Source: Rhodospirillum sp.
GTDB taxonomy: Bacteria; Pseudomonadota; Alphaproteobacteria; Rhodospirillales; Rhodospirillaceae
Reading direction: 5' to 3'
Assembly (NCBI GenBank): GCA_021741145.1
Contig: JAIOYK010000013.1
Coordinates: 1-64,000, forward strand
DNA: 64,000 nt
Of the stretch, positions 1 through 64,000 are shown piece by piece. The translations under genes were made by a program, and so were the position numbers. The notes under the pieces were generated by a model. The model had not been told where the DNA came from. It saw nothing but the letters and a program-made list of their open reading frames with translations, and searched no databases. Every line of letters begins with the position of its first letter. Within the stretch, counting starts at the first letter, position 1.

Positions 1-2809
1 TTTTTTCGTTCACCGCGTTCGGGGCAGCCCCCGACGACAGAAGCGCCTCCACACTGGAAAAATGACCGTTTTGCGCCGCCATAAGCAACGGGAAGGTGCC
101 TTTTTTTTCGTTCACCGCGTTCGGGGCAGCCCCCGACGACAGAAGCGCCTCAACACTGGAAAAATGACCCTCTTGCGCCGCCTGAAGCAACGGGAAGGTG
201 CCGCTTTTTTCGTTCACCGCGTTCGGGGCAGCCCCCGACGACAGAAGCGCCTCCACACTGGAAAAATGACCGTTTTGCGCCGCCATAAGCAACGGGAAGG
301 TGCCCGTTTTTTCGTTCACCGCGTTCGGCGCGGCACCCGACGACAGAAGCGCCTCCACACAGGAAAAATGACCCTCTTGCGCAGCCTGAAGCAACGGGAA
401 GGTGCCGTTTTGTTCGTTCACCGCGTTCGGCGCGGCACCCGACGACAGAAGCGCCTCAACACAGGACACATGACCCTCTTGCGCCGCGAACAACAGGGGA
501 AAGCCGCCATTCACATCGGATCGCGACGGCGAGGCGCCCCCGTACAGCAGGGCTCCGAGACGGCCGGACAAGCCGAAATATGCGGGACCGTTGGTATCCG
601 CATCCGCATAGTCGCCCTTGGGCCAAGGGGCCGCCGAAAGGGCTGCGGTGACGGGATGGTTCGGAAAGTCCTGGCGCAGACGGATGAGAAAACCGAGAAG
701 AGCGTCTGGAGACAACAGGGCGCCATGCCAAATCAAGGTCCTAGCGCGGTCTTCCTCCCTCTGCTTCTGACGGGCGCGTGTCATCCCCCGCAGGGACCAA
801 AGGATGACGTATTCGCCCAGAAGGTCTGGCTCGCGTGCCTGGAAGACCGGGCTCTCCCTGTCGCGCGCCACCGACGGATAGCCGAGTACGAGGCAAGCCT
901 CGTCCCCATCGCGGTCCGTCGGATCCCCGTAAAACGCCTCCAAGGCCTCGCCCGCGCATGCCTGCTTCGCCAAACCCGCAAAGATGTGATCCTCTGTCAC
1001 GGTGCCGATCATGGTCGCCAGACAAGCGATGTTGTGGGCGGCGGGACCGGGGGGCACGTCTTGCCCCGCCGGGTCAACCCAAAGGGTTTCGCGTTCCGCC
1101 GCCAGGGCCTTTTCAAGAATCTGCTCCACATCGGAGCCCCTGTCGAAACCCACCCCCCCTTTCACCCCGTCCAGAAGGCCCGCGTACATCATTGCAAACA
1201 GGGGACGCCATGCCTTAAGCCTCCACCCCGATGACCCGAGCAAGGCGGCGATCACCCTCCCCTCTTCCTCTTCCGAAAGGGGGCGCTGGCCCTGAAAATG
1301 CCGCCAGGATCGACCAATCGACAGCATGCTATCCGGGTCGAGAAACCCAAGGGTCAGGGCGTGCTCCCAATAAACGCTGTCCCGAAGGCGGATATGGGTC
1401 TCCGGCTTCTCCAGGGCCGAGCGTAGCCAGTTCATGACCACCGTCTCGGCCTTGTCCGACTCCCCCGCCTCGTCTCCGAAGCTGTAACCCGCCCGTTCAA
1501 GCACCAGAACCCGCACCCTTTCGCCCAGCGGGACCGCCGCACCCTTCCGGGCCCGTTCCGCTAAAAGGGTCAGGATCTTGACCACATCCGCGGCCTTCTG
1601 GGGTGCCGCGGCATAGTCGATGACGCAAAGGGTGGGGCGGGGAAAGGCCTCCCGGCTCCAATCGAAGGTCCTCAGATCCCCCGCCGGGAGGAAGCCCGCA
1701 TCCCATCCCGCAGCAACATCGTCGATCAGATGCAGGGCGAGGCGGCTTTTGCCCTGGCCACCCTCCCCGGCGATTTGCCACCAGGAAAAGGGCGCCTCGC
1801 CCGCCAGGAACGCCCGGAGAGCATGTAATTCCCCCTCCCGCCCCACGAAGGCCGTGCGGCGTTGGGAAAACGTCATTTCCACGAAGGGCGTATAGCCCCC
1901 TTCCCCGACCGGTTTACGGCTAAGGGCCAACCTCCCCTTCAGGGCCAGACGGGCCTCGATGGACCGGGTCAGCGCTTCGATGCGATCCGTCTTGGTCTCA
2001 ACCCGCGCCAGGGATAGGGCGCTCTGGTCGATCAGGGTTTCCACCCGGGATAGGGCCGGGCCAAGGCGGGCGATATCACCGCCAAGGGCCTCCACCTCGG
2101 CCGCGATGGCGCGGACGCCGTCGCGCAGTCCGGCGGCGACCCGCTGCTCGAAGGCGCGGGTCGCCTCGATATAGTCGCCGCTTTTCAGGATCTCGATGAA
2201 GGCCTGAAGGACGGACTGTCCGAAGAGTACCACCCCATCGGCACCCGAGGTTTCGAAAAGCTGGTGTTGGGCCGCCTCGGGCAGGCCCTGGCCCTCCTTG
2301 TCCGCGATCCAGGCGCGAAACGCCTCGGTCAGGCTCCGGATCACGGCGGCGCCGCCCTCCCCCTCCAGGGTGGACTCGGGCACCGCGTCCAGCAGCGCCG
2401 TCATCAGACCCTCCCCCGTCCAGCCCTCGAAAGACGTGGTCCGGTCATAGGCGGCCCGTTCCGCCGCGCCCAGGTATCCCCGGACCCGCGCCAGGAAGGC
2501 GTCTTTCTCTTTCCGTTGGTCCTCCGAGAACTCATGGGGCGGCAGGGCGGCGACGGCGCGCACCCAGGGGCGGGCGGCGCGGGTATAGGCCAGACAGAGC
2601 GCCCGGCGCAGGTCGTGGTTGGTCGCCGGGCTGGGCGGACGGCCCAGGTCCAGGCCTTGCCGGATATGGCTGGCCGCGGTTTTCCGAAAGCCGGTGATCC
2701 GGCTTTTGATGTCCTGGCCCCCCAGGGCATCCGTGGCGATGGACACGACCGCGCCCGCGACCATGCCCGCCGCGTCCGCCATCAGCTTCACGAAGAAAAG
2801 GTCCGCCAT
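1..2809 (-). CDS. STAND-family NTPase with C-terminal ankyrin repeats (partial, C-terminus beyond left edge)
   Basis: The minus-strand frame is open from ATG at 2809 to the window edge (936 codons, no stop); I translated it directly from the sequence. The N-terminal 1-215 residues are helical with no fold I recognise. Residues about 220-300 look like a coiled coil. A Walker A, GEGGQGKS, lies at 348-355 (K354), preceded by FVGRE, and a Walker B-like TLCVIDY ends with D398. From about residue 768 ankyrin-like repeats of 34 residues begin (core PLLxAAQxGHxSxVEALLSSGA). This order (N-terminal domain, NTPase, repeat sensor) is that of STAND/NLR-like signalling ATPases, many of which act in antiphage defence or self/non-self recognition. 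The defence role is inference. The effector type is unknown and the C-terminus is not visible. Confidence 0.85.
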   Translation of the reverse strand, partial: MADLFFVKLMADAAGMVAGAVVSIATDALGGQDIKSRITGFRKTAASHIRQGLDLGRPPSPATNHDLRRALCLAYTRAARPWVRAVAALPPHEFSEDQRKEKDAFLARVRGYLGAAERAAYDRTTSFEGWTGEGLMTALLDAVPESTLEGEGGAAVIRSLTEAFRAWIADKEGQGLPEAAQHQLFETSGADGVVLFGQSVLQAFIEILKSGDYIEATRAFEQRVAAGLRDGVRAIAAEVEALGGDIARLGPALSRVETLIDQSALSLARVETKTDRIEALTRSIEARLALKGRLALSRKPVGEGGYTPFVEMTFSQRRTAFVGREGELHALRAFLAGEAPFSWWQIAGEGGQGKSRLALHLIDDVAAGWDAGFLPAGDLRTFDWSREAFPRPTLCVIDYAAAPQKAADVVKILTLLAERARKGAAVPLGERVRVLVLERAGYSFGDEAGESDKAETVVMNWLRSALEKPETHIRLRDSVYWEHALTLGFLDPDSMLSIGRSWRHFQGQRPLSEEEEGRVIAALLGSSGWRLKAWRPLFAMMYAGLLDGVKGGVGFDRGSDVEQILEKALAAERETLWVDPAGQDVPPGPAAHNIACLATMIGTVTEDHIFAGLAKQACAGEALEAFYGDPTDRDGDEACLVLGYPSVARDRESPVFQAREPDLLGEYVILWSLRGMTRARQKQREEDRARTLIWHGALLSPDALLGFLIRLRQDFPNHPVTAALSAAPWPKGDYADADTNGPAYFGLSGRLGALLYGGASPSRSDVNGGFPLLFAAQEGHVSCVEALLSSGAAPNAVNEQNGTFPLLQAAQEGHFSCVEALLSSGAAPNAVNEKTGTFPLLMAAQNGHFSSVEALLSSGAAPNAVNEKSGTFPLLQAAQEGHFSSVEALLSSGAAPNAVNEKKGTFPLLMAAQNGHFSSVEALLSSGAAPNAVNEK
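7..510 (-). repeat. Five in-frame 102-bp tandem repeats encoding ankyrin units
   Basis: Blocks start at 7, 109, 211, 313 and 415, exactly 102 bp apart, and more probably lie beyond the edge. Each encodes one 34-residue ankyrin-like unit of the STAND protein. Blocks 7 and 211 are nearly identical (LLMAAQNGH type). Blocks 109 and 313 share the LLQAAQEGH type. The first unit in the protein (block 415) is the most diverged (LLFAAQEGH). Such identity at the DNA level points to recent duplication or gene conversion. Confidence 0.9.
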
Positions 2810-2810
2810 C

Positions 2811-2841
2811 CGCCCCCGCCCCCGCCCCCGCCCCCGCCCCC
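2811..2841. repeat. Hexanucleotide repeat (CGCCCC)5 directly upstream of the STAND start codon
   Basis: G residues recur every six bases (2812, 2818, 2824, 2830, 2836) in an otherwise all-C tract. On the coding strand this is (GGGGCG)5 ending one base before the ATG, so the tract occupies the ribosome-binding region. A change in copy number would alter leader structure or spacing without shifting the reading frame. Confidence 0.85.
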
Positions 2842-2894
2842 ATCAACCAGAACAGGACCAGTCTGGCGACACGAAGCGGGAGGTGCAAGCCTCT

Positions 2895-2946
2895 CCCCCT
2901 CCTCGGGCCCCCTCCTCGGGCCCCCTCCTCGGGCCCCCTCCTCGGG
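2895..2946. repeat. Four tandem copies of a 13-bp unit
   Basis: The unit ccccctcctcggg is repeated four times head to tail (2895, 2908, 2921, 2934) between the STAND gene start and the 3' end of the aldolase gene. It is non-coding. It could be a simple repeat or part of the STAND promoter region; no terminator-like hairpin is evident. Confidence 0.85.
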
Positions 2947-2952
2947 GCCGGG

Positions 2953-3609
2953 TTACGCTGTCTGGGCGTTGGCCCCGTAGGTTTTGAACTTTTCGAGGAC
3001 CCGGTCCATCTCGTCCTCGGCCAACAGCGCGGGCGTGCCGAGTTGGAGGATGCGCACGTACTGCTGGGCCAGTTCCTCCACCTCGACGGCCAGCTTGATG
3101 GCGCCCGGCAGGTCCGGCCCGGTGGCGATCATGCCATGGTGGGACAGCAGGCAGGCCTTACGGCCCTCCAGCGCCACCAGCGCGTTGCGGGACAACTCTT
3201 CCGTGCCGAAGGTGGCATAGGGGGCGACCCGGATGTCCGAGCCTCCGGCCACGGCCACCATGTAGTGGAAGGGCGGGATCGGCTTGTCCAGGCAGGCCAG
3301 CACCGTGCAGTAGGGCGCATGGGTATGGACCACCGCGCCGACATCCGGGCGCCCGGCCAGGATATCCAGATGGAAACGCCATTCGCTGGAGGGCTTTTTC
3401 TCGCCCCGCCATTCCCCTTCGAAATCCATCAGGACGATGTCCTGGGGCCGCAGGGACTCCGCCGGGATGCCCGAGGGGGTGATGAGCAGGGTATCCTCGT
3501 CGACGCGCACCGACAGGTTCCCCGCGGTGCCCTTGTTCAGTCCCAGGGTCCCCAGGCGGCGGGCGCCGTCGATCACCGCGTGGCGGGCATGGATCCGGCG
3601 CATGGTCAT
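2953..3609 (-). CDS. ald2: Class II aldolase, probable 5-methylthioribulose-1-phosphate aldolase
   Basis: A 218-residue protein of the class II aldolase/adducin family (fuculose-1-phosphate aldolase type). The expected active-site features are visible: E76 in SSEW, the zinc motif HTH (H95, H97) and a C-terminal SHHG (H157/H158). In Rhodospirillum rubrum an aldolase next to mtnP and mtnA cleaves 5-methylthioribulose-1-phosphate to DHAP and 2-(methylthio)acetaldehyde. The same gene order here supports that role, though a fuculose-phosphate or MtnB-like activity cannot be excluded from sequence alone. The start is ATG 3609, which overlaps the mtnA stop in an ATGA, so translational coupling is likely. 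Last gene of the operon. Confidence 0.85.
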
Positions 3610-4703
3610 GTCCTCTTCTCCGGATAAAGGCCCGACAGCCCCGCCTCGCTGGCCGGGCAGACGCCCCGCTCGGTGATCAGGCCGGTGACAAGGCGGGCGG
3701 GGGTGACGTCGAAGGCATGGTTGGCCGCCTGGGACCCCTCGGGCGTGATGATCACCCATTCCAGGGCGCCCGCGTCGGTCTTGCCCCAGATCCGGGTGAC
3801 CTCCGCGGGATCGCGCTGTTCGATGGGGATCTCCTTGACGCCATCGCGGACCGTCCAGTCAATGGTCGGTCCGGGCAGGGCCACGTAAAAGGGCACGCCG
3901 TTGTCCTTGGCCGCCAGGGCCTTCAGATAGGTGCCGATCTTGTTGCAGACGTCGCCGGTCCGGGTGGTCCGGTCCGTGCCAACGATGCACATGTCCACCT
4001 CGCCATGCTGCATCAGGTGGCCGCCCGCGTTGTCGGGGATCACCGTATGGGGCACGCCATGGCTGTTCAGCTCCCAGGCGGTCAGGCTGGCGCCTTGATT
4101 GCGGGGCCGCGTCTCGTCGACCCAGACATGGATCGGAATACCCGCCTCGTGGGCCTTGTAGATGGGGGCGATGGCCGTGCCCCAGTCCACCGTGGCCAGC
4201 CAGCCCGCGTTGCAATGGGTCAGGATGTTGAACACACCCGTCCCGCCCCGCTTGGCGTACAGATCCGTGATGAGGCCCAGGCCGTGCGCGCCGATGGATT
4301 CGCAAAGGCCCACGTCCTCGTCGCAGATCTCTCCGGCCCGGGTCCAGGCCGCGGCCGCCCGCTCCGCCGGGGCAAGGCCGGGCAGGAGGACGGCCATTTC
4401 CTCCAGCGCCCAGCGCAGGTTCACCGCGGTGGGCCGGGTGGCGTAGAGGGCCTCATGGGCGGCCTTCAGGTTGGCGTCCGAGGGATCCTCGGCCATGGCG
4501 AGCGCCATGCCATAGGCCGCGGTGGCGCCAATCAGCGGCGCGCCGCGCACCAGCATGGCGGAAATGGCGTGGGCGGCCTCGGCCCTGGTCGTCAGCTGGG
4601 TGGTGACGAACTCATGGGGCAGACGGGTCTGGTCGATGATTTCCACCACCTTGCCCGCCTCGACGGGCCAGATGGTGCGCATGGGGGTGCCGTTGACCTT
4701 CAT
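3606..4703 (-). CDS. mtnA: S-methyl-5-thioribose-1-phosphate isomerase
   Basis: A 365-residue protein of the eIF2B-like MtnA family. It interconverts the aldose 5-methylthioribose-1-phosphate and the ketose 5-methylthioribulose-1-phosphate in the cytoplasm. It shows RGAPLIG near residue 53, the catalytic cysteine C164 in THCNAG, and the catalytic aspartate D244 in VGTDRTTR. It sits six bases after mtnP and overlaps ald2 by four bases, so the three form one minus-strand operon. Length is typical for the family. Confidence 0.95.
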
Positions 4704-4709
4704 GACGTC

Positions 4710-5582
<873 letters not shown>

Positions 5583-5745
5583 GTACCCACCCGCCATCTG
5601 TTCCATTCCTTGCTTTGCCCTCATTGGAACGGGCACTTTACAGGTGGGAGGGAACGATGAAAAGCACCCCTCTGGAAAGCGTGGACAGATGGGAGAATGC
5701 GCTTTGGCGCGCCACCTTCCCCCGGCCCCGACTATCCAAGGCTCC

Positions 5746-5787
5746 GAATAAACGAAACGGGCCGCCGGTTGGGGGAACCGACGGCCC
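5746..5787 (-). terminator. Intrinsic terminator of the petABC operon
   Basis: Arms 5759-5770 and 5776-5787 form a 12-bp GC-rich stem with one mismatch around a five-base loop. On the minus strand it is followed by GTTTCGTTTATT. It lies 57 bases past the petC stop and upstream of mtnP, so it separates the two minus-strand operons. Confidence 0.75.
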
Positions 5788-5843
5788 GAGTCTGGATGGC
5801 TGTGCCCGGCGCGCCCCGGAAGAGCGCGCCGACCTCGCAGGTC

Positions 5844-6671
5844 TTAGTGTTTCACGTCGCGCCAGATACTGAGCTTCAGGGCCAGCAGCATGGCGGACAG
5901 GACACCCAGGAAGATCAGGACCTTCAGGCCCATGGACTTCCGTTCGTCCAATTCGGGCTCGGCGGCCCAGTTCAGGAAAGCCACGATGTCGTGGCCCATC
6001 TGCTCGACGGTGGCGGGCGTGCCATCGGCATATTCCACCAGATCGTCCATCAGTTGGGGCGGCATGGAAATGGCGTAACCCGGGAAGTAGTCGTTAAACC
6101 ACTTGGAGTCCGGGATGGTCGCTTCGACTCCCTGCGCCTCATTCATCTTCACCCACCACTCCGCGGGTTCGCCGGGCATGTCCGAGGCGAACCCATGGGT
6201 CATCAGGTTGTAGATGTAGTCGGGTCCCCCCACCCGGGCCTTGGCCATCAGGGACAGGTCCGGCGGCGCCGCGCCCCCATTGGCCGCGGCGGCGGCCTGG
6301 GTATTGGCGAAGGGCGGCACGAAGTGGTCCGCCGGGGTGGCCGGACGGGTGAACATATCGCCTTGGTCGTCGGGGCCGTCCTCGACCTCCTTCTCCGCGG
6401 CGATGTCCTTGATCTGGTCCGCGGTGAACCCGAGGGCCGCCAGATTGCGGTAGGCCACCAGGTTCAGGGAATGACAGTTCCCGCAAACCTCGTGATAGAC
6501 CTGGAACCCGCGCTGCAACTGGGCTTGGTCATAGCGGCCAAACAGGCCCAACCAACTCCAGTCCTGCTTCACCAGCTCCGAACCACCAGCAGCGCTGTTG
6601 GCCTGGGCCGTTCCACCAATGGCCAGGACGATGCCGGCGGCCACCAGGGTGCTCTTGACGATCTTCATCAT
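5844..6671 (-). CDS. petC: Cytochrome c1 of the cytochrome bc1 complex
   Basis: A 275-residue c-type cytochrome that passes electrons from the Rieske protein to soluble cytochrome c on the periplasmic side. An N-terminal signal peptide (about residues 1-24, ending TAQA) precedes the heme motif CGNCH (C63, C66, H67). M204 in the ISMPP segment is the likely sixth heme ligand. A C-terminal membrane anchor spans about 251-271. It is the last gene of petABC, 29 bases after petB, followed by a terminator. The cytochrome b and c1 genes are separate, not fused. Confidence 0.96.
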   Translation of the reverse strand: MMKIVKSTLVAAGIVLAIGGTAQANSAAGGSELVKQDWSWLGLFGRYDQAQLQRGFQVYHEVCGNCHSLNLVAYRNLAALGFTADQIKDIAAEKEVEDGPDDQGDMFTRPATPADHFVPPFANTQAAAAANGGAAPPDLSLMAKARVGGPDYIYNLMTHGFASDMPGEPAEWWVKMNEAQGVEATIPDSKWFNDYFPGYAISMPPQLMDDLVEYADGTPATVEQMGHDIVAFLNWAAEPELDERKSMGLKVLIFLGVLSAMLLALKLSIWRDVKH

Positions 6672-6700
6672 GACTCGTCGTTCTCCTTAGCGTCGCCGTT

Positions 6701-7918
6701 TCAAGCCTTGGTCGTCACCGGAGCACTGATGCTCTCCGGCAGCGGCCTGGGTTTTTCGAACCATCCCACCAGCGGTACGATGACCAGCAGATGCAGGAAG
6801 TAATACACCGTCGCGACCTGTCCGATGGTCACATAGGGCTCCTCGGCACCCTGGGCGCCGATATAGCCCAGAACGAAGCAGTCCGCGAGGAACAGCCAGA
6901 AGAACCACTTGAAGATCGGCCGGAAGGTGGCGGACCGAACCTTGGAGGTGTCCAGCCAGGGCAGGATGAACAGGATCAGGATGGCGCCAAACATGGCCAG
7001 AACGCCGCCCAGCTTGTCGGGGACGGACCGCAGGATCGCGTAGAACGGCAGGAAGTACCATTCGGGCACGATGTGCGGCGGGGTCACCATCGGGTTCGCC
7101 GGAATGTAGTTATCCGGCTCGCCGAAAAAGTTGGGCTGGAAGAACACGAAGTAGGCGAAGATCATCAGGAAGATGCCCAGGCCGAAGGCGTCCTTCACCG
7201 TGTAGTAGGGGTGGAACGGAATGAAATCGTTCGGTCCCTTGGCGTCGATGCCCAGCGGGTTGTTGGACTTCTTGGCATGCAGCGCCCAAAGGTGAATGAA
7301 GACCACCGCGAACAGGATCATCGGGAACAGGTAGTGCAAGGCAAAGAAGCGGTTGAGTGTCGGGTTGGCGACACTGAATCCCCCCCACAGCAGGGTCACG
7401 ATGGACTCGCCCACCACCGGGAAGGCGGAGAACAGGTTCGTGATCACCGTCGCGCCCCAGAAGGACATTTGGCCCCAGGGCAACACATAGCCCATGAAGG
7501 CCGAGGCCATCATCAGCAACATGATGACGATACCCAGCCACCACAACACTTCGCGCGGCGCCTTGTAGGATCCGTAGTAAAGACCGCGGAAGACGTGAAT
7601 ATAGACCACGATGAAGAACATCGAGGCGCCATTCATGTGGATGTAGCGCAGCAGCCAGCCATAGTTCACATCGCGCATGATCCGCTCGACGGAATTGAAG
7701 GCGTAATCCACATGGGCGGTATAGTTCATGGCCAGGAAAATACCAGTGGCGACCATGATCACCAGGGCGATCCCAGCCAGGGAACCAAAATTCCACCAGT
7801 AATTCAGGTTCTTCGGAGCCGGATAAACGATCAGCTCCTTATGCATCAGGGTCACGATCGGCAGGCGATCATCAAACCACTTGACGGCTTTATTGTTCCA
7901 AGTCGGAGGCGTGTACAT
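6701..7918 (-). CDS. petB: Cytochrome b of the cytochrome bc1 complex
   Basis: A 405-residue integral membrane protein with about eight helices that carries the two b hemes and the quinol sites. Heme histidines lie in the segments RYIHMNGAS and IHVFRGLYY, and in ALHYLFP and IHLWALH. The Qo-site signature PEWY is present (VPEWYFLPF). It is the middle gene of petABC, with 13 bases to petA and 29 to petC, and the length is typical of alphaproteobacteria. Confidence 0.97.
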
Positions 7919-7931
7919 CGTCCGTCAGCTC

Positions 7932-8483
7932 CTAACCGATCTTGACCGTGGTGTCGTCGAGGAACGCGTAGGGCGGAATGGGCAAATTCAGCGGCGCCGG
8001 CCCCTTGCGAATGCGGCCGGACGTGTCGTAGTGCGACCCATGGCAGGGGCAGAACCACCCGCCGAAATCACCCTTCGGATCCCCGTCCTTCTGGCCCAGC
8101 GGAATGCAACCCAGGTGGGTGCAAACGCCGATCATGATCAGCCACGGGGCTTCCTTGACCCGATCCTCGTCGGTCTGCGGATCCCGCAGCTCGGCGACAT
8201 CGACGGAGCGCGCGGCCTCGATATTTTCCTCGGTGCGATGCCGGATAAACACCGGCTTGCCGCGCCACACGACGGTAATGGCCTGGCCATCCTCGACGGC
8301 GGAAATATCCACCTCGGTCGAGGCCAGGGCCAGGGTGTCGGCCGCGGGATTCATGGAACTGATAAACGGCCACACGGCGAGCGCCGTGCCAACGGCGGCG
8401 AGCGCCGATGTGCCGTAAATCAGGAAATCACGCCGCGACGACTCTCCGCCCGTGGTCGGGGCGGTGTTTTCGGCTTCAGCCAT
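7932..8483 (-). CDS. petA: Rieske iron-sulfur subunit of the cytochrome bc1 complex
   Basis: A 183-residue protein with a Tat signal-anchor (SRRDF at about 16-20, then a hydrophobic helix). The 2Fe-2S ligands are visible in box I CTHLGC (C121, H123) and box II CPCHGS (C145, H148). C126 and C147 form the usual disulfide. It takes electrons from quinol at the Qo site and hands them to cytochrome c1. First gene of petABC; the operon promoter should lie in the gap to its right. Confidence 0.97.
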
Positions 8484-8870
8484 CCTGGTTTCCTCTCAAT
8501 TGCCTTCAGCTCCGGACGATGCGACGCCTAACGTCGGCTGACACTTCTTATTCGGCAACGAGAAATCGCAATGGGCGGAACCCGGATTTACCCCTGGGAT
8601 CGTCCCTATCGCCCTCGCCACCGAGTCGCCGTCGACGTCCCCCCATGTGAATGGACGTCGCGACCGTCCCAACCGGCCCGGTCCCTCCCCTCGATTGGGG
8701 GGACGTATCCGACCCGGCCCCGTCGCTGGGCCATGTCGGAAGACATGGTTTGCATTGCGGCGGGAACGCCGCGGATATAAAGCAATTCCCGACCCGAGAA
8801 AAGCACAAAGTATGGCGGCTTCATGTCAGTGGGCCGCCTTGGACGCCCCGGGATAAAGGAGAAATACCCC
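8484..8870. other. Divergent intergenic region, petA / trmL
   Basis: 387 bases without a credible gene. It should contain the promoter of petABC (leftward) and of trmL (rightward). A purine-rich ribosome-binding sequence, aaaggaga, sits at about 8855-8862, nine bases before trmL. I see no clear terminator, operator palindrome or RNA gene. Confidence 0.6.
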
Positions 8871-9335
8871 ATGGTCGGCTTGGCCTTGTATCAACCGGAT
8901 ATCCCCCAGAACGCGGGAACCATCCTCCGCCTGGGGGCCTGCCTGGGGGTCGGCGTGGACATCATCGAGCCCTGCGGCTTCGTCCTGGACGACAAACGCC
9001 TGCGCCGGGCGGGAATGGATTACCTGGACCGGGCGGCCCTGACCCGCCATGCCTCCTGGAGTGCGTTCCTCGACACCCTACCCCCTGGGCGGCGGCTGGT
9101 CCTGCTGACCACCACGGGGGACACCCCACTGCCCAAGGTGACCTTCGAACCGGGGGATCTCCTGCTGCTGGGCCGGGAAAGCGCGGGTGTCCCCCCCGAG
9201 GTCCATGCCCGCTGCGAGGTCCGGGTCCGCGTCCCCATGGTCGCCGAGACCCGCTCACTGAACATCGCCGTCTGCGCGGCCATGGCCCTGGGGGAAGCGC
9301 TCCGGCAAACCGCTGGCTGGCCCCTCACGGAGTGA
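8871..9335 (+). CDS. trmL: tRNA (cytidine(34)-2'-O)-methyltransferase
   Basis: A 154-residue SPOUT-superfamily methyltransferase that 2'-O-methylates the wobble nucleotide of certain tRNA-Leu isoacceptors using S-adenosylmethionine. It has the family's N-terminal YQPDIPQNAG, the middle LLGRESAGVP, and the knotted C-terminal RVPMVAETRSLN with AVCAAM. The length matches TrmL/CspR. The start ATG 8871 is chosen for homology and for AAAGGAGA upstream. It stands alone, divergent from petA. Confidence 0.93.
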   Translation: MVGLALYQPDIPQNAGTILRLGACLGVGVDIIEPCGFVLDDKRLRRAGMDYLDRAALTRHASWSAFLDTLPPGRRLVLLTTTGDTPLPKVTFEPGDLLLLGRESAGVPPEVHARCEVRVRVPMVAETRSLNIAVCAAMALGEALRQTAGWPLTE

Positions 9336-9393
9336 TTCCGTTTGGCCGCGACCGGCTCTAAATCCAACCACACAATCAGTCATGACGATCCGC

Positions 9394-10110
9394 TCAGGGT
9401 CCGACCTTGGCCAAAAGGTTGTCGTTGATCCGCCGTGCCAGGGTGTTGAAGGCGGGCAGATGCCCGGCGAGTTCGGCCTCCAATCCCCTCGCCCGCTCCA
9501 CACCCATGGCGGCTTCCATGCTGGACAGGTATTCGGGAACCGCGCTCCACTCCGCCACCGTGGTCGGCGTCATCTCGACATGGAACTGGATACCCCAGGC
9601 CCTGTCGCCCACTCTCATCGCCTGAACCGGACAGGCCGCGTTCGCCGCGAGGATCACCCCTTCCTTGGGCAGGCTCTGGACTTCCGCGCCATGCCATTCG
9701 AACACCTGGAGGTCCGAAGCCAAGCCAGCGAAAAGGGAATCCGTCCGCCCCTCGGGCATCAGGGCCGTCTCCGTGACACCGACCTCGGGCTTGGCCATGC
9801 GTCCGACCTTTCCGCCCAAGGCCTCGGCCAGAAGCTGATGACCCAGGCAAATGCCCAGATAGGGACGGCCCAGGACCCGCACCCAATGTTGGATCGCCGC
9901 CATCTCGGGGATCAGCCAAGGATGTTTGTCGACGTCCCAGACATCCATGGGCCCGCCCATCACCGCCAGAAGATCGAAACCAGCCATATCCGGGATGGAG
10001 TCCCCCTCGTCCAGGGCCACGATATGCGCCGCGTGCCCTTCGGCACGCCAGAAATCACGGAAGATACCGGGATGTTCGACGGCGAGATGCTGGAAGACGA
10101 GGATATGCAT
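9394..10110 (-). CDS. Class I glutamine amidotransferase-like protein
   Basis: A 238-residue stand-alone GATase1-fold protein (GMP-synthase amidotransferase type). It has the nucleophile elbow GICLGHQ with the catalytic cysteine, and FHVEMT supplying the catalytic histidine and glutamate, so the triad is intact. No synthase domain is attached and no partner gene adjoins. The natural substrate is unknown; related proteins include gamma-glutamyl hydrolases. The start ATG 10110 is preceded by GGAGG at good spacing. It lies downstream of a cluster of three hairpins. Confidence 0.85.
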   Translation of the reverse strand: MHILVFQHLAVEHPGIFRDFWRAEGHAAHIVALDEGDSIPDMAGFDLLAVMGGPMDVWDVDKHPWLIPEMAAIQHWVRVLGRPYLGICLGHQLLAEALGGKVGRMAKPEVGVTETALMPEGRTDSLFAGLASDLQVFEWHGAEVQSLPKEGVILAANAACPVQAMRVGDRAWGIQFHVEMTPTTVAEWSAVPEYLSSMEAAMGVERARGLEAELAGHLPAFNTLARRINDNLLAKVGP

Positions 10111-10230
10111 GGTGGGCCTCCGAACCTGAGTATTCCGACGGAACACTCTGAAATCCATAACCTTGGCATGAGGCCCTTGGTGACATGGTCCCGCCGCCGC
10201 CGGAAGATCCAATTCCTGAAATTTTTCCGA

Positions 10231-10314
10231 TCCAATCGGGGGGATTGGACCGCTAAACATACCGTCCAATCGGGGATTGGACCGCTAAACATACCGTCCA
10301 ATCGGGGATTGGAC
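10231..10314. repeat. Three tandem hairpin-forming units (32-bp period)
   Basis: The palindrome gtccaatcggggattggac occurs at 10264-10282 and 10296-10314, and a variant with a longer loop lies at 10231-10249. The spacer cgctaaacatacc separates them. They start three bases left of the SGNH hydrolase stop and end about 120 bases before the GATase start, so they may act as terminators or RNA-stability elements. No T tract follows. Confidence 0.85.
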
Positions 10315-10316
10315 CG

Positions 10317-11021
10317 TCAGCCCAACAGACCACCGGTCATCCGCAAGGGTTGGAACTCGGATTTGGCGGCTTTCGCGCCCGGCGGCGGACTGGACAAATG
10401 GACATCGAACCACCGGCGCCAGGACAACCACCCCCGCACCTGATCCGCCACGACGCCATGGACCGTCCCGTCGATCCGGGGCGCCCGCCGGAAGGCCGCG
10501 TCCACCTTGGGATTGCCATGGAGGTCCAAGTAAGGGACGCGCAGATCCTCGGCGATGCGGCGGTAGGCCAAATCGAGGGCCCCCAGGCGTTCCTTCCGGT
10601 AGCGGACCATGTCCCCCCTATCGGTCAGGAAGGGCTCGCTGGAGCGGGCTGGAGGTGGCCCGATCCAGAGGCAGGGATACAGAGTCGCCGCCTCGCCCAC
10701 CAACCGCTCGGCAACGGCCATGGACTGGGGCAGGTCGATCCGGATTCCCTCGTCGTTGACGTCGGCCATGTCATCCAGGCCAAAGCAGAAGACCAGTCCA
10801 ACGGACTGAACCGCCAGGCCTTCCACCCGACGATCCGCCTCCGACCGCCAGCGTTCCATCAGGCGGGGCGTGGTTTCCTGGGGCAGGCCAAGGTTGAACG
10901 CGGAAAAGGCGCGCCCCTCCCCAGCCTCCGCGCCGGCCAAGCGGCCAACCCAACCATGGCCCGTCTCGTCGCCGATGCCATAGGTGAAGCTGTCACCGAA
11001 AAAGCAGACTTTTTTCATCAT
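10317..11021 (-). CDS. SGNH/GDSL-family hydrolase
   Basis: A 234-residue protein starting at the double methionine of 11021/11018. Block I, FFGDSFTYG, carries the nucleophile serine (S11). A C-terminal DGTVHG segment fits the Asp/His of block V. No signal peptide is visible, so it is probably cytoplasmic. Family members hydrolyse esters, including lipids and acylated sugars; the substrate here is unknown. The gene is isolated on the minus strand and its stop abuts the hairpin cluster. Confidence 0.85.
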   Translation of the reverse strand: MMKKVCFFGDSFTYGIGDETGHGWVGRLAGAEAGEGRAFSAFNLGLPQETTPRLMERWRSEADRRVEGLAVQSVGLVFCFGLDDMADVNDEGIRIDLPQSMAVAERLVGEAATLYPCLWIGPPPARSSEPFLTDRGDMVRYRKERLGALDLAYRRIAEDLRVPYLDLHGNPKVDAAFRRAPRIDGTVHGVVADQVRGWLSWRRWFDVHLSSPPPGAKAAKSEFQPLRMTGGLLG

Positions 11022-11344
11022 CGTGTCCCGCGTTCCCCACCCGGGCGCGACGTCCAACCCAACGGAACCCGCGCCACGGATGCCATGATCCTGGATCGTG
11101 GCCCCCATCGGACGGCCCCCCATCGGATGGGATAGCCCCGTCGCTCGACTCCTCCAGGACCGATCCCCGAACATCCATTCGGGAGATCCCGGGAGAAGGT
11201 TCGCCGACTCCGCTATCCACCAAGCTTTCCAAGATCCCACTTCCACGAGACCGGTCCAGCGATTGGTCTCCGCCCGGTTCCACCCTTACACCAAAAGATA
11301 TAGGAAGACAGATCGGTCGCGAAGTGATGACCGTCACAGCTCCG
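11022..11344. other. Intergenic region between cca and the SGNH hydrolase gene
   Basis: 323 bases with no convincing coding frame. It lies 3' of cca in the sense that cca reads toward it from the right and ends at its edge only after leaving its own coding region at 11345; the SGNH promoter should be here. I see no strong terminator hairpin, RNA gene or repeat. Confidence 0.5.
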
Positions 11345-12739
11345 TCACAACCGCGAAGGTCTCGCACTGGGGCTGGCGTCGCGTGGGAGGAGATCAAGCC
11401 GCGCCAAGGCCTCCTCCCGATTCCAAAGCCGATCCCCGTCGAGCCACTCTCCCCGCAGACGCGCCAGGGCCTGGCCCAAGTCCGGGCCGGAAAATCCCCG
11501 GGCCAACAGGTCCCCGCCGGTCAGGGGAAAGGGCTTGGCCTCCCAGGCCAGAACCTGTTCCAGAAGGGCGCGCCAATGCTCCGTCCGGACGGCCTGGGGC
11601 CGCAATTCCAACGCCCGTTCCCGGGACCAAGCCAAAAGGATCCGGTCGGCCAGCCGCTCCGGTCCATGGGCGTCAAGCAGACGGCGCATCCCCCCCTCCC
11701 GGTTGTCCGAATCCGGGTCCGGCCAAGCCGCTGGATCGCCTTCCAACATCCAATCCAGGCGTTCCGTCTCGGCCCGCGACAGACGCAGGCGCTCCCCCAG
11801 ATCCACGGCCAGACCGGGGCTCTCTCCCCCCTCCCCGGCGTCCAGCACGGACGCCAGGCGGCGCAGGGGATCAGGCCCAAGCCTCGGCAGGACCAGCCCC
11901 CGGGTTTCCAGCAGGACCAGGGCGCGGAGCCGGGGGAGGTCCCGCGCCTCGGGCAAGATCCTGTCCAGGACCCGGGCGCCACGCATGAGGGCCAGCACCC
12001 CCGCGGGATCCTCCACGGCCAAGATCTTCAGCAGTTCCGCGCGGATCCTCTCGGCGGAGAGGGCGTCCACACCGGCGGCCAGGGTCGCGCAGGCGGACAG
12101 GGCGTCCGGATTGGCGGGGGGCCGGCCAAAGCGACCAAAGAACCGGAAGAAGCGGAGGATCCGCAAATAATCCTCCTTGATCCGATCCATGGGGCGGCCG
12201 ATGAAGCGCACCCGCCCTTCCATCAGGTCGGCGATCCCATCGAAGTAGTCATAAACCCGCCCGTCCCCGTCCGCGGAAAGGGCGTTGAAGGTAAAGTCCC
12301 GCCGGTGGGCGTCCTCCCGAAAGCTGGTGGTGAATTCCACATCGGCGTGGCGCCCGTCGCATGCGGTATCCCGCCGCAGGGTCGTGACCTCGAAGGCCAG
12401 GCCCTCCGCCACCACGGTCACCGTACCATGGGCGAGACCGGTGGGGATGACCTTGAAGCCCCGGGCCTCCATCAGGGCCATGACCCGGTCCGGGAGTTCG
12501 GTCGTGGCAATGTCGACATCCCCATCCGACGAGGGTCGATGAATCAGCGCATCCCGGACGCAACCGCCGACAAAGCGGGCTTCCCCCCCCTCCCCCGCCA
12601 GGGTCTCCATGACCGCCCGGGTCACCGGATTCAGCCGCCAGGGGTCTGGTCCCAATTGCCCGACGGGCGCCCGCTCCCTCTCCGCCCCGGCGGCGGTCAA
12701 GCGCCCGCCCTGGAGGCGCCTGTCGCGGCGAGACGTCAT
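11345..12739 (-). CDS. cca: CCA tRNA nucleotidyltransferase
   Basis: A 464-residue class II nucleotidyltransferase that adds or repairs the 3' CCA of tRNA. The head-domain signature FVGGCVRDAL is followed by the metal-binding DVD. The RRDFTFNAL motif and the base-selecting region RILRFFRFFGRFG are present, followed by the helical body and tail. The start ATG 12739 overlaps the stop of the DUF6111 gene (ATGA), so it is the last gene of a four-gene minus-strand run: DUF1285, Nudix, DUF6111, cca. That arrangement recurs in alphaproteobacteria. Confidence 0.94.
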   Translation of the reverse strand: MTSRRDRRLQGGRLTAAGAERERAPVGQLGPDPWRLNPVTRAVMETLAGEGGEARFVGGCVRDALIHRPSSDGDVDIATTELPDRVMALMEARGFKVIPTGLAHGTVTVVAEGLAFEVTTLRRDTACDGRHADVEFTTSFREDAHRRDFTFNALSADGDGRVYDYFDGIADLMEGRVRFIGRPMDRIKEDYLRILRFFRFFGRFGRPPANPDALSACATLAAGVDALSAERIRAELLKILAVEDPAGVLALMRGARVLDRILPEARDLPRLRALVLLETRGLVLPRLGPDPLRRLASVLDAGEGGESPGLAVDLGERLRLSRAETERLDWMLEGDPAAWPDPDSDNREGGMRRLLDAHGPERLADRILLAWSRERALELRPQAVRTEHWRALLEQVLAWEAKPFPLTGGDLLARGFSGPDLGQALARLRGEWLDGDRLWNREEALARLDLLPRDASPSARPSRL

Positions 12740-13041
12740 TTCGAGGGCTCGGCCTTTTCCGGACCAATGGGCCAAGCGTCCAGGTTCACGCTCCGGTCCG
12801 GCTCGGGGACATAGGGGGTCCCGGCGGGGGCCCCCTGTCCCGAGTAGAAATAGACCAGCCCCGCGGCCAGAAGCATCAGGACACCGGCGGCGCCGGCCAG
12901 CCAGGTGACCGGCACCTCGGGCGCGACGTTGGGGTCCAGTCCGGCCTTGAGACGGCGGGCGCGGTGCCAGCGGATCCAGACGAGCCAGACCACGAAGGGC
13001 ACCACGAGGGGCAGCAGGATGGCGAGGGCGGCACGAATCAT
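12736..13041 (-). CDS. DUF6111-family small membrane protein
   Basis: A 101-residue protein with two hydrophobic segments (about 5-24 and 46-66) separated by a basic stretch, and a short polar tail. It matches what I know of DUF6111, found next to Nudix and cca genes in Rhodospirillales. Function unknown. Both ends overlap neighbours by four bases (ATGA), so it is translationally coupled to the Nudix gene and to cca. Confidence 0.8.
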   Translation of the reverse strand: MIRAALAILLPLVVPFVVWLVWIRWHRARRLKAGLDPNVAPEVPVTWLAGAAGVLMLLAAGLVYFYSGQGAPAGTPYVPEPDRSVNLDAWPIGPEKAEPSK

Positions 13042-13685
13042 GTCTCGACGGACTCCCGAAGAACGGCATGGAGATTCATGAGCATGGCCGCCGTCGCGCC
13101 CCAGATATAGCGGTCCCCATGGGGCATGGCGTAATAGGCCCGGCGCATGCCATCGTGAAGGCGGGTTTCCAGGCGATGGTTGGCCGGATCCATGACAAAG
13201 TCCAGGGGCACCTCGAACGCATTGGCCACCTCGAAGGGATCCAGGGTCAGATCCAGGGGCGGGGTCAGGACGCCAACCACGGGAGTCACCAGAAAACCGG
13301 TCACGGTCACATAGTCATCCAGCCGCCCGACGATGTCCACGCTGGCGGGATCGAGGCCGATTTCCTCGGTCGCCTCGCGGAGGGCCGTATGCTCGGGATC
13401 CTTGTCCCCGGCCTCCACCCGGCCACCGGGGAAGGAAATCTGCCCCGCGTGGTTCTTCAGGTGATCGGTGCGTTGGGTCAGGAGGATGGAGACCTCCGAC
13501 CCATGGTCGACCAGGGGCACGAGCACCGCCGCGGGCCGCTTCCCCGTGGCATCCCGATTGAACCCCGAAAGCACCATGGGAGGTTCGTCCAATTCCGCCA
13601 GGATGGCCTGCGCCGCCTCCAGATCGGACCGTTTCCCCAGACCACGCCCCGCGGCCAGACGGGCTCGCAAGCCGTCCCGGTCCAA
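13038..13685 (-). CDS. Nudix hydrolase, probable CoA pyrophosphatase
   Basis: The protein has a complete Nudix box, G-x5-E-x7-REATEEIG, preceded by the QISFPGGR segment typical of the CoA/acyl-CoA pyrophosphatase (NudL/YeaB) group, which cleaves CoA to 4'-phosphopantetheine and 3',5'-ADP. The start is uncertain: TTG 13685 gives 215 residues and avoids overlap with the DUF1285 gene, while ATG 13751 would add 22 residues inside that gene. The stop overlaps the DUF6111 start. Confidence 0.88.
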   Translation of the reverse strand: MDRDGLRARLAAGRGLGKRSDLEAAQAILAELDEPPMVLSGFNRDATGKRPAAVLVPLVDHGSEVSILLTQRTDHLKNHAGQISFPGGRVEAGDKDPEHTALREATEEIGLDPASVDIVGRLDDYVTVTGFLVTPVVGVLTPPLDLTLDPFEVANAFEVPLDFVMDPANHRLETRLHDGMRRAYYAMPHGDRYIWGATAAMLMNLHAVLRESVET

Positions 13686-13693
13686 GCCATCGC

Positions 13694-14281
13694 CTAAGTG
13701 AGCACCCCGTCGTCCAGGCTGCCCAGGGGAAAGAAAATGCCGCTGCTCCATACGCCGTACCGGGTTCCTTCGGGCGCGTCACGCTCCATGCCCAACGCCA
13801 CGAGCTCATAATAGACCGAACGGGTCAGCCGCGCATCCAATCCGGACCGAACCGTCACATAAGGAGAAGGTTCGCCGGTTTCCGGGTCGATGTCCACGCG
13901 AATGGGGTGGGTGGCGTCGACCGTCACGATTTCGTCCACATTGGTGCGGAAACTGAGACATTGGTCCTCCATCAGGCCACAGCGGAACATCTCCACGGCC
14001 AGGAAGGGGGCATCCTCCACTTGGATGCGGCCACTTTCCATCGGGGTGATCAGCCAGAAGCTCCCGTCCTCCACCCGCCGCAGCACGGAGGCGAACAGAC
14101 AGACCATTTCCTTGCGGCCGATGGGAGATCCCCTGTAATGCCAGACTCCCTCGCGGTCGATCCGCATGGGAATATCCCCACAGACGCCGTTGGGGCCAAT
14201 GCCCTGGGGGAGGGGATTCAAGCCGGGAGAAGCCGGCGGATCCGTGAAACCTTTCCCGGGGGAGGTGCGATCCTGCATCAC
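13694..14281 (-). CDS. DUF1285 domain protein
   Basis: A 195-residue cytoplasmic protein of the DUF1285 family. The recognisable segments are DIPMRIDREGVWHYRGSPI near the N-terminal third and a tail ending GSLDDGVLT. Its role is unknown; structures in the family show two mixed folds without an assigned reaction. It leads the minus-strand run toward cca and is divergent from moxR, with about 70 bases between them for both promoters. Confidence 0.85.
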   Translation of the reverse strand: MMQDRTSPGKGFTDPPASPGLNPLPQGIGPNGVCGDIPMRIDREGVWHYRGSPIGRKEMVCLFASVLRRVEDGSFWLITPMESGRIQVEDAPFLAVEMFRCGLMEDQCLSFRTNVDEIVTVDATHPIRVDIDPETGEPSPYVTVRSGLDARLTRSVYYELVALGMERDAPEGTRYGVWSSGIFFPLGSLDDGVLT

Positions 14282-14354
14282 GAGCCCTACATACCTTTCA
14301 ATGGACGGCTTTTTCCGTTCCAGCCGTTTTTTTTATCAGCGCGGAGGGTACCCC

Positions 14355-15368
14355 TTGTCCCTGTCTTCTCCCCCGTCGTCCGCCCCGCTACCCGTGGCCG
14401 ACCTCCAAGACGTAGAAAGGCTCATGGGCCGAATCAAGGAGGCCCGGTCCGCTATTGGCGAGGTTATCCACGGACAGGAGGGGGTCATCGACCAGGTCCT
14501 GGTCACCCTCCTGTCCGGTGGACACGCCCTTTTGATCGGTTTGCCGGGCATGGCGAAGACCCGCTTGGCCCAGACTCTGGGCGTGGTCCTGGGCCTGGAC
14601 GACAAGCGCGTCCAGTTCACCCCGGACCTGATGCCCGCGGATATCATCGGTTCGGAAGTGCTGGAGGAAACAGAGGGCGGACGCAGGGGATTCCGGTTTC
14701 TTCCCGGCCCGGTCTTCTGCCAATTGCTGATGGCCGACGAAATCAACCGGGCGAGCCCGCGTACCCAGTCGGCCCTGTTGCAGGCCATGCAGGAACACAA
14801 GATCAGCGTCGCGGGCCATTCCCACGACCTGCCCCATCCGTTCCACGTCCTCGCCACCCAGAACCCCATTGAGCAGGAGGGGACCTACCCCCTGCCCGAA
14901 GCCCAACTCGACCGGTTCCTGATGGAAGTGGACGTTGGGTACCCCGATGAGGCCGCCGAGCGGCGCATGCTGGCCACGACCACGGGAATCAACGTGGTCG
15001 AACCGCGGGCGGTCATGGGCGCGGGCGATCTGATCGGCCTGCAGACGGTGGTCCGCCGCATGCCCGTGGGGGAAAGCGTGGTCGACGCCATCCTTTCCAT
15101 CGTCCGCGCTGGGCGGCCGGAAAGCTCGGATATTCGAGAAGTCCGCGACTGGGTGGCCTGGGGCCCTGGACCCCGGGCCAGTCAGGCCCTGACCCTCGCC
15201 ACCCGAGCCCGGGCCCTGCTTGACGGGCGCATGGCCCCCAGTGTGGAGGACGTGATCACCCTGGCCCACCCCGTTCTCAAACACCGCATGGCTTTGACTT
15301 TCGGCGCCCGTGCCGACGGGGTGACCCTGCATCAGGTCATCGACCGTCTGATCGCTCGGTTGGATTAG
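14355..15368 (+). CDS. MoxR-family AAA+ ATPase
   Basis: A 337-residue MoxR-type chaperone ATPase. It has Walker A GLPGMAKT, Walker B LLMADEINR, a sensor ATQNPIEQEGTYPLPEAQ-type segment and the C-terminal lid. MoxR proteins are thought to remodel or activate partner proteins, often VWA or DUF58 proteins encoded next door as here. I chose TTG 14355 because GGAGGG lies seven bases upstream; ATG 14301 is an in-frame alternative that adds 18 residues. First gene of a four-gene plus-strand operon. Confidence 0.9.
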   Translation: MSLSSPPSSAPLPVADLQDVERLMGRIKEARSAIGEVIHGQEGVIDQVLVTLLSGGHALLIGLPGMAKTRLAQTLGVVLGLDDKRVQFTPDLMPADIIGSEVLEETEGGRRGFRFLPGPVFCQLLMADEINRASPRTQSALLQAMQEHKISVAGHSHDLPHPFHVLATQNPIEQEGTYPLPEAQLDRFLMEVDVGYPDEAAERRMLATTTGINVVEPRAVMGAGDLIGLQTVVRRMPVGESVVDAILSIVRAGRPESSDIREVRDWVAWGPGPRASQALTLATRARALLDGRMAPSVEDVITLAHPVLKHRMALTFGARADGVTLHQVIDRLIARLD

Positions 15369-15376
15369 GGGATCCC

Positions 15377-16318
15377 ATGTCCCGTCCCTCCCCCGCGCCC
15401 CTGCTGACCCGTTCGGAGGCCACGGCCTCGGTCCTGCCGCCCCTTCTCGTGGCGGGGGAACGGGTCGCGGCCTCCTTCGCCCATGGCATCCACGGGCGGC
15501 GACGGTCCGGCCCCGGGGAGGCTTTCTGGCAATTTCGCCGCTATGGGGCAGGGGACACACCGGGCGCCATCGACTGGCGGCGCAGCGCCAAGTCAGACCC
15601 TCTCTATGTGCGCGAATACGAATGGGAGGCGGCCCAGACCGTCTGGCTCCACTGCGACCTCAGCCCCTCCATGGACTACGCCAGCGACAGGAACCTGCCC
15701 ACCAAAAAGCTGCGGGCCATGGAACTGACCCTCGCCCTGGCCTCCCTGTTGATCCGGGGGGGAGAGCGGATCGCCCTGGCCGGGGTCGACACCCGACCCG
15801 GTCAGGGTCGGGCGGCCCTGACCCGCATGGCCCTGACCCTGGCCCGCATGGCGCTGGAACAGGGCGAGGGAGGATCTCCCTGGACCCTGCCCGCGGCCCG
15901 CCATGCCCGGCTGGTCCTGATCGGCGACCTGCTTGATCCCCTGGAGGATCTGCGCGGCGGTCTGCGGGGTTTGGTGTCCCAGGGCGTGCGTGGCCATTTC
16001 CTTCAGGTCCTTGATCCGGCGGAGGAAACCCTGCCCTTCGAGGGGCGGATCCGTTTCGACGGGCTGGAAGGAGAGGCCCCGGTGCTGGTCAACCGGGCGG
16101 AAGACCTGCGCGGCCGTTACCAGCGGCGCCTGCGGGCGCACCGGGAGTCCCTGGCCTCCCTGGCCCGCCGGGCGGGATGGGATTTCAGCCTCCACCATAC
16201 GGACCAAGCCCCCCGGACGGCCCTCCTGGCCCTCTATCAGGCCCTGTCCAGCCCGGTGTCCAGTCTGGGGCGTGACCAAGCACCCTCCCCGGAACAGGGG
16301 GAAATCGGCACGCCATGA
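15377..16318 (+). CDS. DUF58 domain protein
   Basis: A 313-residue soluble protein with the DUF58 signature: YGAGDTPGAIDWRRSAKSD, then a VWA-like fold beginning VWLHCDLSPSMDYAS. In other bacteria DUF58 proteins are partners of MoxR ATPases. It starts nine bases after moxR and its stop overlaps the next start by four bases, so the products are likely made together. Confidence 0.9.
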   Translation: MSRPSPAPLLTRSEATASVLPPLLVAGERVAASFAHGIHGRRRSGPGEAFWQFRRYGAGDTPGAIDWRRSAKSDPLYVREYEWEAAQTVWLHCDLSPSMDYASDRNLPTKKLRAMELTLALASLLIRGGERIALAGVDTRPGQGRAALTRMALTLARMALEQGEGGSPWTLPAARHARLVLIGDLLDPLEDLRGGLRGLVSQGVRGHFLQVLDPAEETLPFEGRIRFDGLEGEAPVLVNRAEDLRGRYQRRLRAHRESLASLARRAGWDFSLHHTDQAPRTALLALYQALSSPVSSLGRDQAPSPEQGEIGTP

Positions 16319-19236
16319 CCCTGGGCCCACTCGCCTTCGCGGCACCTTGGGTGCTGACCGCCCTGATCGCCCTGCCAGCCCTGTGGTGGTTGCTGCGGGT
16401 CACCCCACCCGCGCCCCGACGCCAGAGCTTCCCGGCGGTCCGCCTGCTCAGAGGCCTGCGGTCGGACGAACATGTCACCGCCCAAACCCCCTGGTGGCTG
16501 CTGCTTCTGCGCCTGATGGTCGCCGCCTTGGTGATCCTGGGTCTCTCCCGGCCCCTCATCGATACCGAGGCTCGGGGTGGGGGTGGGGCCAGGGGCGCAA
16601 GCGGAGGAGCACCATCCCTGCTGCTGGTGATCGACGATGGCTGGGCTTCGGCGGCGGATTGGGCGGACAGGGTCACCACCGCGGGCCTCCTGCTGGATCG
16701 GGCCGAGCGGGACGGCCGCCCGGTGACGCTGATCCCCACCGCGGCCCGCCCAACGGAGGATCCCGCCCTTCCCCCCGCCCCCCTCTCCGCGACGGAGGCC
16801 CGGGCCCGCCTCCAGGCCCTGGTCCCCAAACCCTGGGCCACGGATCCGGATGGCACGCGAACCCTGCTCGCCCAATCACGACTCGCGCCCCCGGCGACCG
16901 TCTCCTGGATCCAGGATGGGCTGGCCGGTCCAGGGGTCCGCGCCCTGGCCGAAGCCTTGGAAGGGTTCGGTCCTCTCACGGTCTGGCGGAGCGCCACCTC
17001 CGTCCAGGGTCTGACGCCCCTGTTGTTGTCCGAGCCCCGACGGGAGGGAGCCGGGCTGCTGGTCGATATCCGCCGCCCGGCCGGTCCCGAGACCCCCGCC
17101 ACCGTGGCCTGGGTCCTGGCCCGGGACGGGGAAGGCCGCCTGATCCAAAGGGAGCGGTTCGCCTTCGAACCTGGCGCCTCCCAAGCCCGGATCACCCTGC
17201 CCGTGGAGGTCACGTCCGCCGGAGGAACGACCCGTTTGGACCTCGCCCAGGGCGAAGCCGCGACCCCCCTCGCGAGCGCCGGGGCCTCGGTGATGCTGGA
17301 TGACTCCTGGCGGCGACGCCCGGTGGGACTGGTCACCACCACCGATAGCCAGGGGGTCCCCTTACTCGATCCCCTGCACTATCCGCGCCGTGCGCTCCTC
17401 CCGCGGGCGACGCCGGAGGAAGGGAGCATCCTCGATCTGGTCAAGCGGCCCCTTTCGGTGATCCTGCTGCCCGACATTACGCCCCTGGCCCAGGCGGAGG
17501 AGGAGGCCCTTGACCACTGGGTTCGGGCCGGAGGAACCTTGATCCGCTTCGCCGGACCCCGCCCGGACAACCGCGCCGACTCCCTGCTTCCCGTGCCCTT
17601 GCGCGGGGGGGATCGACGCCTGGGGGGCGCCCTCAGTTGGAGCGACCCCGCCCACATCGCGCCTTTCCCGTCCACCGGCCCCTTCGCCGGACTGGCCGTG
17701 CCCAGGGACGTTACCGTGTCAAGTCAGGTGCTCGCGGACCCATCCAGTGACATCGAGGCGCACACCTGGGCCCGCCTCGACGACGGCACCCCCCTGGTAA
17801 CCGCCGCGGATCGGGGTTTGGGGCGGATCGTCCTATTCCACGTCACCTCGGACCCCCGTTGGTCGACCCTGCCCCTGTCCCTCGTCTTCCCCCGCATGCT
17901 GGACCGGGTGGTGGATCTGGCCAACGGAGTCGCCGGATCGGCGGGACGGAAGGGGGCCTCCCTCCCCCCCTGGCGGGTTTTGGACGGATTCGGACGCCTG
18001 GGTCCCGCGGGCCCCCTTGACCATCCCCTAACCCTGGCCTCCCCGGAGCTGAGTGGGCCAGACTCAAGCGGACCTGACTCGGGCGGACCTGACTCGGGCG
18101 GGACAAACACGGACAAGGCCTCCATGGTCGGTCCCGGCCTGCCACCGGGCCTCTATGGAGACGACGCGGGCGCCCATGCGCTCAACCTCGCGCCTTCCGT
18201 TCGGGACCTTTCCCCAGCGACCGATTGGCCTGCCACGACCCGGTTGCGCACCCTTGATGATCTGGGACGGGCCATCGACCTGCTGCCCTGGCTGCTGACC
18301 CTGGCCCTTGCTCTGGCCCTGGTGGACCTGGCCCTGTCCCTGGTCCTGCGGGGCCTGGGTCCCGGTGGACGCCATCCCACCCGGCCCCGCGGAAACGCGG
18401 GAAGCCCTCCCCCCCACGAAAGCGCGGACAGCATCCAACCCCGCGGACGCTTGGACCTTAGGCAAGTCCGGCGGACCCTGGGCGGCGCCCTTCTGCTGGC
18501 GGCTCTGGCGACCGGCCAGCCGGGGTCGATCCGGGCTCAGGACGCCACCGACGCCGTGGACCCCCTGGTCGTGGAGGCGGCGCTGGACACCCGCCTGTCC
18601 TTTGTCCAAAGTCCCGACGCGGCCGTCAATCGGGTCACCAAGGCCGGTCTCTCCGCATTGACGGAGGTCCTGAGCCGCCGAACCTCCGCCGAACTGGCGC
18701 CCCCCCAGGGGCTGGATCTGGAGACCGATGATCCCCTTGTTTATCCCCTGCTCTATTGGCCCGTGGTCGCGGACGCTCCGCCCCTGTCCGAGGCGGCGCG
18801 TGAGCGGGTGAACGCCTTCATGCGCGGCGGGGGGCTGCTGGTCATCGACACCCGGGACGGGGGGGATGCCCGTCCCCTGGCCGAAGGACTGGACATTCCG
18901 CCCCTGGTCCAGGCTCCCGGCGACCACGTCCTGACCCGCAGTTTCTACCTGCTGGATGATTTCCCCGGCCGGGTCACCGGCAATCCCACCTGGGTCGCCG
19001 CCCAGGGCGGCGACAACGACGGAGTGTCCCCGGTGGTCATCGGCGGCAACGATTGGGCCGCGGCTTGGGCCAACGAGCCGGACAAGGGCTATCTCTTGCC
19101 CGTGACGCCGGGGGGGGAACGCCAACGGGAGCTCGCCTACCGATTCGGCGTGAACCTGGTGATGTACGCCCTGACCGGCAATTACAAGGGCGACCAAGTA
19201 CACCTGCCCGCCATCCTTGAACGCCTGACGAATTAG
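16315..19236 (+). CDS. BatA-type N-terminus plus DUF4159 membrane protein
   Basis: A large protein of 973 residues. The N-terminus has two membrane helices and an aerotolerance-regulator (BatA) N-terminal region. A long soluble part follows, then helices near 660-680, and a C-terminal DUF4159 domain of about 200 residues (from about 755) with a GATase-like fold (GGGLLVIDTRDGG). Residues about 580-597 are a low-complexity Ser-Gly-Pro-Asp repeat. Function is unknown; Bat-like proteins are linked to envelope stress in a few species. It overlaps the DUF58 gene by four bases. Confidence 0.85.
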   Translation: MTLGPLAFAAPWVLTALIALPALWWLLRVTPPAPRRQSFPAVRLLRGLRSDEHVTAQTPWWLLLLRLMVAALVILGLSRPLIDTEARGGGGARGASGGAPSLLLVIDDGWASAADWADRVTTAGLLLDRAERDGRPVTLIPTAARPTEDPALPPAPLSATEARARLQALVPKPWATDPDGTRTLLAQSRLAPPATVSWIQDGLAGPGVRALAEALEGFGPLTVWRSATSVQGLTPLLLSEPRREGAGLLVDIRRPAGPETPATVAWVLARDGEGRLIQRERFAFEPGASQARITLPVEVTSAGGTTRLDLAQGEAATPLASAGASVMLDDSWRRRPVGLVTTTDSQGVPLLDPLHYPRRALLPRATPEEGSILDLVKRPLSVILLPDITPLAQAEEEALDHWVRAGGTLIRFAGPRPDNRADSLLPVPLRGGDRRLGGALSWSDPAHIAPFPSTGPFAGLAVPRDVTVSSQVLADPSSDIEAHTWARLDDGTPLVTAADRGLGRIVLFHVTSDPRWSTLPLSLVFPRMLDRVVDLANGVAGSAGRKGASLPPWRVLDGFGRLGPAGPLDHPLTLASPELSGPDSSGPDSGGPDSGGTNTDKASMVGPGLPPGLYGDDAGAHALNLAPSVRDLSPATDWPATTRLRTLDDLGRAIDLLPWLLTLALALALVDLALSLVLRGLGPGGRHPTRPRGNAGSPPPHESADSIQPRGRLDLRQVRRTLGGALLLAALATGQPGSIRAQDATDAVDPLVVEAALDTRLSFVQSPDAAVNRVTKAGLSALTEVLSRRTSAELAPPQGLDLETDDPLVYPLLYWPVVADAPPLSEAARERVNAFMRGGGLLVIDTRDGGDARPLAEGLDIPPLVQAPGDHVLTRSFYLLDDFPGRVTGNPTWVAAQGGDNDGVSPVVIGGNDWAAAWANEPDKGYLLPVTPGGERQRELAYRFGVNLVMYALTGNYKGDQVHLPAILERLTN

Positions 19237-19251
19237 CGAACAGAGACCCCC

Positions 19252-21312
19252 TTGGACAGCTTCACCGGCATCATCTTCGCGCCCGTCCCGCCCACGCCCC
19301 TGCTCTGGGCGCTGTTGGCCCTTGGCCTTGCGATCGGCGGATACGCCCTGGCTCGCCGAGCACGCGGTTCCCTGCTCCGCTGCCTGCCGCTCGCGGCCCT
19401 GCTGCTCGCGCTCGCCAACCCCCAATGGGTGACGGAACGACGGGAGCCGGTGGACGACGTGGCCGTGGTGGTGGTCGACGAAAGCCTGTCCCAAAAGCTG
19501 GGCGGACGGATCGAGGAGGCCAGGGGGGCCGCCCAATCCCTGAAGGTCACCCTGGACCGGGTGCCCGGCCTTGAAACCCGTCTTGTCACCGTGGAGGGGA
19601 ACGCCCTGGGCACCCGTCTGGCCGAGGCCGCCCAGGACGCCCTGATCGACGTCCCCCGGAGCCGCCGGGCCGGCGTGGTCATGGTCACCGACGGGCGGGT
19701 CCACGACCTGGGAACCGGAGAGGATGGCATGCCCTTCGCCCCCGGCGCCCCGGTCCATGCCCTTCTGACCGGGCCGAAGGACGCCACGGGCCGCCTGCTG
19801 GTGGTCAATCAAGCCCCCACCTATGGCCTCGTTGGGCGGGAGGCCACCTTGACCGTGACCCTGGACGATCCGGAGGTGGAGGCGGGCACGCCCGTTTTCC
19901 TCTCCCTCTCCCGGGATGGGGAAGCACCCCGGGAGGTCGTCGTGCCAGCCAATCGGCCCGCCGCCCTGGCCCTGCCCGTCGACCATGCCGGAGCCAATGT
20001 CTTCGACCTCTCCGCGCCCGGACGGGAGGGCGAGGTCTCCACCCTCAACAACCGCGTCGCCCTATCGGTGAACGGGGTCCGCGACCGCCTGCGGGTCCTG
20101 CTCATTTCCGGTCAGCCCCATGCCGGAGAACGCACCTGGCGCAACCTGCTGAAGGCCGATCCGGCGGTGGATCTGGTCCATTTCACCATTCTCCGCCCCC
20201 CCCTGAAGGAAGACCTCACCCCCCTGTCCGAACTGGCCCTGATCGCCTTCCCCATTCAGGAGTTGTTCGAGGAAAAGCTGTCCGACTTCGACCTGATCGT
20301 CTTCGACCGCTATGCCCGCCGCGGCTTGGTACCGGAATCCTACCTCGCCAACGTGGCCGACTACGTGGCGCGGGGGGGCGCCCTGTTGCTCTCCGTGGGG
20401 CCGGAATACACCGAACCCTACACTTTGGCCGACAGCGCGCTGGCCACCGTCCTGCCCGCCACCCCCACCGGCGCGGTCAACCGAGGCGTCTTTCAGCCCC
20501 GGCTGGCCAAGGATGGCGCGCGCCATCCGGTCACCGCCGACCTGCCCCAGGGCGGCGAGACTCCGACCTGGGGGCCCTGGCTGCGTCAGATCGCCCTCGA
20601 CCAGTCCAGGGGCCATACCCTGTTGACCGGCTTGAACGGCTTGCCCCTCCTTACCCTGGACCGGGTCGGCGAGGGGCGGGTGGCCCTGTTGGCCAGCGAC
20701 ACCATTTGGCTCTGGTCCAAGGGCTGGCGCGGCGGCGGTCCCCAGGGGGAACTGCTGCGCCGCCTCGCCCATTGGCTGATGAAGGAACCGGAGTTGGAGG
20801 AGGAAAGCCTCCGCGCCCAGGTGGAGGATGATCGGATCACCGCCTCCGTCCGAACCCTTGGTGATCCCCCGACCCAGGTCACGGTGACCGCGCCGGACGG
20901 GACGGACCGGACCGCTCGGTTGGGCGTGCAAGGCCCGGGACGGGCGGGTGTGACCCTGCCCGCGCCCCTGCCCGGCCTCTATACGGTGACAACACCGGAC
21001 GGGAAACGAACCTTCACCGTCTCCGGACCACCCAATCCCCTGGAGACCACCCGCCTCTCCCCGACGGCCGAAATTCTCGCCCCCTTGATGAAGGCCACGG
21101 GGGGGGGCGCCCATTGGCTGAGCGATGGCCTTCCCGCCGTCCGCCGGACCAAACCCGGCCAATCGACGGATGGATCGGATTGGATCGGATTGCGCGCCAA
21201 TGGGGAGCATGTGGTCAGCGGCGTGACCTTGACCCCGGTCCTCCCCCTTCCCCTGGCACTCACCCTCATTCTCGGAGGATTGGCGTTGGCCTGGTGGCGG
21301 GAGGGGCGGTAG
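19252..21312 (+). CDS. Large membrane protein with VWA/GATase-like periplasmic domains
   Basis: A 686-residue protein with two N-terminal helices, a long extracytoplasmic region and a single C-terminal helix ending in WWREGR. The middle contains a VWA-like stretch (VAVVVVDESLS) and a GATase1-like fold (GALLLSVGPEYTEP). It starts at TTG 19252, 16 bases after the DUF4159 gene, and closes the moxR operon. I cannot assign a reaction. It is probably a structural or regulatory partner of the preceding proteins. Confidence 0.8.
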   Translation: MDSFTGIIFAPVPPTPLLWALLALGLAIGGYALARRARGSLLRCLPLAALLLALANPQWVTERREPVDDVAVVVVDESLSQKLGGRIEEARGAAQSLKVTLDRVPGLETRLVTVEGNALGTRLAEAAQDALIDVPRSRRAGVVMVTDGRVHDLGTGEDGMPFAPGAPVHALLTGPKDATGRLLVVNQAPTYGLVGREATLTVTLDDPEVEAGTPVFLSLSRDGEAPREVVVPANRPAALALPVDHAGANVFDLSAPGREGEVSTLNNRVALSVNGVRDRLRVLLISGQPHAGERTWRNLLKADPAVDLVHFTILRPPLKEDLTPLSELALIAFPIQELFEEKLSDFDLIVFDRYARRGLVPESYLANVADYVARGGALLLSVGPEYTEPYTLADSALATVLPATPTGAVNRGVFQPRLAKDGARHPVTADLPQGGETPTWGPWLRQIALDQSRGHTLLTGLNGLPLLTLDRVGEGRVALLASDTIWLWSKGWRGGGPQGELLRRLAHWLMKEPELEEESLRAQVEDDRITASVRTLGDPPTQVTVTAPDGTDRTARLGVQGPGRAGVTLPAPLPGLYTVTTPDGKRTFTVSGPPNPLETTRLSPTAEILAPLMKATGGGAHWLSDGLPAVRRTKPGQSTDGSDWIGLRANGEHVVSGVTLTPVLPLPLALTLILGGLALAWWREGR

Positions 21313-21434
21313 AGACCCGCCTTCGACCATCTCCAAATCGAGAACAATCCTTTCTCACTTACCAGGATTGTCCACGCCACTTCGGGGCCTTACTTTCCTG
21401 TTAGTTCTTCACTCCCGACCCAAAGAGGCGTCCG

Positions 21435-22037
21435 ATGAGCACCAAGATCCTTGTTCTCTACTACTCCATGTACGGCCATATCGATACCATGGCCAAGGCC
21501 GTCGCCGCGGGCGCCGCCGAGGTCGAGGGCGTCGAGGTTTCCCTGAAGCACGTCCCCGAACACATTCCCGCCGAGGCCCTGAAGGCCATGGGCGCCTCGG
21601 GCGAATACGATACCGAGGAAGCCAGCCCGGGCGAGTTGGGTGACTACGACGGCATCCTGTTCGGCACGCCCACCCGCTTTGGCAACATGGCCGGTCAGAT
21701 GCGGAACTTCCTGGACCAGACCGGTGGCCTATGGATGAAGGGCGCCCTGGTCGGCAAGCCCGGCGGCGTCTTCGTGTCCACCGGCACGGGCGGCGGCAAT
21801 GAAACCACCATCACCGCCTTCCACAATACCCTGTTCCACCAAGGCATGGTGGTCGTGGGCCTGCCCTATTCGGCCGAGGGTCTCACCACCATCGAGCCCC
21901 CCCACGGCGCGGGTCCCTACGGCGCGGGCACCATCGCCGGGGCCGACGGCTCCCGCCGGCCCAGCGAATTGGAACTGAGCCTCGCGCGCTTCCAGGGCAA
22001 GCACTTGGCCGAGATCGCCAAGAAGCTGAAGGGTTAA
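21435..22037 (+). CDS. wrbA: NAD(P)H:quinone oxidoreductase, WrbA type
   Basis: A 200-residue flavodoxin-like protein that uses FMN and NAD(P)H for two-electron reduction of quinones, avoiding semiquinone radicals. The FMN phosphate loop [12 protein letters not shown] and the [13 protein letters not shown] and STGTGGGNE segments are diagnostic of WrbA. It is followed 101 bases later by a glutathionyl-hydroquinone reductase, so the two may act on similar quinone stress. An AAAGAGG-like ribosome-binding site precedes ATG 21435. Confidence 0.95.
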
Positions 22038-22138
22038 TTCCAAAACCACGCATCTTGGGCTCAAGACACCCAATGCGCGTGGGGGGCGGGATCGGTATCC
22101 TCTCCGGTCCCGCCCTTTCCCCAAACCGGAGAGAACAC

Positions 22139-23080
22139 ATGGGACTCCTGATCGACGGCCAATGGCGGGACAGGTGGTATGACACCTGTACGACCGGTGG
22201 CCGCTTCCAACGCCAGGACAGCGCCTTCCGGGATCGGGTCTCCTCCGACGGCTCCACGCCTTTCCCCGCCGAACCGGGGCGCTACCACCTTTATGTGTCC
22301 CTGGCCTGTCCCTGGGCCCATCGCACCCTGATCGCCCGCAAGATCAAGGGTCTGGAGAAGGCCGTCAGCGTCTCCGTCGTGGATCCGTTGATGCTGGAAA
22401 ACGGCTGGGAACTGGGCGAGGGCGCAGACCCCGTCAACGGGGCGCGCCTGCTCCACCAAGTCTATACCCGGGCCAAGGCCGATTACTCGGGCCGGGTGAC
22501 CGTTCCGGTCCTCTGGGATAAGAAAGCCGGGACTCTGGTGAATAACGAGTCCTCGGAAATCCTGCGCATGATGAACGCCGATTTCGGCGGAACCGGCCCG
22601 GACCTCTATCCGGAGGATCTGCGTGGCGAGATCGACGCATTGAACGGCTGGATCTACGACAGCATCAACAATGGGGTCTACAAGGCCGGGTTCGCCACCA
22701 CCCAGGAGGCTTACGAGGAGGCCGTGACCACCCTGTTCCAATCCCTGGATCGGGTGGAGGGCATCCTCGCGGAAACGCCCTTCCTGACCGGGGAGCGGAT
22801 CACCGAGGCCGACTGGCGCCTGTTCACCACCCTGATCCGCTTCGACGCCGTCTATGTGGGGCACTTCAAGTGCAACCTCCGGCGGATCGCCGACTATCCG
22901 AACCTGTGGGACTACACCCGTGCCCTCTATCAGGTCCCTGGCGTCGCCGGGACGGTGAACATGGAGCACATCAAGACCCACTATTACGGCAGCCACAAAA
23001 CCATCAATCCCACGGGCGTGATCCCCATCGGTCCCATCCTGGACCTGGACAGGCCCGCCAAACGGGGGACCCAGGCATGA
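22139..23080 (+). CDS. Glutathionyl-hydroquinone reductase (Xi-class glutathione transferase)
   Basis: A 313-residue protein of the YqjG/PcpF/ECM4 family that reduces glutathionyl-hydroquinones back to hydroquinones with a second glutathione. The catalytic cysteine lies in LACPWAHRTL, followed by the thioredoxin-like and all-helical GST domains. The start ATG 22139 has GGAGAG upstream. The stop overlaps the pirin gene start in ATGA, so the pair is co-translated. The quinone substrate is unknown; this gene may help cope with catechol or quinone by-products. Confidence 0.93.
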   Translation: MGLLIDGQWRDRWYDTCTTGGRFQRQDSAFRDRVSSDGSTPFPAEPGRYHLYVSLACPWAHRTLIARKIKGLEKAVSVSVVDPLMLENGWELGEGADPVNGARLLHQVYTRAKADYSGRVTVPVLWDKKAGTLVNNESSEILRMMNADFGGTGPDLYPEDLRGEIDALNGWIYDSINNGVYKAGFATTQEAYEEAVTTLFQSLDRVEGILAETPFLTGERITEADWRLFTTLIRFDAVYVGHFKCNLRRIADYPNLWDYTRALYQVPGVAGTVNMEHIKTHYYGSHKTINPTGVIPIGPILDLDRPAKRGTQA

Positions 23081-23775
23081 TCGACATTCGCCCCTTCGCC
23101 AAACTGGGCAAGTTCAGGAACGCATGGCTGAACGCGAACTACCACTTCAGTTTCGCCAATTACTACAACCCAAACCGCATGGGCTTCGGCCCCCTGCTGG
23201 TCTGGAACGACGACACCATCCGCGCGGGCACGGGCTTCGATCCCCACCCCCACCGGGACATGGAAATCATCACCTATGTGCGCACCGGCGCCATCACCCA
23301 TAAGGACAACCAGGGCAACGAAGGCCGCACCGGCGCGGGCGACGTTCAGGTGATGTGGGCGGGCAAGGGCATCGTCCATTCCGAATACAATCTGGAAAGC
23401 GAGGACACGACCCTCTTCCAGATCTGGATCGAAACCGCCCAGAAGAGCATCAAACCGGGCTGGGACGCCCGCGCCTTCCCAAAGGACCCGGGCAGTCTGC
23501 GCCCCCTGGCCTCGGGCCGGGACCTCGCCGGCCACGAGGACGCCCTGCGCATCCACCAGGACGCGGCCATCCTTGGCGGCGTGCTCGTCAAGGACCAGGA
23601 GATCACCCTGCCCATGGACGGCCGAAAACTCTACCTGGTGCCGACCACCGGCGCCCTGGAGGTGAACGGCGAGCGGGTCGAGGCCCGGGACGGCATCGCC
23701 GTCGATGGCCTGAAGGACTTCACCTTCAAGGCCCTGGAACAGGCCGAGGTGGTGGTCGCCGACGTCGCGGCCTGA
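23077..23775 (+). CDS. Pirin family protein
   Basis: A 232-residue bicupin with the pirin metal motif: FDPHPHRDMEIITY supplies histidines and a glutamate is expected about 40-45 residues later near GIVHSEYN. Bacterial relatives such as YhhW show quercetin 2,3-dioxygenase activity; others bind regulators. It overlaps the glutathionyl-hydroquinone reductase stop by four bases and is followed by a strong hairpin. The physiological substrate is unknown. Confidence 0.92.
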   Translation: MIDIRPFAKLGKFRNAWLNANYHFSFANYYNPNRMGFGPLLVWNDDTIRAGTGFDPHPHRDMEIITYVRTGAITHKDNQGNEGRTGAGDVQVMWAGKGIVHSEYNLESEDTTLFQIWIETAQKSIKPGWDARAFPKDPGSLRPLASGRDLAGHEDALRIHQDAAILGGVLVKDQEITLPMDGRKLYLVPTTGALEVNGERVEARDGIAVDGLKDFTFKALEQAEVVVADVAA

Positions 23776-23779
23776 AAAC

Positions 23780-23810
23780 AAGCAGGGATGAGCCTCGCTC
23801 ATCCCTGCTT
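23780..23810. terminator. Convergent terminator hairpin after the pirin gene
   Basis: A perfect 13-bp stem (aagcagggatgag with its complement) around a five-base loop. It lies between convergent genes, four bases past the pirin stop region and 45 bases from the SDR stop. No T run follows on the plus strand, so it may act as a bidirectional or Rho-assisted terminator. Confidence 0.8.
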
Positions 23811-23854
23811 GGACGCGCGCCACGCCCCCCCTTGACCTCCGTTGAAGCGCGGGC

Positions 23855-24586
23855 TTACCACGGTGTCTCGTGGCCCGGTTCCACGAACCGACCGGAAACG
23901 GCATCCTCTCCGAGCAGCGCATAGGCGACCGGTAGTCTCGCGCCCTCTTCGGCGGTGAGGACACCGCGGTGTCCATTCAGATCCGTCTTCACGTAGCCTG
24001 GACTGACCGAATTCACGACGATCGGCGTGTCGCGCAACTCTTCACTGAGCTGTACGGTCAGCATGTTCAGCGCCGCCTTCGAGGCATTGTAGCCGATCAA
24101 TCGCACGGAATAGTAAGGAGACGTCGGATCACCGTTGAGCGCCAGCGAACCCAAGGAGCTGGACAAGTTGACGACCCGCCCCGCCGACGACCGCCGCAGC
24201 AGCGGCAGCATCGCCTGCGTCACGGCCAAGGTGCCAACGAAGTTCGTCTCCATGATTCGGCGAACGGCATCGGGCAGGGAGTGACTGGGCGGACCGTCAT
24301 CGGCGTCAACGATGCCCGCATTGTTGACGAGGATGTCGAGCTTGCCATGCTCGGCGCGGATCATTTCCGCGGCCGCCGCGATGCTCTCCGGATCGGTGAG
24401 ATCGATGCGGACGGACCGCGCCGCCAGTCCCTGAGACAAGAGATCCTCGACCGCCGCTCTTGCCCGCCCGGGATCGCGGGCACCGATGATGACAGTCACC
24501 CCGGCTTGGGCGAGTTGGCGCGCGATCTCGAGCCCAATGCCCTTGTTCGCGCCGGTAACCAGGGCGATGCGATTGGTGTTGGCCAT
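23855..24586 (-). CDS. Short-chain dehydrogenase/reductase
   Basis: A 243-residue classical SDR. It has the cofactor motif GANKGIG, NNAG, a catalytic serine in LSSSLG, and the YNASK pair supplying the tyrosine and lysine. Basic residues after the second strand suggest NADP(H), an inference. It resembles carbonyl-reductase-like SDRs. Its substrate is unknown. It is divergent from a TetR gene with a palindrome in the 74-base gap, so it is probably the regulator's target. Confidence 0.92.
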   Translation of the reverse strand: MANTNRIALVTGANKGIGLEIARQLAQAGVTVIIGARDPGRARAAVEDLLSQGLAARSVRIDLTDPESIAAAAEMIRAEHGKLDILVNNAGIVDADDGPPSHSLPDAVRRIMETNFVGTLAVTQAMLPLLRRSSAGRVVNLSSSLGSLALNGDPTSPYYSVRLIGYNASKAALNMLTVQLSEELRDTPIVVNSVSPGYVKTDLNGHRGVLTAEEGARLPVAYALLGEDAVSGRFVEPGHETPW

Positions 24587-24634
24587 GGGTGGATCCTTCC
24601 AATGGTGGGGTTTTGTGGTGCCCCATGATATGAA

Positions 24635-24657
24635 GGATTCCTCAGTTTGAGGATTCG
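24635..24657. promoter_or_regulatory. Candidate TetR operator
   Basis: The inverted repeat TCCTCA-GTT-TGAGGA (24639-24653), with partial symmetry in the flanking bases, sits four bases before the TetR start codon and about 50 bases before the SDR start. Its position in the shared divergent promoter fits a TetR-family repressor site. Confidence 0.6.
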
Positions 24658-24660
24658 CTT

Positions 24661-25389
24661 ATGGCGTCGAGCCCACCCCCCCATCTCGCCCCCCGGAAAA
24701 GGCCGCGTCAGACGCGCGCGACCGTGACACTGGATGCCATTTTCGAGGCGACCATTCAGGTTTTGGTGACCGATGGTCCCCGCCGCCTGACCACGACACG
24801 GGTGGCGGAGCGCGCCGGTGTCTCCGTCGGCACGATGTACCAGTATTTTCCTCACAAACAGGCGCTGTTTTATGCCCTGAACGAGCGTTACCTGGATTCT
24901 TTGGCCGAGAAGGTGGAGACCGCCTGTCGGGCACGGCATGGCGCTTCGATCCATCGGATGGTCGAGGCGCTCGTGACAACCTATTGGAACGCCAAGACGG
25001 AACGATCCGAAGTCACCCGCGCCCTCTACCAATCGGTCGTGGAGCTCGATAACGAGCCGTTGATCGAGGCGTACGGCCGCCGCGTCGACGCGGCGACCGC
25101 CGCGATGTTCGCCAGCGTACCCGATGCCACCTTCGCGGATCTCCCAACGGTCACTCTGACGCTCCTGTCCACGGTCTTCGGCACGGTCCGCACCGTATTC
25201 GAACGCAAATTATCCACACCCGAAGGGAGCGCCGTGCTTGGCCAACTGATTTTGATGTGCATCGCCTATTTGGAGGCGATCAAAATCCCGCCGCGCATCG
25301 CCGGGACAGCGACCGCAGGGGAAGAACCACCCGGTGGCGCGCCGGAGTCATCGACCGATCTGGACAACCGATCCCCGATCAAGGCTTGA
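24661..25389 (+). CDS. TetR/AcrR-family transcriptional regulator
   Basis: A 242-residue regulator. The N-terminal helix-turn-helix spans about 20-65 and includes TTTRVAERAGVSVGTMYQYF, after a basic tail PRKRPRQTRA. The C-terminal ligand domain is unassigned (residues about 90-200). The gene is divergent from the SDR gene, the usual layout for a local repressor, and its last 11 bases overlap the 3' end of the ABM-domain gene. Confidence 0.93.
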   Translation: MASSPPPHLAPRKRPRQTRATVTLDAIFEATIQVLVTDGPRRLTTTRVAERAGVSVGTMYQYFPHKQALFYALNERYLDSLAEKVETACRARHGASIHRMVEALVTTYWNAKTERSEVTRALYQSVVELDNEPLIEAYGRRVDAATAAMFASVPDATFADLPTVTLTLLSTVFGTVRTVFERKLSTPEGSAVLGQLILMCIAYLEAIKIPPRIAGTATAGEEPPGGAPESSTDLDNRSPIKA

Positions 25390-25954
25390 ACAGCCAGCCT
25401 CGGATCAGGCGGGTGACCCGGGGCATAACCAGATAGGTCATCAAAAGCACCTGAATGGTCGCGATAACGAAGATCTTGACGGGCAGGGGCAAGCCCAGGT
25501 CCGTCAGGACCGGGCCGACATATACGTTGAGTGGCCAAACAATCACGAACACCACCACGATCAGGGTGATCGCCATCTTGTGCGGCGGCGGCTTGGCCGC
25601 CACGGGAACCTCGGGCAGGTCGAACCAGCTTTCCAGGCCCGTCACCCGCTTCATGGTCGCCTCGCCCTCGACCAAGTCATCCAACTTGGCGAGCCATTTG
25701 GCCCGTTCCAGCGAGTCTTCCCAGGCCTGGCAATGGGCATAGGTGTCATAGCGGTAGATCAACACATATTCCCCGCCCGGCTGGCGGGGGCGGAGCACAT
25801 GGGCGCCCTGGTGTCCGGGAAACACACTGGCCTCGGCCACGACGCCGGAAATCCAGGCCTCGTAGTCCGCGTCCCGGCCCGGCTTGACCTTCCGAGAGAG
25901 CGAAACCGTCACCGGACCTTCCGATCCGGCTTCCGTGAACAATGAATCCGCCAT
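25379..25954 (-). CDS. ABM-domain protein with two membrane helices
   Basis: A 191-residue protein. The N-terminal 100 residues resemble the antibiotic biosynthesis monooxygenase (ABM) ferredoxin-like fold (VSLSRKVKPGRDADYEAWI). Two helices follow near 130-150 and 162-182. The ABM-plus-two-helix layout is known in proteins of unknown function. The start ATG 25954 has GGAGG upstream. It is the last gene of the phenol operon's minus-strand run, 20 bases after the isomerase gene, so a role in the pathway is only inferred from position. Confidence 0.82.
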   Translation of the reverse strand: MADSLFTEAGSEGPVTVSLSRKVKPGRDADYEAWISGVVAEASVFPGHQGAHVLRPRQPGGEYVLIYRYDTYAHCQAWEDSLERAKWLAKLDDLVEGEATMKRVTGLESWFDLPEVPVAAKPPPHKMAITLIVVVFVIVWPLNVYVGPVLTDLGLPLPVKIFVIATIQVLLMTYLVMPRVTRLIRGWLFKP

Positions 25955-25974
25955 TTTCCCCTCCTCCATGAGCA

Positions 25975-26568
25975 TTACAGCTTGGAACAGCCCAGTTCGC
26001 GCAGGTGTTCGTCCAGGAAATCCAAGCGGTCCTGCCCCCAAAAGATCTCCTCGCCGACAATGAAGGTCGGCACCCCGAAGACGCCGGAGGCCTTGGCTTC
26101 CTCCGCGTGACTTTCCAGACGGGCGAGACGGGCCGGGTCATCGGCGGCGGTCAGGGCCTCCGCGGGGTCGAGGCCGATCCGCTCGGCCACGGCGCGCAGG
26201 GGGGGGTCCTGGCCGATGTCCTGGCCCTTGGCCCATTCCTCGCGCATGCATTCCACCACCCAGTCCTTGAGCAGGCCCTTCTCCTCGGCCAACAGCGAGA
26301 TGGCGGCGGCGCGGGTGGGGTCCGTGGTCACCGGTGGCGGGTTTACGGGGATACCCAGGCGGCGGGCGAATCGGCGCATGTCCTGGCGGGCGACGGGCAG
26401 CTTGACCTTGGCCCGCTCCGGATCGGACCGCCCTTGCCAGCCCGGCAGGGGACGCCACAGCAGATCGACGTCGAACCGCTCGAACAGCGGAAACATCGTC
26501 TTGGATCCCAGGTAGCAATAGGGACTGCGGAAATTGAAAAAGACCCTCAGGCCAACCCGATCGGACAT
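25975..26568 (-). CDS. 2-hydroxychromene-2-carboxylate isomerase family protein
   Basis: A 197-residue DsbA/kappa-GST fold protein with the signature FFNFRSPYCYLG; the serine near residue 15 is the catalytic position in NahD. Family members isomerise 2-hydroxychromene-2-carboxylate in naphthalene degradation with glutathione. No other naphthalene genes are present, so it more likely acts on a different aromatic intermediate or by-product. It lies 91 bases downstream of dmpH. Confidence 0.88.
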   Translation of the reverse strand: MSDRVGLRVFFNFRSPYCYLGSKTMFPLFERFDVDLLWRPLPGWQGRSDPERAKVKLPVARQDMRRFARRLGIPVNPPPVTTDPTRAAAISLLAEEKGLLKDWVVECMREEWAKGQDIGQDPPLRAVAERIGLDPAEALTAADDPARLARLESHAEEAKASGVFGVPTFIVGEEIFWGQDRLDFLDEHLRELGCSKL

Positions 26569-26659
26569 GACGCGTCCCCTGTTCAAGACCACAAACAAAA
26601 AATCCGGCGGTCCCGCTCCACGCCCGGGAAAGGACGCGACGCGAGACCACCGGACAGGC

Positions 26660-27427
26660 TCAGTCGACGCAGCGTATGGAGACCGAGCCCAAATCCTGGA
26701 AGACGGCGCGGACATGCATGCCCGGCGTCATGGCATGGGCCGCGGTCGCCCCCCCGGCGAGCACGATATCACCAGGCGCGAGGATCTCGCCCCACCGGGC
26801 AACCAGACGGGCGGCCTGGACGAGGGACCGCACGGGATGCCCCAGGATCGCCGCGGTGGAGCCCACCTGGACGGTCCGGCCGTCGGCTTCCAGCAGGATC
26901 CCCAGGTTGTCGATGGGGGTATCCTTGGGCGCCCAGTTCCCCAGCACGAAGCCGGAGGAGGACGAGTTGTCCGCCACCACGTCGGGCAGGGTGAACTTGA
27001 AGTTTTCGTACCGGCTATCGATGAGTTCAATGGCCGGGGCGACGGCCTCGACCGCGGCCAGGGCTTCCAGCGGAGACACCTCGCCGGACAGGGGCTTGCC
27101 GATCAGGAAGGCGATTTCCGGCTCGGCGCGGGGGTGGACGTATTTGGCGCGGGAGAAGGACCCGCCCTCCTCCAGCCGCATGGTGTTGGTCAAGCGTCCC
27201 CAAATGACCTCGTCCACGCCCACCTGGATCATCTTGGCCCGGGAGGTCAGGCCCATCTTCACCCCAACCCGATGCTCCCCGCGCGCCAGACGGCGGGCAA
27301 TCGACAGGGCCTGTATGGAATAGGCGTCCTCCACGCTCAGGTCGGGGCTTTCGACCGTCAGTTGGGGGATGGCGTTACCGGTGCGCGCGGCCTCATCGAC
27401 GATGGCGGCGAATTTTTCCATGCTCAT
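26660..27427 (-). CDS. dmpH: 2-oxo-3-hexenedioate decarboxylase (4-oxalocrotonate decarboxylase)
   Basis: A 255-residue member of the hydratase/decarboxylase family. It decarboxylates 2-oxo-3-hexenedioate to 2-oxopent-4-enoate in the oxalocrotonate branch of meta cleavage. The [11 protein letters not shown] segment and the acidic metal site around PEIAF are family features, and WGRLT rather than the YGML of DmpE points to the decarboxylase. Its start overlaps the dmpG stop (ATGA). DmpE and DmpH are expected to work as a complex. Confidence 0.88.
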
Positions 27428-28458
27428 GCCGCGGTCTCCCGTTCCTTGGCCAGATCCAATGCGACGTCGACGATCATGTCTTCCTGACCACCAACCATGC
27501 GCCGCCTTCCGAGTTCCACCAGGATATCCCTTGTGGGAATGCCGTAGGCCTTCGACGCCCGTTCGGCATGCAGCAGGAAGGAAGAATAGACCCCCGCGTA
27601 GCCCAGGGAGAGGCTCTCCCGGTCCACCCGCACGGGGCGCTCCTGCAGGGGGCGGACGATGTCGTCCGCCGCGTCCATCAGGATGGGCAGGTCACAGCCG
27701 CAGTCGATACCCATGCGTTCCAGAACCGCCACCAGGATTTCCAGCGGACAGTTGCCCGCGCCCGCGCCGTTCCCGGCGAGCGAGGCGTCGACGCGCACCG
27801 CTCCCGCCTCGATGGCGGCGACGGAGTTGGCCACACCCATCGACAGGTTGTGGTGCGCATGAACGCCGATTTCCGTTTCCGGCTTCAAGGCATCGCGGAA
27901 GGCCGTCACCCGCTCGGCCACGTCGGCGGGCAGCAGGGCCCCGGCGCTGTCGGTCACGTAGACGCATTCCGCGCCGTAGCTCTCCATCAGCTTGGCCTGC
28001 TCGATCAACTCCTTGGTCGGGATCATGTGGGACATCATCAGGAAGCCGATGGTGTCCATGCCCATCTCCCGGGCCGCGGCGATATGCTGGGCCGACACGT
28101 CGGCCTCGGTGCAGTGGGTCGCCACGCGGACCGAGCGCGCACCGGCGTCATAGGCTTCCTTCAGGTCATGGATGGTGCCGATGCCCGGTATCAGCAGCAC
28201 CGCCACCCGGGCATGGGTCAACTCGTCGGCCACGGCCTCGATCCACTCCCGGTCGGAATGCTTGCCAAACCCATAATTGAAGGTTGAGCCGGTCAGGCCG
28301 TCCCCGTGGCAGATCTCCACGGCGTCGACCTTGGCCTGGTCGAGCGCCTTGGCCACGTCCCGGGCGGTTTCCAGGGAATACTGGTGACGGACGGCATGCA
28401 TGCCATCGCGCAGGGTCACGTCCTGGATATAGAGTTTGTTCGGATTGGCGCGCGCCAT
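27424..28458 (-). CDS. dmpG: 4-hydroxy-2-oxovalerate aldolase
   Basis: A 344-residue aldolase of the HMG-CoA lyase-like family. It splits 4-hydroxy-2-oxovalerate to pyruvate and acetaldehyde, which is channelled to DmpF. The metal site is D18 in TLRDGMH and H200/H202 in GVHAHHN. It is two bases from the dmpF stop and overlaps dmpH, so stoichiometric expression with its partner DmpF is plausible. Confidence 0.96.
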
Positions 28459-28460
28459 GG

Positions 28461-29402
28461 TTATGCCGCCTCCTTCGCGAAAGTCTTTTCCACCCAGCGC
28501 TCGGCGGTGGCCAAGGCGGCGGAGGTCATGATGTCCAGGTTCCCGGCATAGGCGGGCAGGTAGTGGGCGGCGCCCTCGACCTCGAGGAAGACCGAGGTCT
28601 TCAGGCCGGAGCAGAGACCAATCCCGGGGATGTTCACCGGATTGTTGTCGCCGATATGCTCGAACTGGGGCTCCTGCTTCAGGCGATAGCCCGGCACGTA
28701 CTTCTGGACCTCGGTCACCATCTCCTTGATGGATTTGGTGATCTCTTCCTGGGTCGCGCCCTGGGAGAGGGTGAAGACCGTGTCGCGCATGATCATCGGC
28801 GGCTCGGCGGGGTTGAGGATGATCAGGGCCTTGCCCCGCTCGGCGCCCCCCACCTGCTCGATGGCCGCCCGCGTGGTCTCCGTGAACTCGTCGATATTGG
28901 CCCGGGTGCCGGGACCGGCGGACTTCGAGGAGATCGAGGCGACGATCTCGCCATAGATCAGCCGCTTGGCCACGCGCTTGACCGCGTAGACCATGGGGAT
29001 GGTCGCCTGACCGCCGCAGGTCACCATGTTCACGTTGGTCTCGCCCAGGTTGGCCTCCAAGTTGACCACGGGAATGGTGTAGGGACCGATGGCCGCGGGT
29101 GTCAGGTCGATGACCTGCTTGCCATCGGCGCGCAGCACCGTGTCATGGTGCATATGGGCCTTGGCCGAGGTCGCGTCGAAGACGATCTTGATCTCGTCGT
29201 AATTGGGCAGGGCGCGCAGGCCCTCGATCCCCTCGTGGGTGGTGGGCACGTTCAGACGGGCGGCGCGGGCCAGCCCGTCGGACTTGGGATCGACGCCGAC
29301 CATGGCGCCCATCTCCAGGTGCTTGGCGGTGCGCATCACCTTGATCATCAGGTCGGTACCGATATTCCCCGGCCCGATGATGGCGCATTTCACCTTGCTC
29401 AT
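28461..29402 (-). CDS. dmpF: Acetaldehyde dehydrogenase (acylating)
   Basis: A 313-residue enzyme that oxidises acetaldehyde from DmpG to acetyl-CoA with NAD and CoA. The Rossmann loop [10 protein letters not shown] is at residues 8-17 and the catalytic cysteine is C129 in MVTCGGQ. The start ATG 29402 fits family N-termini; an upstream in-frame ATG at 29432 would add ten residues. It lies between dmpE and dmpG with gaps of seven and two bases. Confidence 0.96.
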
Positions 29403-29409
29403 CGGTCCT

Positions 29410-30204
29410 TTACTCCTTTCCGAAAGAAGCACGGACGGACCCTAGTCCGTTCACCCGCGCCTCGAAAACATCACCCGGCGCGGCCGCGACCATGGGGCCG
29501 AGCGCGCCGGAAAGAATGGTGTCGCCCGCCCGCAGGGACCGCCCCACGCGGGCCATGACCTTGGCCAGCCACAGCGCCGCCGTCAGCGGATTGCCCAGGC
29601 AGGCCGCTCCGGCGCCGACGGAGACCGGCTCGCCGCCCTTCTCCATGACCATGCCACAGAGGCGCGGATCGAACTCGCCCAGGCCACGCGGCTCGGAGCC
29701 AAGCACATAGAGGCCCGACGAGGCGTTGTCGGCGATGGTGTCAAGGATCCGGATGTCCCACTTGGCCACCCGGGAACCGACCACCTCGATGGCCGCCACG
29801 GCATAGTCGACGGCCTGGGTCAGATCGGCGAGCGTGAGCTGCTCACTGTCCAGATCAGCGGCGAGGACGAAGGCGATTTCCGCCTCCACCTTGGGCTGCA
29901 TGATGGCCGACAGGGCGATGTCCTCGCCCTCGGCCATGGCCATGTCGGCGAAGAGCATGCCGTAGTCCGGTTGGTCGACGCCCAATTGGGTCTGAACCGC
30001 CTTGCTGGTCAGGCCAATCTTGCGGCCCACCAGACGGCGGCCCATGTCCAGCCCGCGCTTGGTGTTGATTTCCTGAACGGCGTAGGCGCCATCCAGGTCG
30101 CCCTCGGCGAGCAGGCCGCGGACAGGATCGCAGGGGGTGCCGGACCGACCGGCCTCCCATAGCAAATCGGCGGCCTTTTGGATATTGTCCTGGGTCGAAG
30201 TCAT
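29410..30204 (-). CDS. dmpE: 2-oxopent-4-enoate hydratase
   Basis: A 264-residue enzyme that hydrates 2-oxopent-4-enoate to 4-hydroxy-2-oxovalerate. It shows [11 protein letters not shown], the YGMLFADM segment typical of DmpE/MhpD, and the metal-binding EAEIAF. It is homologous to DmpH encoded in the same operon but has the hydratase signature. Nine bases separate it from dmpC. Confidence 0.93.
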
Positions 30205-30213
30205 GGGCTCTTC

Positions 30214-31725
30214 CTACAGTTTGATGCAGACATTGGAGAGTTCGGTATAGAACTCCAGGCTGTGAACGCCGCCCTCGCGGCCAATGCCCGACTGCTTGGA
30301 CCCGCCAAAGGGCGTGCGCAGGTCCCGCAGGAACCAGGAATTGACCCAGCAGAGCCCCACGTCCATCTGGGCGGCCACCCGGTGGGCCCGACCAAGGTTC
30401 TCCGTCCAGACGGAGCAGGCCAAGCCGTATTCGCTATCATTGGCCAGCGCCACGGCTTCCTCTTCCGTATCGAAGGGACGGATGTGGCAACAGGGGCCAA
30501 AGATCTCCTCGCGGACGACACGGGCGTCATCGGGCAGGCCGGTCCAGATGGTGGGCTGGACCCAGGCACCGTCGGCCATCTCGCCGGGCATATCCGGCAC
30601 GCCACCGCCGGTCACGACGGTCGCCCCTTCCTCCACGGCCAACTTGTAATAGGACAGGACCTTGTCCCGGTGTTCCTGACTGATCAGGGGACCCAGGTTG
30701 GTGTCCATATCCGTGGGATAGCCCAGCTTGAGGCCTTCCGCTTCGCCTTTCAGGCGGGCGACGAATTCGTCGAAGATGGGGCGCTCCACATAGACCCGCT
30801 CGGTGCCGAGGCAAACCTGACCACAGTTGGCGAAGACCGAACGCATGGTGCCCTCGATGGCCTTGTCCATATCGCAATCGGCGAAGACCAGGGCCGGGTT
30901 CTTGCCCCCAAGTTCCAGGGAAACCGGACGCATGCCATGGGAAGCGGCCTTCATGATGGCCTCACCGGTGCGGGTCTCGCCTGTGAAAGTCACGCCATCG
31001 ACCAGGGGATGGCTGGTCAGATAGGCGCCCGCGCTCTCCGGCCCAAAGCCGTGAACCACGTTATAGACGCCCTTGGGGACGCCCACCTTGTTCATGACCT
31101 CGCCCAGCAGGGTGGCGGTCAGGGGGGTTTCCTCGGACGGTTTGACCACCACCGTGTTCCCGCAAGCCAGCGCCGGGCCGACCTTCCAGGTCATCAGCAG
31201 CAGGGGCAGGTTCCAGGGGCAGACCACGGCGATCACGCCCCTTGGTTTGCGCAGGGAGTAGTTCAGCGCGCCCGCGCCGTCGGGGGTCGCGGTCTGAAAG
31301 GCCTCCGTCGGAATGGTCTTGATGACATCGGCGAACATCTTGAAGTTGGCCGCGCCCCGGGGAATGTCGATGTGCCGGGCCAGCCCCATGGGCTTGCCGG
31401 TATCCAGGCATTCGGCCTCGAGGAACTCATCGAAGCGATTGTTGATCTCGTCGGCCACGGCGGCCAGCAGGGTGGTGCGCTGCTCGACGGTCATCCGGCC
31501 CCAATCGCCCTTCAGGGCATCCTGGGCGGCGCGGACGGCCGCGTCAACCTCGGCCTGGCCCCCTTCGTGGACCAAACCGATCAAGCTGTTGTCCAACGGG
31601 CTGCGGTTTTCCCAACTCTTGCCCGTTTCCCCCTTGGTGAACGCACCATTGATAAAGTGCAGGGCCTCCCGTCGGGCGGCCTCCAGACCGTCCACCGGTC
31701 GCGCCATCGCGCTCAGCGCCGTCAT
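30214..31725 (-). CDS. dmpC: 2-hydroxymuconic semialdehyde dehydrogenase
   Basis: A 503-residue aldehyde dehydrogenase that oxidises the ring-fission product of catechol to 2-hydroxymuconate (4-oxalocrotonate). The catalytic cysteine is C305 in CGQVCLG, the general base E271 is in LELGGKNP, and the NAD-binding PWNLPLL is present. With no dmpD hydrolase in the window, this enzyme appears to be the only local exit for the semialdehyde. Confidence 0.93.
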   Translation of the reverse strand: MTALSAMARPVDGLEAARREALHFINGAFTKGETGKSWENRSPLDNSLIGLVHEGGQAEVDAAVRAAQDALKGDWGRMTVEQRTTLLAAVADEINNRFDEFLEAECLDTGKPMGLARHIDIPRGAANFKMFADVIKTIPTEAFQTATPDGAGALNYSLRKPRGVIAVVCPWNLPLLLMTWKVGPALACGNTVVVKPSEETPLTATLLGEVMNKVGVPKGVYNVVHGFGPESAGAYLTSHPLVDGVTFTGETRTGEAIMKAASHGMRPVSLELGGKNPALVFADCDMDKAIEGTMRSVFANCGQVCLGTERVYVERPIFDEFVARLKGEAEGLKLGYPTDMDTNLGPLISQEHRDKVLSYYKLAVEEGATVVTGGGVPDMPGEMADGAWVQPTIWTGLPDDARVVREEIFGPCCHIRPFDTEEEAVALANDSEYGLACSVWTENLGRAHRVAAQMDVGLCWVNSWFLRDLRTPFGGSKQSGIGREGGVHSLEFYTELSNVCIKL

Positions 31726-31828
31726 GTATCGTGCTCCTCAACTAACTTCTGGGACTGCTTTTTGGGAGAGCCGCGCGCCCGATTGGTCGCGCGCCCCTGT
31801 CGCGGTTAAAACTCCGGTCCTGGTCGGC

Positions 31829-32260
31829 CTACGAAAGACCAAGGGCCACCATGCCCGCCTGGGCACAGGCGCGGTCCTGGTCTTCCGAGCCGCCGGAGCA
31901 GCCGATGCCTCCGACGACGCGGCCCTCGTGGCGCAGGGGAAGCCCACCACCAAACAGGACCACGCCATCGCGGGAGGCGATGCCATCATGCAGATGCGGA
32001 GGCTCGGCCACCGCGTTGTGCAAATCGTCCGTCGACAGCCCAAAGGTGGCGGCCGTCCAGGCCTTGTCCCGGGCGATGCCAACGGACGCCACGAAGGCCC
32101 CCGTCGGCCGGACACAGGCGACCAGATTGCCGCCCGGATCCACCACGGCGGTCACCATGGCGCACCCCAACTCCCGCCCCTTGGCCACCGCGGCTTGCAC
32201 GGCCTTGAGCGCCGCCTCGTCGGTGATGGCGTCTTGGCGCACGGTCAGTTGAAAGTCCAT
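31829..32260 (-). CDS. GlcG/HbpS-family (DUF336) protein
   Basis: A 143-residue protein of the GlcG/HbpS family, with the features GRELGCAMVTAVVDPGGNL and, near the C-terminus, a glycine-rich GGGLPLRHEGRVVGGIG. Members bind heme or corrinoid-like ligands in some species; most are uncharacterised. It is inserted between dmpB and dmpC where Pseudomonas has no gene, and the gaps (34 and about 100 bases) suggest it is part of the operon. Role in phenol use unknown. Confidence 0.88.
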   Translation of the reverse strand: MDFQLTVRQDAITDEAALKAVQAAVAKGRELGCAMVTAVVDPGGNLVACVRPTGAFVASVGIARDKAWTAATFGLSTDDLHNAVAEPPHLHDGIASRDGVVLFGGGLPLRHEGRVVGGIGCSGGSEDQDRACAQAGMVALGLS

Positions 32261-32294
32261 GGTTGCGTCTCCGTGGGTTAAAAGGTCAACAAAA

Positions 32295-33233
32295 TCAGGT
32301 CAGAACGGACAGGAAGGCGTCGTTGAGCTTGCGGTCGTAGTAGAAGATGCCCTTGCCGATCTGATCCATGGTCCACTTCCGCGTGGGGTTATCGGGGTAG
32401 TAGGTGTAGCCCCCGGCGAAGACTTCGTTCCGATTACCCGACGGATCGAAGAAATAGATGGTCTGCCCCCGGGTGATGCCGTGGCGGGTGGGGCCGATAT
32501 CCAGCGAGATGTCGTTGCAACTGATGATATCCGCGGCGTTGCCGATGTCGTTCCAACTCTCCAGGAAGAAGGCGGCATGGTGGAACTTGCCCGGCTCCTC
32601 GTGCAGCACGAAGGCGATGTCATGGGCTTTCATGCCGCAGGTCAGCCAGACGGCCATATCTCCCGCGTTGTCGTCCAGTTCCACATGCTCGGCCAGACGG
32701 AAGTCCAGGCATTCGGTGAAGATCTTGGTCACGTCGTCGATGTTCGGCCCATAAAGCAGGGCATGGTCAAAGCGAATGGCCTTCATGCCATGGGGCATCT
32801 TGCCGTTGGGATAGACATCGGGGTTGACCAACGGAGGATGCTCCGCGGCCATGTCCATGTCGACGAACAGTTCGATGCGGTGACCCGAGGGCAGCATGAA
32901 ACCGATGCGACGACCGACGCCGGGCTGCTCGCCCGAGGCGACATCGTCCACGGTCAGACCATGGTCGGTCAGGCGCTTGGCGAAGGCATCCAGATCGGCG
33001 TCGGAGGCCACCTTGAAGCCCATGACGTCGAAGCCGGGGCTGGCGGCTTCCTTGAGGATGACGCTGTGGCGATCAAATTCATCCCAAGCCTTCAGATAGA
33101 CGCGACCATCAGCCTCTTCGCTGACCTTGCTCAGTCCCAGGCAATCGACGTAATGAGTCAGAGCCTTTCCCATGTCGAGCACGCGGAGCTGAATGTATCC
33201 AGGACGCAAAACTCCAGTAACAGCCATTTTCAT
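32295..33233 (-). CDS. dmpB: Catechol 2,3-dioxygenase
   Basis: A 312-residue extradiol dioxygenase of the vicinal oxygen chelate family. It opens catechol next to the hydroxyls with O2 to give 2-hydroxymuconic semialdehyde. The ferrous ligands are H157 (RFDHALL), H218/H219 (KFHHAAFF) and E270 (GNRNEVF), at the spacing seen in XylE/DmpB. The ferredoxin gene dmpQ is immediately upstream, as in Pseudomonas. Confidence 0.97.
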   Translation of the reverse strand: MKMAVTGVLRPGYIQLRVLDMGKALTHYVDCLGLSKVSEEADGRVYLKAWDEFDRHSVILKEAASPGFDVMGFKVASDADLDAFAKRLTDHGLTVDDVASGEQPGVGRRIGFMLPSGHRIELFVDMDMAAEHPPLVNPDVYPNGKMPHGMKAIRFDHALLYGPNIDDVTKIFTECLDFRLAEHVELDDNAGDMAVWLTCGMKAHDIAFVLHEEPGKFHHAAFFLESWNDIGNAADIISCNDISLDIGPTRHGITRGQTIYFFDPSGNRNEVFAGGYTYYPDNPTRKWTMDQIGKGIFYYDRKLNDAFLSVLT

Positions 33234-33261
33234 TTTCCTCCTTGTTGACCGCTTCCCACGG

Positions 33262-33693
33262 TCATTGTTTGACTTCTGCCTTCACTTCATTCGTTTGGGG
33301 AGAGATCTCCCCGGTGTTCTCCCACCGCGCGCGGCGTGGCGGTTTCTTGAAGGCGGGCACCACCACCAAATCACTGGTGGGTCGGACGCAGCAGGCCAGG
33401 GCGTATCCCTCGGCCCGCTCTTCCTCCGGCACGTGTTGGACGCTCATGGGGTCCGTCTCGTAGGTGCCCTCGAGCACCTGGATCCGGCAGACACCACAAC
33501 CGCCCCTGCGGCAGCCCACCAGGACACCGCCGCCGCCGGTCCGCTCGATGGCGATGAGCAGACGTTCGCCCTCTCCACAAAGGACGTCGCCACCGCCCAG
33601 GACGCGCACCCTATGGCGGGGACCGGCCCCCTGGCGGATGGCGGCCAGCAGGCTGATGGGCGCGGATGGATGCGTTTGATTGCTCCCGTCCAT
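33262..33693 (-). CDS. dmpQ: Plant-type 2Fe-2S ferredoxin of the dioxygenase (XylT/DmpQ-like)
   Basis: A 143-residue ferredoxin with ligand cysteines at C61, C66, C69 and C101 or C102, the C-x4-C-x2-C pattern. In Pseudomonas the equivalent protein reduces and reactivates catechol 2,3-dioxygenase that has been oxidised to ferric iron. It begins two bases after the dmpP stop and precedes dmpB. Its extended N-terminus and proline-rich, basic tail make it longer than the usual ~110 residues. Confidence 0.9.
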   Translation of the reverse strand: MDGSNQTHPSAPISLLAAIRQGAGPRHRVRVLGGGDVLCGEGERLLIAIERTGGGGVLVGCRRGGCGVCRIQVLEGTYETDPMSVQHVPEEERAEGYALACCVRPTSDLVVVPAFKKPPRRARWENTGEISPQTNEVKAEVKQ

Positions 33694-33694
33694 G

Positions 33695-34753
33695 TCACAA
33701 CCTCCGAAAGACGGGGCTTCGGGGCTTTTCCTCCGCGTCCTTGGCCGTCAGGAACTTCTCGGTGAAGATATCCTGTTCAAACAGGCGGCCCTTCATCAGG
33801 GTGCGGATGCAGGCCTCGACCATCGGCGGCGGACCGCAGAGGTAGGCCTTGTACCCGGCGAACATGCCGTCTGTCAGGGACTGGGCCACATCGTGGACAA
33901 ATCCCCGGGCTCCCTCCCATCCACTGTCCGCGGGTTCGTTGGACAAGGCGGGCACATAGGTGAAGGTCCCGTGGACCTCGGCCAGGGCTTCCATTTCCTC
34001 CCGACCATAGAGGTCGGCCTGGGTCCGCACCCCGTGGATCAAGGTGATCGCCTCGGGACATCCTTCGGCCAACAGGTCCAGGATCATGGAGCGAGGGCTG
34101 GACAGGCCCGTGCCTCCGGCCATGAACAGCAGGGGGCCGGGCTGGGATTTGCGGACAAAGAAGCGCCCATAGGGGCCCGAGAACGTCAGGCGATCCCCCA
34201 CCTTCAGGTCGGAATGGATCACCGGTGTCGCCGCGCCGCCCGGCACCAGACGCACATGGAGGTCCACCACGGTGGTGGCGCTGGGTGGATTGGCGATGGA
34301 GAAGGCCCGCGCGCCTTCCACCCCGGGCACTGTCAGATTGATGTATTGACCGGCCTGGAAGTCGATGGGCGCGTCCAGCGCCAGGACCAGCCCCTTCACG
34401 TCATGGGTCAGGTCATCCAGGCGTTCGACCGTGGCGGAGAAATCGCGCACGGGGATGACCCGGGCATCGGGCTCCTCGTCGATTTCGGCCTCGATGGTGA
34501 CGTCGGAATCCATGGTGGCCGTGCAACAAAGGGTCTTGCCCGCCTCCCGTTCAAAATCCATCAGGGCGAAGTCCGAGGCCGCGCCGTGGTCCACTTCGCC
34601 CTCCAACACCTCGACCTTGCAGGTTCCGCACAGGCCATGGCCACAGGCGTGGGGCAACCAGACACCAGCGCGCAAGGCGGCGTCGAGGATTGTCTGGCCC
34701 TCCTCGACATCGATCTCGTCTCCGGTGGGTTCGATGGTCAGCTTATAGGTCAT
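33695..34753 (-). CDS. dmpP: Phenol hydroxylase reductase component (P5)
   Basis: A 352-residue flavoprotein that passes electrons from NADH through FAD and a 2Fe-2S cluster to the hydroxylase. The N-terminal ferredoxin domain has C37, C42, C45 and a fourth cysteine at C76/C77. The FAD-binding ARAFSIANPP and NAD-binding GGTGLSSPRS are followed by the C-terminal CGPPPMVEA. The start ATG 34753 matches family N-termini. It ends two bases before dmpQ. Confidence 0.97.
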   Translation of the reverse strand: MTYKLTIEPTGDEIDVEEGQTILDAALRAGVWLPHACGHGLCGTCKVEVLEGEVDHGAASDFALMDFEREAGKTLCCTATMDSDVTIEAEIDEEPDARVIPVRDFSATVERLDDLTHDVKGLVLALDAPIDFQAGQYINLTVPGVEGARAFSIANPPSATTVVDLHVRLVPGGAATPVIHSDLKVGDRLTFSGPYGRFFVRKSQPGPLLFMAGGTGLSSPRSMILDLLAEGCPEAITLIHGVRTQADLYGREEMEALAEVHGTFTYVPALSNEPADSGWEGARGFVHDVAQSLTDGMFAGYKAYLCGPPPMVEACIRTLMKGRLFEQDIFTEKFLTAKDAEEKPRSPVFRRL

Positions 34754-34812
34754 TGGCGCCCTCCCAAGCGCTGTCCAGGACTGGCCGAAACCAGTCCTGT
34801 TTCCAAAGCGCG

Positions 34813-35184
34813 TTAGCAGGTACCCACGGACTTGTAGCCATGCAGCCCCGGGGTCCAGAAGCGGATCAGGGACTTGTGGCCCACCCCATTGTCGGCCAGG
34901 GATGTCTCCATGTCCGGGGTGATCTCGGTGTTGTCGACGGTCCATTTCACCGCGGCCCAGTCGACTTTCTCGAAGTCGGGATGGGCGGCGTAGTGGGGTT
35001 TCAGGACGTTCTCGACCATGGCCCCGAAGGGCATGTCGGGCGGCAGCGGAAAGCAGATGGCCGCGCAAAACGACAGATGCTCCTCCCAGTGGAGGTAGAC
35101 GATCTGGTTGCCATGGAAATTCTCCAGGCGGTCCCGGATCTCGATATGCTGTTCGTAGTCGGGCTTGAGACTGACGACACCCAT
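34813..35184 (-). CDS. dmpO: Phenol hydroxylase subunit P4
   Basis: A 123-residue small subunit of the alpha-beta-gamma phenol hydroxylase, the gamma chain of the (alpha-beta-gamma)2 oxygenase. It begins MGVVSLKPDY and contains the conserved middle LPPDMPFGAMVENVL. Order between dmpN and dmpP matches Pseudomonas dmp. Length is typical. Confidence 0.93.
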   Translation of the reverse strand: MGVVSLKPDYEQHIEIRDRLENFHGNQIVYLHWEEHLSFCAAICFPLPPDMPFGAMVENVLKPHYAAHPDFEKVDWAAVKWTVDNTEITPDMETSLADNGVGHKSLIRFWTPGLHGYKSVGTC

Positions 35185-35268
35185 TGTGTTTTCTCCCTTC
35201 GTTGGATCGCTCGGTGGGGTCGGACGGGGCGCGCGCGAAACCTTCGCCCGCGCCCCGCCGCGCGCGGC

Positions 35269-36783
35269 CTATCCCGCGACCTTCTCTTGCTTGGTTTTCC
35301 AGGCGTCCCAAATCTTTTGGTCCGGAGATCCAGCCTGGTCCATGTTGTCGGCGCCAACGTTCATGTTGTACCAGGCCAGAACGTCCGGGACCGTGGCACC
35401 GCCGCAATTTCCCTGGAAAATCTGGTGGACCGGCAACCACGACTGGGAGAACTTCTCCGGTTCGTTGTCGAAGATGTCCTTACAACCGTCGGAACAGAAG
35501 TGGTACCTGTCGCCCTTATACTCGGAAGAGCGGAAGGCGATGGTCGTCGGATCCCCGGGCTCGGTGTAGCCCATGGGAATTTGACAGGTGGTGCAAAGTT
35601 GCGGCAGGGCGTTGTTGTAGAAACGCTTGCCGTCCTTCTCCATCTCCCGCCACATCTCGTAGCGCGGCCGATAGTACTTGTCGAAGGTGTTGGGGTACTT
35701 CTCCGACAACCAGTCCATTTCCTCGTCGCTGGGCAGCCAAGTGTGAAAGCCCGCCGCATGGGTGTACTGGTAGAAGATCGACCAGTTCTGGTGGGACATA
35801 TGCTCCGCCTCGGCGGTGGCGACGTCGGCGTATTTGGGGACCCGCAGACCATAGCGCTCCAGATCCTGGAACAGGGCGCCACCGGCTTCGGTGAAGTAAA
35901 TCTCCCAGGCTTCCTTCCAGGACATCACCTTCTTGGGCAGCATGTAGTCCATCATCATGGCCACCAGGCCAAGGACGCGGTGACCGCGCCAGAACCATTT
36001 GTCCACCCACTTCTGGACGATGGGCAGGTTGTCGGGGTGCTGTTCCAGCAGGAACTTGATGACCTCGATGCCAAGCGTCATGTGCCGGCTTTCATCGGAC
36101 TGGGCCGAGAAGCCGAAGGTCACCGTGGCCATGTCGCCGTTATAGGCCGCGCCGGACATGAAGGGCACGAACAGCAGGTTGGTCAGCACGTATTCGAAGG
36201 CGAAGCCGATGGCGACCATGTACTCGAAGGGACCGGCTGAACGGGCATCGTCGAAGAACGACTTGGGCACGGACAGGTACCAGACGCGGTCGTGCATGTG
36301 CCGAAACTCGGCGAAGCCGTCGAAATACTTGTTGTACTGGCTGATGGTGTGGACCTGGGTCTGCACATGGCGCAGTTCATCCAGGGACTGCATCTGCGCC
36401 GCGACCCGGGGGCCGACCCCGCGCAGGTGCCGCCCGGCATGGGCGAAGCCCCGGTGCGCCTGGTATTCCAGGGGGCTGACTCCGGTCAGAAACAGTTTGA
36501 TCGCATTGACGTACTTGGCGTCGGAGACACCCATCTGCCCATTGTTCTGGGCGAAGCTGTCCAGCACGGCATAGAGCTTGCGCTCCTTCTCGGCCTGGAA
36601 CTTCCAGTAATTGTCCATGGTCAGGCGGAAGGGGTCCTCCCACTTCGACCAGTCGGTGATCTTGATGCCCTCGAATTTGTCGAAGGGGAAAACCTCGTCC
36701 ATCGGTTGATAGGTGGTTTCCCAATCCAGGCCGCGGGTCATCAGTGCGTAGCGCTGCTTCAAACCCAGTTTCTTGGCTGCCAT
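35269..36783 (-). CDS. dmpN: Phenol hydroxylase large oxygenase subunit (P3)
   Basis: A 504-residue diiron monooxygenase alpha subunit that hydroxylates phenol to catechol. The carboxylate-bridged diiron ligands are all visible: E106, E136, H139 (DELRH), E197, E231 and H234 (DESRH), matching the numbering of toluene/o-xylene monooxygenase. A C-terminal YHS-like metal site (YHFCSDGCKDIF) is present near 410-420. It is encoded downstream of an unusual duplicated hairpin after dmpM. Confidence 0.97.
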   Translation of the reverse strand: MAAKKLGLKQRYALMTRGLDWETTYQPMDEVFPFDKFEGIKITDWSKWEDPFRLTMDNYWKFQAEKERKLYAVLDSFAQNNGQMGVSDAKYVNAIKLFLTGVSPLEYQAHRGFAHAGRHLRGVGPRVAAQMQSLDELRHVQTQVHTISQYNKYFDGFAEFRHMHDRVWYLSVPKSFFDDARSAGPFEYMVAIGFAFEYVLTNLLFVPFMSGAAYNGDMATVTFGFSAQSDESRHMTLGIEVIKFLLEQHPDNLPIVQKWVDKWFWRGHRVLGLVAMMMDYMLPKKVMSWKEAWEIYFTEAGGALFQDLERYGLRVPKYADVATAEAEHMSHQNWSIFYQYTHAAGFHTWLPSDEEMDWLSEKYPNTFDKYYRPRYEMWREMEKDGKRFYNNALPQLCTTCQIPMGYTEPGDPTTIAFRSSEYKGDRYHFCSDGCKDIFDNEPEKFSQSWLPVHQIFQGNCGGATVPDVLAWYNMNVGADNMDQAGSPDQKIWDAWKTKQEKVAG

Positions 36784-36831
36784 TTCGTGAATTCCCTATG
36801 CGTTCTTTTTTTGCCTCTTGTCCTGGTGTCT

Positions 36832-36890
36832 CGACACGCCATCAGGCGTGGGACCAGGGCCCCGACACGCCGTCAGGCGTGGGACCAGGA
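36832..36890 (-). repeat. Duplicated 28-bp element with hairpins between dmpM and dmpN
   Basis: Positions 36832-36859 and 36863-36890 carry nearly the same 28 bases (cgacacgcc, then tcaggcgtgggaccagg). On the minus strand each copy can fold CACGCC-loop-GGCGTG. The first copy transcribed contains the dmpM stop codon (36873-36875), so the end of dmpM has been duplicated into the gap. It could act as an mRNA processing or stability element. Confidence 0.8.
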
Positions 36891-37148
36891 CAGGGTGAAG
36901 GTGTCATCGTCCTCGTCGACATTGCCGGCCATGGAGACCAGGACCAGGTGTAACTCCTGGGGATCCCAATCCCGTCCGATCCGTTCCTCGACGGATTCCC
37001 GGCGGATGACGATGCTGTCATCCCGGTCGAGCTTCACCGCGCCGGGCATATCCATGACGCGGAGTCCCGGGTTGTCGGCCTTCACGGCCTCGATGATGGG
37101 ACGGGCCTCGTCGGTGTTCTGAAAGGTAATCGAAGCGATCTGAACCAT
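36873..37148 (-). CDS. dmpM: Phenol hydroxylase coupling (effector) protein P2
   Basis: A 91-residue cofactorless effector of the MmoB/DmpM family that binds the oxygenase and tunes diiron-site reactivity and substrate access. It shows VQIASITFQNTDEARPI near the N-terminus and a SIVIRRESVEERIGRDW segment. It lies between dmpL and dmpN as in known dmp operons. Its last codons and stop are part of the 28-bp duplication described separately. Confidence 0.93.
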   Translation of the reverse strand: MVQIASITFQNTDEARPIIEAVKADNPGLRVMDMPGAVKLDRDDSIVIRRESVEERIGRDWDPQELHLVLVSMAGNVDEDDDTFTLSWSHA

Positions 37149-37172
37149 GGGTCGTCTCTCCTTTTCGCCGCC

Positions 37173-38165
37173 CTAGAGGGCCAGCCCAAGCTTGGCGAAG
37201 CGGGCGGAGAGCTCGGCTTCGATGGAGGAAACCGCGGAGGCGTCACCCACCACATGCGCGCAGAGCGGCTTGACCGCGTCGACGGCCCGGGACAGCCAGC
37301 CCTTGGCCCAGCCGGAAATCAAGGCCCGGTTGGCGTCGCTTTCCGCCGCGGCGGTCTTGATCACCGCGTCCACCCAGCGGGTCTGCTCCGCCCGCCATTC
37401 GACCATGAACTCGGTCATCATGGAGATCGGCGCGCCCCCCTTGGTCTGGCCCGCGGAATCCATGATGTCGAAGGCGAAGGCATGGGTGACCGCGTCGATG
37501 ACCAGAGCCTGGGCGACGTACTGCTCGAACCAGTCCTTCACCACCAGGGTGTCCTCGACCATGTGGCGCATGTCCTGCCAATGGGGGGCATCCATCCAAG
37601 CGGTCTTGGCCGTATCCAGGCTCTCCCCGGAATTGCCATCCAGGGCCAAGCCGATCCGGCTGATGATCTGGGCCATGCCCAGGTGGTCCATCGCGGCGAA
37701 CTGAGAGGGCGCGGTCACCGCGGTGCCATAGCCCCGGTCGCAGATGTTGGTCATGTTCATGTTGGCGCCCCAGGCCACATGGCGCATGGGCAACAACGTA
37801 TCGATGATCTTTTCACGCCAATCGGCATCCAGGCCATCGAGCATCGCCCGTTTCTCGACGAAGGAGAAAGTCCGCTCCACCGCCTGCTGCATGTTGGCCC
37901 GGGCGATGTTGTAGGTGGCATAGTAGTACTGGCGGGGATCCTTCAGGTCGTACCAGTCTTTCATGACCACCGCCGTCTTGCGGGTGTCATAGACCCAGTA
38001 TTCGGGCTCCCAAAGGGGCTTGTAGTGGAAGTTGTCGGTGGCCTGGAGGTCCAGGGTTCCTTCCTCGTAGCGCGAAGCCGGAACGTCGGCCCCCTTGCGC
38101 CGGGCGATATGCCCGAAGGTGTGCCGCCGTGGTTCCAGCGACATCGTCCTCAATTCAACGGTCAC
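37173..38165 (-). CDS. dmpL: Phenol hydroxylase beta subunit (P1)
   Basis: A 330-residue oxygenase beta subunit that is structurally like DmpN but lacks the iron ligands. N-terminal MTVELRT and the PASRYEE and ITNFHYKPLWEP-type stretches match DmpL. I assign GTG 38165 as the start because GGGAGATC lies upstream and the N-terminus then aligns with the family; an earlier ATG at 38210 would add 15 unconserved residues. It is 24 bases upstream of dmpM. Confidence 0.94.
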   Translation of the reverse strand: MTVELRTMSLEPRRHTFGHIARRKGADVPASRYEEGTLDLQATDNFHYKPLWEPEYWVYDTRKTAVVMKDWYDLKDPRQYYYATYNIARANMQQAVERTFSFVEKRAMLDGLDADWREKIIDTLLPMRHVAWGANMNMTNICDRGYGTAVTAPSQFAAMDHLGMAQIISRIGLALDGNSGESLDTAKTAWMDAPHWQDMRHMVEDTLVVKDWFEQYVAQALVIDAVTHAFAFDIMDSAGQTKGGAPISMMTEFMVEWRAEQTRWVDAVIKTAAAESDANRALISGWAKGWLSRAVDAVKPLCAHVVGDASAVSSIEAELSARFAKLGLAL

Positions 38166-38302
38166 GTTTGATCTCCCTGTCAATGTTCGGCCGAATTGTT
38201 TCGACCTCATTTTTTATGGGGCCCCCGACTGGTTGTTCAGTGGTGGGCCTCGGCGGGATTGGCCTTAGGCCGTCCCCAAAATTCCCTGGTCTGTGATGGG
38301 GG

Positions 38303-38608
38303 TCAGGACCGGCTTCCGGCCTCCCATTCCTTCGGAGATTTGTAGAGGCCAGGACGCCCCAGCAAGCGGGCGGCCTCTCCGTCCTCGATGATCAACTCCG
38401 CGCCCTGGGCGGCTCGGAACTCCTCGAACGCCGCCACGGGCAGGACGAGTTCCACCGACAGATCCCGATCAACGGAAAATTCAAACTCAATGAAGCGCCC
38501 CAAGCGCGTGCCGAGGATCCGGACCAGGGGCGGATGCGCGCCGGGAACAAACCCACTGGCAACGCCATTCGCCGCGGAATTCGGGGAATTGCTGGGTGCC
38601 ACCATCAC
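38303..38608 (-). CDS. dmpK: Phenol hydroxylase assembly subunit P0
   Basis: A 101-residue small protein that helps insert iron into or assemble the oxygenase in Pseudomonas. It has the DmpK-like RFIEFEFSVDRDLSVELVLP. It is the promoter-proximal gene of the dmp operon, 138 bases before dmpL. The N-terminal 25 residues are polar and likely variable. Confidence 0.9.
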   Translation of the reverse strand: MMVAPSNSPNSAANGVASGFVPGAHPPLVRILGTRLGRFIEFEFSVDRDLSVELVLPVAAFEEFRAAQGAELIIEDGEAARLLGRPGLYKSPKEWEAGSRS

Positions 38609-38884
38609 AGGGTCCTCACCTTAGGGTTGATCGAACCCCATCACGACGGGGCAATCGGATATCACCTGGACCTAACGAAATCATCACACGAGTTCCGCTG
38701 TCAAATAAAATCTCGAGATTTTTGATTTTTGCATATCTTTTGCGCCGCACCATGTATCGCACGCAATATCCTTCTCCATGGAAAACACCAGAGAAGGATG
38801 CTAGAAGATTGTTTTTGGGCATGGTCCAGAATTAGGTGAACAAAGAAGCGCCATCTGGACCGATATCAGAGGCTTATTCAGTCG
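38609..38884. promoter_or_regulatory. Divergent dmpK / GntR regulatory region
   Basis: 276 bases, AT-rich compared with the neighbours, between the dmp operon and the GntR gene. It contains a perfect 16-bp palindrome, aaaatctcgagatttt (38707-38722), on a more extended imperfect inverted repeat. I searched both strands for a sigma-54 -24/-12 element and found none with correct spacing (candidates had GG to GC spacing 1-2 bases too long). Confidence 0.65.
38707..38722. promoter_or_regulatory. Perfect palindrome, candidate operator upstream of dmpK
   Basis: aaaatctcgagatttt is self-complementary over 16 bases and lies about 100 bases upstream of dmpK and 160 bases before the GntR start. Related sequences lie upstream of dmpR and of the outer-membrane protein gene, which marks it as a likely shared regulator site. 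Confidence 0.65.
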
Positions 38885-39610
38885 ATGCGGGAAACCGTCA
38901 CACCAGCGCTGGGGGCCGACTCGGAGGATCCGAGGCGGGGAGCGCGAACCTTGGTGGAATTCGCCTACGAGGCGATGCGCCAGGACATTCTGCGGGGGGC
39001 TCTGATCCCTGGCGAACGCCTCCGGGTCGAGGCGTTGAAGGACACCTATAAGGTCGGCGCGAGCACCCTGCGCGAAGCCTTGACCCTCTTGGTGGGCGAA
39101 GCCCTGGTGACAGCGGAGGGTCAGCGGGGCTTCCGTGTGGCTCCCATATCCCTGAAGGACTTCGAGGACGCGACCCGGGTTCGCAAGCTGATAGAGCTGG
39201 AGGCCCTGCGGGAATCCATCACAAACGGCGACGATGATTGGGAAGCCGGGGTCGTCGCCAGTTTCCACCGCCTGTCGAAGGTGGAGGAACAGTTCAAATC
39301 CCAGGACCGGGCCACCCTGTCCGGAGAGTGGGAGGAGCGCAACCGCGCCTTCCACGCCGCGCTGATCGCCGCCACCCATTCCCGGTGGCTCAACCATTTC
39401 ATTGATATCCTGTATCAGCAGTCCGAACGCTACCGGCGCATCGCCCTGGCGGGCCGTGCGGTCAACCGGGATGTGCACAACGAGCACATGGCCATCAAGG
39501 AAGCGGCCCTAAACCGGGACTCCGATGAAGCCTGCCGTCTGTCGGAGTTGCACATCGACCGGACTTTTGAAGCCCTGTCCAAGATGTTCCAGGCCCAACA
39601 GGGGGAATAG
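38885..39610 (+). CDS. GntR-family (FCD) transcriptional regulator
   Basis: A 241-residue regulator. The winged helix-turn-helix at about 20-90 includes LRVEALKDTYKVGASTLREAL, followed by the all-helical FCD ligand domain (residues about 95-230) with conserved metal-binding positions near EERNRAFHAAL and HNEHMAI. It is divergent from dmpK and convergent with dmpR, so it may modulate the pathway, possibly as a repressor. The ligand is unknown. Confidence 0.92.
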   Translation: MRETVTPALGADSEDPRRGARTLVEFAYEAMRQDILRGALIPGERLRVEALKDTYKVGASTLREALTLLVGEALVTAEGQRGFRVAPISLKDFEDATRVRKLIELEALRESITNGDDDWEAGVVASFHRLSKVEEQFKSQDRATLSGEWEERNRAFHAALIAATHSRWLNHFIDILYQQSERYRRIALAGRAVNRDVHNEHMAIKEAALNRDSDEACRLSELHIDRTFEALSKMFQAQQGE

Positions 39611-39617
39611 CGGCGCC

Positions 39618-41483
39618 TCAGACCGCCCCAGCCCTGGCCCTTCCCCCGGCCTCGTCCAGGATCTTGCGGTAGCGGTAAGCCAACTGGGGGCGGGTCATGC
39701 CCAGGTGGCGAGCCGCCTCCGACAAATTCCCACCCGCCCGGGCCACGGCGGCGCGGATCATCCGTGCCTCGATCACGTGTAGGGGGATTTCCCGATCAAC
39801 GGCCTCGGCCACCAGGCGGTCATCCGGATCCTCTCCCTCGGCCCCGAACGCTCTTCCCCCATCCACCAACCCCTCTTCGGTCGGAGAAGCCGGGCGTCCG
39901 TCCGGCCCCAGGGCCAGGATCCGCCCTTCGGGTTCCTCCCCCTCCTCGAACAGATGACACAGGTCGATTGGCCCCCCGTCGGGCACCAGAATGGCGGCCC
40001 GTTCGATCCGATTTTCCAACTCCCGGATATTGCCTGGAAAGGGGTGGAGGAACAGGGCATCCACGGCCCGGGACGTCAGCCCGACCAAGGGCTTTCCCAA
40101 GACCTTCGCGTATTTTTCCAGGAAATGCTCGACCAGGGGGGGGATATCCTCCCGCCGGTCCCGCAAGGGGGGGATCCGGATGGGAAAGGGGCTCAAACGA
40201 TACCATAGGTCCTCTCGGAACCCCCCGTCCCGGGCGGCCCGCTTCAAATCGATGTTGGTCGCGGCGATCACCCGCACATCCACGGTCCGGGCCCGCACGT
40301 CCCCCACCCGCTCGACTTCCCCTTCCTGAAGAGCCCGCAGCAACTTTCCCTGCGCGCCAAGGCCCAGGGTTCCCACCTCGTCCAGGAACAGGGTCCCGCC
40401 ATCGGCCCGCTCGAACCGCCCCGGGCGGGAGACATTGGCCCCGGTGAAGGCCCCCTTCTCCACGCCGAACAGCTCGGCCTCGATCAGGTTTTCAGGGATA
40501 GCCGCGCAATTGACGGCCACGAAGGGACGGCCGGCCCGGCGCGAGGCGCGGTGCAAAGCCTGGGCGAAGACTTCCTTGCCCACACCGGTCTCCCCCAGGA
40601 ACAACACCGTGGTATCGGCGACCGCGACCTTGGTCAGCAGGTCCAGGGCCAGGGTGAAGGCCGCGGACCGCCCCACCAGGCCGTTGAGGCCGATGGCGTC
40701 CGGACGCCTGGGATGGAGCTCATCCCGCCCCCCCACGACCCCCGCCACGCCAGGACCGGAAAGCCCCCCCACCGCCCGACAGAGGGGTGCCCCCATGGCC
40801 CGACAGGCGACCTCTCGGAAAGCCATGCGTCGCCCCACCAGGACGCCGAGAAAGCCAGACAGATAGCCCCCTTGCAACCAGCAAGCTGGATCGGAGGACA
40901 GGCCATATGTACCGACTTGGGCATCGACTTCCAGGGAGTCCATCCAACTCACCGTGACACGGGGGCTTTCCCCCGGTCCCTTGAAGTCCAGGGATTCCAA
41001 GCGGGGACGAAAGATCCCCCAGGAGGCGACCCGGGCGAACCCCGCGGTGCAGGCGTCCTCCAGGCGGCCAGCCCGCAGCACCGGGTCCAACGTCAAGGCC
41101 TCCCGCCGTCCCCAACTTTCGCCAAGGCCATGGAACAGCTCCCGGGTCCCGTCCTCTCCCAGGGCCGCGACCAGAAGCGCTCGCATCTCTCCGACCAAGG
41201 CCCCGGAAACCACCCCCATGCGGACTCCATCCAGACGGATTGTCCCATCGTCGGGAAAGAAGCGCAGGCGGTCAAACGATTCCACTCCAACCGCCGGATG
41301 ACGGACAGCTCCGGATATCCCGGTCCCGGCCAGGAGGGCGGAATCGGCCCCTGGTCGCTCGGTAACTCCCGACATGTGTTCACCTTGTCCCGTTCCGCGG
41401 CGGCCCCTTCGTGGGACTTTTCCAACCGCGGTCTCCCTATCCACATCGGCCTCCCCTTCTTTGGAGGAGACGCGTTCGTTCAT
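39618..41483 (-). CDS. dmpR: Sigma-54-dependent phenol-responsive activator (DmpR/MopR type)
   Basis: A 621-residue NtrC-family activator. An N-terminal XylR-type sensor has a zinc site spaced as in MopR: C201, E224, C227 and C235, and W180 matches the phenol-pocket tryptophan. A V4R segment follows. The AAA+ domain has GETGVGKE, GAFTGA (sigma-54 contact) and TLFLDEVG. The C-terminal Fis helix-turn-helix ends AYRYRKI. ATG 41483 is preceded by AAGGATG. Phenol binding should relieve sensor inhibition and activate dmp transcription. Confidence 0.95.
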   Translation of the reverse strand: MNERVSSKEGEADVDRETAVGKVPRRGRRGTGQGEHMSGVTERPGADSALLAGTGISGAVRHPAVGVESFDRLRFFPDDGTIRLDGVRMGVVSGALVGEMRALLVAALGEDGTRELFHGLGESWGRREALTLDPVLRAGRLEDACTAGFARVASWGIFRPRLESLDFKGPGESPRVTVSWMDSLEVDAQVGTYGLSSDPACWLQGGYLSGFLGVLVGRRMAFREVACRAMGAPLCRAVGGLSGPGVAGVVGGRDELHPRRPDAIGLNGLVGRSAAFTLALDLLTKVAVADTTVLFLGETGVGKEVFAQALHRASRRAGRPFVAVNCAAIPENLIEAELFGVEKGAFTGANVSRPGRFERADGGTLFLDEVGTLGLGAQGKLLRALQEGEVERVGDVRARTVDVRVIAATNIDLKRAARDGGFREDLWYRLSPFPIRIPPLRDRREDIPPLVEHFLEKYAKVLGKPLVGLTSRAVDALFLHPFPGNIRELENRIERAAILVPDGGPIDLCHLFEEGEEPEGRILALGPDGRPASPTEEGLVDGGRAFGAEGEDPDDRLVAEAVDREIPLHVIEARMIRAAVARAGGNLSEAARHLGMTRPQLAYRYRKILDEAGGRARAGAV

Positions 41484-41522
41484 GGAACATCCTTACAAGG
41501 GTGAAAAATCGGCACAAGAGTA

Positions 41523-41536
41523 AAATATCGAGAATA
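41523..41536. promoter_or_regulatory. Operator-like half-conserved palindrome upstream of dmpR
   Basis: aaatatcgagaata shows one good half-site and one weaker half-site relative to the palindrome upstream of dmpK. It lies about 40 bases before the dmpR start codon, where a regulator could repress or auto-control dmpR. Confidence 0.5.
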
Positions 41537-41723
41537 TCACTATTGCCTCAAGCGACATGTTTTCCCACGACTTTCCGAAAAAATAGTGAGCTATGTGAAT
41601 ACCCTTGGTTCACCATATCGTCGAACCTTTGCCCTGACTCGGCCGCGGAAATTGATGTTTCCATGAAATTGCGGCGACAAATCCGGCTCGAACATACGAG
41701 TCTGATATTCAGAAGAATTTTAA

Positions 41724-41737
41724 AAATCTCGATATTT
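41724..41737. promoter_or_regulatory. Operator-like palindrome upstream of the outer-membrane gene
   Basis: aaatctcgatattt differs from the dmpK-side core by two bases and is followed about 38 bases later by a sigma-54-like -24 element. It fits an upstream activator or repressor site for the rightward gene. Confidence 0.55.
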
Positions 41738-41775
41738 CATAGCCTCTCTGATTTTTCCCCCGCCAGTCGGGAAAC

Positions 41776-41790
41776 TGGCACGAATGTTGA
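41776..41790 (+). promoter_or_regulatory. Sigma-54-like promoter with atypical -12 element
   Basis: The -24 element TGGCACG is followed four bases later by TTGA, the correct spacing for TTGC. The usual GC at -12 is GA here. It points toward the outer-membrane gene 226 bases downstream, so the leader would be long. Confidence 0.5.
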
Positions 41791-42015
41791 TACAGAGTGT
41801 CGCAGTGGCGCATGAAGACGACCACGGCGAAAGGGAGGTCACGGGGGGGAACCGGTGGCGGGGGACCGGAGGGCGCGCACGCGCTCACGATCCGCCGAAA
41901 CGGGAACCAGTTCTTCCTACTGGACGGGCACACCGAAACAAGGCGATCCGTACCGGGTCCGCCTCGGCCGACCGGACTTCCCTGGGCATTTTGTAATTCT
42001 AGGGAGGGAAAATCC

Positions 42016-42915
42016 TTGCGGTATCATTTCAATCTTATTGGCGCGGCCGCCCTCGGCGGATTGGTTGCCCTTGGCGCGTCCCAAGCCTTGGCGAAGGAAG
42101 GGGGCGATCAATATCCCCAAGGGGGCGAGGGTTTCATGGCCGGAGCCGTGCCCCCGCCCGGGTTTTACTTCCTGGGTTATGGCATCGACTACCGAGGTGA
42201 TCTGGTTGGAAATAATGGGGACAAGGTGGCCTTGCCCGGGGGCTCCTCGGTTTCCATCCGCGCCGACGCCGTGGCCGCGCGCGCCCTCTATGTCAGTGAC
42301 TTCCAAGTCCTGGGGGGCAACTGGGGCGCCCATCTGATCGTGCCGCTCTTCGATGTCCGAGTGGAGGCGGGCAGCGCCTCGCAGCGCAAGACCGGACTGG
42401 GCGACATCACCTTCAACCCGGCCATTATGTCCTGGCACTGGAAGGACTGGCACCTGGCCACCGGCCTGGACATCACCGCCCCGTCGGGCCGCTACGACGC
42501 CGGGGATCTGGCCAATATCGGCGCCAATTACTGGAGCTTCGAACCCCTGGCCGCGGTCACCTATCGGAACGAGGATGGCTGGGAAGCCTCGACCAAGCTG
42601 ATGTACAACATCAAGACCGAGAACACGGCCACCAACTACCAGTCCGGCGACGAGTTCCACATGGACTATGCCCTGGTGAAAAACTTCGAGGACTGGTCCA
42701 TCGGCATGGGCGGCTACTTCGTCCACCAGATCCAGCGAGACGAGGTCAACGGGGTCGAGGTCGCCGACAGCATCCGACGGACCTTCGCCATCGGTCCGCA
42801 GATCCAGTACCGCTATCAGAACATGGCCTTCTCGGCGAAATGGCAGAACGAGGTCTATAGCCGCAACACCTTCGATGGCAACCGCTTCAATCTGAAGTTC
42901 ATCTACGCCTTCTGA
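42016..42915 (+). CDS. MetA-pathway outer-membrane protein, probable aromatic uptake channel
   Basis: A 299-residue protein of the family called 'putative MetA-pathway of phenol degradation' (Pfam PF13557). An N-terminal signal peptide of about 26 residues (ending SQALAKE) precedes an amphipathic beta-strand pattern ending in the C-terminal aromatic motif FKFIYAF. It is likely an outer-membrane channel for phenolic compounds. I chose TTG 42016, which has GGAGGG upstream; the conserved region begins there. It is divergent from dmpR. Confidence 0.88.
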   Translation: MRYHFNLIGAAALGGLVALGASQALAKEGGDQYPQGGEGFMAGAVPPPGFYFLGYGIDYRGDLVGNNGDKVALPGGSSVSIRADAVAARALYVSDFQVLGGNWGAHLIVPLFDVRVEAGSASQRKTGLGDITFNPAIMSWHWKDWHLATGLDITAPSGRYDAGDLANIGANYWSFEPLAAVTYRNEDGWEASTKLMYNIKTENTATNYQSGDEFHMDYALVKNFEDWSIGMGGYFVHQIQRDEVNGVEVADSIRRTFAIGPQIQYRYQNMAFSAKWQNEVYSRNTFDGNRFNLKFIYAF

Positions 42916-43056
42916 TCAGGATGACCCCCCCGATCAAAAGGGCCACCGGATCGGCGCGTCCGTCTCCCCTTTCGAAACGCGCAGGTCCGGCCTTGGCGTG
43001 ACCCCGCCCCTCCCATCCGACTGGCTCCTTGGGCGGCGAGGGGGACACGCCTGATG

Positions 43057-43097
43057 AAAATCCCCCTCCGACAGCCTGGGCCGGAGGGGGATTTTTT
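43057..43097. terminator. Bidirectional intrinsic terminator
   Basis: A 14-bp stem (aaaatccccctccg with its complement) with an 11-base loop lies between the convergent outer-membrane gene and rsmB. A run of six T follows on the plus strand, and A's on the other side provide a T run on the minus strand. Confidence 0.85.
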
Positions 43098-43133
43098 GTC
43101 CGATCAAGAATGAAATGGCGGTGTCGCGGGTCG

Positions 43134-44447
43134 TTACTCTGTCCGCTCCAGCACCGCGACGAAAAAGCCATCGGTGCCATGGCGGGCGGGGGACAGGCGC
43201 AGCCAGGGCTTTTCAGGATCGCCCGGATAGGCGCCGACACCCAGGTCGGGCCAAAGATCCGCCACCGGCAAGGCCCGATAATCGGCCCGGCGGGACAGAA
43301 GAGCCTCCACCTGACCCTCGTTTTCCTCGGGCAGAAGGGCGCAGGTGGCATAGATCAACCGTCCGCCCGGCTTGGTCAAACCAGCCGCCCGGTCGAGGAT
43401 CCCGGCCTGTTCGGCCAGCAGGGACTGAATGGCTTCCGGCGTCAGCTTCCACCGGGCGTCGGGATTCCGCCGCCAGGTGCCCGTCCCGGAACAGGGGGCA
43501 TCCACCAAAACCCGGTCGAAGGTGCCCCGGCGGCGCTTTAGCCATTTGTTCGCATCAGGCCCCAGGGGTTTGCGGGTGACGTTATGCACGTCGGCGCGGC
43601 GCAGGCGGGTCTGAGCCCGGTCCAAGCGGCCTTCGTTCACGTCCGCGGCGACCAACCCCCCCTTGTTCTCCATGGCCGCGGCCAGGGCCAGGGTCTTGCC
43701 CCCTGCGCCCGCGCAGAGATCGAGAACGGCCATGCCCGGTTCCACGCCACAAAGGAGCGCGATGAGCTGGCTGCCCTCGTCCTGGACTTCCACCAAACCA
43801 TCCCGGAACGTCTTGGTGGCGGCGATGTTGGGCCGTCCCTCCAGGCGTAGGGACCAGGGCGACAAGGTCCCTGGGGTGGCATCGACCCCCTCCTCGGCCA
43901 GGGCGGCCAGGGCCGCCTCCCGATCCCCCTTCAGGGTGTTCACCCGCAGATCCAGGGGGGCTTCCTCCAGCAGGGCGGTCAGTTCGGCGTCCAGTCCCTC
44001 GCCGAAGACCGGTTCCAGCCGGGGCAACAGCCAGTCGGGCGTCTCGAGCCTGATCTCCCGGGGCATCTCCCGGTATTCCAGGGGCTTGCCCGCGAGCAGA
44101 TCGATCAACCCCTGTTCCTGGACGGTGAGGGGTTGGGGGGCATGGGGCATGCGGGTTTCGAACAGGGGTCGCAGGTCCTGGGCGGATCGGCCCTCGCCGA
44201 TCAGCAGATGGGCGATCATCAGGGTCCGGGCCGAGGGCTTGCCCCCGAACCGCTCCACCATCCAGGTGAGCCGCGCCCTGGAGCGGAGGGCGGCCCAAAG
44301 GCGGTCGGTCACGGACTTGCGGTCCTTGGACCCCATGTACCGCCGGGCGCGGGTATAGGCGCTGACCACCCCGTCGGCGGGGCGATCCGTGGCATTGATC
44401 TCCACCATCAAATCGATGGCGGCTTGCAGGCGTGCCGCGGGAATCAT
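43134..44447 (-). CDS. rsmB: 16S rRNA (cytosine-967-C5)-methyltransferase
   Basis: A 437-residue RsmB: an N-terminal NusB-like helical domain, then a Rossmann methyltransferase. Catalytic and release cysteines lie in [15 protein letters not shown] and [13 protein letters not shown], and the SAM motif [11 protein letters not shown] is present. It methylates C967 of 16S rRNA. Usual length for the family. Convergent with the outer-membrane gene, separated by a terminator. Confidence 0.95.
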
Positions 44448-44499
44448 GGATGCTGTCCGCTCAAAGGAGGAAAAGAGGTCCGGAAGGGAAAACCGCCCC

Positions 44500-45996
<1,497 letters not shown>

Positions 45997-46160
45997 CTAA
46001 ACACGTCTTTCGGCCCGGCGGCACGCACGTTTCCAACGTGATGCACCGCGCAACCTATTGATCCTTGGGAGCGCGACATCTTACACACAAGATGGTGCCT
46101 CGCAAGAAAAGTTCTCCACGGGTCACTCCCCTGGGATAAACTCCTTGCGAACGCTTGCTT

Positions 46161-46892
46161 TTAGCGATCCTCGGGACGGCCCTTGAAGCCCTGTGCGATC
46201 ACATAGACCTCGGGCGACTCCTGGCGGCTGGCGGGGGGTTTGGCGTGTTTGACGGTCTCGCAAAGAGCCTTCATGCGATTGAGCAACTCCCCTTCCGTAC
46301 CACCCTGGAACACCTTGCAGCAGAAGGCACCGCCCGGGGCCAGCACCTCCTCGGCGAAGTCCCAGGCGGCCTCGGCCAAACCCATGACCCGCATATGGTC
46401 CGTCTTACGGTGACCCGTCGTGGGCGCGGCCATGTCCGACAGCACCAGGTCGCAGGGCCCATCCAGGGCTTCCTTCAACAGGTCCGGCGCGTCGTCGGCC
46501 ATGAAATCGTGGGTCATGCAGGTGGCCCCGGCCACGCCCTCCCACTCAAGAATGTCGATGCCGACCACCTTGCCACCCCCGTCCTTCAGGGCCTTGCACC
46601 TTTCGACGGCCACCTGGGTCCAGCCCCCGGGGGCGGCCCCCAGGTCGACGACCCGGCATCCCGGGCTCAACAGGTGGAAGCGATCATCCAGCTCCATCAG
46701 TTTGAAGGCCGCGCGAGAGCGAAATCCCCGCCGCTTGGCTTCCAGCACGTAGGGATCGTTCAACTGGCGTTGCAGCCAGCGGGTGGAGGAGTTTTTCCGT
46801 CCCCGGGCCGTCTTCACCTTGACGAACAAATCCCGGGCTCCCGAGGGGGCTCGACCGTTGGCCCGATTCCCGGCGCCCTTTCCGCTACTCAT
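46161..46892 (-). CDS. rlmE: 23S rRNA (uridine-2552-2'-O)-methyltransferase
   Basis: A 243-residue RlmE/FtsJ with the SAM motif DLGAAPGGWTQ and the catalytic K-D-K-E arrangement: K in the WLQRQLNDPYV-following region, D in LSDMAAPTTGH, K in CCKVFQGG, E near the end. It 2'-O-methylates U2552 of 23S rRNA and helps 50S maturation. The start ATG 46892 is chosen because upstream in-frame residues look like read-through. It is 53 bases downstream of ppx. Confidence 0.94.
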   Translation of the reverse strand: MSSGKGAGNRANGRAPSGARDLFVKVKTARGRKNSSTRWLQRQLNDPYVLEAKRRGFRSRAAFKLMELDDRFHLLSPGCRVVDLGAAPGGWTQVAVERCKALKDGGGKVVGIDILEWEGVAGATCMTHDFMADDAPDLLKEALDGPCDLVLSDMAAPTTGHRKTDHMRVMGLAEAAWDFAEEVLAPGGAFCCKVFQGGTEGELLNRMKALCETVKHAKPPASRQESPEVYVIAQGFKGRPEDR

Positions 46893-46945
46893 GGTCTCAT
46901 TAACTTTCCAGCAAAATGATCTCGGATCCGATGGATCCAGGGTGC

Positions 46946-48085
46946 TTACACGGCCGAAACCGCGTCCGCGCCCGTTCCAACGTCGGTGCCTTTCCCCTCC
47001 GCCCTCGCGCCCATCATATCCGCGAGCAACCCCTCGCGGATACCCCGATCGGCGACCCGCAGGTCGGGAACGGACCAAGTGTCGAGAATGGCTTGCAAAA
47101 TAGCGCACCCCGCCAGAACCAAATCGGCCCGTTCCCGTCCGATACAGGGGTGGGCCACCCGATCCGCGGGACTCATGCCCAGCAGACGCGCGCCCACGTC
47201 CTTGATCTGACGGACCGACAATCCCAGACCATCCACCCGGTTCCGGTCATACCGCCCAAGCCCCAGAGCCACCGCGCCCACGGTTGTGACCGTGCCACTG
47301 GTGCCAAGCAGGGAGAGGTCTTCCCGCAAGGCATGTCCGGCCACGCCATTGGCGACATCGAAAGGACGCAGACGGTCCCGCACATGCTCCACGATATCGT
47401 CGTGCAGACGGGGAGACAGATGGCCGCCGCCGACGGCCTCGGACAGGGTGACGACACCCAGGGGAAGGCTTTCGACGGCCAGGATCGCGCCGGGTCGGGG
47501 GCCGTCGGGAGTATCGCGGACCTCCACCAGGGTCAATTCCGTACTGCCTCCGCCGATATCGAAGACCAGGGTCAGCGGGCGGACCCCCTCCAACAAGGGC
47601 GCGCATCCCGCCAGGGCCAGTCGCGCTTCCTCTTCCGCTGGAATGACTTCCAGCGCCAGCCCGGTTTCCCGTTGGGCCCGCTCGATGAATTCGGCCACGT
47701 TCTCGGCTGCCCGGCAGGCCGCGGTGGCCACGCACCGGGCCTGGGCGACCCCATGGCGTTCCATCCGCGTCGCGCAAATGGCCAAGGCGGCGATGGTCCG
47801 ATCCATGGCGACCCGGGACAGCCGCCCCGAGGCCCGCACCCCTTCCCCCAGACGGGTGATCCGCGAGAAGGAATCGACCACCCTGAACCCCGTCTCCTGG
47901 GGTTGGGCGATGAGCAGTCGGCAATTGTTGGTCCCCAGGTCCAGGGCCGCGCACAACCGACGCGTCCCGTCCTCCCTATCGCCAGCCCTCCAATCAACGG
48001 CCCTCCGGCGTTCCACCCTGGGGGGTGGCGCCGGTGGCGGCGTCGCATCGCCGGTCAAGGATGGAAGAATGGACGTGGGGAACAC
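46946..48085 (-). CDS. Exopolyphosphatase / pppGpp phosphatase family
   Basis: A protein of the Ppx/GppA family, an ASKHA-fold phosphatase that hydrolyses polyphosphate or pppGpp. Phosphate-binding loops are DLGTNNCRLLIA and DIGGGSTELTLV. The start is uncertain: GTG 48085 gives 379 residues, while ATG 48241 would add 52 proline- and arginine-rich residues of doubtful value. It precedes rlmE. Which substrate it prefers cannot be read from sequence. Confidence 0.87.
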   Translation of the reverse strand: MFPTSILPSLTGDATPPPAPPPRVERRRAVDWRAGDREDGTRRLCAALDLGTNNCRLLIAQPQETGFRVVDSFSRITRLGEGVRASGRLSRVAMDRTIAALAICATRMERHGVAQARCVATAACRAAENVAEFIERAQRETGLALEVIPAEEEARLALAGCAPLLEGVRPLTLVFDIGGGSTELTLVEVRDTPDGPRPGAILAVESLPLGVVTLSEAVGGGHLSPRLHDDIVEHVRDRLRPFDVANGVAGHALREDLSLLGTSGTVTTVGAVALGLGRYDRNRVDGLGLSVRQIKDVGARLLGMSPADRVAHPCIGRERADLVLAGCAILQAILDTWSVPDLRVADRGIREGLLADMMGARAEGKGTDVGTGADAVSAV

Positions 48086-48290
48086 CTTGGGGCCTCTGAT
48101 CGGGGTGCCGGGAAACCATGGCGAAACCGTGACAGGCAAGTTTATGCGAGGCGAGGGGGAGGCGCAAAGCCTCCTTTTGAAAGAGGGCCGTGAAGGTCGG
48201 TCTTGGTCATGATTTTTTTCTAGCCAAGGCCGGACTCCCATGTTAGATACGCCACCCTCTTCGGAAGCGTTGACGACACCGAAGCCCTGA

Positions 48291-48364
48291 TGGGGAATAG
48301 TTTAACGGTAGAACAGCGGACTCTGACTCCGTCAGTCGTGGTTCGAATCCACGTTCCCCAGCCA
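48291..48364 (+). tRNA. tRNA-Gln (anticodon CTG)
   Basis: 74 bases that fold as a cloverleaf. The acceptor stem is TGGGGAA/TTCCCCA, the anticodon loop is in GGACTCTGACTCC with CTG, and the T-arm is GTGGTTCGAATCCAC. A GCCA 3' end with encoded CCA is present. A minus-strand reading frame across it is antisense and not a gene. Confidence 0.97.
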
Positions 48365-48368
48365 AACC

Positions 48369-48407
48369 AACAAAAACGCCCTCGGATTATGGTCCGGGGG
48401 CGTTTTT
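48369..48407 (+). terminator. Intrinsic terminator of the tRNA-Gln gene
   Basis: A stem of cgccctcgg and ccgggggcg (one G-U pair) around an eight-base loop, followed by TTTTTT. It lies directly downstream of the tRNA. Confidence 0.85.
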
Positions 48408-48521
48408 TCGCGCTCAAACGCGTCGGGATACCGTAAAGTCGGCATACTCGGGATGCTGTCCATATAGATTCGCACGCACCAAGACCCCGGAGACGGGGCC
48501 CAGGTGAGTCGGACCATCAAT

Positions 48522-48563
48522 TGCCTGAACCAGGGTGCCTGAACCAGGGTGCCTGAACCCGGG
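48522..48563. repeat. Three tandem 14-bp repeats
   Basis: The unit tgcctgaaccaggg occurs in three consecutive copies, the last one diverged (acccgggg), in the gap between the tRNA-Gln terminator and the cytochrome c' stop codon. It is non-coding. No role is apparent. Confidence 0.75.
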
Positions 48564-48591
48564 GATGCCTGGTCCAAGTGGACAGGTCTGG

Positions 48592-49053
48592 TCAGTCCTT
48601 GAAAGCCCGGTGACAGGCCTTGCAGCTCGGCTCCAGAGCATCGAAGGCGGCGGCCGCCTTGGACTGCTCGCCGGAGAAGGCGGCCAGGACCTTGGCCTTG
48701 GTCTCGGTGTCCTTGGCCAGACCTTCGAACCGGCTCCATTCGCTCCAGATCTCCGGTAGGGCGTCGGACTCTCCATCCGTCGACCCCTCGGGGAACATCT
48801 TGGTCAGGGCTTCTCCGGTACCGGCGGCGATGGCTTCCGCGGCCTTCTTCACCTCGTCCGCGTCGTAGGTCATGACACCATTCACCATGGGACCGGCGAT
48901 CTTCATGGCCGTCTTCATGGCCTTCATGCTTTCAATCCGCTCCTTCACGACACCCTCGGCCCCCGCTTGGGCCATGGCGCCGGAGGTACCCAAAAGGGCG
49001 ATGCCGCCAACCAAGGCAAGGGCGGCGATGGACGGAAGGGTCAAAATACGCAT
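48592..49053 (-). CDS. Cytochrome c'
   Basis: A 153-residue periplasmic four-helix c-type cytochrome. A signal peptide of about 28 residues ends MAQAGA. The heme motif CKACH (C144, C147, H148) is at the very C-terminus, the hallmark of cytochrome c'. These proteins bind NO and CO and are typical of photosynthetic or denitrifying proteobacteria. An axial-ligand position cannot be judged confidently. Confidence 0.92.
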   Translation of the reverse strand: MRILTLPSIAALALVGGIALLGTSGAMAQAGAEGVVKERIESMKAMKTAMKIAGPMVNGVMTYDADEVKKAAEAIAAGTGEALTKMFPEGSTDGESDALPEIWSEWSRFEGLAKDTETKAKVLAAFSGEQSKAAAAFDALEPSCKACHRAFKD

Positions 49054-49180
49054 GACAAGGAGTCTCCAGTGTCTCGATGGATGAGGAAAATCTCATGAAG
49101 GATGAAAGGGAATTACGGTCCAAATGGGACGAAAGGGAGGCAAGGCCATCCAGATCGAAACAGAATGTCGCTCAAAACTC

Positions 49181-49990
49181 TTACAAGTCGAAAACCTGCC
49201 CGGTTTCGACCCAGCCCAGAAACCCATCGGCCCGGCAATCGGGTTTGGGGCCTGATTGGTAGTGGTACAACCACATGCGCCCCCGTAGCCCCGCGGGCAG
49301 GGTCAGCAGATCCCCGTAATGGGTATGGGCATTGGACCGGTACTCCGTGGTCTCACAGTCCTGGAAGATGATATCCGCCCAGTCGTAATGTCCTTGCAAG
49401 GCCACCGGATCAAATCGGGAATCACTGGTAAAATAGGCCTTCAACCGGGGACCGGGAATGCGAAGACCAAAGGAGGTCATGGTCGATCCGTCCTCGGCCC
49501 GCAAATGTTGCGTCGGCGCCAGGGACAGGTTCAATCCCCGCCAGGAAAAGGGGATGCCTGGATCCAGGGCCTTCACCTCGAAGAAATCCGTCAGATCACC
49601 CTTGCCGTGATCCAGGACCTCCATGGCCGCCCGCAGGCAGTTCTCCCAAAGGGGACCTTCCAGACAGGCCGGGATGAACAGGCGCGGTCGGGTTAGGGTG
49701 GAATCGAAGTAGGTGGTGAATCCCAACCACTCCAAACCACCCACATGGTCCCCATGGAGATGGCTGATAAAGACGGCCTCCAGATCCCGCTGGCTCAGCC
49801 CCTGGGCGGCCAGGGACCGCCGGGCGTCGCCACCGCAGTCGATGAGCAAACGGGCCAATCCCCCCTCGACCGTCCCATTGGGAACCTCAAGGAGCATGTT
49901 GCTTTGAAAGCAGTCGGGTTCGGTCACGAAAGCCGACCCCGCACCGAGAAACCTAAGACACGCCACCCCGGCCCTTCCCCCTCGCACCAT
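49181..49990 (-). CDS. MBL-fold metal-dependent hydrolase
   Basis: A 269-residue metallo-beta-lactamase-fold protein with the metal motif SHLHGDHVGG and later ligands in FTSDSRFDP and a histidine near AHTHYGDLL. The cytoplasmic location (no signal) and compact size suggest an RNase Z- or phosphodiesterase-like enzyme, but no specific reaction is supported. The start ATG 49990 has GGAGAGGAA upstream. Confidence 0.85.
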   Translation of the reverse strand: MVRGGRAGVACLRFLGAGSAFVTEPDCFQSNMLLEVPNGTVEGGLARLLIDCGGDARRSLAAQGLSQRDLEAVFISHLHGDHVGGLEWLGFTTYFDSTLTRPRLFIPACLEGPLWENCLRAAMEVLDHGKGDLTDFFEVKALDPGIPFSWRGLNLSLAPTQHLRAEDGSTMTSFGLRIPGPRLKAYFTSDSRFDPVALQGHYDWADIIFQDCETTEYRSNAHTHYGDLLTLPAGLRGRMWLYHYQSGPKPDCRADGFLGWVETGQVFDL

Positions 49991-50248
49991 TTCCTCTCCG
50001 CACGACAGTCCGCATATGGGCCTCCGGCCTGAAACCGCAAGCACACACCAGACGATAATACCACACCCCGGACTTAACTCTGGATGACAGGGGACCTGTC
50101 TCCCCATGTCGCGAGTTTTCGCGATCTTCCTACAGGGCACCAGCGCTTTCAAAAGAGTCCTCGGCCGATGCACGAGGCTTTTGTTTAGGCATCACCTTTC
50201 CAAACTCCGGTTGAAGCCTTCGTTTGGGTCGATGCACGAGGTCACCCT

Positions 50249-51373
50249 CTAGGCGGCGATCGTTTCAATCGCTTGCTGAACCCGCCAAGTGGCCGTTTCC
50301 AGGCTGTTGTGCCGTTGGGCCCGCCAGGCGGCCTCCCGGCCCATGGCATGCCGCAATCCCGGGTTCAGCAGTAGGAAGGCCACGGCCTCGGCCATGGCGT
50401 CGTAATCCCGGGCCGGCGTGATCAGACCCGTCTTCTCGTCGTGGATCACCGTCGCGGCGCCGGACCGCCCGGCGACCACGGGCAGTCCCGCGGCCTGGGC
50501 TTCCAGCAGGGCCATGCCGAAGGATTCGTTCAACGCGGGCCAGACCATCAAGTCGCAGGCCGCGTAAAGGGGAGTCAGCAAGGCCGCGTCCAGTTCCCCC
50601 AGGAACAAGGGCGAGAGGGGGGCCAGAGCCTCCTCCACCGCCGGGCGGGCAGGGCCATCTCCGGCGACGATGAGTTGGAAGGAGCGCCCAGGCACATGGC
50701 GCAGAGCCCGGGCCAAGAGACGGTAGGAGGTCTCCTTGTGACCCGGTCGCATCATGGCCACGGTCAACAGCCAGGGCCGCCCGGAATCCAGGCCATGGGC
50801 CTCGGTCATGGCCGCGCGCACGGCGTCCGCGTCCACCATGGCGAAGGGTGACGTGTCCAGGAAAGGTTCCAGGATCTGGATCTTGCTCCGGTTTCCGGCG
50901 GCCTTGGCCACCGGGTCCACCTCGCCCCCGTTCAGTTGGAGGATCCGATCCGCGCGGCGGAGACCATCGGCCATGCGTCGCGCTCCCAGGGTCCAGGGAC
51001 CCCCATCCTGGAAGGGATCGTATCCTGTCTGGGCGACCAGATAGGGAATGTCCAGGGCGTCGGCCACCACCGGCCCAACCCAATCCGGCGCCCGGTGGGA
51101 GGGCGCGCAGGTGAACCACAGCTTGGGTCGCGTCTCCACGGGGCGGGCACAAAGACGCCGAAGGACGCGCTGGGTTTCCCGAGCGCCCAGTCCGGCCAGA
51201 CGTTCCTGCCGTTGGGTGTCCCCCGCGCGATCAAGGGAGCGAAACCGGGAGGCCAACTCCACCGGGTATTCCGCCCTGTCGAGGATTTCCATGAGGAGGC
51301 GCGAGAGGAGGCGATCACCGGAGGGAACGGGGTCGTCCGGGGCCTTTTGCGGCGCGTAGAAAGCAATGGTCAT
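50249..51373 (-). CDS. GT4-family glycosyltransferase
   Basis: A 374-residue GT-B glycosyltransferase. The C-terminal nucleotide-sugar site has ESFGMALLEAQAAGLPVV with the E-x7-E pattern, and a donor-site lysine segment EDGSDHAG-like earlier in the frame (in its other half). It probably adds a sugar in polysaccharide, glycolipid or protein glycosylation. It is divergent from asnB, with about 150 bases between them. Sugar and acceptor unknown. Confidence 0.86.
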   Translation of the reverse strand: MTIAFYAPQKAPDDPVPSGDRLLSRLLMEILDRAEYPVELASRFRSLDRAGDTQRQERLAGLGARETQRVLRRLCARPVETRPKLWFTCAPSHRAPDWVGPVVADALDIPYLVAQTGYDPFQDGGPWTLGARRMADGLRRADRILQLNGGEVDPVAKAAGNRSKIQILEPFLDTSPFAMVDADAVRAAMTEAHGLDSGRPWLLTVAMMRPGHKETSYRLLARALRHVPGRSFQLIVAGDGPARPAVEEALAPLSPLFLGELDAALLTPLYAACDLMVWPALNESFGMALLEAQAAGLPVVAGRSGAATVIHDEKTGLITPARDYDAMAEAVAFLLLNPGLRHAMGREAAWRAQRHNSLETATWRVQQAIETIAA

Positions 51374-51523
51374 AGGCTGGTGATCCCCACCTGACGTCTA
51401 TCAACGTCCATGATGGAGGCGAGCCCTATCGCGGCGCAACAGGTTTCCCGCGCCACCACTTGCCCACCGTGGGACGCCGGGCCATAGTCACGGTCCTAAT
51501 TTGGTTCGAGGTCAGAGGGTCAC

Positions 51524-53491
51524 ATGTGCGGAATCACGGGATATTGGGCGCGACGGGGAGACGGCCTGGACAAGGCCGCCATGACCACCCGGGTCCTGGA
51601 CATGGCGGACGCCATCGGTCATCGCGGTCCCGATGGAGCTGGCGCCTGGGCCGATCCGACCGTGGGCGTGGCCCTGGGACACCGCCGCCTGTCCATCATC
51701 GACCTATCCACCAATGGCGACCAACCCATGGTCTCCAGAAGTGGCCGCTTCGCCCTGGTCTATAACGGCGAGATCTACAACGCCGCCGAGATCCGGTCCG
51801 AGCTGGAGGCCCATGGCCTGTCCTTCCGGGGCCATTCGGACACGGAAATCCTTCTGGAGGCTTGCGCCCTATGGGGCGTGGCGGCGACCCTGCCCAAGTT
51901 GATCGGCATGTTCGCCTTCGCTCTCTGGGATGGGGTGGAGCGGCGGATGACCCTGGCCCGGGACCGACTGGGCATCAAACCCCTTTACTGGGGGGATTTC
52001 GATGGAACCCTACTCTTTGGATCCCAACCCAAGGCCCTTTTCCCCCATCCCAATTGGCGGGGGTCCATCGACCGTGACGCCCTGGCGGCCATGCTGCGCC
52101 TGTCCTGCGTCCCCTCCCCCCGGTCCATCTACAAAGGTTTGGAACAGCTCGCGCCGGGCACCTTCGTCACCATTGGCCAGGACGGCGCCCGCCACCGGGA
52201 GGTTTTTTGGTCCCTGGAGGCGGTTGCCGCGACGGGGGTCTCCGCCCGCGCCGCGCCCCTGTCCGACGCCGAAGCCACCGACCGGTTGGAGGCCTTGCTC
52301 ACCGACGCGGTCGAGCGGCGGTTGATCTCCGACGTGCCGCTCGGCGCCTTCCTGTCGGGCGGGGTGGACAGTTCCACCGTTGTCGCGCTGATGGGCAAGG
52401 TGGCCAAGGGATCGGTCAAGACCTTCTCCATCGGCTTCGACGAGGCGGGCTGGGATGAAAGCGCCCATGCCCAGGCCGTGGCCGACCACCTGGGCACGGA
52501 CCACCATGCCCTGACCGTCTCCTCGGAGGACGCCCGGGCCCTCATCCCCGACCTGCCCCTTTGGTACGACGAGCCCTTCGCCGATTCCTCCCAGATCCCC
52601 ACCCTCCTGGTCAGCCGACTGGCCCGGGGCGAGGTCACCGTCAGCCTGTCCGGGGATGGCGGCGATGAACTGTTCGCGGGCTACAACCGCCATTTCCTCG
52701 GGCAACGGCTCTGGTCCCTGTCGGAGCGGATTCCGAGTCCCCTGCGCCAACTCGCCGCGGCCGGGCTGTCGGCCCCGCCCCCAGCCCTTTGGAACGGCCT
52801 CGCCCAGTTGCTCCCCCCGGGCAAACGCCCCCCGCAGCCCGCCGACAAGGTCGCCAAGGTGGCCCGCCTGTTGCGCGCCGAAACGCCGGAGGCCCTCTAT
52901 CGGGATCTGGTGGGCGCCCTGCCTTCCTCGGAGGTTCCCGTGGTCGGAGGGGGATCGCGCGCGGCGGAGGACCGGTGGTACGCCGCCCGGGCCGAGGGCG
53001 TGGACGGCTTCGTCGACCGCATGCGTCTGCTTGATGCCCTGGGCTACCTGCCCGATGACATCCTCGCCAAGGTGGACCGGGCCTCCATGGCCGTGGGGCT
53101 GGAAGCCCGCGTCCCGATCCTCGACCACCGGGTGGTGGAATTCGCCTGGAGCCTCCCCGAACACCAGTTGATGCGCGCGGGTCAGGGCAAATGGCTGCTC
53201 CGCCAAGTCCTCTATCGCCATGTGCCCAAGGCCCTGATCGAGCGACCGAAGATGGGCTTTGGCGTGCCCGTTGGCGCTTGGCTGCGGGGTCCCCTGAAGG
53301 ACTGGGTGGAGGACCTGTTGGATCCCGTGGACATGACCGCCCAGGGGCTCATCGACCCCACCCCCGTCCGCGTCTGGTGGGCGGACCACCTGAGCGGCCG
53401 CCGGGATTGGCGCGACCGCCTATGGCCGATTCTCATGGCGCTGGCCTGGCACCGCCATTGGCGGGAAACGGACGCCTTTCGCGGGATCTGA
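51524..53491 (+). CDS. asnB: Asparagine synthase (glutamine-hydrolysing)
   Basis: A 655-residue class B asparagine synthetase. The N-terminal Ntn glutaminase begins MCGITGYWA, with catalytic C2 exposed after methionine removal. The C-terminal synthase has the PP-loop FLSGGVDSS, which binds ATP. In bacteria such proteins either make asparagine or act in polysaccharide and secondary-metabolite clusters; the neighbouring glycosyltransferase makes the second role possible. Its 3' end overlaps the cyclase gene by 72 bases. Confidence 0.93.
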   Translation: MCGITGYWARRGDGLDKAAMTTRVLDMADAIGHRGPDGAGAWADPTVGVALGHRRLSIIDLSTNGDQPMVSRSGRFALVYNGEIYNAAEIRSELEAHGLSFRGHSDTEILLEACALWGVAATLPKLIGMFAFALWDGVERRMTLARDRLGIKPLYWGDFDGTLLFGSQPKALFPHPNWRGSIDRDALAAMLRLSCVPSPRSIYKGLEQLAPGTFVTIGQDGARHREVFWSLEAVAATGVSARAAPLSDAEATDRLEALLTDAVERRLISDVPLGAFLSGGVDSSTVVALMGKVAKGSVKTFSIGFDEAGWDESAHAQAVADHLGTDHHALTVSSEDARALIPDLPLWYDEPFADSSQIPTLLVSRLARGEVTVSLSGDGGDELFAGYNRHFLGQRLWSLSERIPSPLRQLAAAGLSAPPPALWNGLAQLLPPGKRPPQPADKVAKVARLLRAETPEALYRDLVGALPSSEVPVVGGGSRAAEDRWYAARAEGVDGFVDRMRLLDALGYLPDDILAKVDRASMAVGLEARVPILDHRVVEFAWSLPEHQLMRAGQGKWLLRQVLYRHVPKALIERPKMGFGVPVGAWLRGPLKDWVEDLLDPVDMTAQGLIDPTPVRVWWADHLSGRRDWRDRLWPILMALAWHRHWRETDAFRGI

Positions 53492-54883
53492 CCCCTCACG
53501 CGCCCCCAGGCCGGGATCGACGGGGATCTCCCGTTCCGGCAGGGTGAAAATGGCCGTGCTCTTGGCCCGGCCGCGCACGGTAACCTCGCCCATGGGATCG
53601 CAGAGACTCAACAACCCGGCGGCCTCCGCCGTGGCCCGGGTCAGCAACAGATAGGTGTCCAGGTCCTTGTTCAGGGCCTCCAGCCGGGCGGCGACGTTGA
53701 CCTCGTCCCCATGGGCCGTTTGAATCAGCCGGTCCTTGGACCCCACCGTGCCCAGGGTCATGGAACCGGTATTCACCCCACACCGCGTCATGACCGTCGT
53801 CCCATCCCGGCACAGGGGGCGGACACCATTGGTCGCGCGGATTTCCACCGCGGTGGCCAAAGCCCGGGCGGCGTGATCGGGTCCATCGAAGATCACCATC
53901 ATCGCGTCTCCGACGAACATGGCGATAGAACCGCCATGGCGATCACAAATCTCGCCCATCACCGCGAAATAGCCGTTCAGGATCTCCAGAAGGTGGGTCG
54001 GCGTGACCCGCTCCGACAGGGTGGAGTAGCCCTCTATATCCGTGAACAGGATACTGGCGACCCGCTCCACGGCGTCGCCCGGCCGAAACGTCGCTTCCGA
54101 GGATCGGACCCGGTGGAGGATATCGGCGGAGACGAACCGGGAAAGTTCTCGAACCGCCGCGCCCTCGGCCACCGCCCGTTCCATGGCGCGTCGGGATCGC
54201 GCCTGGGCAAGCACCAGAAGGGCCGTGACCACCAGGATGGACACGATTTTATCGACCTCGGCTCCGATCAGGATGGTGTTGGAGGTCATGTAGTGGATGT
54301 AGTCGTGGGTCACCCTGTCACCGCCGATGGCCATGTTGCCATAGCCCAGCGCGTAGACCAGCAGCCCCCCCCATCCCGCGGCGGCGGTCAGCCCGGCGAC
54401 GGCGACATAGATGGGTTGGAAACGGAGCGTGCGCAGGGCGATGAAGATGAAAACATACAGCAGCGTGGGCGCCTTCAGGTAGAAGGGCGCCGACTGGCCA
54501 TATTGAATATGGAAGGACCAGATCAACCCCATCAGCAGGGCCATATCCGCGGCCACGGAGAGAAAAACGAACCAGGCCGGGGGCATGGACCGCCGCACCC
54601 AAACGAGACGAAGCAGGGAGAAGAGGGCATGGAGGGACAGAACGATGGGCACCAGGGCGACGGAGTCCTCGGGCGCCGTCTTCGGGGAAATGGCGTAGAA
54701 CAGGGCGAAGAAGGTCAGAATGGCCAGTTGAACCCAGGCGATCAGCCCCTCACTTTGCCATTGCTGGGCCATGATCGAGGTCCGGACCCGTTCGGGCAGA
54801 CGGTCCTCTGTCCCGGGACCGAGCAGGAATGTGACGCATCGCCTGACCATGATCTTCGGAATCCTTCGCGAGTTGGACTCCAT
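53420..54883 (-). CDS. Membrane adenylate/guanylate cyclase (class III)
   Basis: A 487-residue protein with about six N-terminal membrane helices, a linker and a class III cyclase domain. The metal aspartates are in LFTDIEGYS and FVGDAMMV. The substrate and transition-state residues lie in SKDRLIQT and DEVNVAARLE. A lysine at the first position favours ATP, so adenylate cyclase is likelier than guanylate. The start is not certain; ATG 54850 or 54772 are alternatives. Its 3' end overlaps asnB tail to tail. Confidence 0.9.
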   Translation of the reverse strand: MESNSRRIPKIMVRRCVTFLLGPGTEDRLPERVRTSIMAQQWQSEGLIAWVQLAILTFFALFYAISPKTAPEDSVALVPIVLSLHALFSLLRLVWVRRSMPPAWFVFLSVAADMALLMGLIWSFHIQYGQSAPFYLKAPTLLYVFIFIALRTLRFQPIYVAVAGLTAAAGWGGLLVYALGYGNMAIGGDRVTHDYIHYMTSNTILIGAEVDKIVSILVVTALLVLAQARSRRAMERAVAEGAAVRELSRFVSADILHRVRSSEATFRPGDAVERVASILFTDIEGYSTLSERVTPTHLLEILNGYFAVMGEICDRHGGSIAMFVGDAMMVIFDGPDHAARALATAVEIRATNGVRPLCRDGTTVMTRCGVNTGSMTLGTVGSKDRLIQTAHGDEVNVAARLEALNKDLDTYLLLTRATAEAAGLLSLCDPMGEVTVRGRAKSTAIFTLPEREIPVDPGLGAREGSDPAKGVRFPPMAVPGQRHENRP

Positions 54884-54957
54884 TTAGAGACCGTTGGAAG
54901 AGATGGCCAATCACATTTGGTCGACGAGGGTCCACATCCAACGGCGGGTTCACCGTC

Positions 54958-55536
54958 CTATTCCCGCAGGACCACCGAGCGCAGAATGGACTCCATCACG
55001 GGCCATGGGTCCCCCCGGCCGCAAAGCGCGCCCCGCAGATAGGAGTCCCAAGTGCCCTCCGGCGCCGCCCTGCCAACGCGCAGGGGCGCGAAAAAGGCCA
55101 CGCAGGACCGGGCCGGACCCTGGGCCTTCAGCACATAGGTCTCGCCAAAGGGCAACTGGTGACGGCCGCTGGTCAGGGCGTCGGGCTGGACACCGGCTTC
55201 CCGCGCGAGGGCATCACGGTAAAGGGAGAGGGTCAGGGCGCCCGCATCCGTGTCCTCGGCCATGGACCAGTCCTTGGCGTAGCGCCCATAAAGGACCACG
55301 CCCCCATCGAGCAGATGAACGAACAGATAGCGCGCGACCAGGGCCTTGTACCGACGGCCCCGGTCCAGGTCCGATGGAACGGCGATCAACAAACGGGTTT
55401 TGTCCACGTCGATCACCTGCATGGGATCCGGCGGCCCCGTCAACCAGGGTTCGGACGGAAGGGGCGCGACGGCCCGTGGCGTTCCGGCGCAGGACGCGAG
55501 CAGAAAAAGACAGAAAATCCAGACCGGAAAACGCAT
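54958..55536 (-). CDS. Predicted lipoprotein of unknown function
   Basis: A 192-residue protein with a lipoprotein signal: MRFPVWIFCLFLLASC, where the cysteine follows the lipobox LLAS. The mature part has no recognised domain but includes a well-formed mix of charged and hydrophobic segments. It lies 74 bases downstream of the cyclase start on the same strand, so it might be co-transcribed or not; the cyclase promoter region sits between them. Confidence 0.8.
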   Translation of the reverse strand: MRFPVWIFCLFLLASCAGTPRAVAPLPSEPWLTGPPDPMQVIDVDKTRLLIAVPSDLDRGRRYKALVARYLFVHLLDGGVVLYGRYAKDWSMAEDTDAGALTLSLYRDALAREAGVQPDALTSGRHQLPFGETYVLKAQGPARSCVAFFAPLRVGRAAPEGTWDSYLRGALCGRGDPWPVMESILRSVVLRE

Positions 55537-55640
55537 CGCCCCCCTCCTCGTGGATCAACCGAGACATTTGAGTCCCTTGGGATAAAACGGGGAAAGCGCC
55601 CCAACTCATTCCCATGTCTTGACAGGTTGATCCATCAATC

Positions 55641-55682
55641 AAAAAACCGAGTGGTTCGAAACAAAGGATTCAAACCACTCGG
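55641..55682 (-). terminator. Intrinsic terminator
   Basis: A 14-bp stem (one mismatch) of 55647-55660 and 55669-55682 with an eight-base loop, followed on the minus strand by TTTTTT. It ends transcription of the Tat lipoprotein gene to its right before the next lipoprotein gene. Confidence 0.85.
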
Positions 55683-55825
55683 ATATGGAGGTCGACGCGC
55701 CCCCACCCTTCACGCGCCACCGGATGCACCATCATCCGTGGGCGAGGAAGGATCCTATTGAAACACCCAACCAATTGAAACACCCAACCAGACTTCGGCC
55801 AAAGCCTTGGCTTGGGGAGGATCCC

Positions 55826-56458
55826 CTATACCAGATAGGCGCCCATGTAGGTGTGGATGCTCTTTTCCATGCGGGTGTTGAAATCGTCCATCAACTGTTC
55901 GACCAGGGTGAACCAAGCGGCTTCCCGGTCGTTGACGCTGGCCTCCTCGGGTAAGGTGATGAAGCGCCACACCTTCGCCGAGGCCTGGGCCAGAGTCACC
56001 CGCGAATCCGGGTCCACCAGTTCCACCGTGGCTTCCAGATTGGCGTCGTAACGCTCCGCCTGTTCGCTTTTGAAAGCCCCTTCCAGGCCCTTTTGAACCC
56101 CGAGCGTCTTCTCCGTCACCGCGGCGTCATGGATGGTCATGAGAACCGTATAGGGTGTCTCCCCGGTGGCCTGAATGCGGTCGAAGGCCCATTGGCGAGC
56201 CGCCCGCGCCGGAGAAAGGGGCATTTCATGGTCGACGTTGGGGGCCCGCATGGGGGCCTCGTAGGATTCCATCACATCCACCCGCCCGGCCCGAATCATC
56301 AAAGGCGCCAAATGCCCATAGCTCAATTCGGTGAATCGGGGACGGACCTCCGGCTGGGCGCAGCCCCCGGTGATCAGGGTCAATCCGCCCAGGGTCGCCA
56401 CGCCCAGGGACAGGCCCAGGAAGGATCGGCGGGAGGGATCAGGATGATGGAAACGCAT
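55826..56458 (-). CDS. Predicted Tat-exported lipoprotein of unknown function
   Basis: A 210-residue protein with an SRRSFLG twin-arginine motif, a hydrophobic region and GGC at the lipobox, so it is predicted to be a Tat-secreted lipoprotein. The mature region is mainly helical and polar, and I do not recognise a family. Downstream is an intrinsic terminator. Present near hslO on the same strand. Confidence 0.78.
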   Translation of the reverse strand: MRFHHPDPSRRSFLGLSLGVATLGGLTLITGGCAQPEVRPRFTELSYGHLAPLMIRAGRVDVMESYEAPMRAPNVDHEMPLSPARAARQWAFDRIQATGETPYTVLMTIHDAAVTEKTLGVQKGLEGAFKSEQAERYDANLEATVELVDPDSRVTLAQASAKVWRFITLPEEASVNDREAAWFTLVEQLMDDFNTRMEKSIHTYMGAYLV

Positions 56459-56527
56459 GGGAAACCCCAGAGAAGGTATTTGGAAGCGAAACCAATCGAG
56501 CCGGGATCGCGTCCGCGCCGTGTCTCG

Positions 56528-57475
56528 CTAGGTCTCGGTCTTGTCCGAACCGGACGGACCATTGGTTTGGCCGTCCAGTTCCTCGACCGTCAAAGCATAT
56601 GTTGCTTTGCAAAATTCGCAAGTCACCTCGACTGATCCGTCCTTGCTTAATTCCAGAACTTCCTCGCGCGGGAATGTGGCGAGAGTACGGATCACCTTCG
56701 CCCGGGAGCAACGGCAACCGAAAAAAACGGGGCGGTAGGGAGAGACGCGGACCTCCTCCTGGTGGAAGGGACGGCGCAGCAGATCCTCCGGCGTCAAGGC
56801 CGGGTTGACCAATTCCTCGGCGGTCAGACTGTCCATCAGGAGGGTCGCGGTGTTCCAATGCTCGTCCCAATCCTCCCCATCCTTGCCCCCGACCTCGGGC
56901 GGCATGCGTTGCAGGACCATGGCCGTCGCCCCCCAGGAAGCGTCGGCGGGGGATCCCTGGGGCGGGGGCATCGCGGCCACCTTCACCAGGGTTGGCAACT
57001 GTTCGGATTGCTCGAAATACCTCTGGACGCAATCGGACAGATGGTCCCCCTCAAGGGAGACAATGCCTTGATAGCGCTCCGTATTCGGACCCTGGTCGAC
57101 GGTGAAGGCCAGATGACCACGGCCCAACAACTCGGGCACGGGGCGCGTGACCGGCCCCTTGGGCAGGGCCTCCTCCCGGAAGCGAGCAACGCCGCGTACC
57201 ATGCCCGCGCTGGTGACATCGGCCACCAGGGCATGGATGGGGCCATCCCCCCGCGCCTGCAGGGTGAAGACCCCTTCGTATTTCAGGCCCGAGGCGAGAA
57301 CCAAGCCCAACAACACGACCTCGCCCACCATTTGGGCCACGACGGGTGGGTAGTCATGGGGGCCGACCGTGTCGGCGACCACGCGCCCAGCCCGCGCCAA
57401 CCGCCCCCGGAACACGCCCGAAGCCAGATGGAACGGCAGGATAAGATTGTCCGTTGGGCCAGGCATGGCGATCAT
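56528..57475 (-). CDS. hslO: Hsp33 redox-regulated chaperone
   Basis: A 315-residue Hsp33. The N-terminal chaperone domain (from LPFHLASGVFRGRL) is followed by a C-terminal zinc switch, with cysteines in CRCSR and CEFC, the CxC...CxxC arrangement that forms disulfides on oxidation. The start is ATG 57475 or 57466. It lies 85 bases from the argF stop but may be separate. Confidence 0.93.
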   Translation of the reverse strand: MIAMPGPTDNLILPFHLASGVFRGRLARAGRVVADTVGPHDYPPVVAQMVGEVVLLGLVLASGLKYEGVFTLQARGDGPIHALVADVTSAGMVRGVARFREEALPKGPVTRPVPELLGRGHLAFTVDQGPNTERYQGIVSLEGDHLSDCVQRYFEQSEQLPTLVKVAAMPPPQGSPADASWGATAMVLQRMPPEVGGKDGEDWDEHWNTATLLMDSLTAEELVNPALTPEDLLRRPFHQEEVRVSPYRPVFFGCRCSRAKVIRTLATFPREEVLELSKDGSVEVTCEFCKATYALTVEELDGQTNGPSGSDKTET

Positions 57476-57559
57476 CCCGCATCGGCTAGGGTGAGGAGAC
57501 CAGGGACCGGAATCCGGGAAGCACAGGCTCCCCAGAAGGTCCGGATCCACGGGTCACGG

Positions 57560-58477
57560 TCAGTTCAGGCACCAGGCCAGGACACCCTTCTGGGCATGCA
57601 GTCGGTTTTCCGCCTCGTCCCAGACCACCGATTGGGGTCCATCGATCACCTCGTCGGTCACTTCCTCGCCGCGGTGAGCAGGCAGGCAATGCATGAACAG
57701 GGCCTCGGGCCGGGCCTTGGCCATCAGGGCCGCGTTCACCTGAAAGGGCGCCAGGGCTTCCTTGCGAGAGGTATCCTCGCACCCCATGGACAGCCACGTG
57801 TCGGTGACCACGCAATCGACACCCTCGACCGCGGCGACGGGATCGGCGGTCACGGTCACCAATGCCCCTTGGGCGCGCGCCCAAGCCACCACCGATGCCG
57901 GGGGTTCAAGGCTGGGCGGGCAGGCGAGATGAATGGAGAACTCGAATTGGGCGGCGGCCTTGATCCAGGAGGCGGCCACGTTATTGCCATCCCCGGACCA
58001 GGCGACGGTCTTGCCCTTGATGGCGCCGCGATGTTCCTCGAAGGTCATCACGTCCGCCATCAACTGGCAGGGGTGGGAGATATCCGTCAAGCCATTGATC
58101 ACCGGCACGGTCGCGTGGCGGGCCAGTTCCTCCAGCTTCGCCGGATCCCCCGTGCGCAACATCATGATGTCCACATAGCGGGACAGCACCCGAGCGGTGT
58201 CGGCGATGGTCTCGCCCCGGCCCAACTGGGTGTCGTCGGGCATCAAGGTCATGACATTGCCGCCGAGTTGGCGCATGCCAACCTCGAAGGATACCCGCGT
58301 GCGGGTCGAGGGCTTTTCGAAGATCAGGGCCAGGACCTTGCCAGCCAAGGGCTGGGTGGTCCCACCGTGGGAGCGTTCCCGCTTGAACGCCTTGCCCTGC
58401 TCCAGAATGGAGCGCAACTCGTCCCGACTGAAATCGCCAAGATCCAGAAAATGCTTCGGCTTCGGTGTCGCCAGCAT
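57560..58477 (-). CDS. argF: Ornithine carbamoyltransferase
   Basis: A 305-residue carbamoyltransferase that converts ornithine and carbamoyl phosphate to citrulline in arginine synthesis. The carbamoyl phosphate site STRTRVSFE and the ornithine-side [10 protein letters not shown] are conserved. The start ATG 58477 lies immediately after the argD stop (58480), so argD-argF is an operon. Confidence 0.97.
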
Positions 58478-58479
58478 TG

Positions 58480-59670
58480 TTATCCCTCTCCCTTCTCGAT
58501 CCGCGCGCAAGCGGCTTCGATGGCCACCTCGGCCGCGTCGATCTCGGCCTTGCCGATAATGAGCGGAGGCAGCAACCGAACCACATTCCCACCGGCGGGA
58601 ACCGCCAGCAGTCCCTCGGCGCGCAGGGCGTCCAACACCTGGGTATTGGAGACGACGCAAACCAAGCCGATCATCAGCCCCTTGCCCCGCACCGCCTTGA
58701 GCACCGTCGGGTGCCCGGCCACCAAGCCCTCCAGGCGCGTCCACAGATCCTTGGCCGCGGATTGAACGCCCTCCAGAAATCCATCGGCCAGCATAACGTC
58801 GAACACGGCGTTGCCCACGGCCATGGCCAGGGGATTGCCGCCAAACGTGCTGCCATGTGTCCCCGGCGTCAAGGCCTGGGCAACGTCTTCACGGGCAAGG
58901 AACGCACCCATGGGGAAGCCGCCGCCGATGCCCTTGGCGACCGCCATGACGTCGGGCTCGGCGCCTTCTTCCCACTGGTGGGCGAAGAGCTTGCCGGTCC
59001 GTCCCATGCCGGTCTGGATCTCATCCATGATCAGCACCAGACCGAATTCGTCGGCCATCTTGCGCAGTCCCGCCAAGTACCCCTCCGGTGGCGGGTTGAT
59101 GCCGCCCTCGCCCTGGATGGGTTCCACCAGGATGGCGGCGGTCTCATCGGTCACCGCGGCCCTGGCTTCGTTCAGGTTGCCGAAGGCCACCCGGTCGAAG
59201 CCGTCGGGCATGGGGCCGAATCCCTGGCGATACGTCTCCGACCCACCCGCGGCCAGGGTGGCCAGGGTCCGGCCATGAAACGCCTCCGTCGCCACGATGA
59301 TCCGATTCCTTTGGGGCTGGCCCTTGACCACCTGCTGGTAGCGGCGGGCGAGCTTTAAGCTGCCCTCCATGGCCTCGGCGCCAGAGTTACAGAAGAAAAC
59401 GGAATCGGCGAAGGTGTTTTCCACCAGCCGCTGGGCCAGCTTGTGCTGCCCTGGGATCTCGTAGAGGTTCGAGCAATGCCAAAGCTTGCCCGCCTGATCG
59501 CGCAGGGCCTCCACCAGATGGGGATGGGCATGGCCAAGGGATGTGACGGCAACTCCCCCCCCGAAGTCCAGATATCGTCGCCCGTCATTGGCGAGGAGCC
59601 AAGCACCCTCGCCCCGCTCGAACGAGATGTTCACGCGGCTATAGGTAGGCATGACGGCCGAGATAGTCAT
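58480..59670 (-). CDS. argD: Acetylornithine aminotransferase
   Basis: A 396-residue class III PLP aminotransferase for the fourth step of arginine synthesis. The PLP-binding [12 protein letters not shown] and the lysine in [13 protein letters not shown] are present. Start ATG 59670 fits the family; an intrinsic terminator precedes it in the leader. It is the first gene of argD-argF. Confidence 0.96.
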
Positions 59671-59745
59671 TGCTTCGTGACGCGTCCTTGATCGCTTGTC
59701 GACGGGAACCGCCTTCCCTTGGGGAAGAGCGTTTGGCTTCGGACC

Positions 59746-59777
59746 AAAAAAAACGAGGGGCGGCAAATATGCCGCCC
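59746..59777 (-). terminator. Intrinsic terminator in the argD leader
   Basis: On the minus strand an eight-bp stem GGGCGGCA/TGCCGCCC with a four-base loop is followed by TCG and eight T. It lies 176 bases past the DegT stop and 76 bases before the argD start. It could end DegT transcription or be the terminator of an attenuator controlling argDF. Confidence 0.85.
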
Positions 59778-59952
59778 ATCGATTCCGAAGGAAGCGAGCT
59801 TTATTGCGCCTTTCCACGGGGTTGTCAACGCATGGTGGCGCCTCCGCATGGCACGGAACCCCGATGAAGGGTGTGGCATGCCGCCTGTCCTGGGAAAATC
59901 CAGGTCGAACTCCCCCCCTGTCCGGCGGTTTTGCCCGCCCCCTTTGCCGTGG

Positions 59953-61047
59953 TCAGGACAGCACCTCGGTCAGAGCCGCGATGACCGCGCTTTGCAAGGA
60001 ACCGGGGATCTGGGCATAGACGGGAAGGGACAGGGCGTCCCGACACCAGGTCAGGGCATTGGGCAGGTCGGTCTCCGCGTCCCCCTCCTCTCCCATATTC
60101 CGAAGCGCCAAGGGCCGCAGGACCCGATCTTCCATACCCAATGCGACGAGGCGATCCCGCGCCGCCGCTCCCGCCGCCCCAAAGATGACCGGAACACGGG
60201 CCAGATACTGGTCATAGACGTGGGTTGCCTCCGACAGCTCCCGGGGAACACGGATCCCCAAGGGAGCCATCGCCATGTCATAGCGGAGGGCCACGGACTG
60301 GCGCCGCAGAATTCCCCCTTCCAGACCCCGCATGCGCAGCCGGGCCACGCCCGCCCGCAAACCGTCCATGGACAAGGCCAAGGTCGCGGCCAAATCCCGG
60401 GCCCGGGCGTCCAGGGCGGGATCATCGGTCACCAGCAATCCCGCGGGTCCAAGGGCCGAGAAGGTCCGGTCTGGCCCAAGACAAAAAACCCCGATCCGGC
60501 CGATGCCACCACACCGCCGCCCCATGAGAGCCGCGCCAACGGCCTCGGACGCGTCCTCGATCACCGGAAGGCCATGGACCTGGGCCGCGGCCTCCAGGGC
60601 GGGAAGTTTGGCGGGGTGACCCGTCCGATGGGACACCAACACCGCCCGCGCGCCCGCGCCCCGGTCCGAACCAAGCACCCGCGCCAAGGCACTGGGATCC
60701 ATCAGCGGTTGCCCCTCCTCGACATCGACGGGAATAGCCCGGATCCCCAGGCGGGCAAGCGCCGCGTCAACACCAGCGTCGGCGAAGGCATCAACCAAGA
60801 CGCGATCACCATTCCCCAGACCCAACACCCTTAAAGCGAGTTCCACGGCGGTCACGCCACTCGACAAAGCCAAGGCATGCCCGACGCCTAACCAACGGGT
60901 AAAAGTTTGTTCCAATAAGGACACTTCACCATGGATACGAGACGGCTCCACCTCCGTGGAACGGACCATGACTTGTCGCAAATCCCCTTGAATTTCTCGA
61001 ATACCTGCGAGTAAATCGCGGAGAGGGATGGGTTCTTTTCCGATCAC
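59953..61047 (-). CDS. DegT/DnrJ/EryC1-like protein lacking the PLP lysine
   Basis: A 364-residue protein of the sugar aminotransferase fold. The cofactor-phosphate and aspartate features (HGLPVIEDASEAVGA, then LGPAGLLVTDD) are clear, but the lysine that normally forms the PLP Schiff base is R194 in GPDRTF. In the related dehydratases it is a histidine. So it is either a pseudoenzyme, a different PLP-independent protein or a dehydratase variant. It stands alone, upstream of argD. Confidence 0.85.
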   Translation of the reverse strand: MIGKEPIPLRDLLAGIREIQGDLRQVMVRSTEVEPSRIHGEVSLLEQTFTRWLGVGHALALSSGVTAVELALRVLGLGNGDRVLVDAFADAGVDAALARLGIRAIPVDVEEGQPLMDPSALARVLGSDRGAGARAVLVSHRTGHPAKLPALEAAAQVHGLPVIEDASEAVGAALMGRRCGGIGRIGVFCLGPDRTFSALGPAGLLVTDDPALDARARDLAATLALSMDGLRAGVARLRMRGLEGGILRRQSVALRYDMAMAPLGIRVPRELSEATHVYDQYLARVPVIFGAAGAAARDRLVALGMEDRVLRPLALRNMGEEGDAETDLPNALTWCRDALSLPVYAQIPGSLQSAVIAALTEVLS

Positions 61048-61179
61048 TGCCGTTTCCTTTCGCCAATGATCCGGACGCTAAGCATCTTTATTCCCGCAGT
61101 AAAGCTGTAGATATCCACAACCCGTTATTAAAAGTAGAAAAACACAATAGCATTTTCGCGTAAATTTACCTATTCTCCC

Positions 61180-62751
61180 CTATCCCTGGTAAAAGCGCCC
61201 CAAAGCGAGCATTTCACTTACCTTTTCCACACAAGCGCGCCATTCCCCCAAGGTTGTCTGTCGAACCAATCGCAGGCTGGGGTACCAGGGTGTAACCCCC
61301 CGCCCCCGCCCCCATCGCCAATCGCAATGGGCGGCGAGGAGCAGGATACAGGGCCGGTTCAGGGCTCCGGCCAGATGGGCCACGCTGGTATCGGTGGTCA
61401 CGACAAGATCAAGGCGCTCCATCATCGCCCCGGTCGCCGCGTAATCCGTCATCCAGGGGGCCAGGTCCGTCACCAAGGGGAAGCCGACCTCCTCCAGACG
61501 TTTCGCGGGTGGTCCCTTTTGCAGACTGTAAGCCTGGACCCCGGGACCCTCGGCCAGGGGCAGAAGGTCAAGGAGATCGCAGGCCCGGGTTCCATTATCG
61601 GCGAAATCGGGATTGCCGGACCAGCAGAGCCCCACCTTGAGCCCGTCTCTGGTCTCGCCCAAGGGGGGCGGAACAGCGATCCCCGGAGGCACCGTCACAT
61701 AAGGCGGGGAGTCCGAAGCCAGGTCGGAAAATCCAATGCCCAAACGGTGAGGCAGGCTGAAAGCCCGAATCCACAGGTCGTGTCCGTCTTCCTCCACCGC
61801 GCCAAAGGGGAGGACCCTCTCAACCCCGTCCAAGGTCGAGAACAGCGTAACCAGGGAGGGGTGGGCTTCCAGGATCACCCGGGCGCCCATGGCCGCGAGG
61901 CGGGGCATCCATCGAACCGCCTGGATCATGTCGCCCGCTCCCTGTTCGGCGGCCACCAGCAACCGCTTTCCCATCAGGGATCCCCCGGTCCATTCCGGCC
62001 CTGACGGATCGGGCAGGGACCATGCCGCGCGGCGACGGCGCCATTCATAGGCGGCGAAGCCCTCCCCATAGCGGTCGAGGCTCAGCAGAAGATTGGCCCG
62101 GTTCCACTGGCCGTCCGCCAGGGCCGGATCCAGCGCCACGGCTCGGTCCTGGATCTCCAGGGCCTCCCCGACCCGGTCCAGGCGGCGCAGCACCACCCCC
62201 AGGTTGGTGGCCACCCGGGCATTCGCTGGCTCCACCGCCCAGGCCCGACGCAACAGGGCTTCCGCCTCCACCAACCGTCCTTGCCGCGCCCTCAGATTAC
62301 CCAGGGTATAAAGGGCTGGGCCGTGGTCCGGGGCGAGGGCCAGTAGACGCTCGTGCAGAGCGACCGCCTCCTCCCTCCGACCGGCCTCGTCGCGCAGTCG
62401 GGCGAGGTTGAACAGCGTCTCGATCCGGTTCGGTTCCGTGGCCAGGGTCGCGGCCCAGGCGGCATCGGCGGCGTCCCACAGCCCCGCGCCGCGCAGGGCC
62501 ACGCCCAGATTGTGGAGAAGGCGAGGATCCGTCCCGGCCCGCCCCAGGGCCTGGCGGAAGAGCATGGCGGCCTCCGCCGAATTTCCCCGGTCCTCGGCCA
62601 AGGCCGCGAGCACGGCGAGCAACCGGGGGTGCCCCTCGTCCACGGCCAGGCCCATGCGAGCCAATTGGTCCGCCCGGGCCCGGTCCCCCCGGCTCCAGGC
62701 GGCCTCCGCCCGCTCCGCGATGGGGTCCAGGGGGTCGTTTTCCTCCGTCAT
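61180..62751 (-). CDS. TPR-domain protein with a C-terminal glycosyltransferase (GT9-like) domain
   Basis: A 523-residue protein. The N-terminal half contains about six TPR repeats (AAMLFRQALGRAG and similar). The C-terminal half has a GT-B glycosyltransferase resembling heptosyltransferases, with DLVVTTDTSVAHLAGAL as the donor-binding segment. Combinations of TPR with glycosyltransferase are common in magnetospirilla and Rhodospirillales. The start ATG 62751 is divergent from the next TPR gene. Confidence 0.87.
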   Translation of the reverse strand: MTEENDPLDPIAERAEAAWSRGDRARADQLARMGLAVDEGHPRLLAVLAALAEDRGNSAEAAMLFRQALGRAGTDPRLLHNLGVALRGAGLWDAADAAWAATLATEPNRIETLFNLARLRDEAGRREEAVALHERLLALAPDHGPALYTLGNLRARQGRLVEAEALLRRAWAVEPANARVATNLGVVLRRLDRVGEALEIQDRAVALDPALADGQWNRANLLLSLDRYGEGFAAYEWRRRRAAWSLPDPSGPEWTGGSLMGKRLLVAAEQGAGDMIQAVRWMPRLAAMGARVILEAHPSLVTLFSTLDGVERVLPFGAVEEDGHDLWIRAFSLPHRLGIGFSDLASDSPPYVTVPPGIAVPPPLGETRDGLKVGLCWSGNPDFADNGTRACDLLDLLPLAEGPGVQAYSLQKGPPAKRLEEVGFPLVTDLAPWMTDYAATGAMMERLDLVVTTDTSVAHLAGALNRPCILLLAAHCDWRWGRGRGVTPWYPSLRLVRQTTLGEWRACVEKVSEMLALGRFYQG

Positions 62752-62910
62752 GGCGGCAGTGTGGCCTGGACCGGACCCTCCGGCAAGCTCGCCCCTTGTC
62801 AGGACCGACGGAAAGGGGGACCTTGGATCACGAGGGACCACCCCTGCCCTGTTCCTGACCCAAGCCCTAGCCCGTCCCAATCGCCCCTCGCGCCATCCGA
62901 TTGATCCGCC

Positions 62911-64000
62911 ATGTCCGTCCTGGAAACCCTGACCACCCGCGCCGATGCCATGCTGGCGGAAGGACATCTGGCCGAAGCCAGGGATCTCTACCGCTCGGCC
63001 CTGGCCCTGACGCCCCGGCACGCCCCGGCCCTGGCGGGACTGGGCCGCATCTTGCTGGCCGTGAACCGCCCGGACGCCGCGGTGGAGTCCCTGACCGTCG
63101 CCCTCCGTTACGCGCCGGATCGGGTGGACATCCGGGCCGACCTTGCCGTGGCCCAGGCCCGCCAGGGCTGTCCCGCCGCCGCCCTGGAAACGGCCCGCTC
63201 CCTGCCATCGACCGAAGGCGCCCTTGGCTTTCAAGTGGATCAATTGGAAATACTTGGACAGCGAGACGAGGCCCTAACCCTGCTCGCCAGGGCCCGGGTC
63301 CTATTCCCGACCAGCCAGGAGATGCTGCGCCGCCAAGGCGTCCTCTTCCGGCGCGCGGGCCAGTGGGAGGACGCGGAACCCTGTTGGCGGGCCCTGGTCA
63401 CCGCATCCCCGGAGGACGCCAGCGCATGGTCCAGCCTGGGGACCACCCTGGCCGCCCTGGGGCGGGACGGGGAAGCGAACACCGCCCTTTCCCGGGCCAC
63501 GGAACTGGAGCCGGAGGAGGCGGACTGGTGGTACAACCGCGCCCATGTCCTGATTGACAGGAACCAACTGGAGGACGCCCTGCCCCTGGCCGAGCGGGCC
63601 GCCGCCCTGGCGCCGGACCGCCCCTATTGCCTGACCAACCTGGGGGTTTGTCGCCTGGGGTTGGGCGACGCACCGGGCGCCCTGGAGGCCCACGAACGGG
63701 CCGTCGCCCTTGATCCAGACGAGCCGGAGGCCCGCTACGACCTGGCCTGGGCCCAATTGACCGCGGGCCAATGGCGCGAGGGATGGCGCAACCACGAAGC
63801 CCGCTGGCGCATGCCCCACTTCACCAGCCGACGCGGCCCCCTGGCCGGACGCCCCTGGGACGGCACCCCCCTGGAGCCGGGCGAAACCCTGCTGCTGCAC
63901 GCCGAACAAGGACTGGGGGACGCCGTGATGATGGCCCGTCTGGTCCCGGTCGCGGCGGCCCGCGCCAGAGCGGGGGCGGGGGCGGGGGCGGGTGTCCGTG
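62911..64000 (+). CDS. TPR-domain glycosyltransferase-like protein (partial, runs off right edge)
   Basis: An open frame from ATG 62911 to the edge (363 codons, no stop). It has TPR repeats (residues about 1-290) and the beginning of the same GT9-like domain as the divergent neighbour (LLLHAEQGLGDAVMMARL). The two genes are therefore paralogs. The end of the window has an in-frame (CGGGGG)n tract that adds alternating Ala-Gly, just where the paralog continues with its next strand. The product beyond is not visible. Confidence 0.85.
   Translation, partial: MSVLETLTTRADAMLAEGHLAEARDLYRSALALTPRHAPALAGLGRILLAVNRPDAAVESLTVALRYAPDRVDIRADLAVAQARQGCPAAALETARSLPSTEGALGFQVDQLEILGQRDEALTLLARARVLFPTSQEMLRRQGVLFRRAGQWEDAEPCWRALVTASPEDASAWSSLGTTLAALGRDGEANTALSRATELEPEEADWWYNRAHVLIDRNQLEDALPLAERAAALAPDRPYCLTNLGVCRLGLGDAPGALEAHERAVALDPDEPEARYDLAWAQLTAGQWREGWRNHEARWRMPHFTSRRGPLAGRPWDGTPLEPGETLLLHAEQGLGDAVMMARLVPVAAARARAGAGAGAGVR
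63971..63992 (+). repeat. In-frame hexanucleotide repeat (CGGGGG)n near the right edge
   Basis: C residues recur every six bases (63971, 63977, 63983, 63989), giving 3.7 copies. It codes for alternating alanine and glycine. It is the same motif (opposite strand) as the tract in front of the STAND gene. Confidence 0.8.

Follow-up and report, generated by a model that had tools for sequence, protein, structure and literature searches.

Proteins of the DegT fold tend to be named aminotransferases on fold likeness, and the gene considered here, which matches the family with 161 bits in Pfam, would receive that label. Its sequence nevertheless says that the usual transamination route is closed. 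Arginine stands where the Schiff-base lysine is expected. What is a protein of this fold kept for when its central catalytic residue is gone? The question is raised by a single gene in the window, which is the whole stretch of 64,000 nucleotides of Rhodospirillum sp. DNA that was analysed. The protein is called DegT* below.

The gene and its assignment

59953..61047, minus strand: DegT*, 364 aa, which has the DegT fold and lacks the Schiff-base lysine; it begins with GTG at 61047 and its stop codon is at 59953-59955, from the Pfam match and orthologs
61048..61060, minus strand: candidate ribosome-binding stretch AAAGGAAACGGCA, purine-rich, abutting the GTG of DegT*, read from the sequence

DegT* belongs to the DegT/DnrJ/EryC1/StrS family by descent, as judged from its predicted fold and its match to PF01041 (DegT_DnrJ_EryC1) at 161.2 bits, the gathering cut-off being 19.8. 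All of its NCBIfam matches are sub-threshold; the best is PseC (TIGR03588), whose equivalog cut-off of 423.5 bits is reached neither by the window protein (110 bits) nor by the two orthologs introduced below (130.3 and 152.5 bits). The closest matches suggest descent from a PLP-dependent sugar-nucleotide aminotransferase. The G+C content of the gene is 65.1%, compared with 65.2% for the window, and the values of 74, 50 and 71% at the three codon positions are of the coding type. A promoter scan of positions 59700-61300 returned no sigma-70 promoter-like site, and a single terminator-like site was located at 59777-59758 on the minus strand, such sites being fewer than in shuffles.

Arginine in place of the catalytic lysine

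60466..60468, minus strand: codon CGG of Arg194, at the position of the catalytic Lys, from alignment and sequence
60436..60486, minus strand: motif F188-C-L-G-P-D-R-T-F-S-A-L-G-P-A-G-L204, with Ser changed to Cys189, Lys to Arg194, Asp/Glu to Pro201 and Gly to Ala202

The initial annotation had proposed that Arg194 replaces the Schiff-base lysine, and the alignment bears this out. Arg194, within FCLGPDR, falls in the Schiff-base column of DegT proteins, where all 31 rows of the same taxonomic family that have a letter carry Lys; the remaining row of the 32, a partial one, has a gap. These 32 canonical rows represent the top-scoring places to which loci were assigned from a longer match list, not all DegT genes of the family, and the 31 Lys rows include one protein twice (L006 and L052). 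Among more distant proteins the column holds Lys in 30 of 37 and His in 7 of 37; this set, 36 from viral contigs and one from a genome, consists of the best 37 by score among the 48 of 59 candidate frames that passed the filters. Arg is present in 3/3 proteins of the DegT* group versus 0/68 other rows with a letter there (31 family, 37 distant), and both orthologs read FCFGPER at the site. Additionally, the DegT paralogues of three genomes (G000, G001 and G031) have Lys in 7 of the 7 that reach the motif (L165, L166, L169, L167, L170, L171 and L178), L177 stopping short of it.

A sequencing error or local mutation was rejected as the source of Arg194: turning AAA or AAG into CGG takes two base changes or more, which a single sequencing error does not explain, and both orthologs carry Arg. 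Orthologs with lysine at this position, or a nearby lysine taking over the role, had been named beforehand as findings that would speak against the proposal. Neither of the two orthologs present in the genomes searched has Lys there, and the alignment of the three proteins contains no invariant lysine, so that no other lysine took the role in all three; K4 and K147 are the only lysines of the window protein. Replacement by another lysine was rejected on this ground. That DegT* is an active ordinary aminotransferase served by another lysine is extremely improbable: a Pfam match far over the cut-off is what such an enzyme would give, but the missing invariant lysine and the loss of further cofactor and substrate residues, described below, are not.

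Histidine occupies the lysine place in seven DegT proteins from viral contigs (L091, L104, L108, L120, L124, L126 and L137), as in ColD-type 3-dehydratases. The view that ColD-type exceptions use histidine agrees both with these rows and with the available part of PMC8987622, according to which His replaces the lysine in 3-dehydratases of the ColD, E1 and SpnQ types. The ColD and E1 enzymes of that account resemble DegT* in having a DegT fold without the Schiff-base lysine. They differ in carrying His, whereas DegT* has Arg in 3/3 proteins, and the phosphate-contacting Ser, which is kept in all 7 His rows, is lost in DegT*.

Wider loss of cofactor and substrate residues

60553..60555, minus strand: Asp165, invariant in the three proteins, at the aligned position where active relatives have the partner of the PLP ring nitrogen (role from the available part of PMC5936713)
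60364..60387, minus strand: deleted active-site loop (canonical R-x-x-G ... G-x-N-x-R), residues about 221-228, from the alignment, the exact ends depending on it

The initial annotation also held that the surrounding fold residues are kept. This is correct for the fold, but the lysine is not the sole change: among 76 strongly conserved canonical columns, 34 are kept in all three DegT* proteins, 25 are kept in one or two, and 17 are lost in all three. A column was counted as conserved at 80% or more of 30 canonical rows, the partial rows L003 and L004 being left out of the 32 and the identical L006 and L052 both retained. Gly or Pro accounts for 18 of the 34 columns kept. The 17 lost columns are V139, L141, A167, Q168, S189, K194, D201, G202, one Gly, the G, N and R of the loop region, R293, Y311, P314, H316 and Q318. 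The status of columns flanking gaps (about 222-226 and 311-318) is alignment-dependent. Four of the five conserved residues of the YPxPxHxQ stretch, which we take to line the substrate site, are lost in all three proteins, Pro312 being kept. The loop deletion, Cys189, Pro/Arg201 and Ala202 are likewise common to all three.

A relative for comparison is Spr1654, for which the available part of PMC5936713 describes Asp170 at the PLP ring nitrogen, Ser194 and Thr59 at the phosphate, Glu205 and Gly206 acting via water, Lys199 forming the aldimine, and a flexible 235-248 region with residues near the substrate. Counting relative to the lysine, together with the alignment, places Asp165, Cys189, Val65, Pro/Arg201, Ala202, Arg194 and the deleted loop at the corresponding positions of DegT*, a correspondence of sequence only. 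By that correspondence, Asp is the only one of the PLP contacts described in this part of the Spr1654 account that is kept in all three proteins; the phosphate-loop Thr is kept in the two orthologs and is Val65 in the window protein. The three proteins also have residues of their own: R141, C189 and R194 are common to all three and absent from the canonical consensus. They further share an invariant D86 and the invariant stretch ILRRQSxALRYD.

Two alternatives that keep DegT* an enzyme have to be weighed here, the initial annotation having raised a new reaction, which is possible. In one, cofactor binding would resemble that of ColD and proceed without an internal Schiff base, Arg194 serving a new reaction such as dehydration or isomerisation. 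The invariant Asp165 fits such a Lys-independent PMP/PLP enzyme, as does the precedent of ColD-type relatives, which use PMP with His for Lys according to the available part of PMC8987622 and are matched by 7 of 37 distant rows with His. Furthermore, the entry titles of 3nys, 4oca and 3dr4 describe structures in which WbpE, ArnB and GDP-perosamine synthase, each with this Lys mutated to Ala, carry PLP or a sugar ligand. Losing the lysine is therefore not enough to abolish PLP binding, so that a non-covalent role of PLP or PMP is possible. Against this stand the losses, in all three proteins, of Ser189, Asp/Glu201, Gly202, Gln168, the loop Asn and Arg and 4/5 YPxPxHxQ residues, and the retention of Ser in 7/7 His rows but not in DegT*; the explanation is unlikely.

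In the other alternative, the emptied cleft would have turned to different chemistry without a cofactor, using the newly conserved Arg141, Cys189, Arg194 and Asp86. The group-specific R141, C189 and R194 and the invariance of D86 and ILRRQSxALRYD are what it would predict. No neighbour is constant in all genomes with degT*, however, and we know of no related catalytic design, which counts against it; we regard it as unlikely to the same degree as the Lys-independent enzyme.

Predicted fold

The structure prediction that had been suggested as a check returned an intact DegT fold. The AlphaFold2 model of the window protein, built with 37 distant relatives, reached a pLDDT of 89.8 and a pTM of 0.90; its best PDB match in Foldseek is DesV (E 4.7e-28, TM 0.85), and it aligns with 7b0d over 344 residues at a Z of 43.6 and an rmsd of 2.4 A. 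The sugar-aminotransferase fold of DegT* is therefore predicted to be intact. In the model it is shared over nearly the whole chain with DesV, WbpE, QdtB and the Archaeoglobus sugar transaminase 7b0d, as are many glycines, Asp165 and further residues of the fold. These canonical aminotransferases possess the catalytic Lys, whereas DegT* does not, and the canonical rows conserve the phosphate Ser, the Asp/Glu-Gly pair, the loop and YPxPxHxQ, all of which DegT* lacks except Pro312. PDB entry 8y96, whose title names a hetero-oligomeric aminotransferase, is also among the structure matches; a paper on it was not found in the literature searched.

Orthologs, distribution and selection

A single-sequence search at E 1e-40 found DegT* orthologs in 3 of 73 family genomes, the window's own included. 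The other two, G030 and G031, belong to another genus, and their proteins are about 44% identical to the window protein. A profile of the three scores its members at 605-661 bits and any other listed protein in the 73 genomes at 220 or less; with it, some DegT match at 1e-25 occurs in 66 of the 73, and matches above 220 bits occur in the same three only. At the order level DegT* is present in 3 of 317 genomes, with the best candidates, up to 6 per genome, scored. With up to 5 candidates per genome scored, it is found only in the window's own genome, both at the class level (1 of 385, single-sequence search) and at the phylum level (1 of 398). At all three levels, orthologs may be missed. No close relatives were detected on plasmids, all 459 matching records lying below 60% identity and the 15 listed rows at 28.8-32.2%. 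A genome-contig scan and a first viral scan each produced one distant relative.

In the DegT tree, which was rooted at the midpoint only and built without the partial rows L003 and L004, the three DegT* proteins form one side of a branch supported at 100/100, the stem measuring 1.26 changes per column. The group is defined by these three sequences only, and the simplest account of its missing residues is that their common ancestor had already lost them. The two orthologs differ by a dN of 0.24 and a dS of 0.93, a dN/dS of about 0.26, which shows that DegT* is under purifying selection in this closer pair; the between-genera ratios of 0.38 and 0.44 are less reliable, dS exceeding 1.3.

These values bear on the suggestion that the gene is decaying and has been retained briefly by chance. 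The branch of the window protein is long (1.51, and flagged as such), presence among genomes is patchy, and the cluster adjoining degT* is decaying in G031, all of which a gene in decay might display. Such a gene would hardly combine a frame that is open in all three genomes, across two genera and at 358-364 aa (the G030 frame trimmed by us), a dN/dS near 0.26, coding-type base composition and Arg retained in 3/3, and decay is accordingly very unlikely.

A probable conserved PLP-free pseudoenzyme

The reading that best accommodates these results is that DegT* is a conserved PLP-free pseudoenzyme of the DegT/DnrJ/EryC1/StrS fold, to which we assign a probability of about 0.72. A pseudoenzyme had been among the first suggestions for this gene and is now well supported, with Arg in both orthologs, further PLP and substrate residues and the loop lost, and the predicted fold and purifying selection remaining. 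Because the catalytic residues are lost and the frame is under purifying selection, the protein can be classed, from three sequences, as a conserved pseudoenzyme; the same change in two related species makes a conserved non-enzymatic relative probable. Asp165 is the feature of a PLP-dependent sugar aminotransferase that is present, and the Schiff-base Lys, the Ser, the Asp/Glu-Gly pair and the loop are absent. With the lysine and cofactor-site residues missing, an internal aldimine with this lysine would be impossible, and DegT* most likely neither binds PLP nor transaminates. Asp165 in all three proteins, the phosphate-loop Thr in the two orthologs and the Lys-to-Ala structures of relatives count against the PLP-free reading.

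For the PLP-free pseudoenzyme, the mechanism that we consider most likely is one in which Arg194 would fill the vacant PLP site, and internal charge pairs of Arg194 and Arg141 with Asp165 and the acidic residue 168 might stabilise the emptied cleft. DegT* would then act by binding, as a scaffold or as a ligand-responsive partner. A more specific version, which we consider doubtful, is that the protein's own side chains have replaced the cofactor, Arg194 together with Arg141 occupying the PLP site and pairing with Asp165, and that the cleft binds a nucleotide sugar or glycan, thereby tuning the TPR glycosyltransferases of a second flagellar hook system. If true, a sugar aminotransferase would here have been turned into a PLP-free sensor.

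Pseudoenzymes of PLP folds are already known, such as SPTLC1 of serine palmitoyltransferase, a fold-type I pseudoenzyme subunit that has no lysine, is kept for a non-catalytic role and pairs with an active paralogue. SPTLC1 and DegT* both have a PLP fold without the lysine, whereas SPTLC1 lies on another fold branch and is paired with its active paralogue. In G030, by comparison, degT* is the sole PF01041 match above 32 bits, the other three of four matches scoring 27-32 bits, so that pairing with an active DegT paralogue is not the general mode; such a paralogue was rejected as a general partner. DegT enzymes without the lysine but with His are also known, according to the available part of PMC8987622. 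A DegT clade that combines a conserved Arg with a dismantled cofactor site did not turn up among the open-licence papers listed, and no title or opening of an abstract among them concerns a DegT protein with Arg for Lys. DegT* offers a clean case for what a PLP fold does without its cofactor site, with canonical relatives available for comparison.

Neighbourhood and possible flagellar link

61180..62751, minus strand: TPR-GT1, in which a GT9-like domain comes after TPR repeats; lies upstream of DegT* on the same strand, from Pfam; start codon chosen by us, the open frame being longer
62911..64000, plus strand: TPR-GT2, divergent from TPR-GT1, with TPR matches only in Pfam; continues beyond the window to contig base 64668

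A protein combining TPR repeats with a glycosyltransferase domain stands beside flagellar genes at the window locus, where TPR-GT2 precedes a conserved protein that has no Pfam match, and FliK, FlgD and FlgE come next. DegT* lies within such a cluster of flagellar hook and TPR-glycosyltransferase genes in 2 of 3 genomes. G030 has the order of the window, plus a GNAT acetyltransferase between TPR-GT1 and degT*. In G031, GNAT and degT* are present, and the 19.9 kb read there contains no TPR-GT pair, FlgD or FlgE; FliK beside degT* is split over two frames (L011:6790-8700), possibly by sequence error, whereas the degT* frame is open. G001, a genome of the same genus as the window, carries TPR-GT1 and GNAT and lacks degT*, and the window genome has no match to this GNAT at E 1e-10. 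DegT*, GNAT and TPR-GT1 thus occur together in only 1 of the 4 genomes compared. At 18 other TPR-GT1 loci, G001 included, a search at E 0.05 that recovered 3/3 positive loci found degT* at none. Linkage of DegT* to the glycosyltransferase pair is accordingly not constant, failing in G031 and at 18/18 other TPR-GT1 loci, and no neighbour is constant across all genomes with degT*.

The role of partner or regulator that had been proposed for DegT* can be set against this record: the neighbourhood suggests flagellar glycosylation, and the pattern of presence and absence is mixed. The TPR glycosyltransferases, the hook genes and, in two genomes, GNAT would point to modification of flagellar or surface components as the target. 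Since DegT* outlasts the cluster in G031 and is absent at 18/18 other loci, flagellar glycosylation is only a hypothesis, and a role in flagellar or surface modification must be regarded as tentative, with the odds against it.

The nearest known layout is the flagellin system of Caulobacter, in which the available part of PMC7591256 describes the aminotransferase FlmB (pseudaminic acid), the acetyltransferase FlmH and the TPR glycosyltransferase FlmG. A DegT protein, a GNAT and a TPR-GT near flagellar genes recall these three, a likeness of layout with the system as described there. Unlike FlmB, DegT* is without the catalytic residues, and the Flm system differs further in that the trio of DegT*, GNAT and TPR-GT1 is so rarely complete and that G001, G030 and G031 have no PseI-like match at E 1e-10. 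PseI-like matches were found in G000 only, at 5 places and none above the curated cut-off, and the pseudaminic acid pathway, seen in 1 of 4 genomes, was rejected.

Further observations on the flagellar locus and its relatives

The divergent TPR-glycosyltransferase pair in a flagellar locus is common in this taxonomic family. TPR-GT1 and TPR-GT2 form such a pair at 16 of 18 other family loci (L073-L090), one of the two misses being a 4.3-kb contig. The conserved protein between TPR-GT2 and FliK has 369 aa and no Pfam match (L010:14853-15962; contig bases 64853-65962, outside the window); its homologs lie behind TPR-GT2 at 15/18 other loci, and the pair plus this protein is present at 15 of the 18 other TPR-GT1 loci. 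By eye, a protein with an MSDDIPIIFA-like start lies downstream of TPR-GT1, in the same direction, at 15/18 loci (L074-L090), and a convergent gene of about 590 aa frequently comes next. FlgE/F/G-type matches number 5 in G031, versus 10 in G000, 9 in G001 and 11 in G030.

Two contigs of G000, C33 and C70 (L177 and L171), carry partial DegT frames at their ends with the near-identical peptide VALCxDLGLPVIEDST, so that the assembly probably breaks there in a repeated DegT gene. C70 also carries PseI-like genes.
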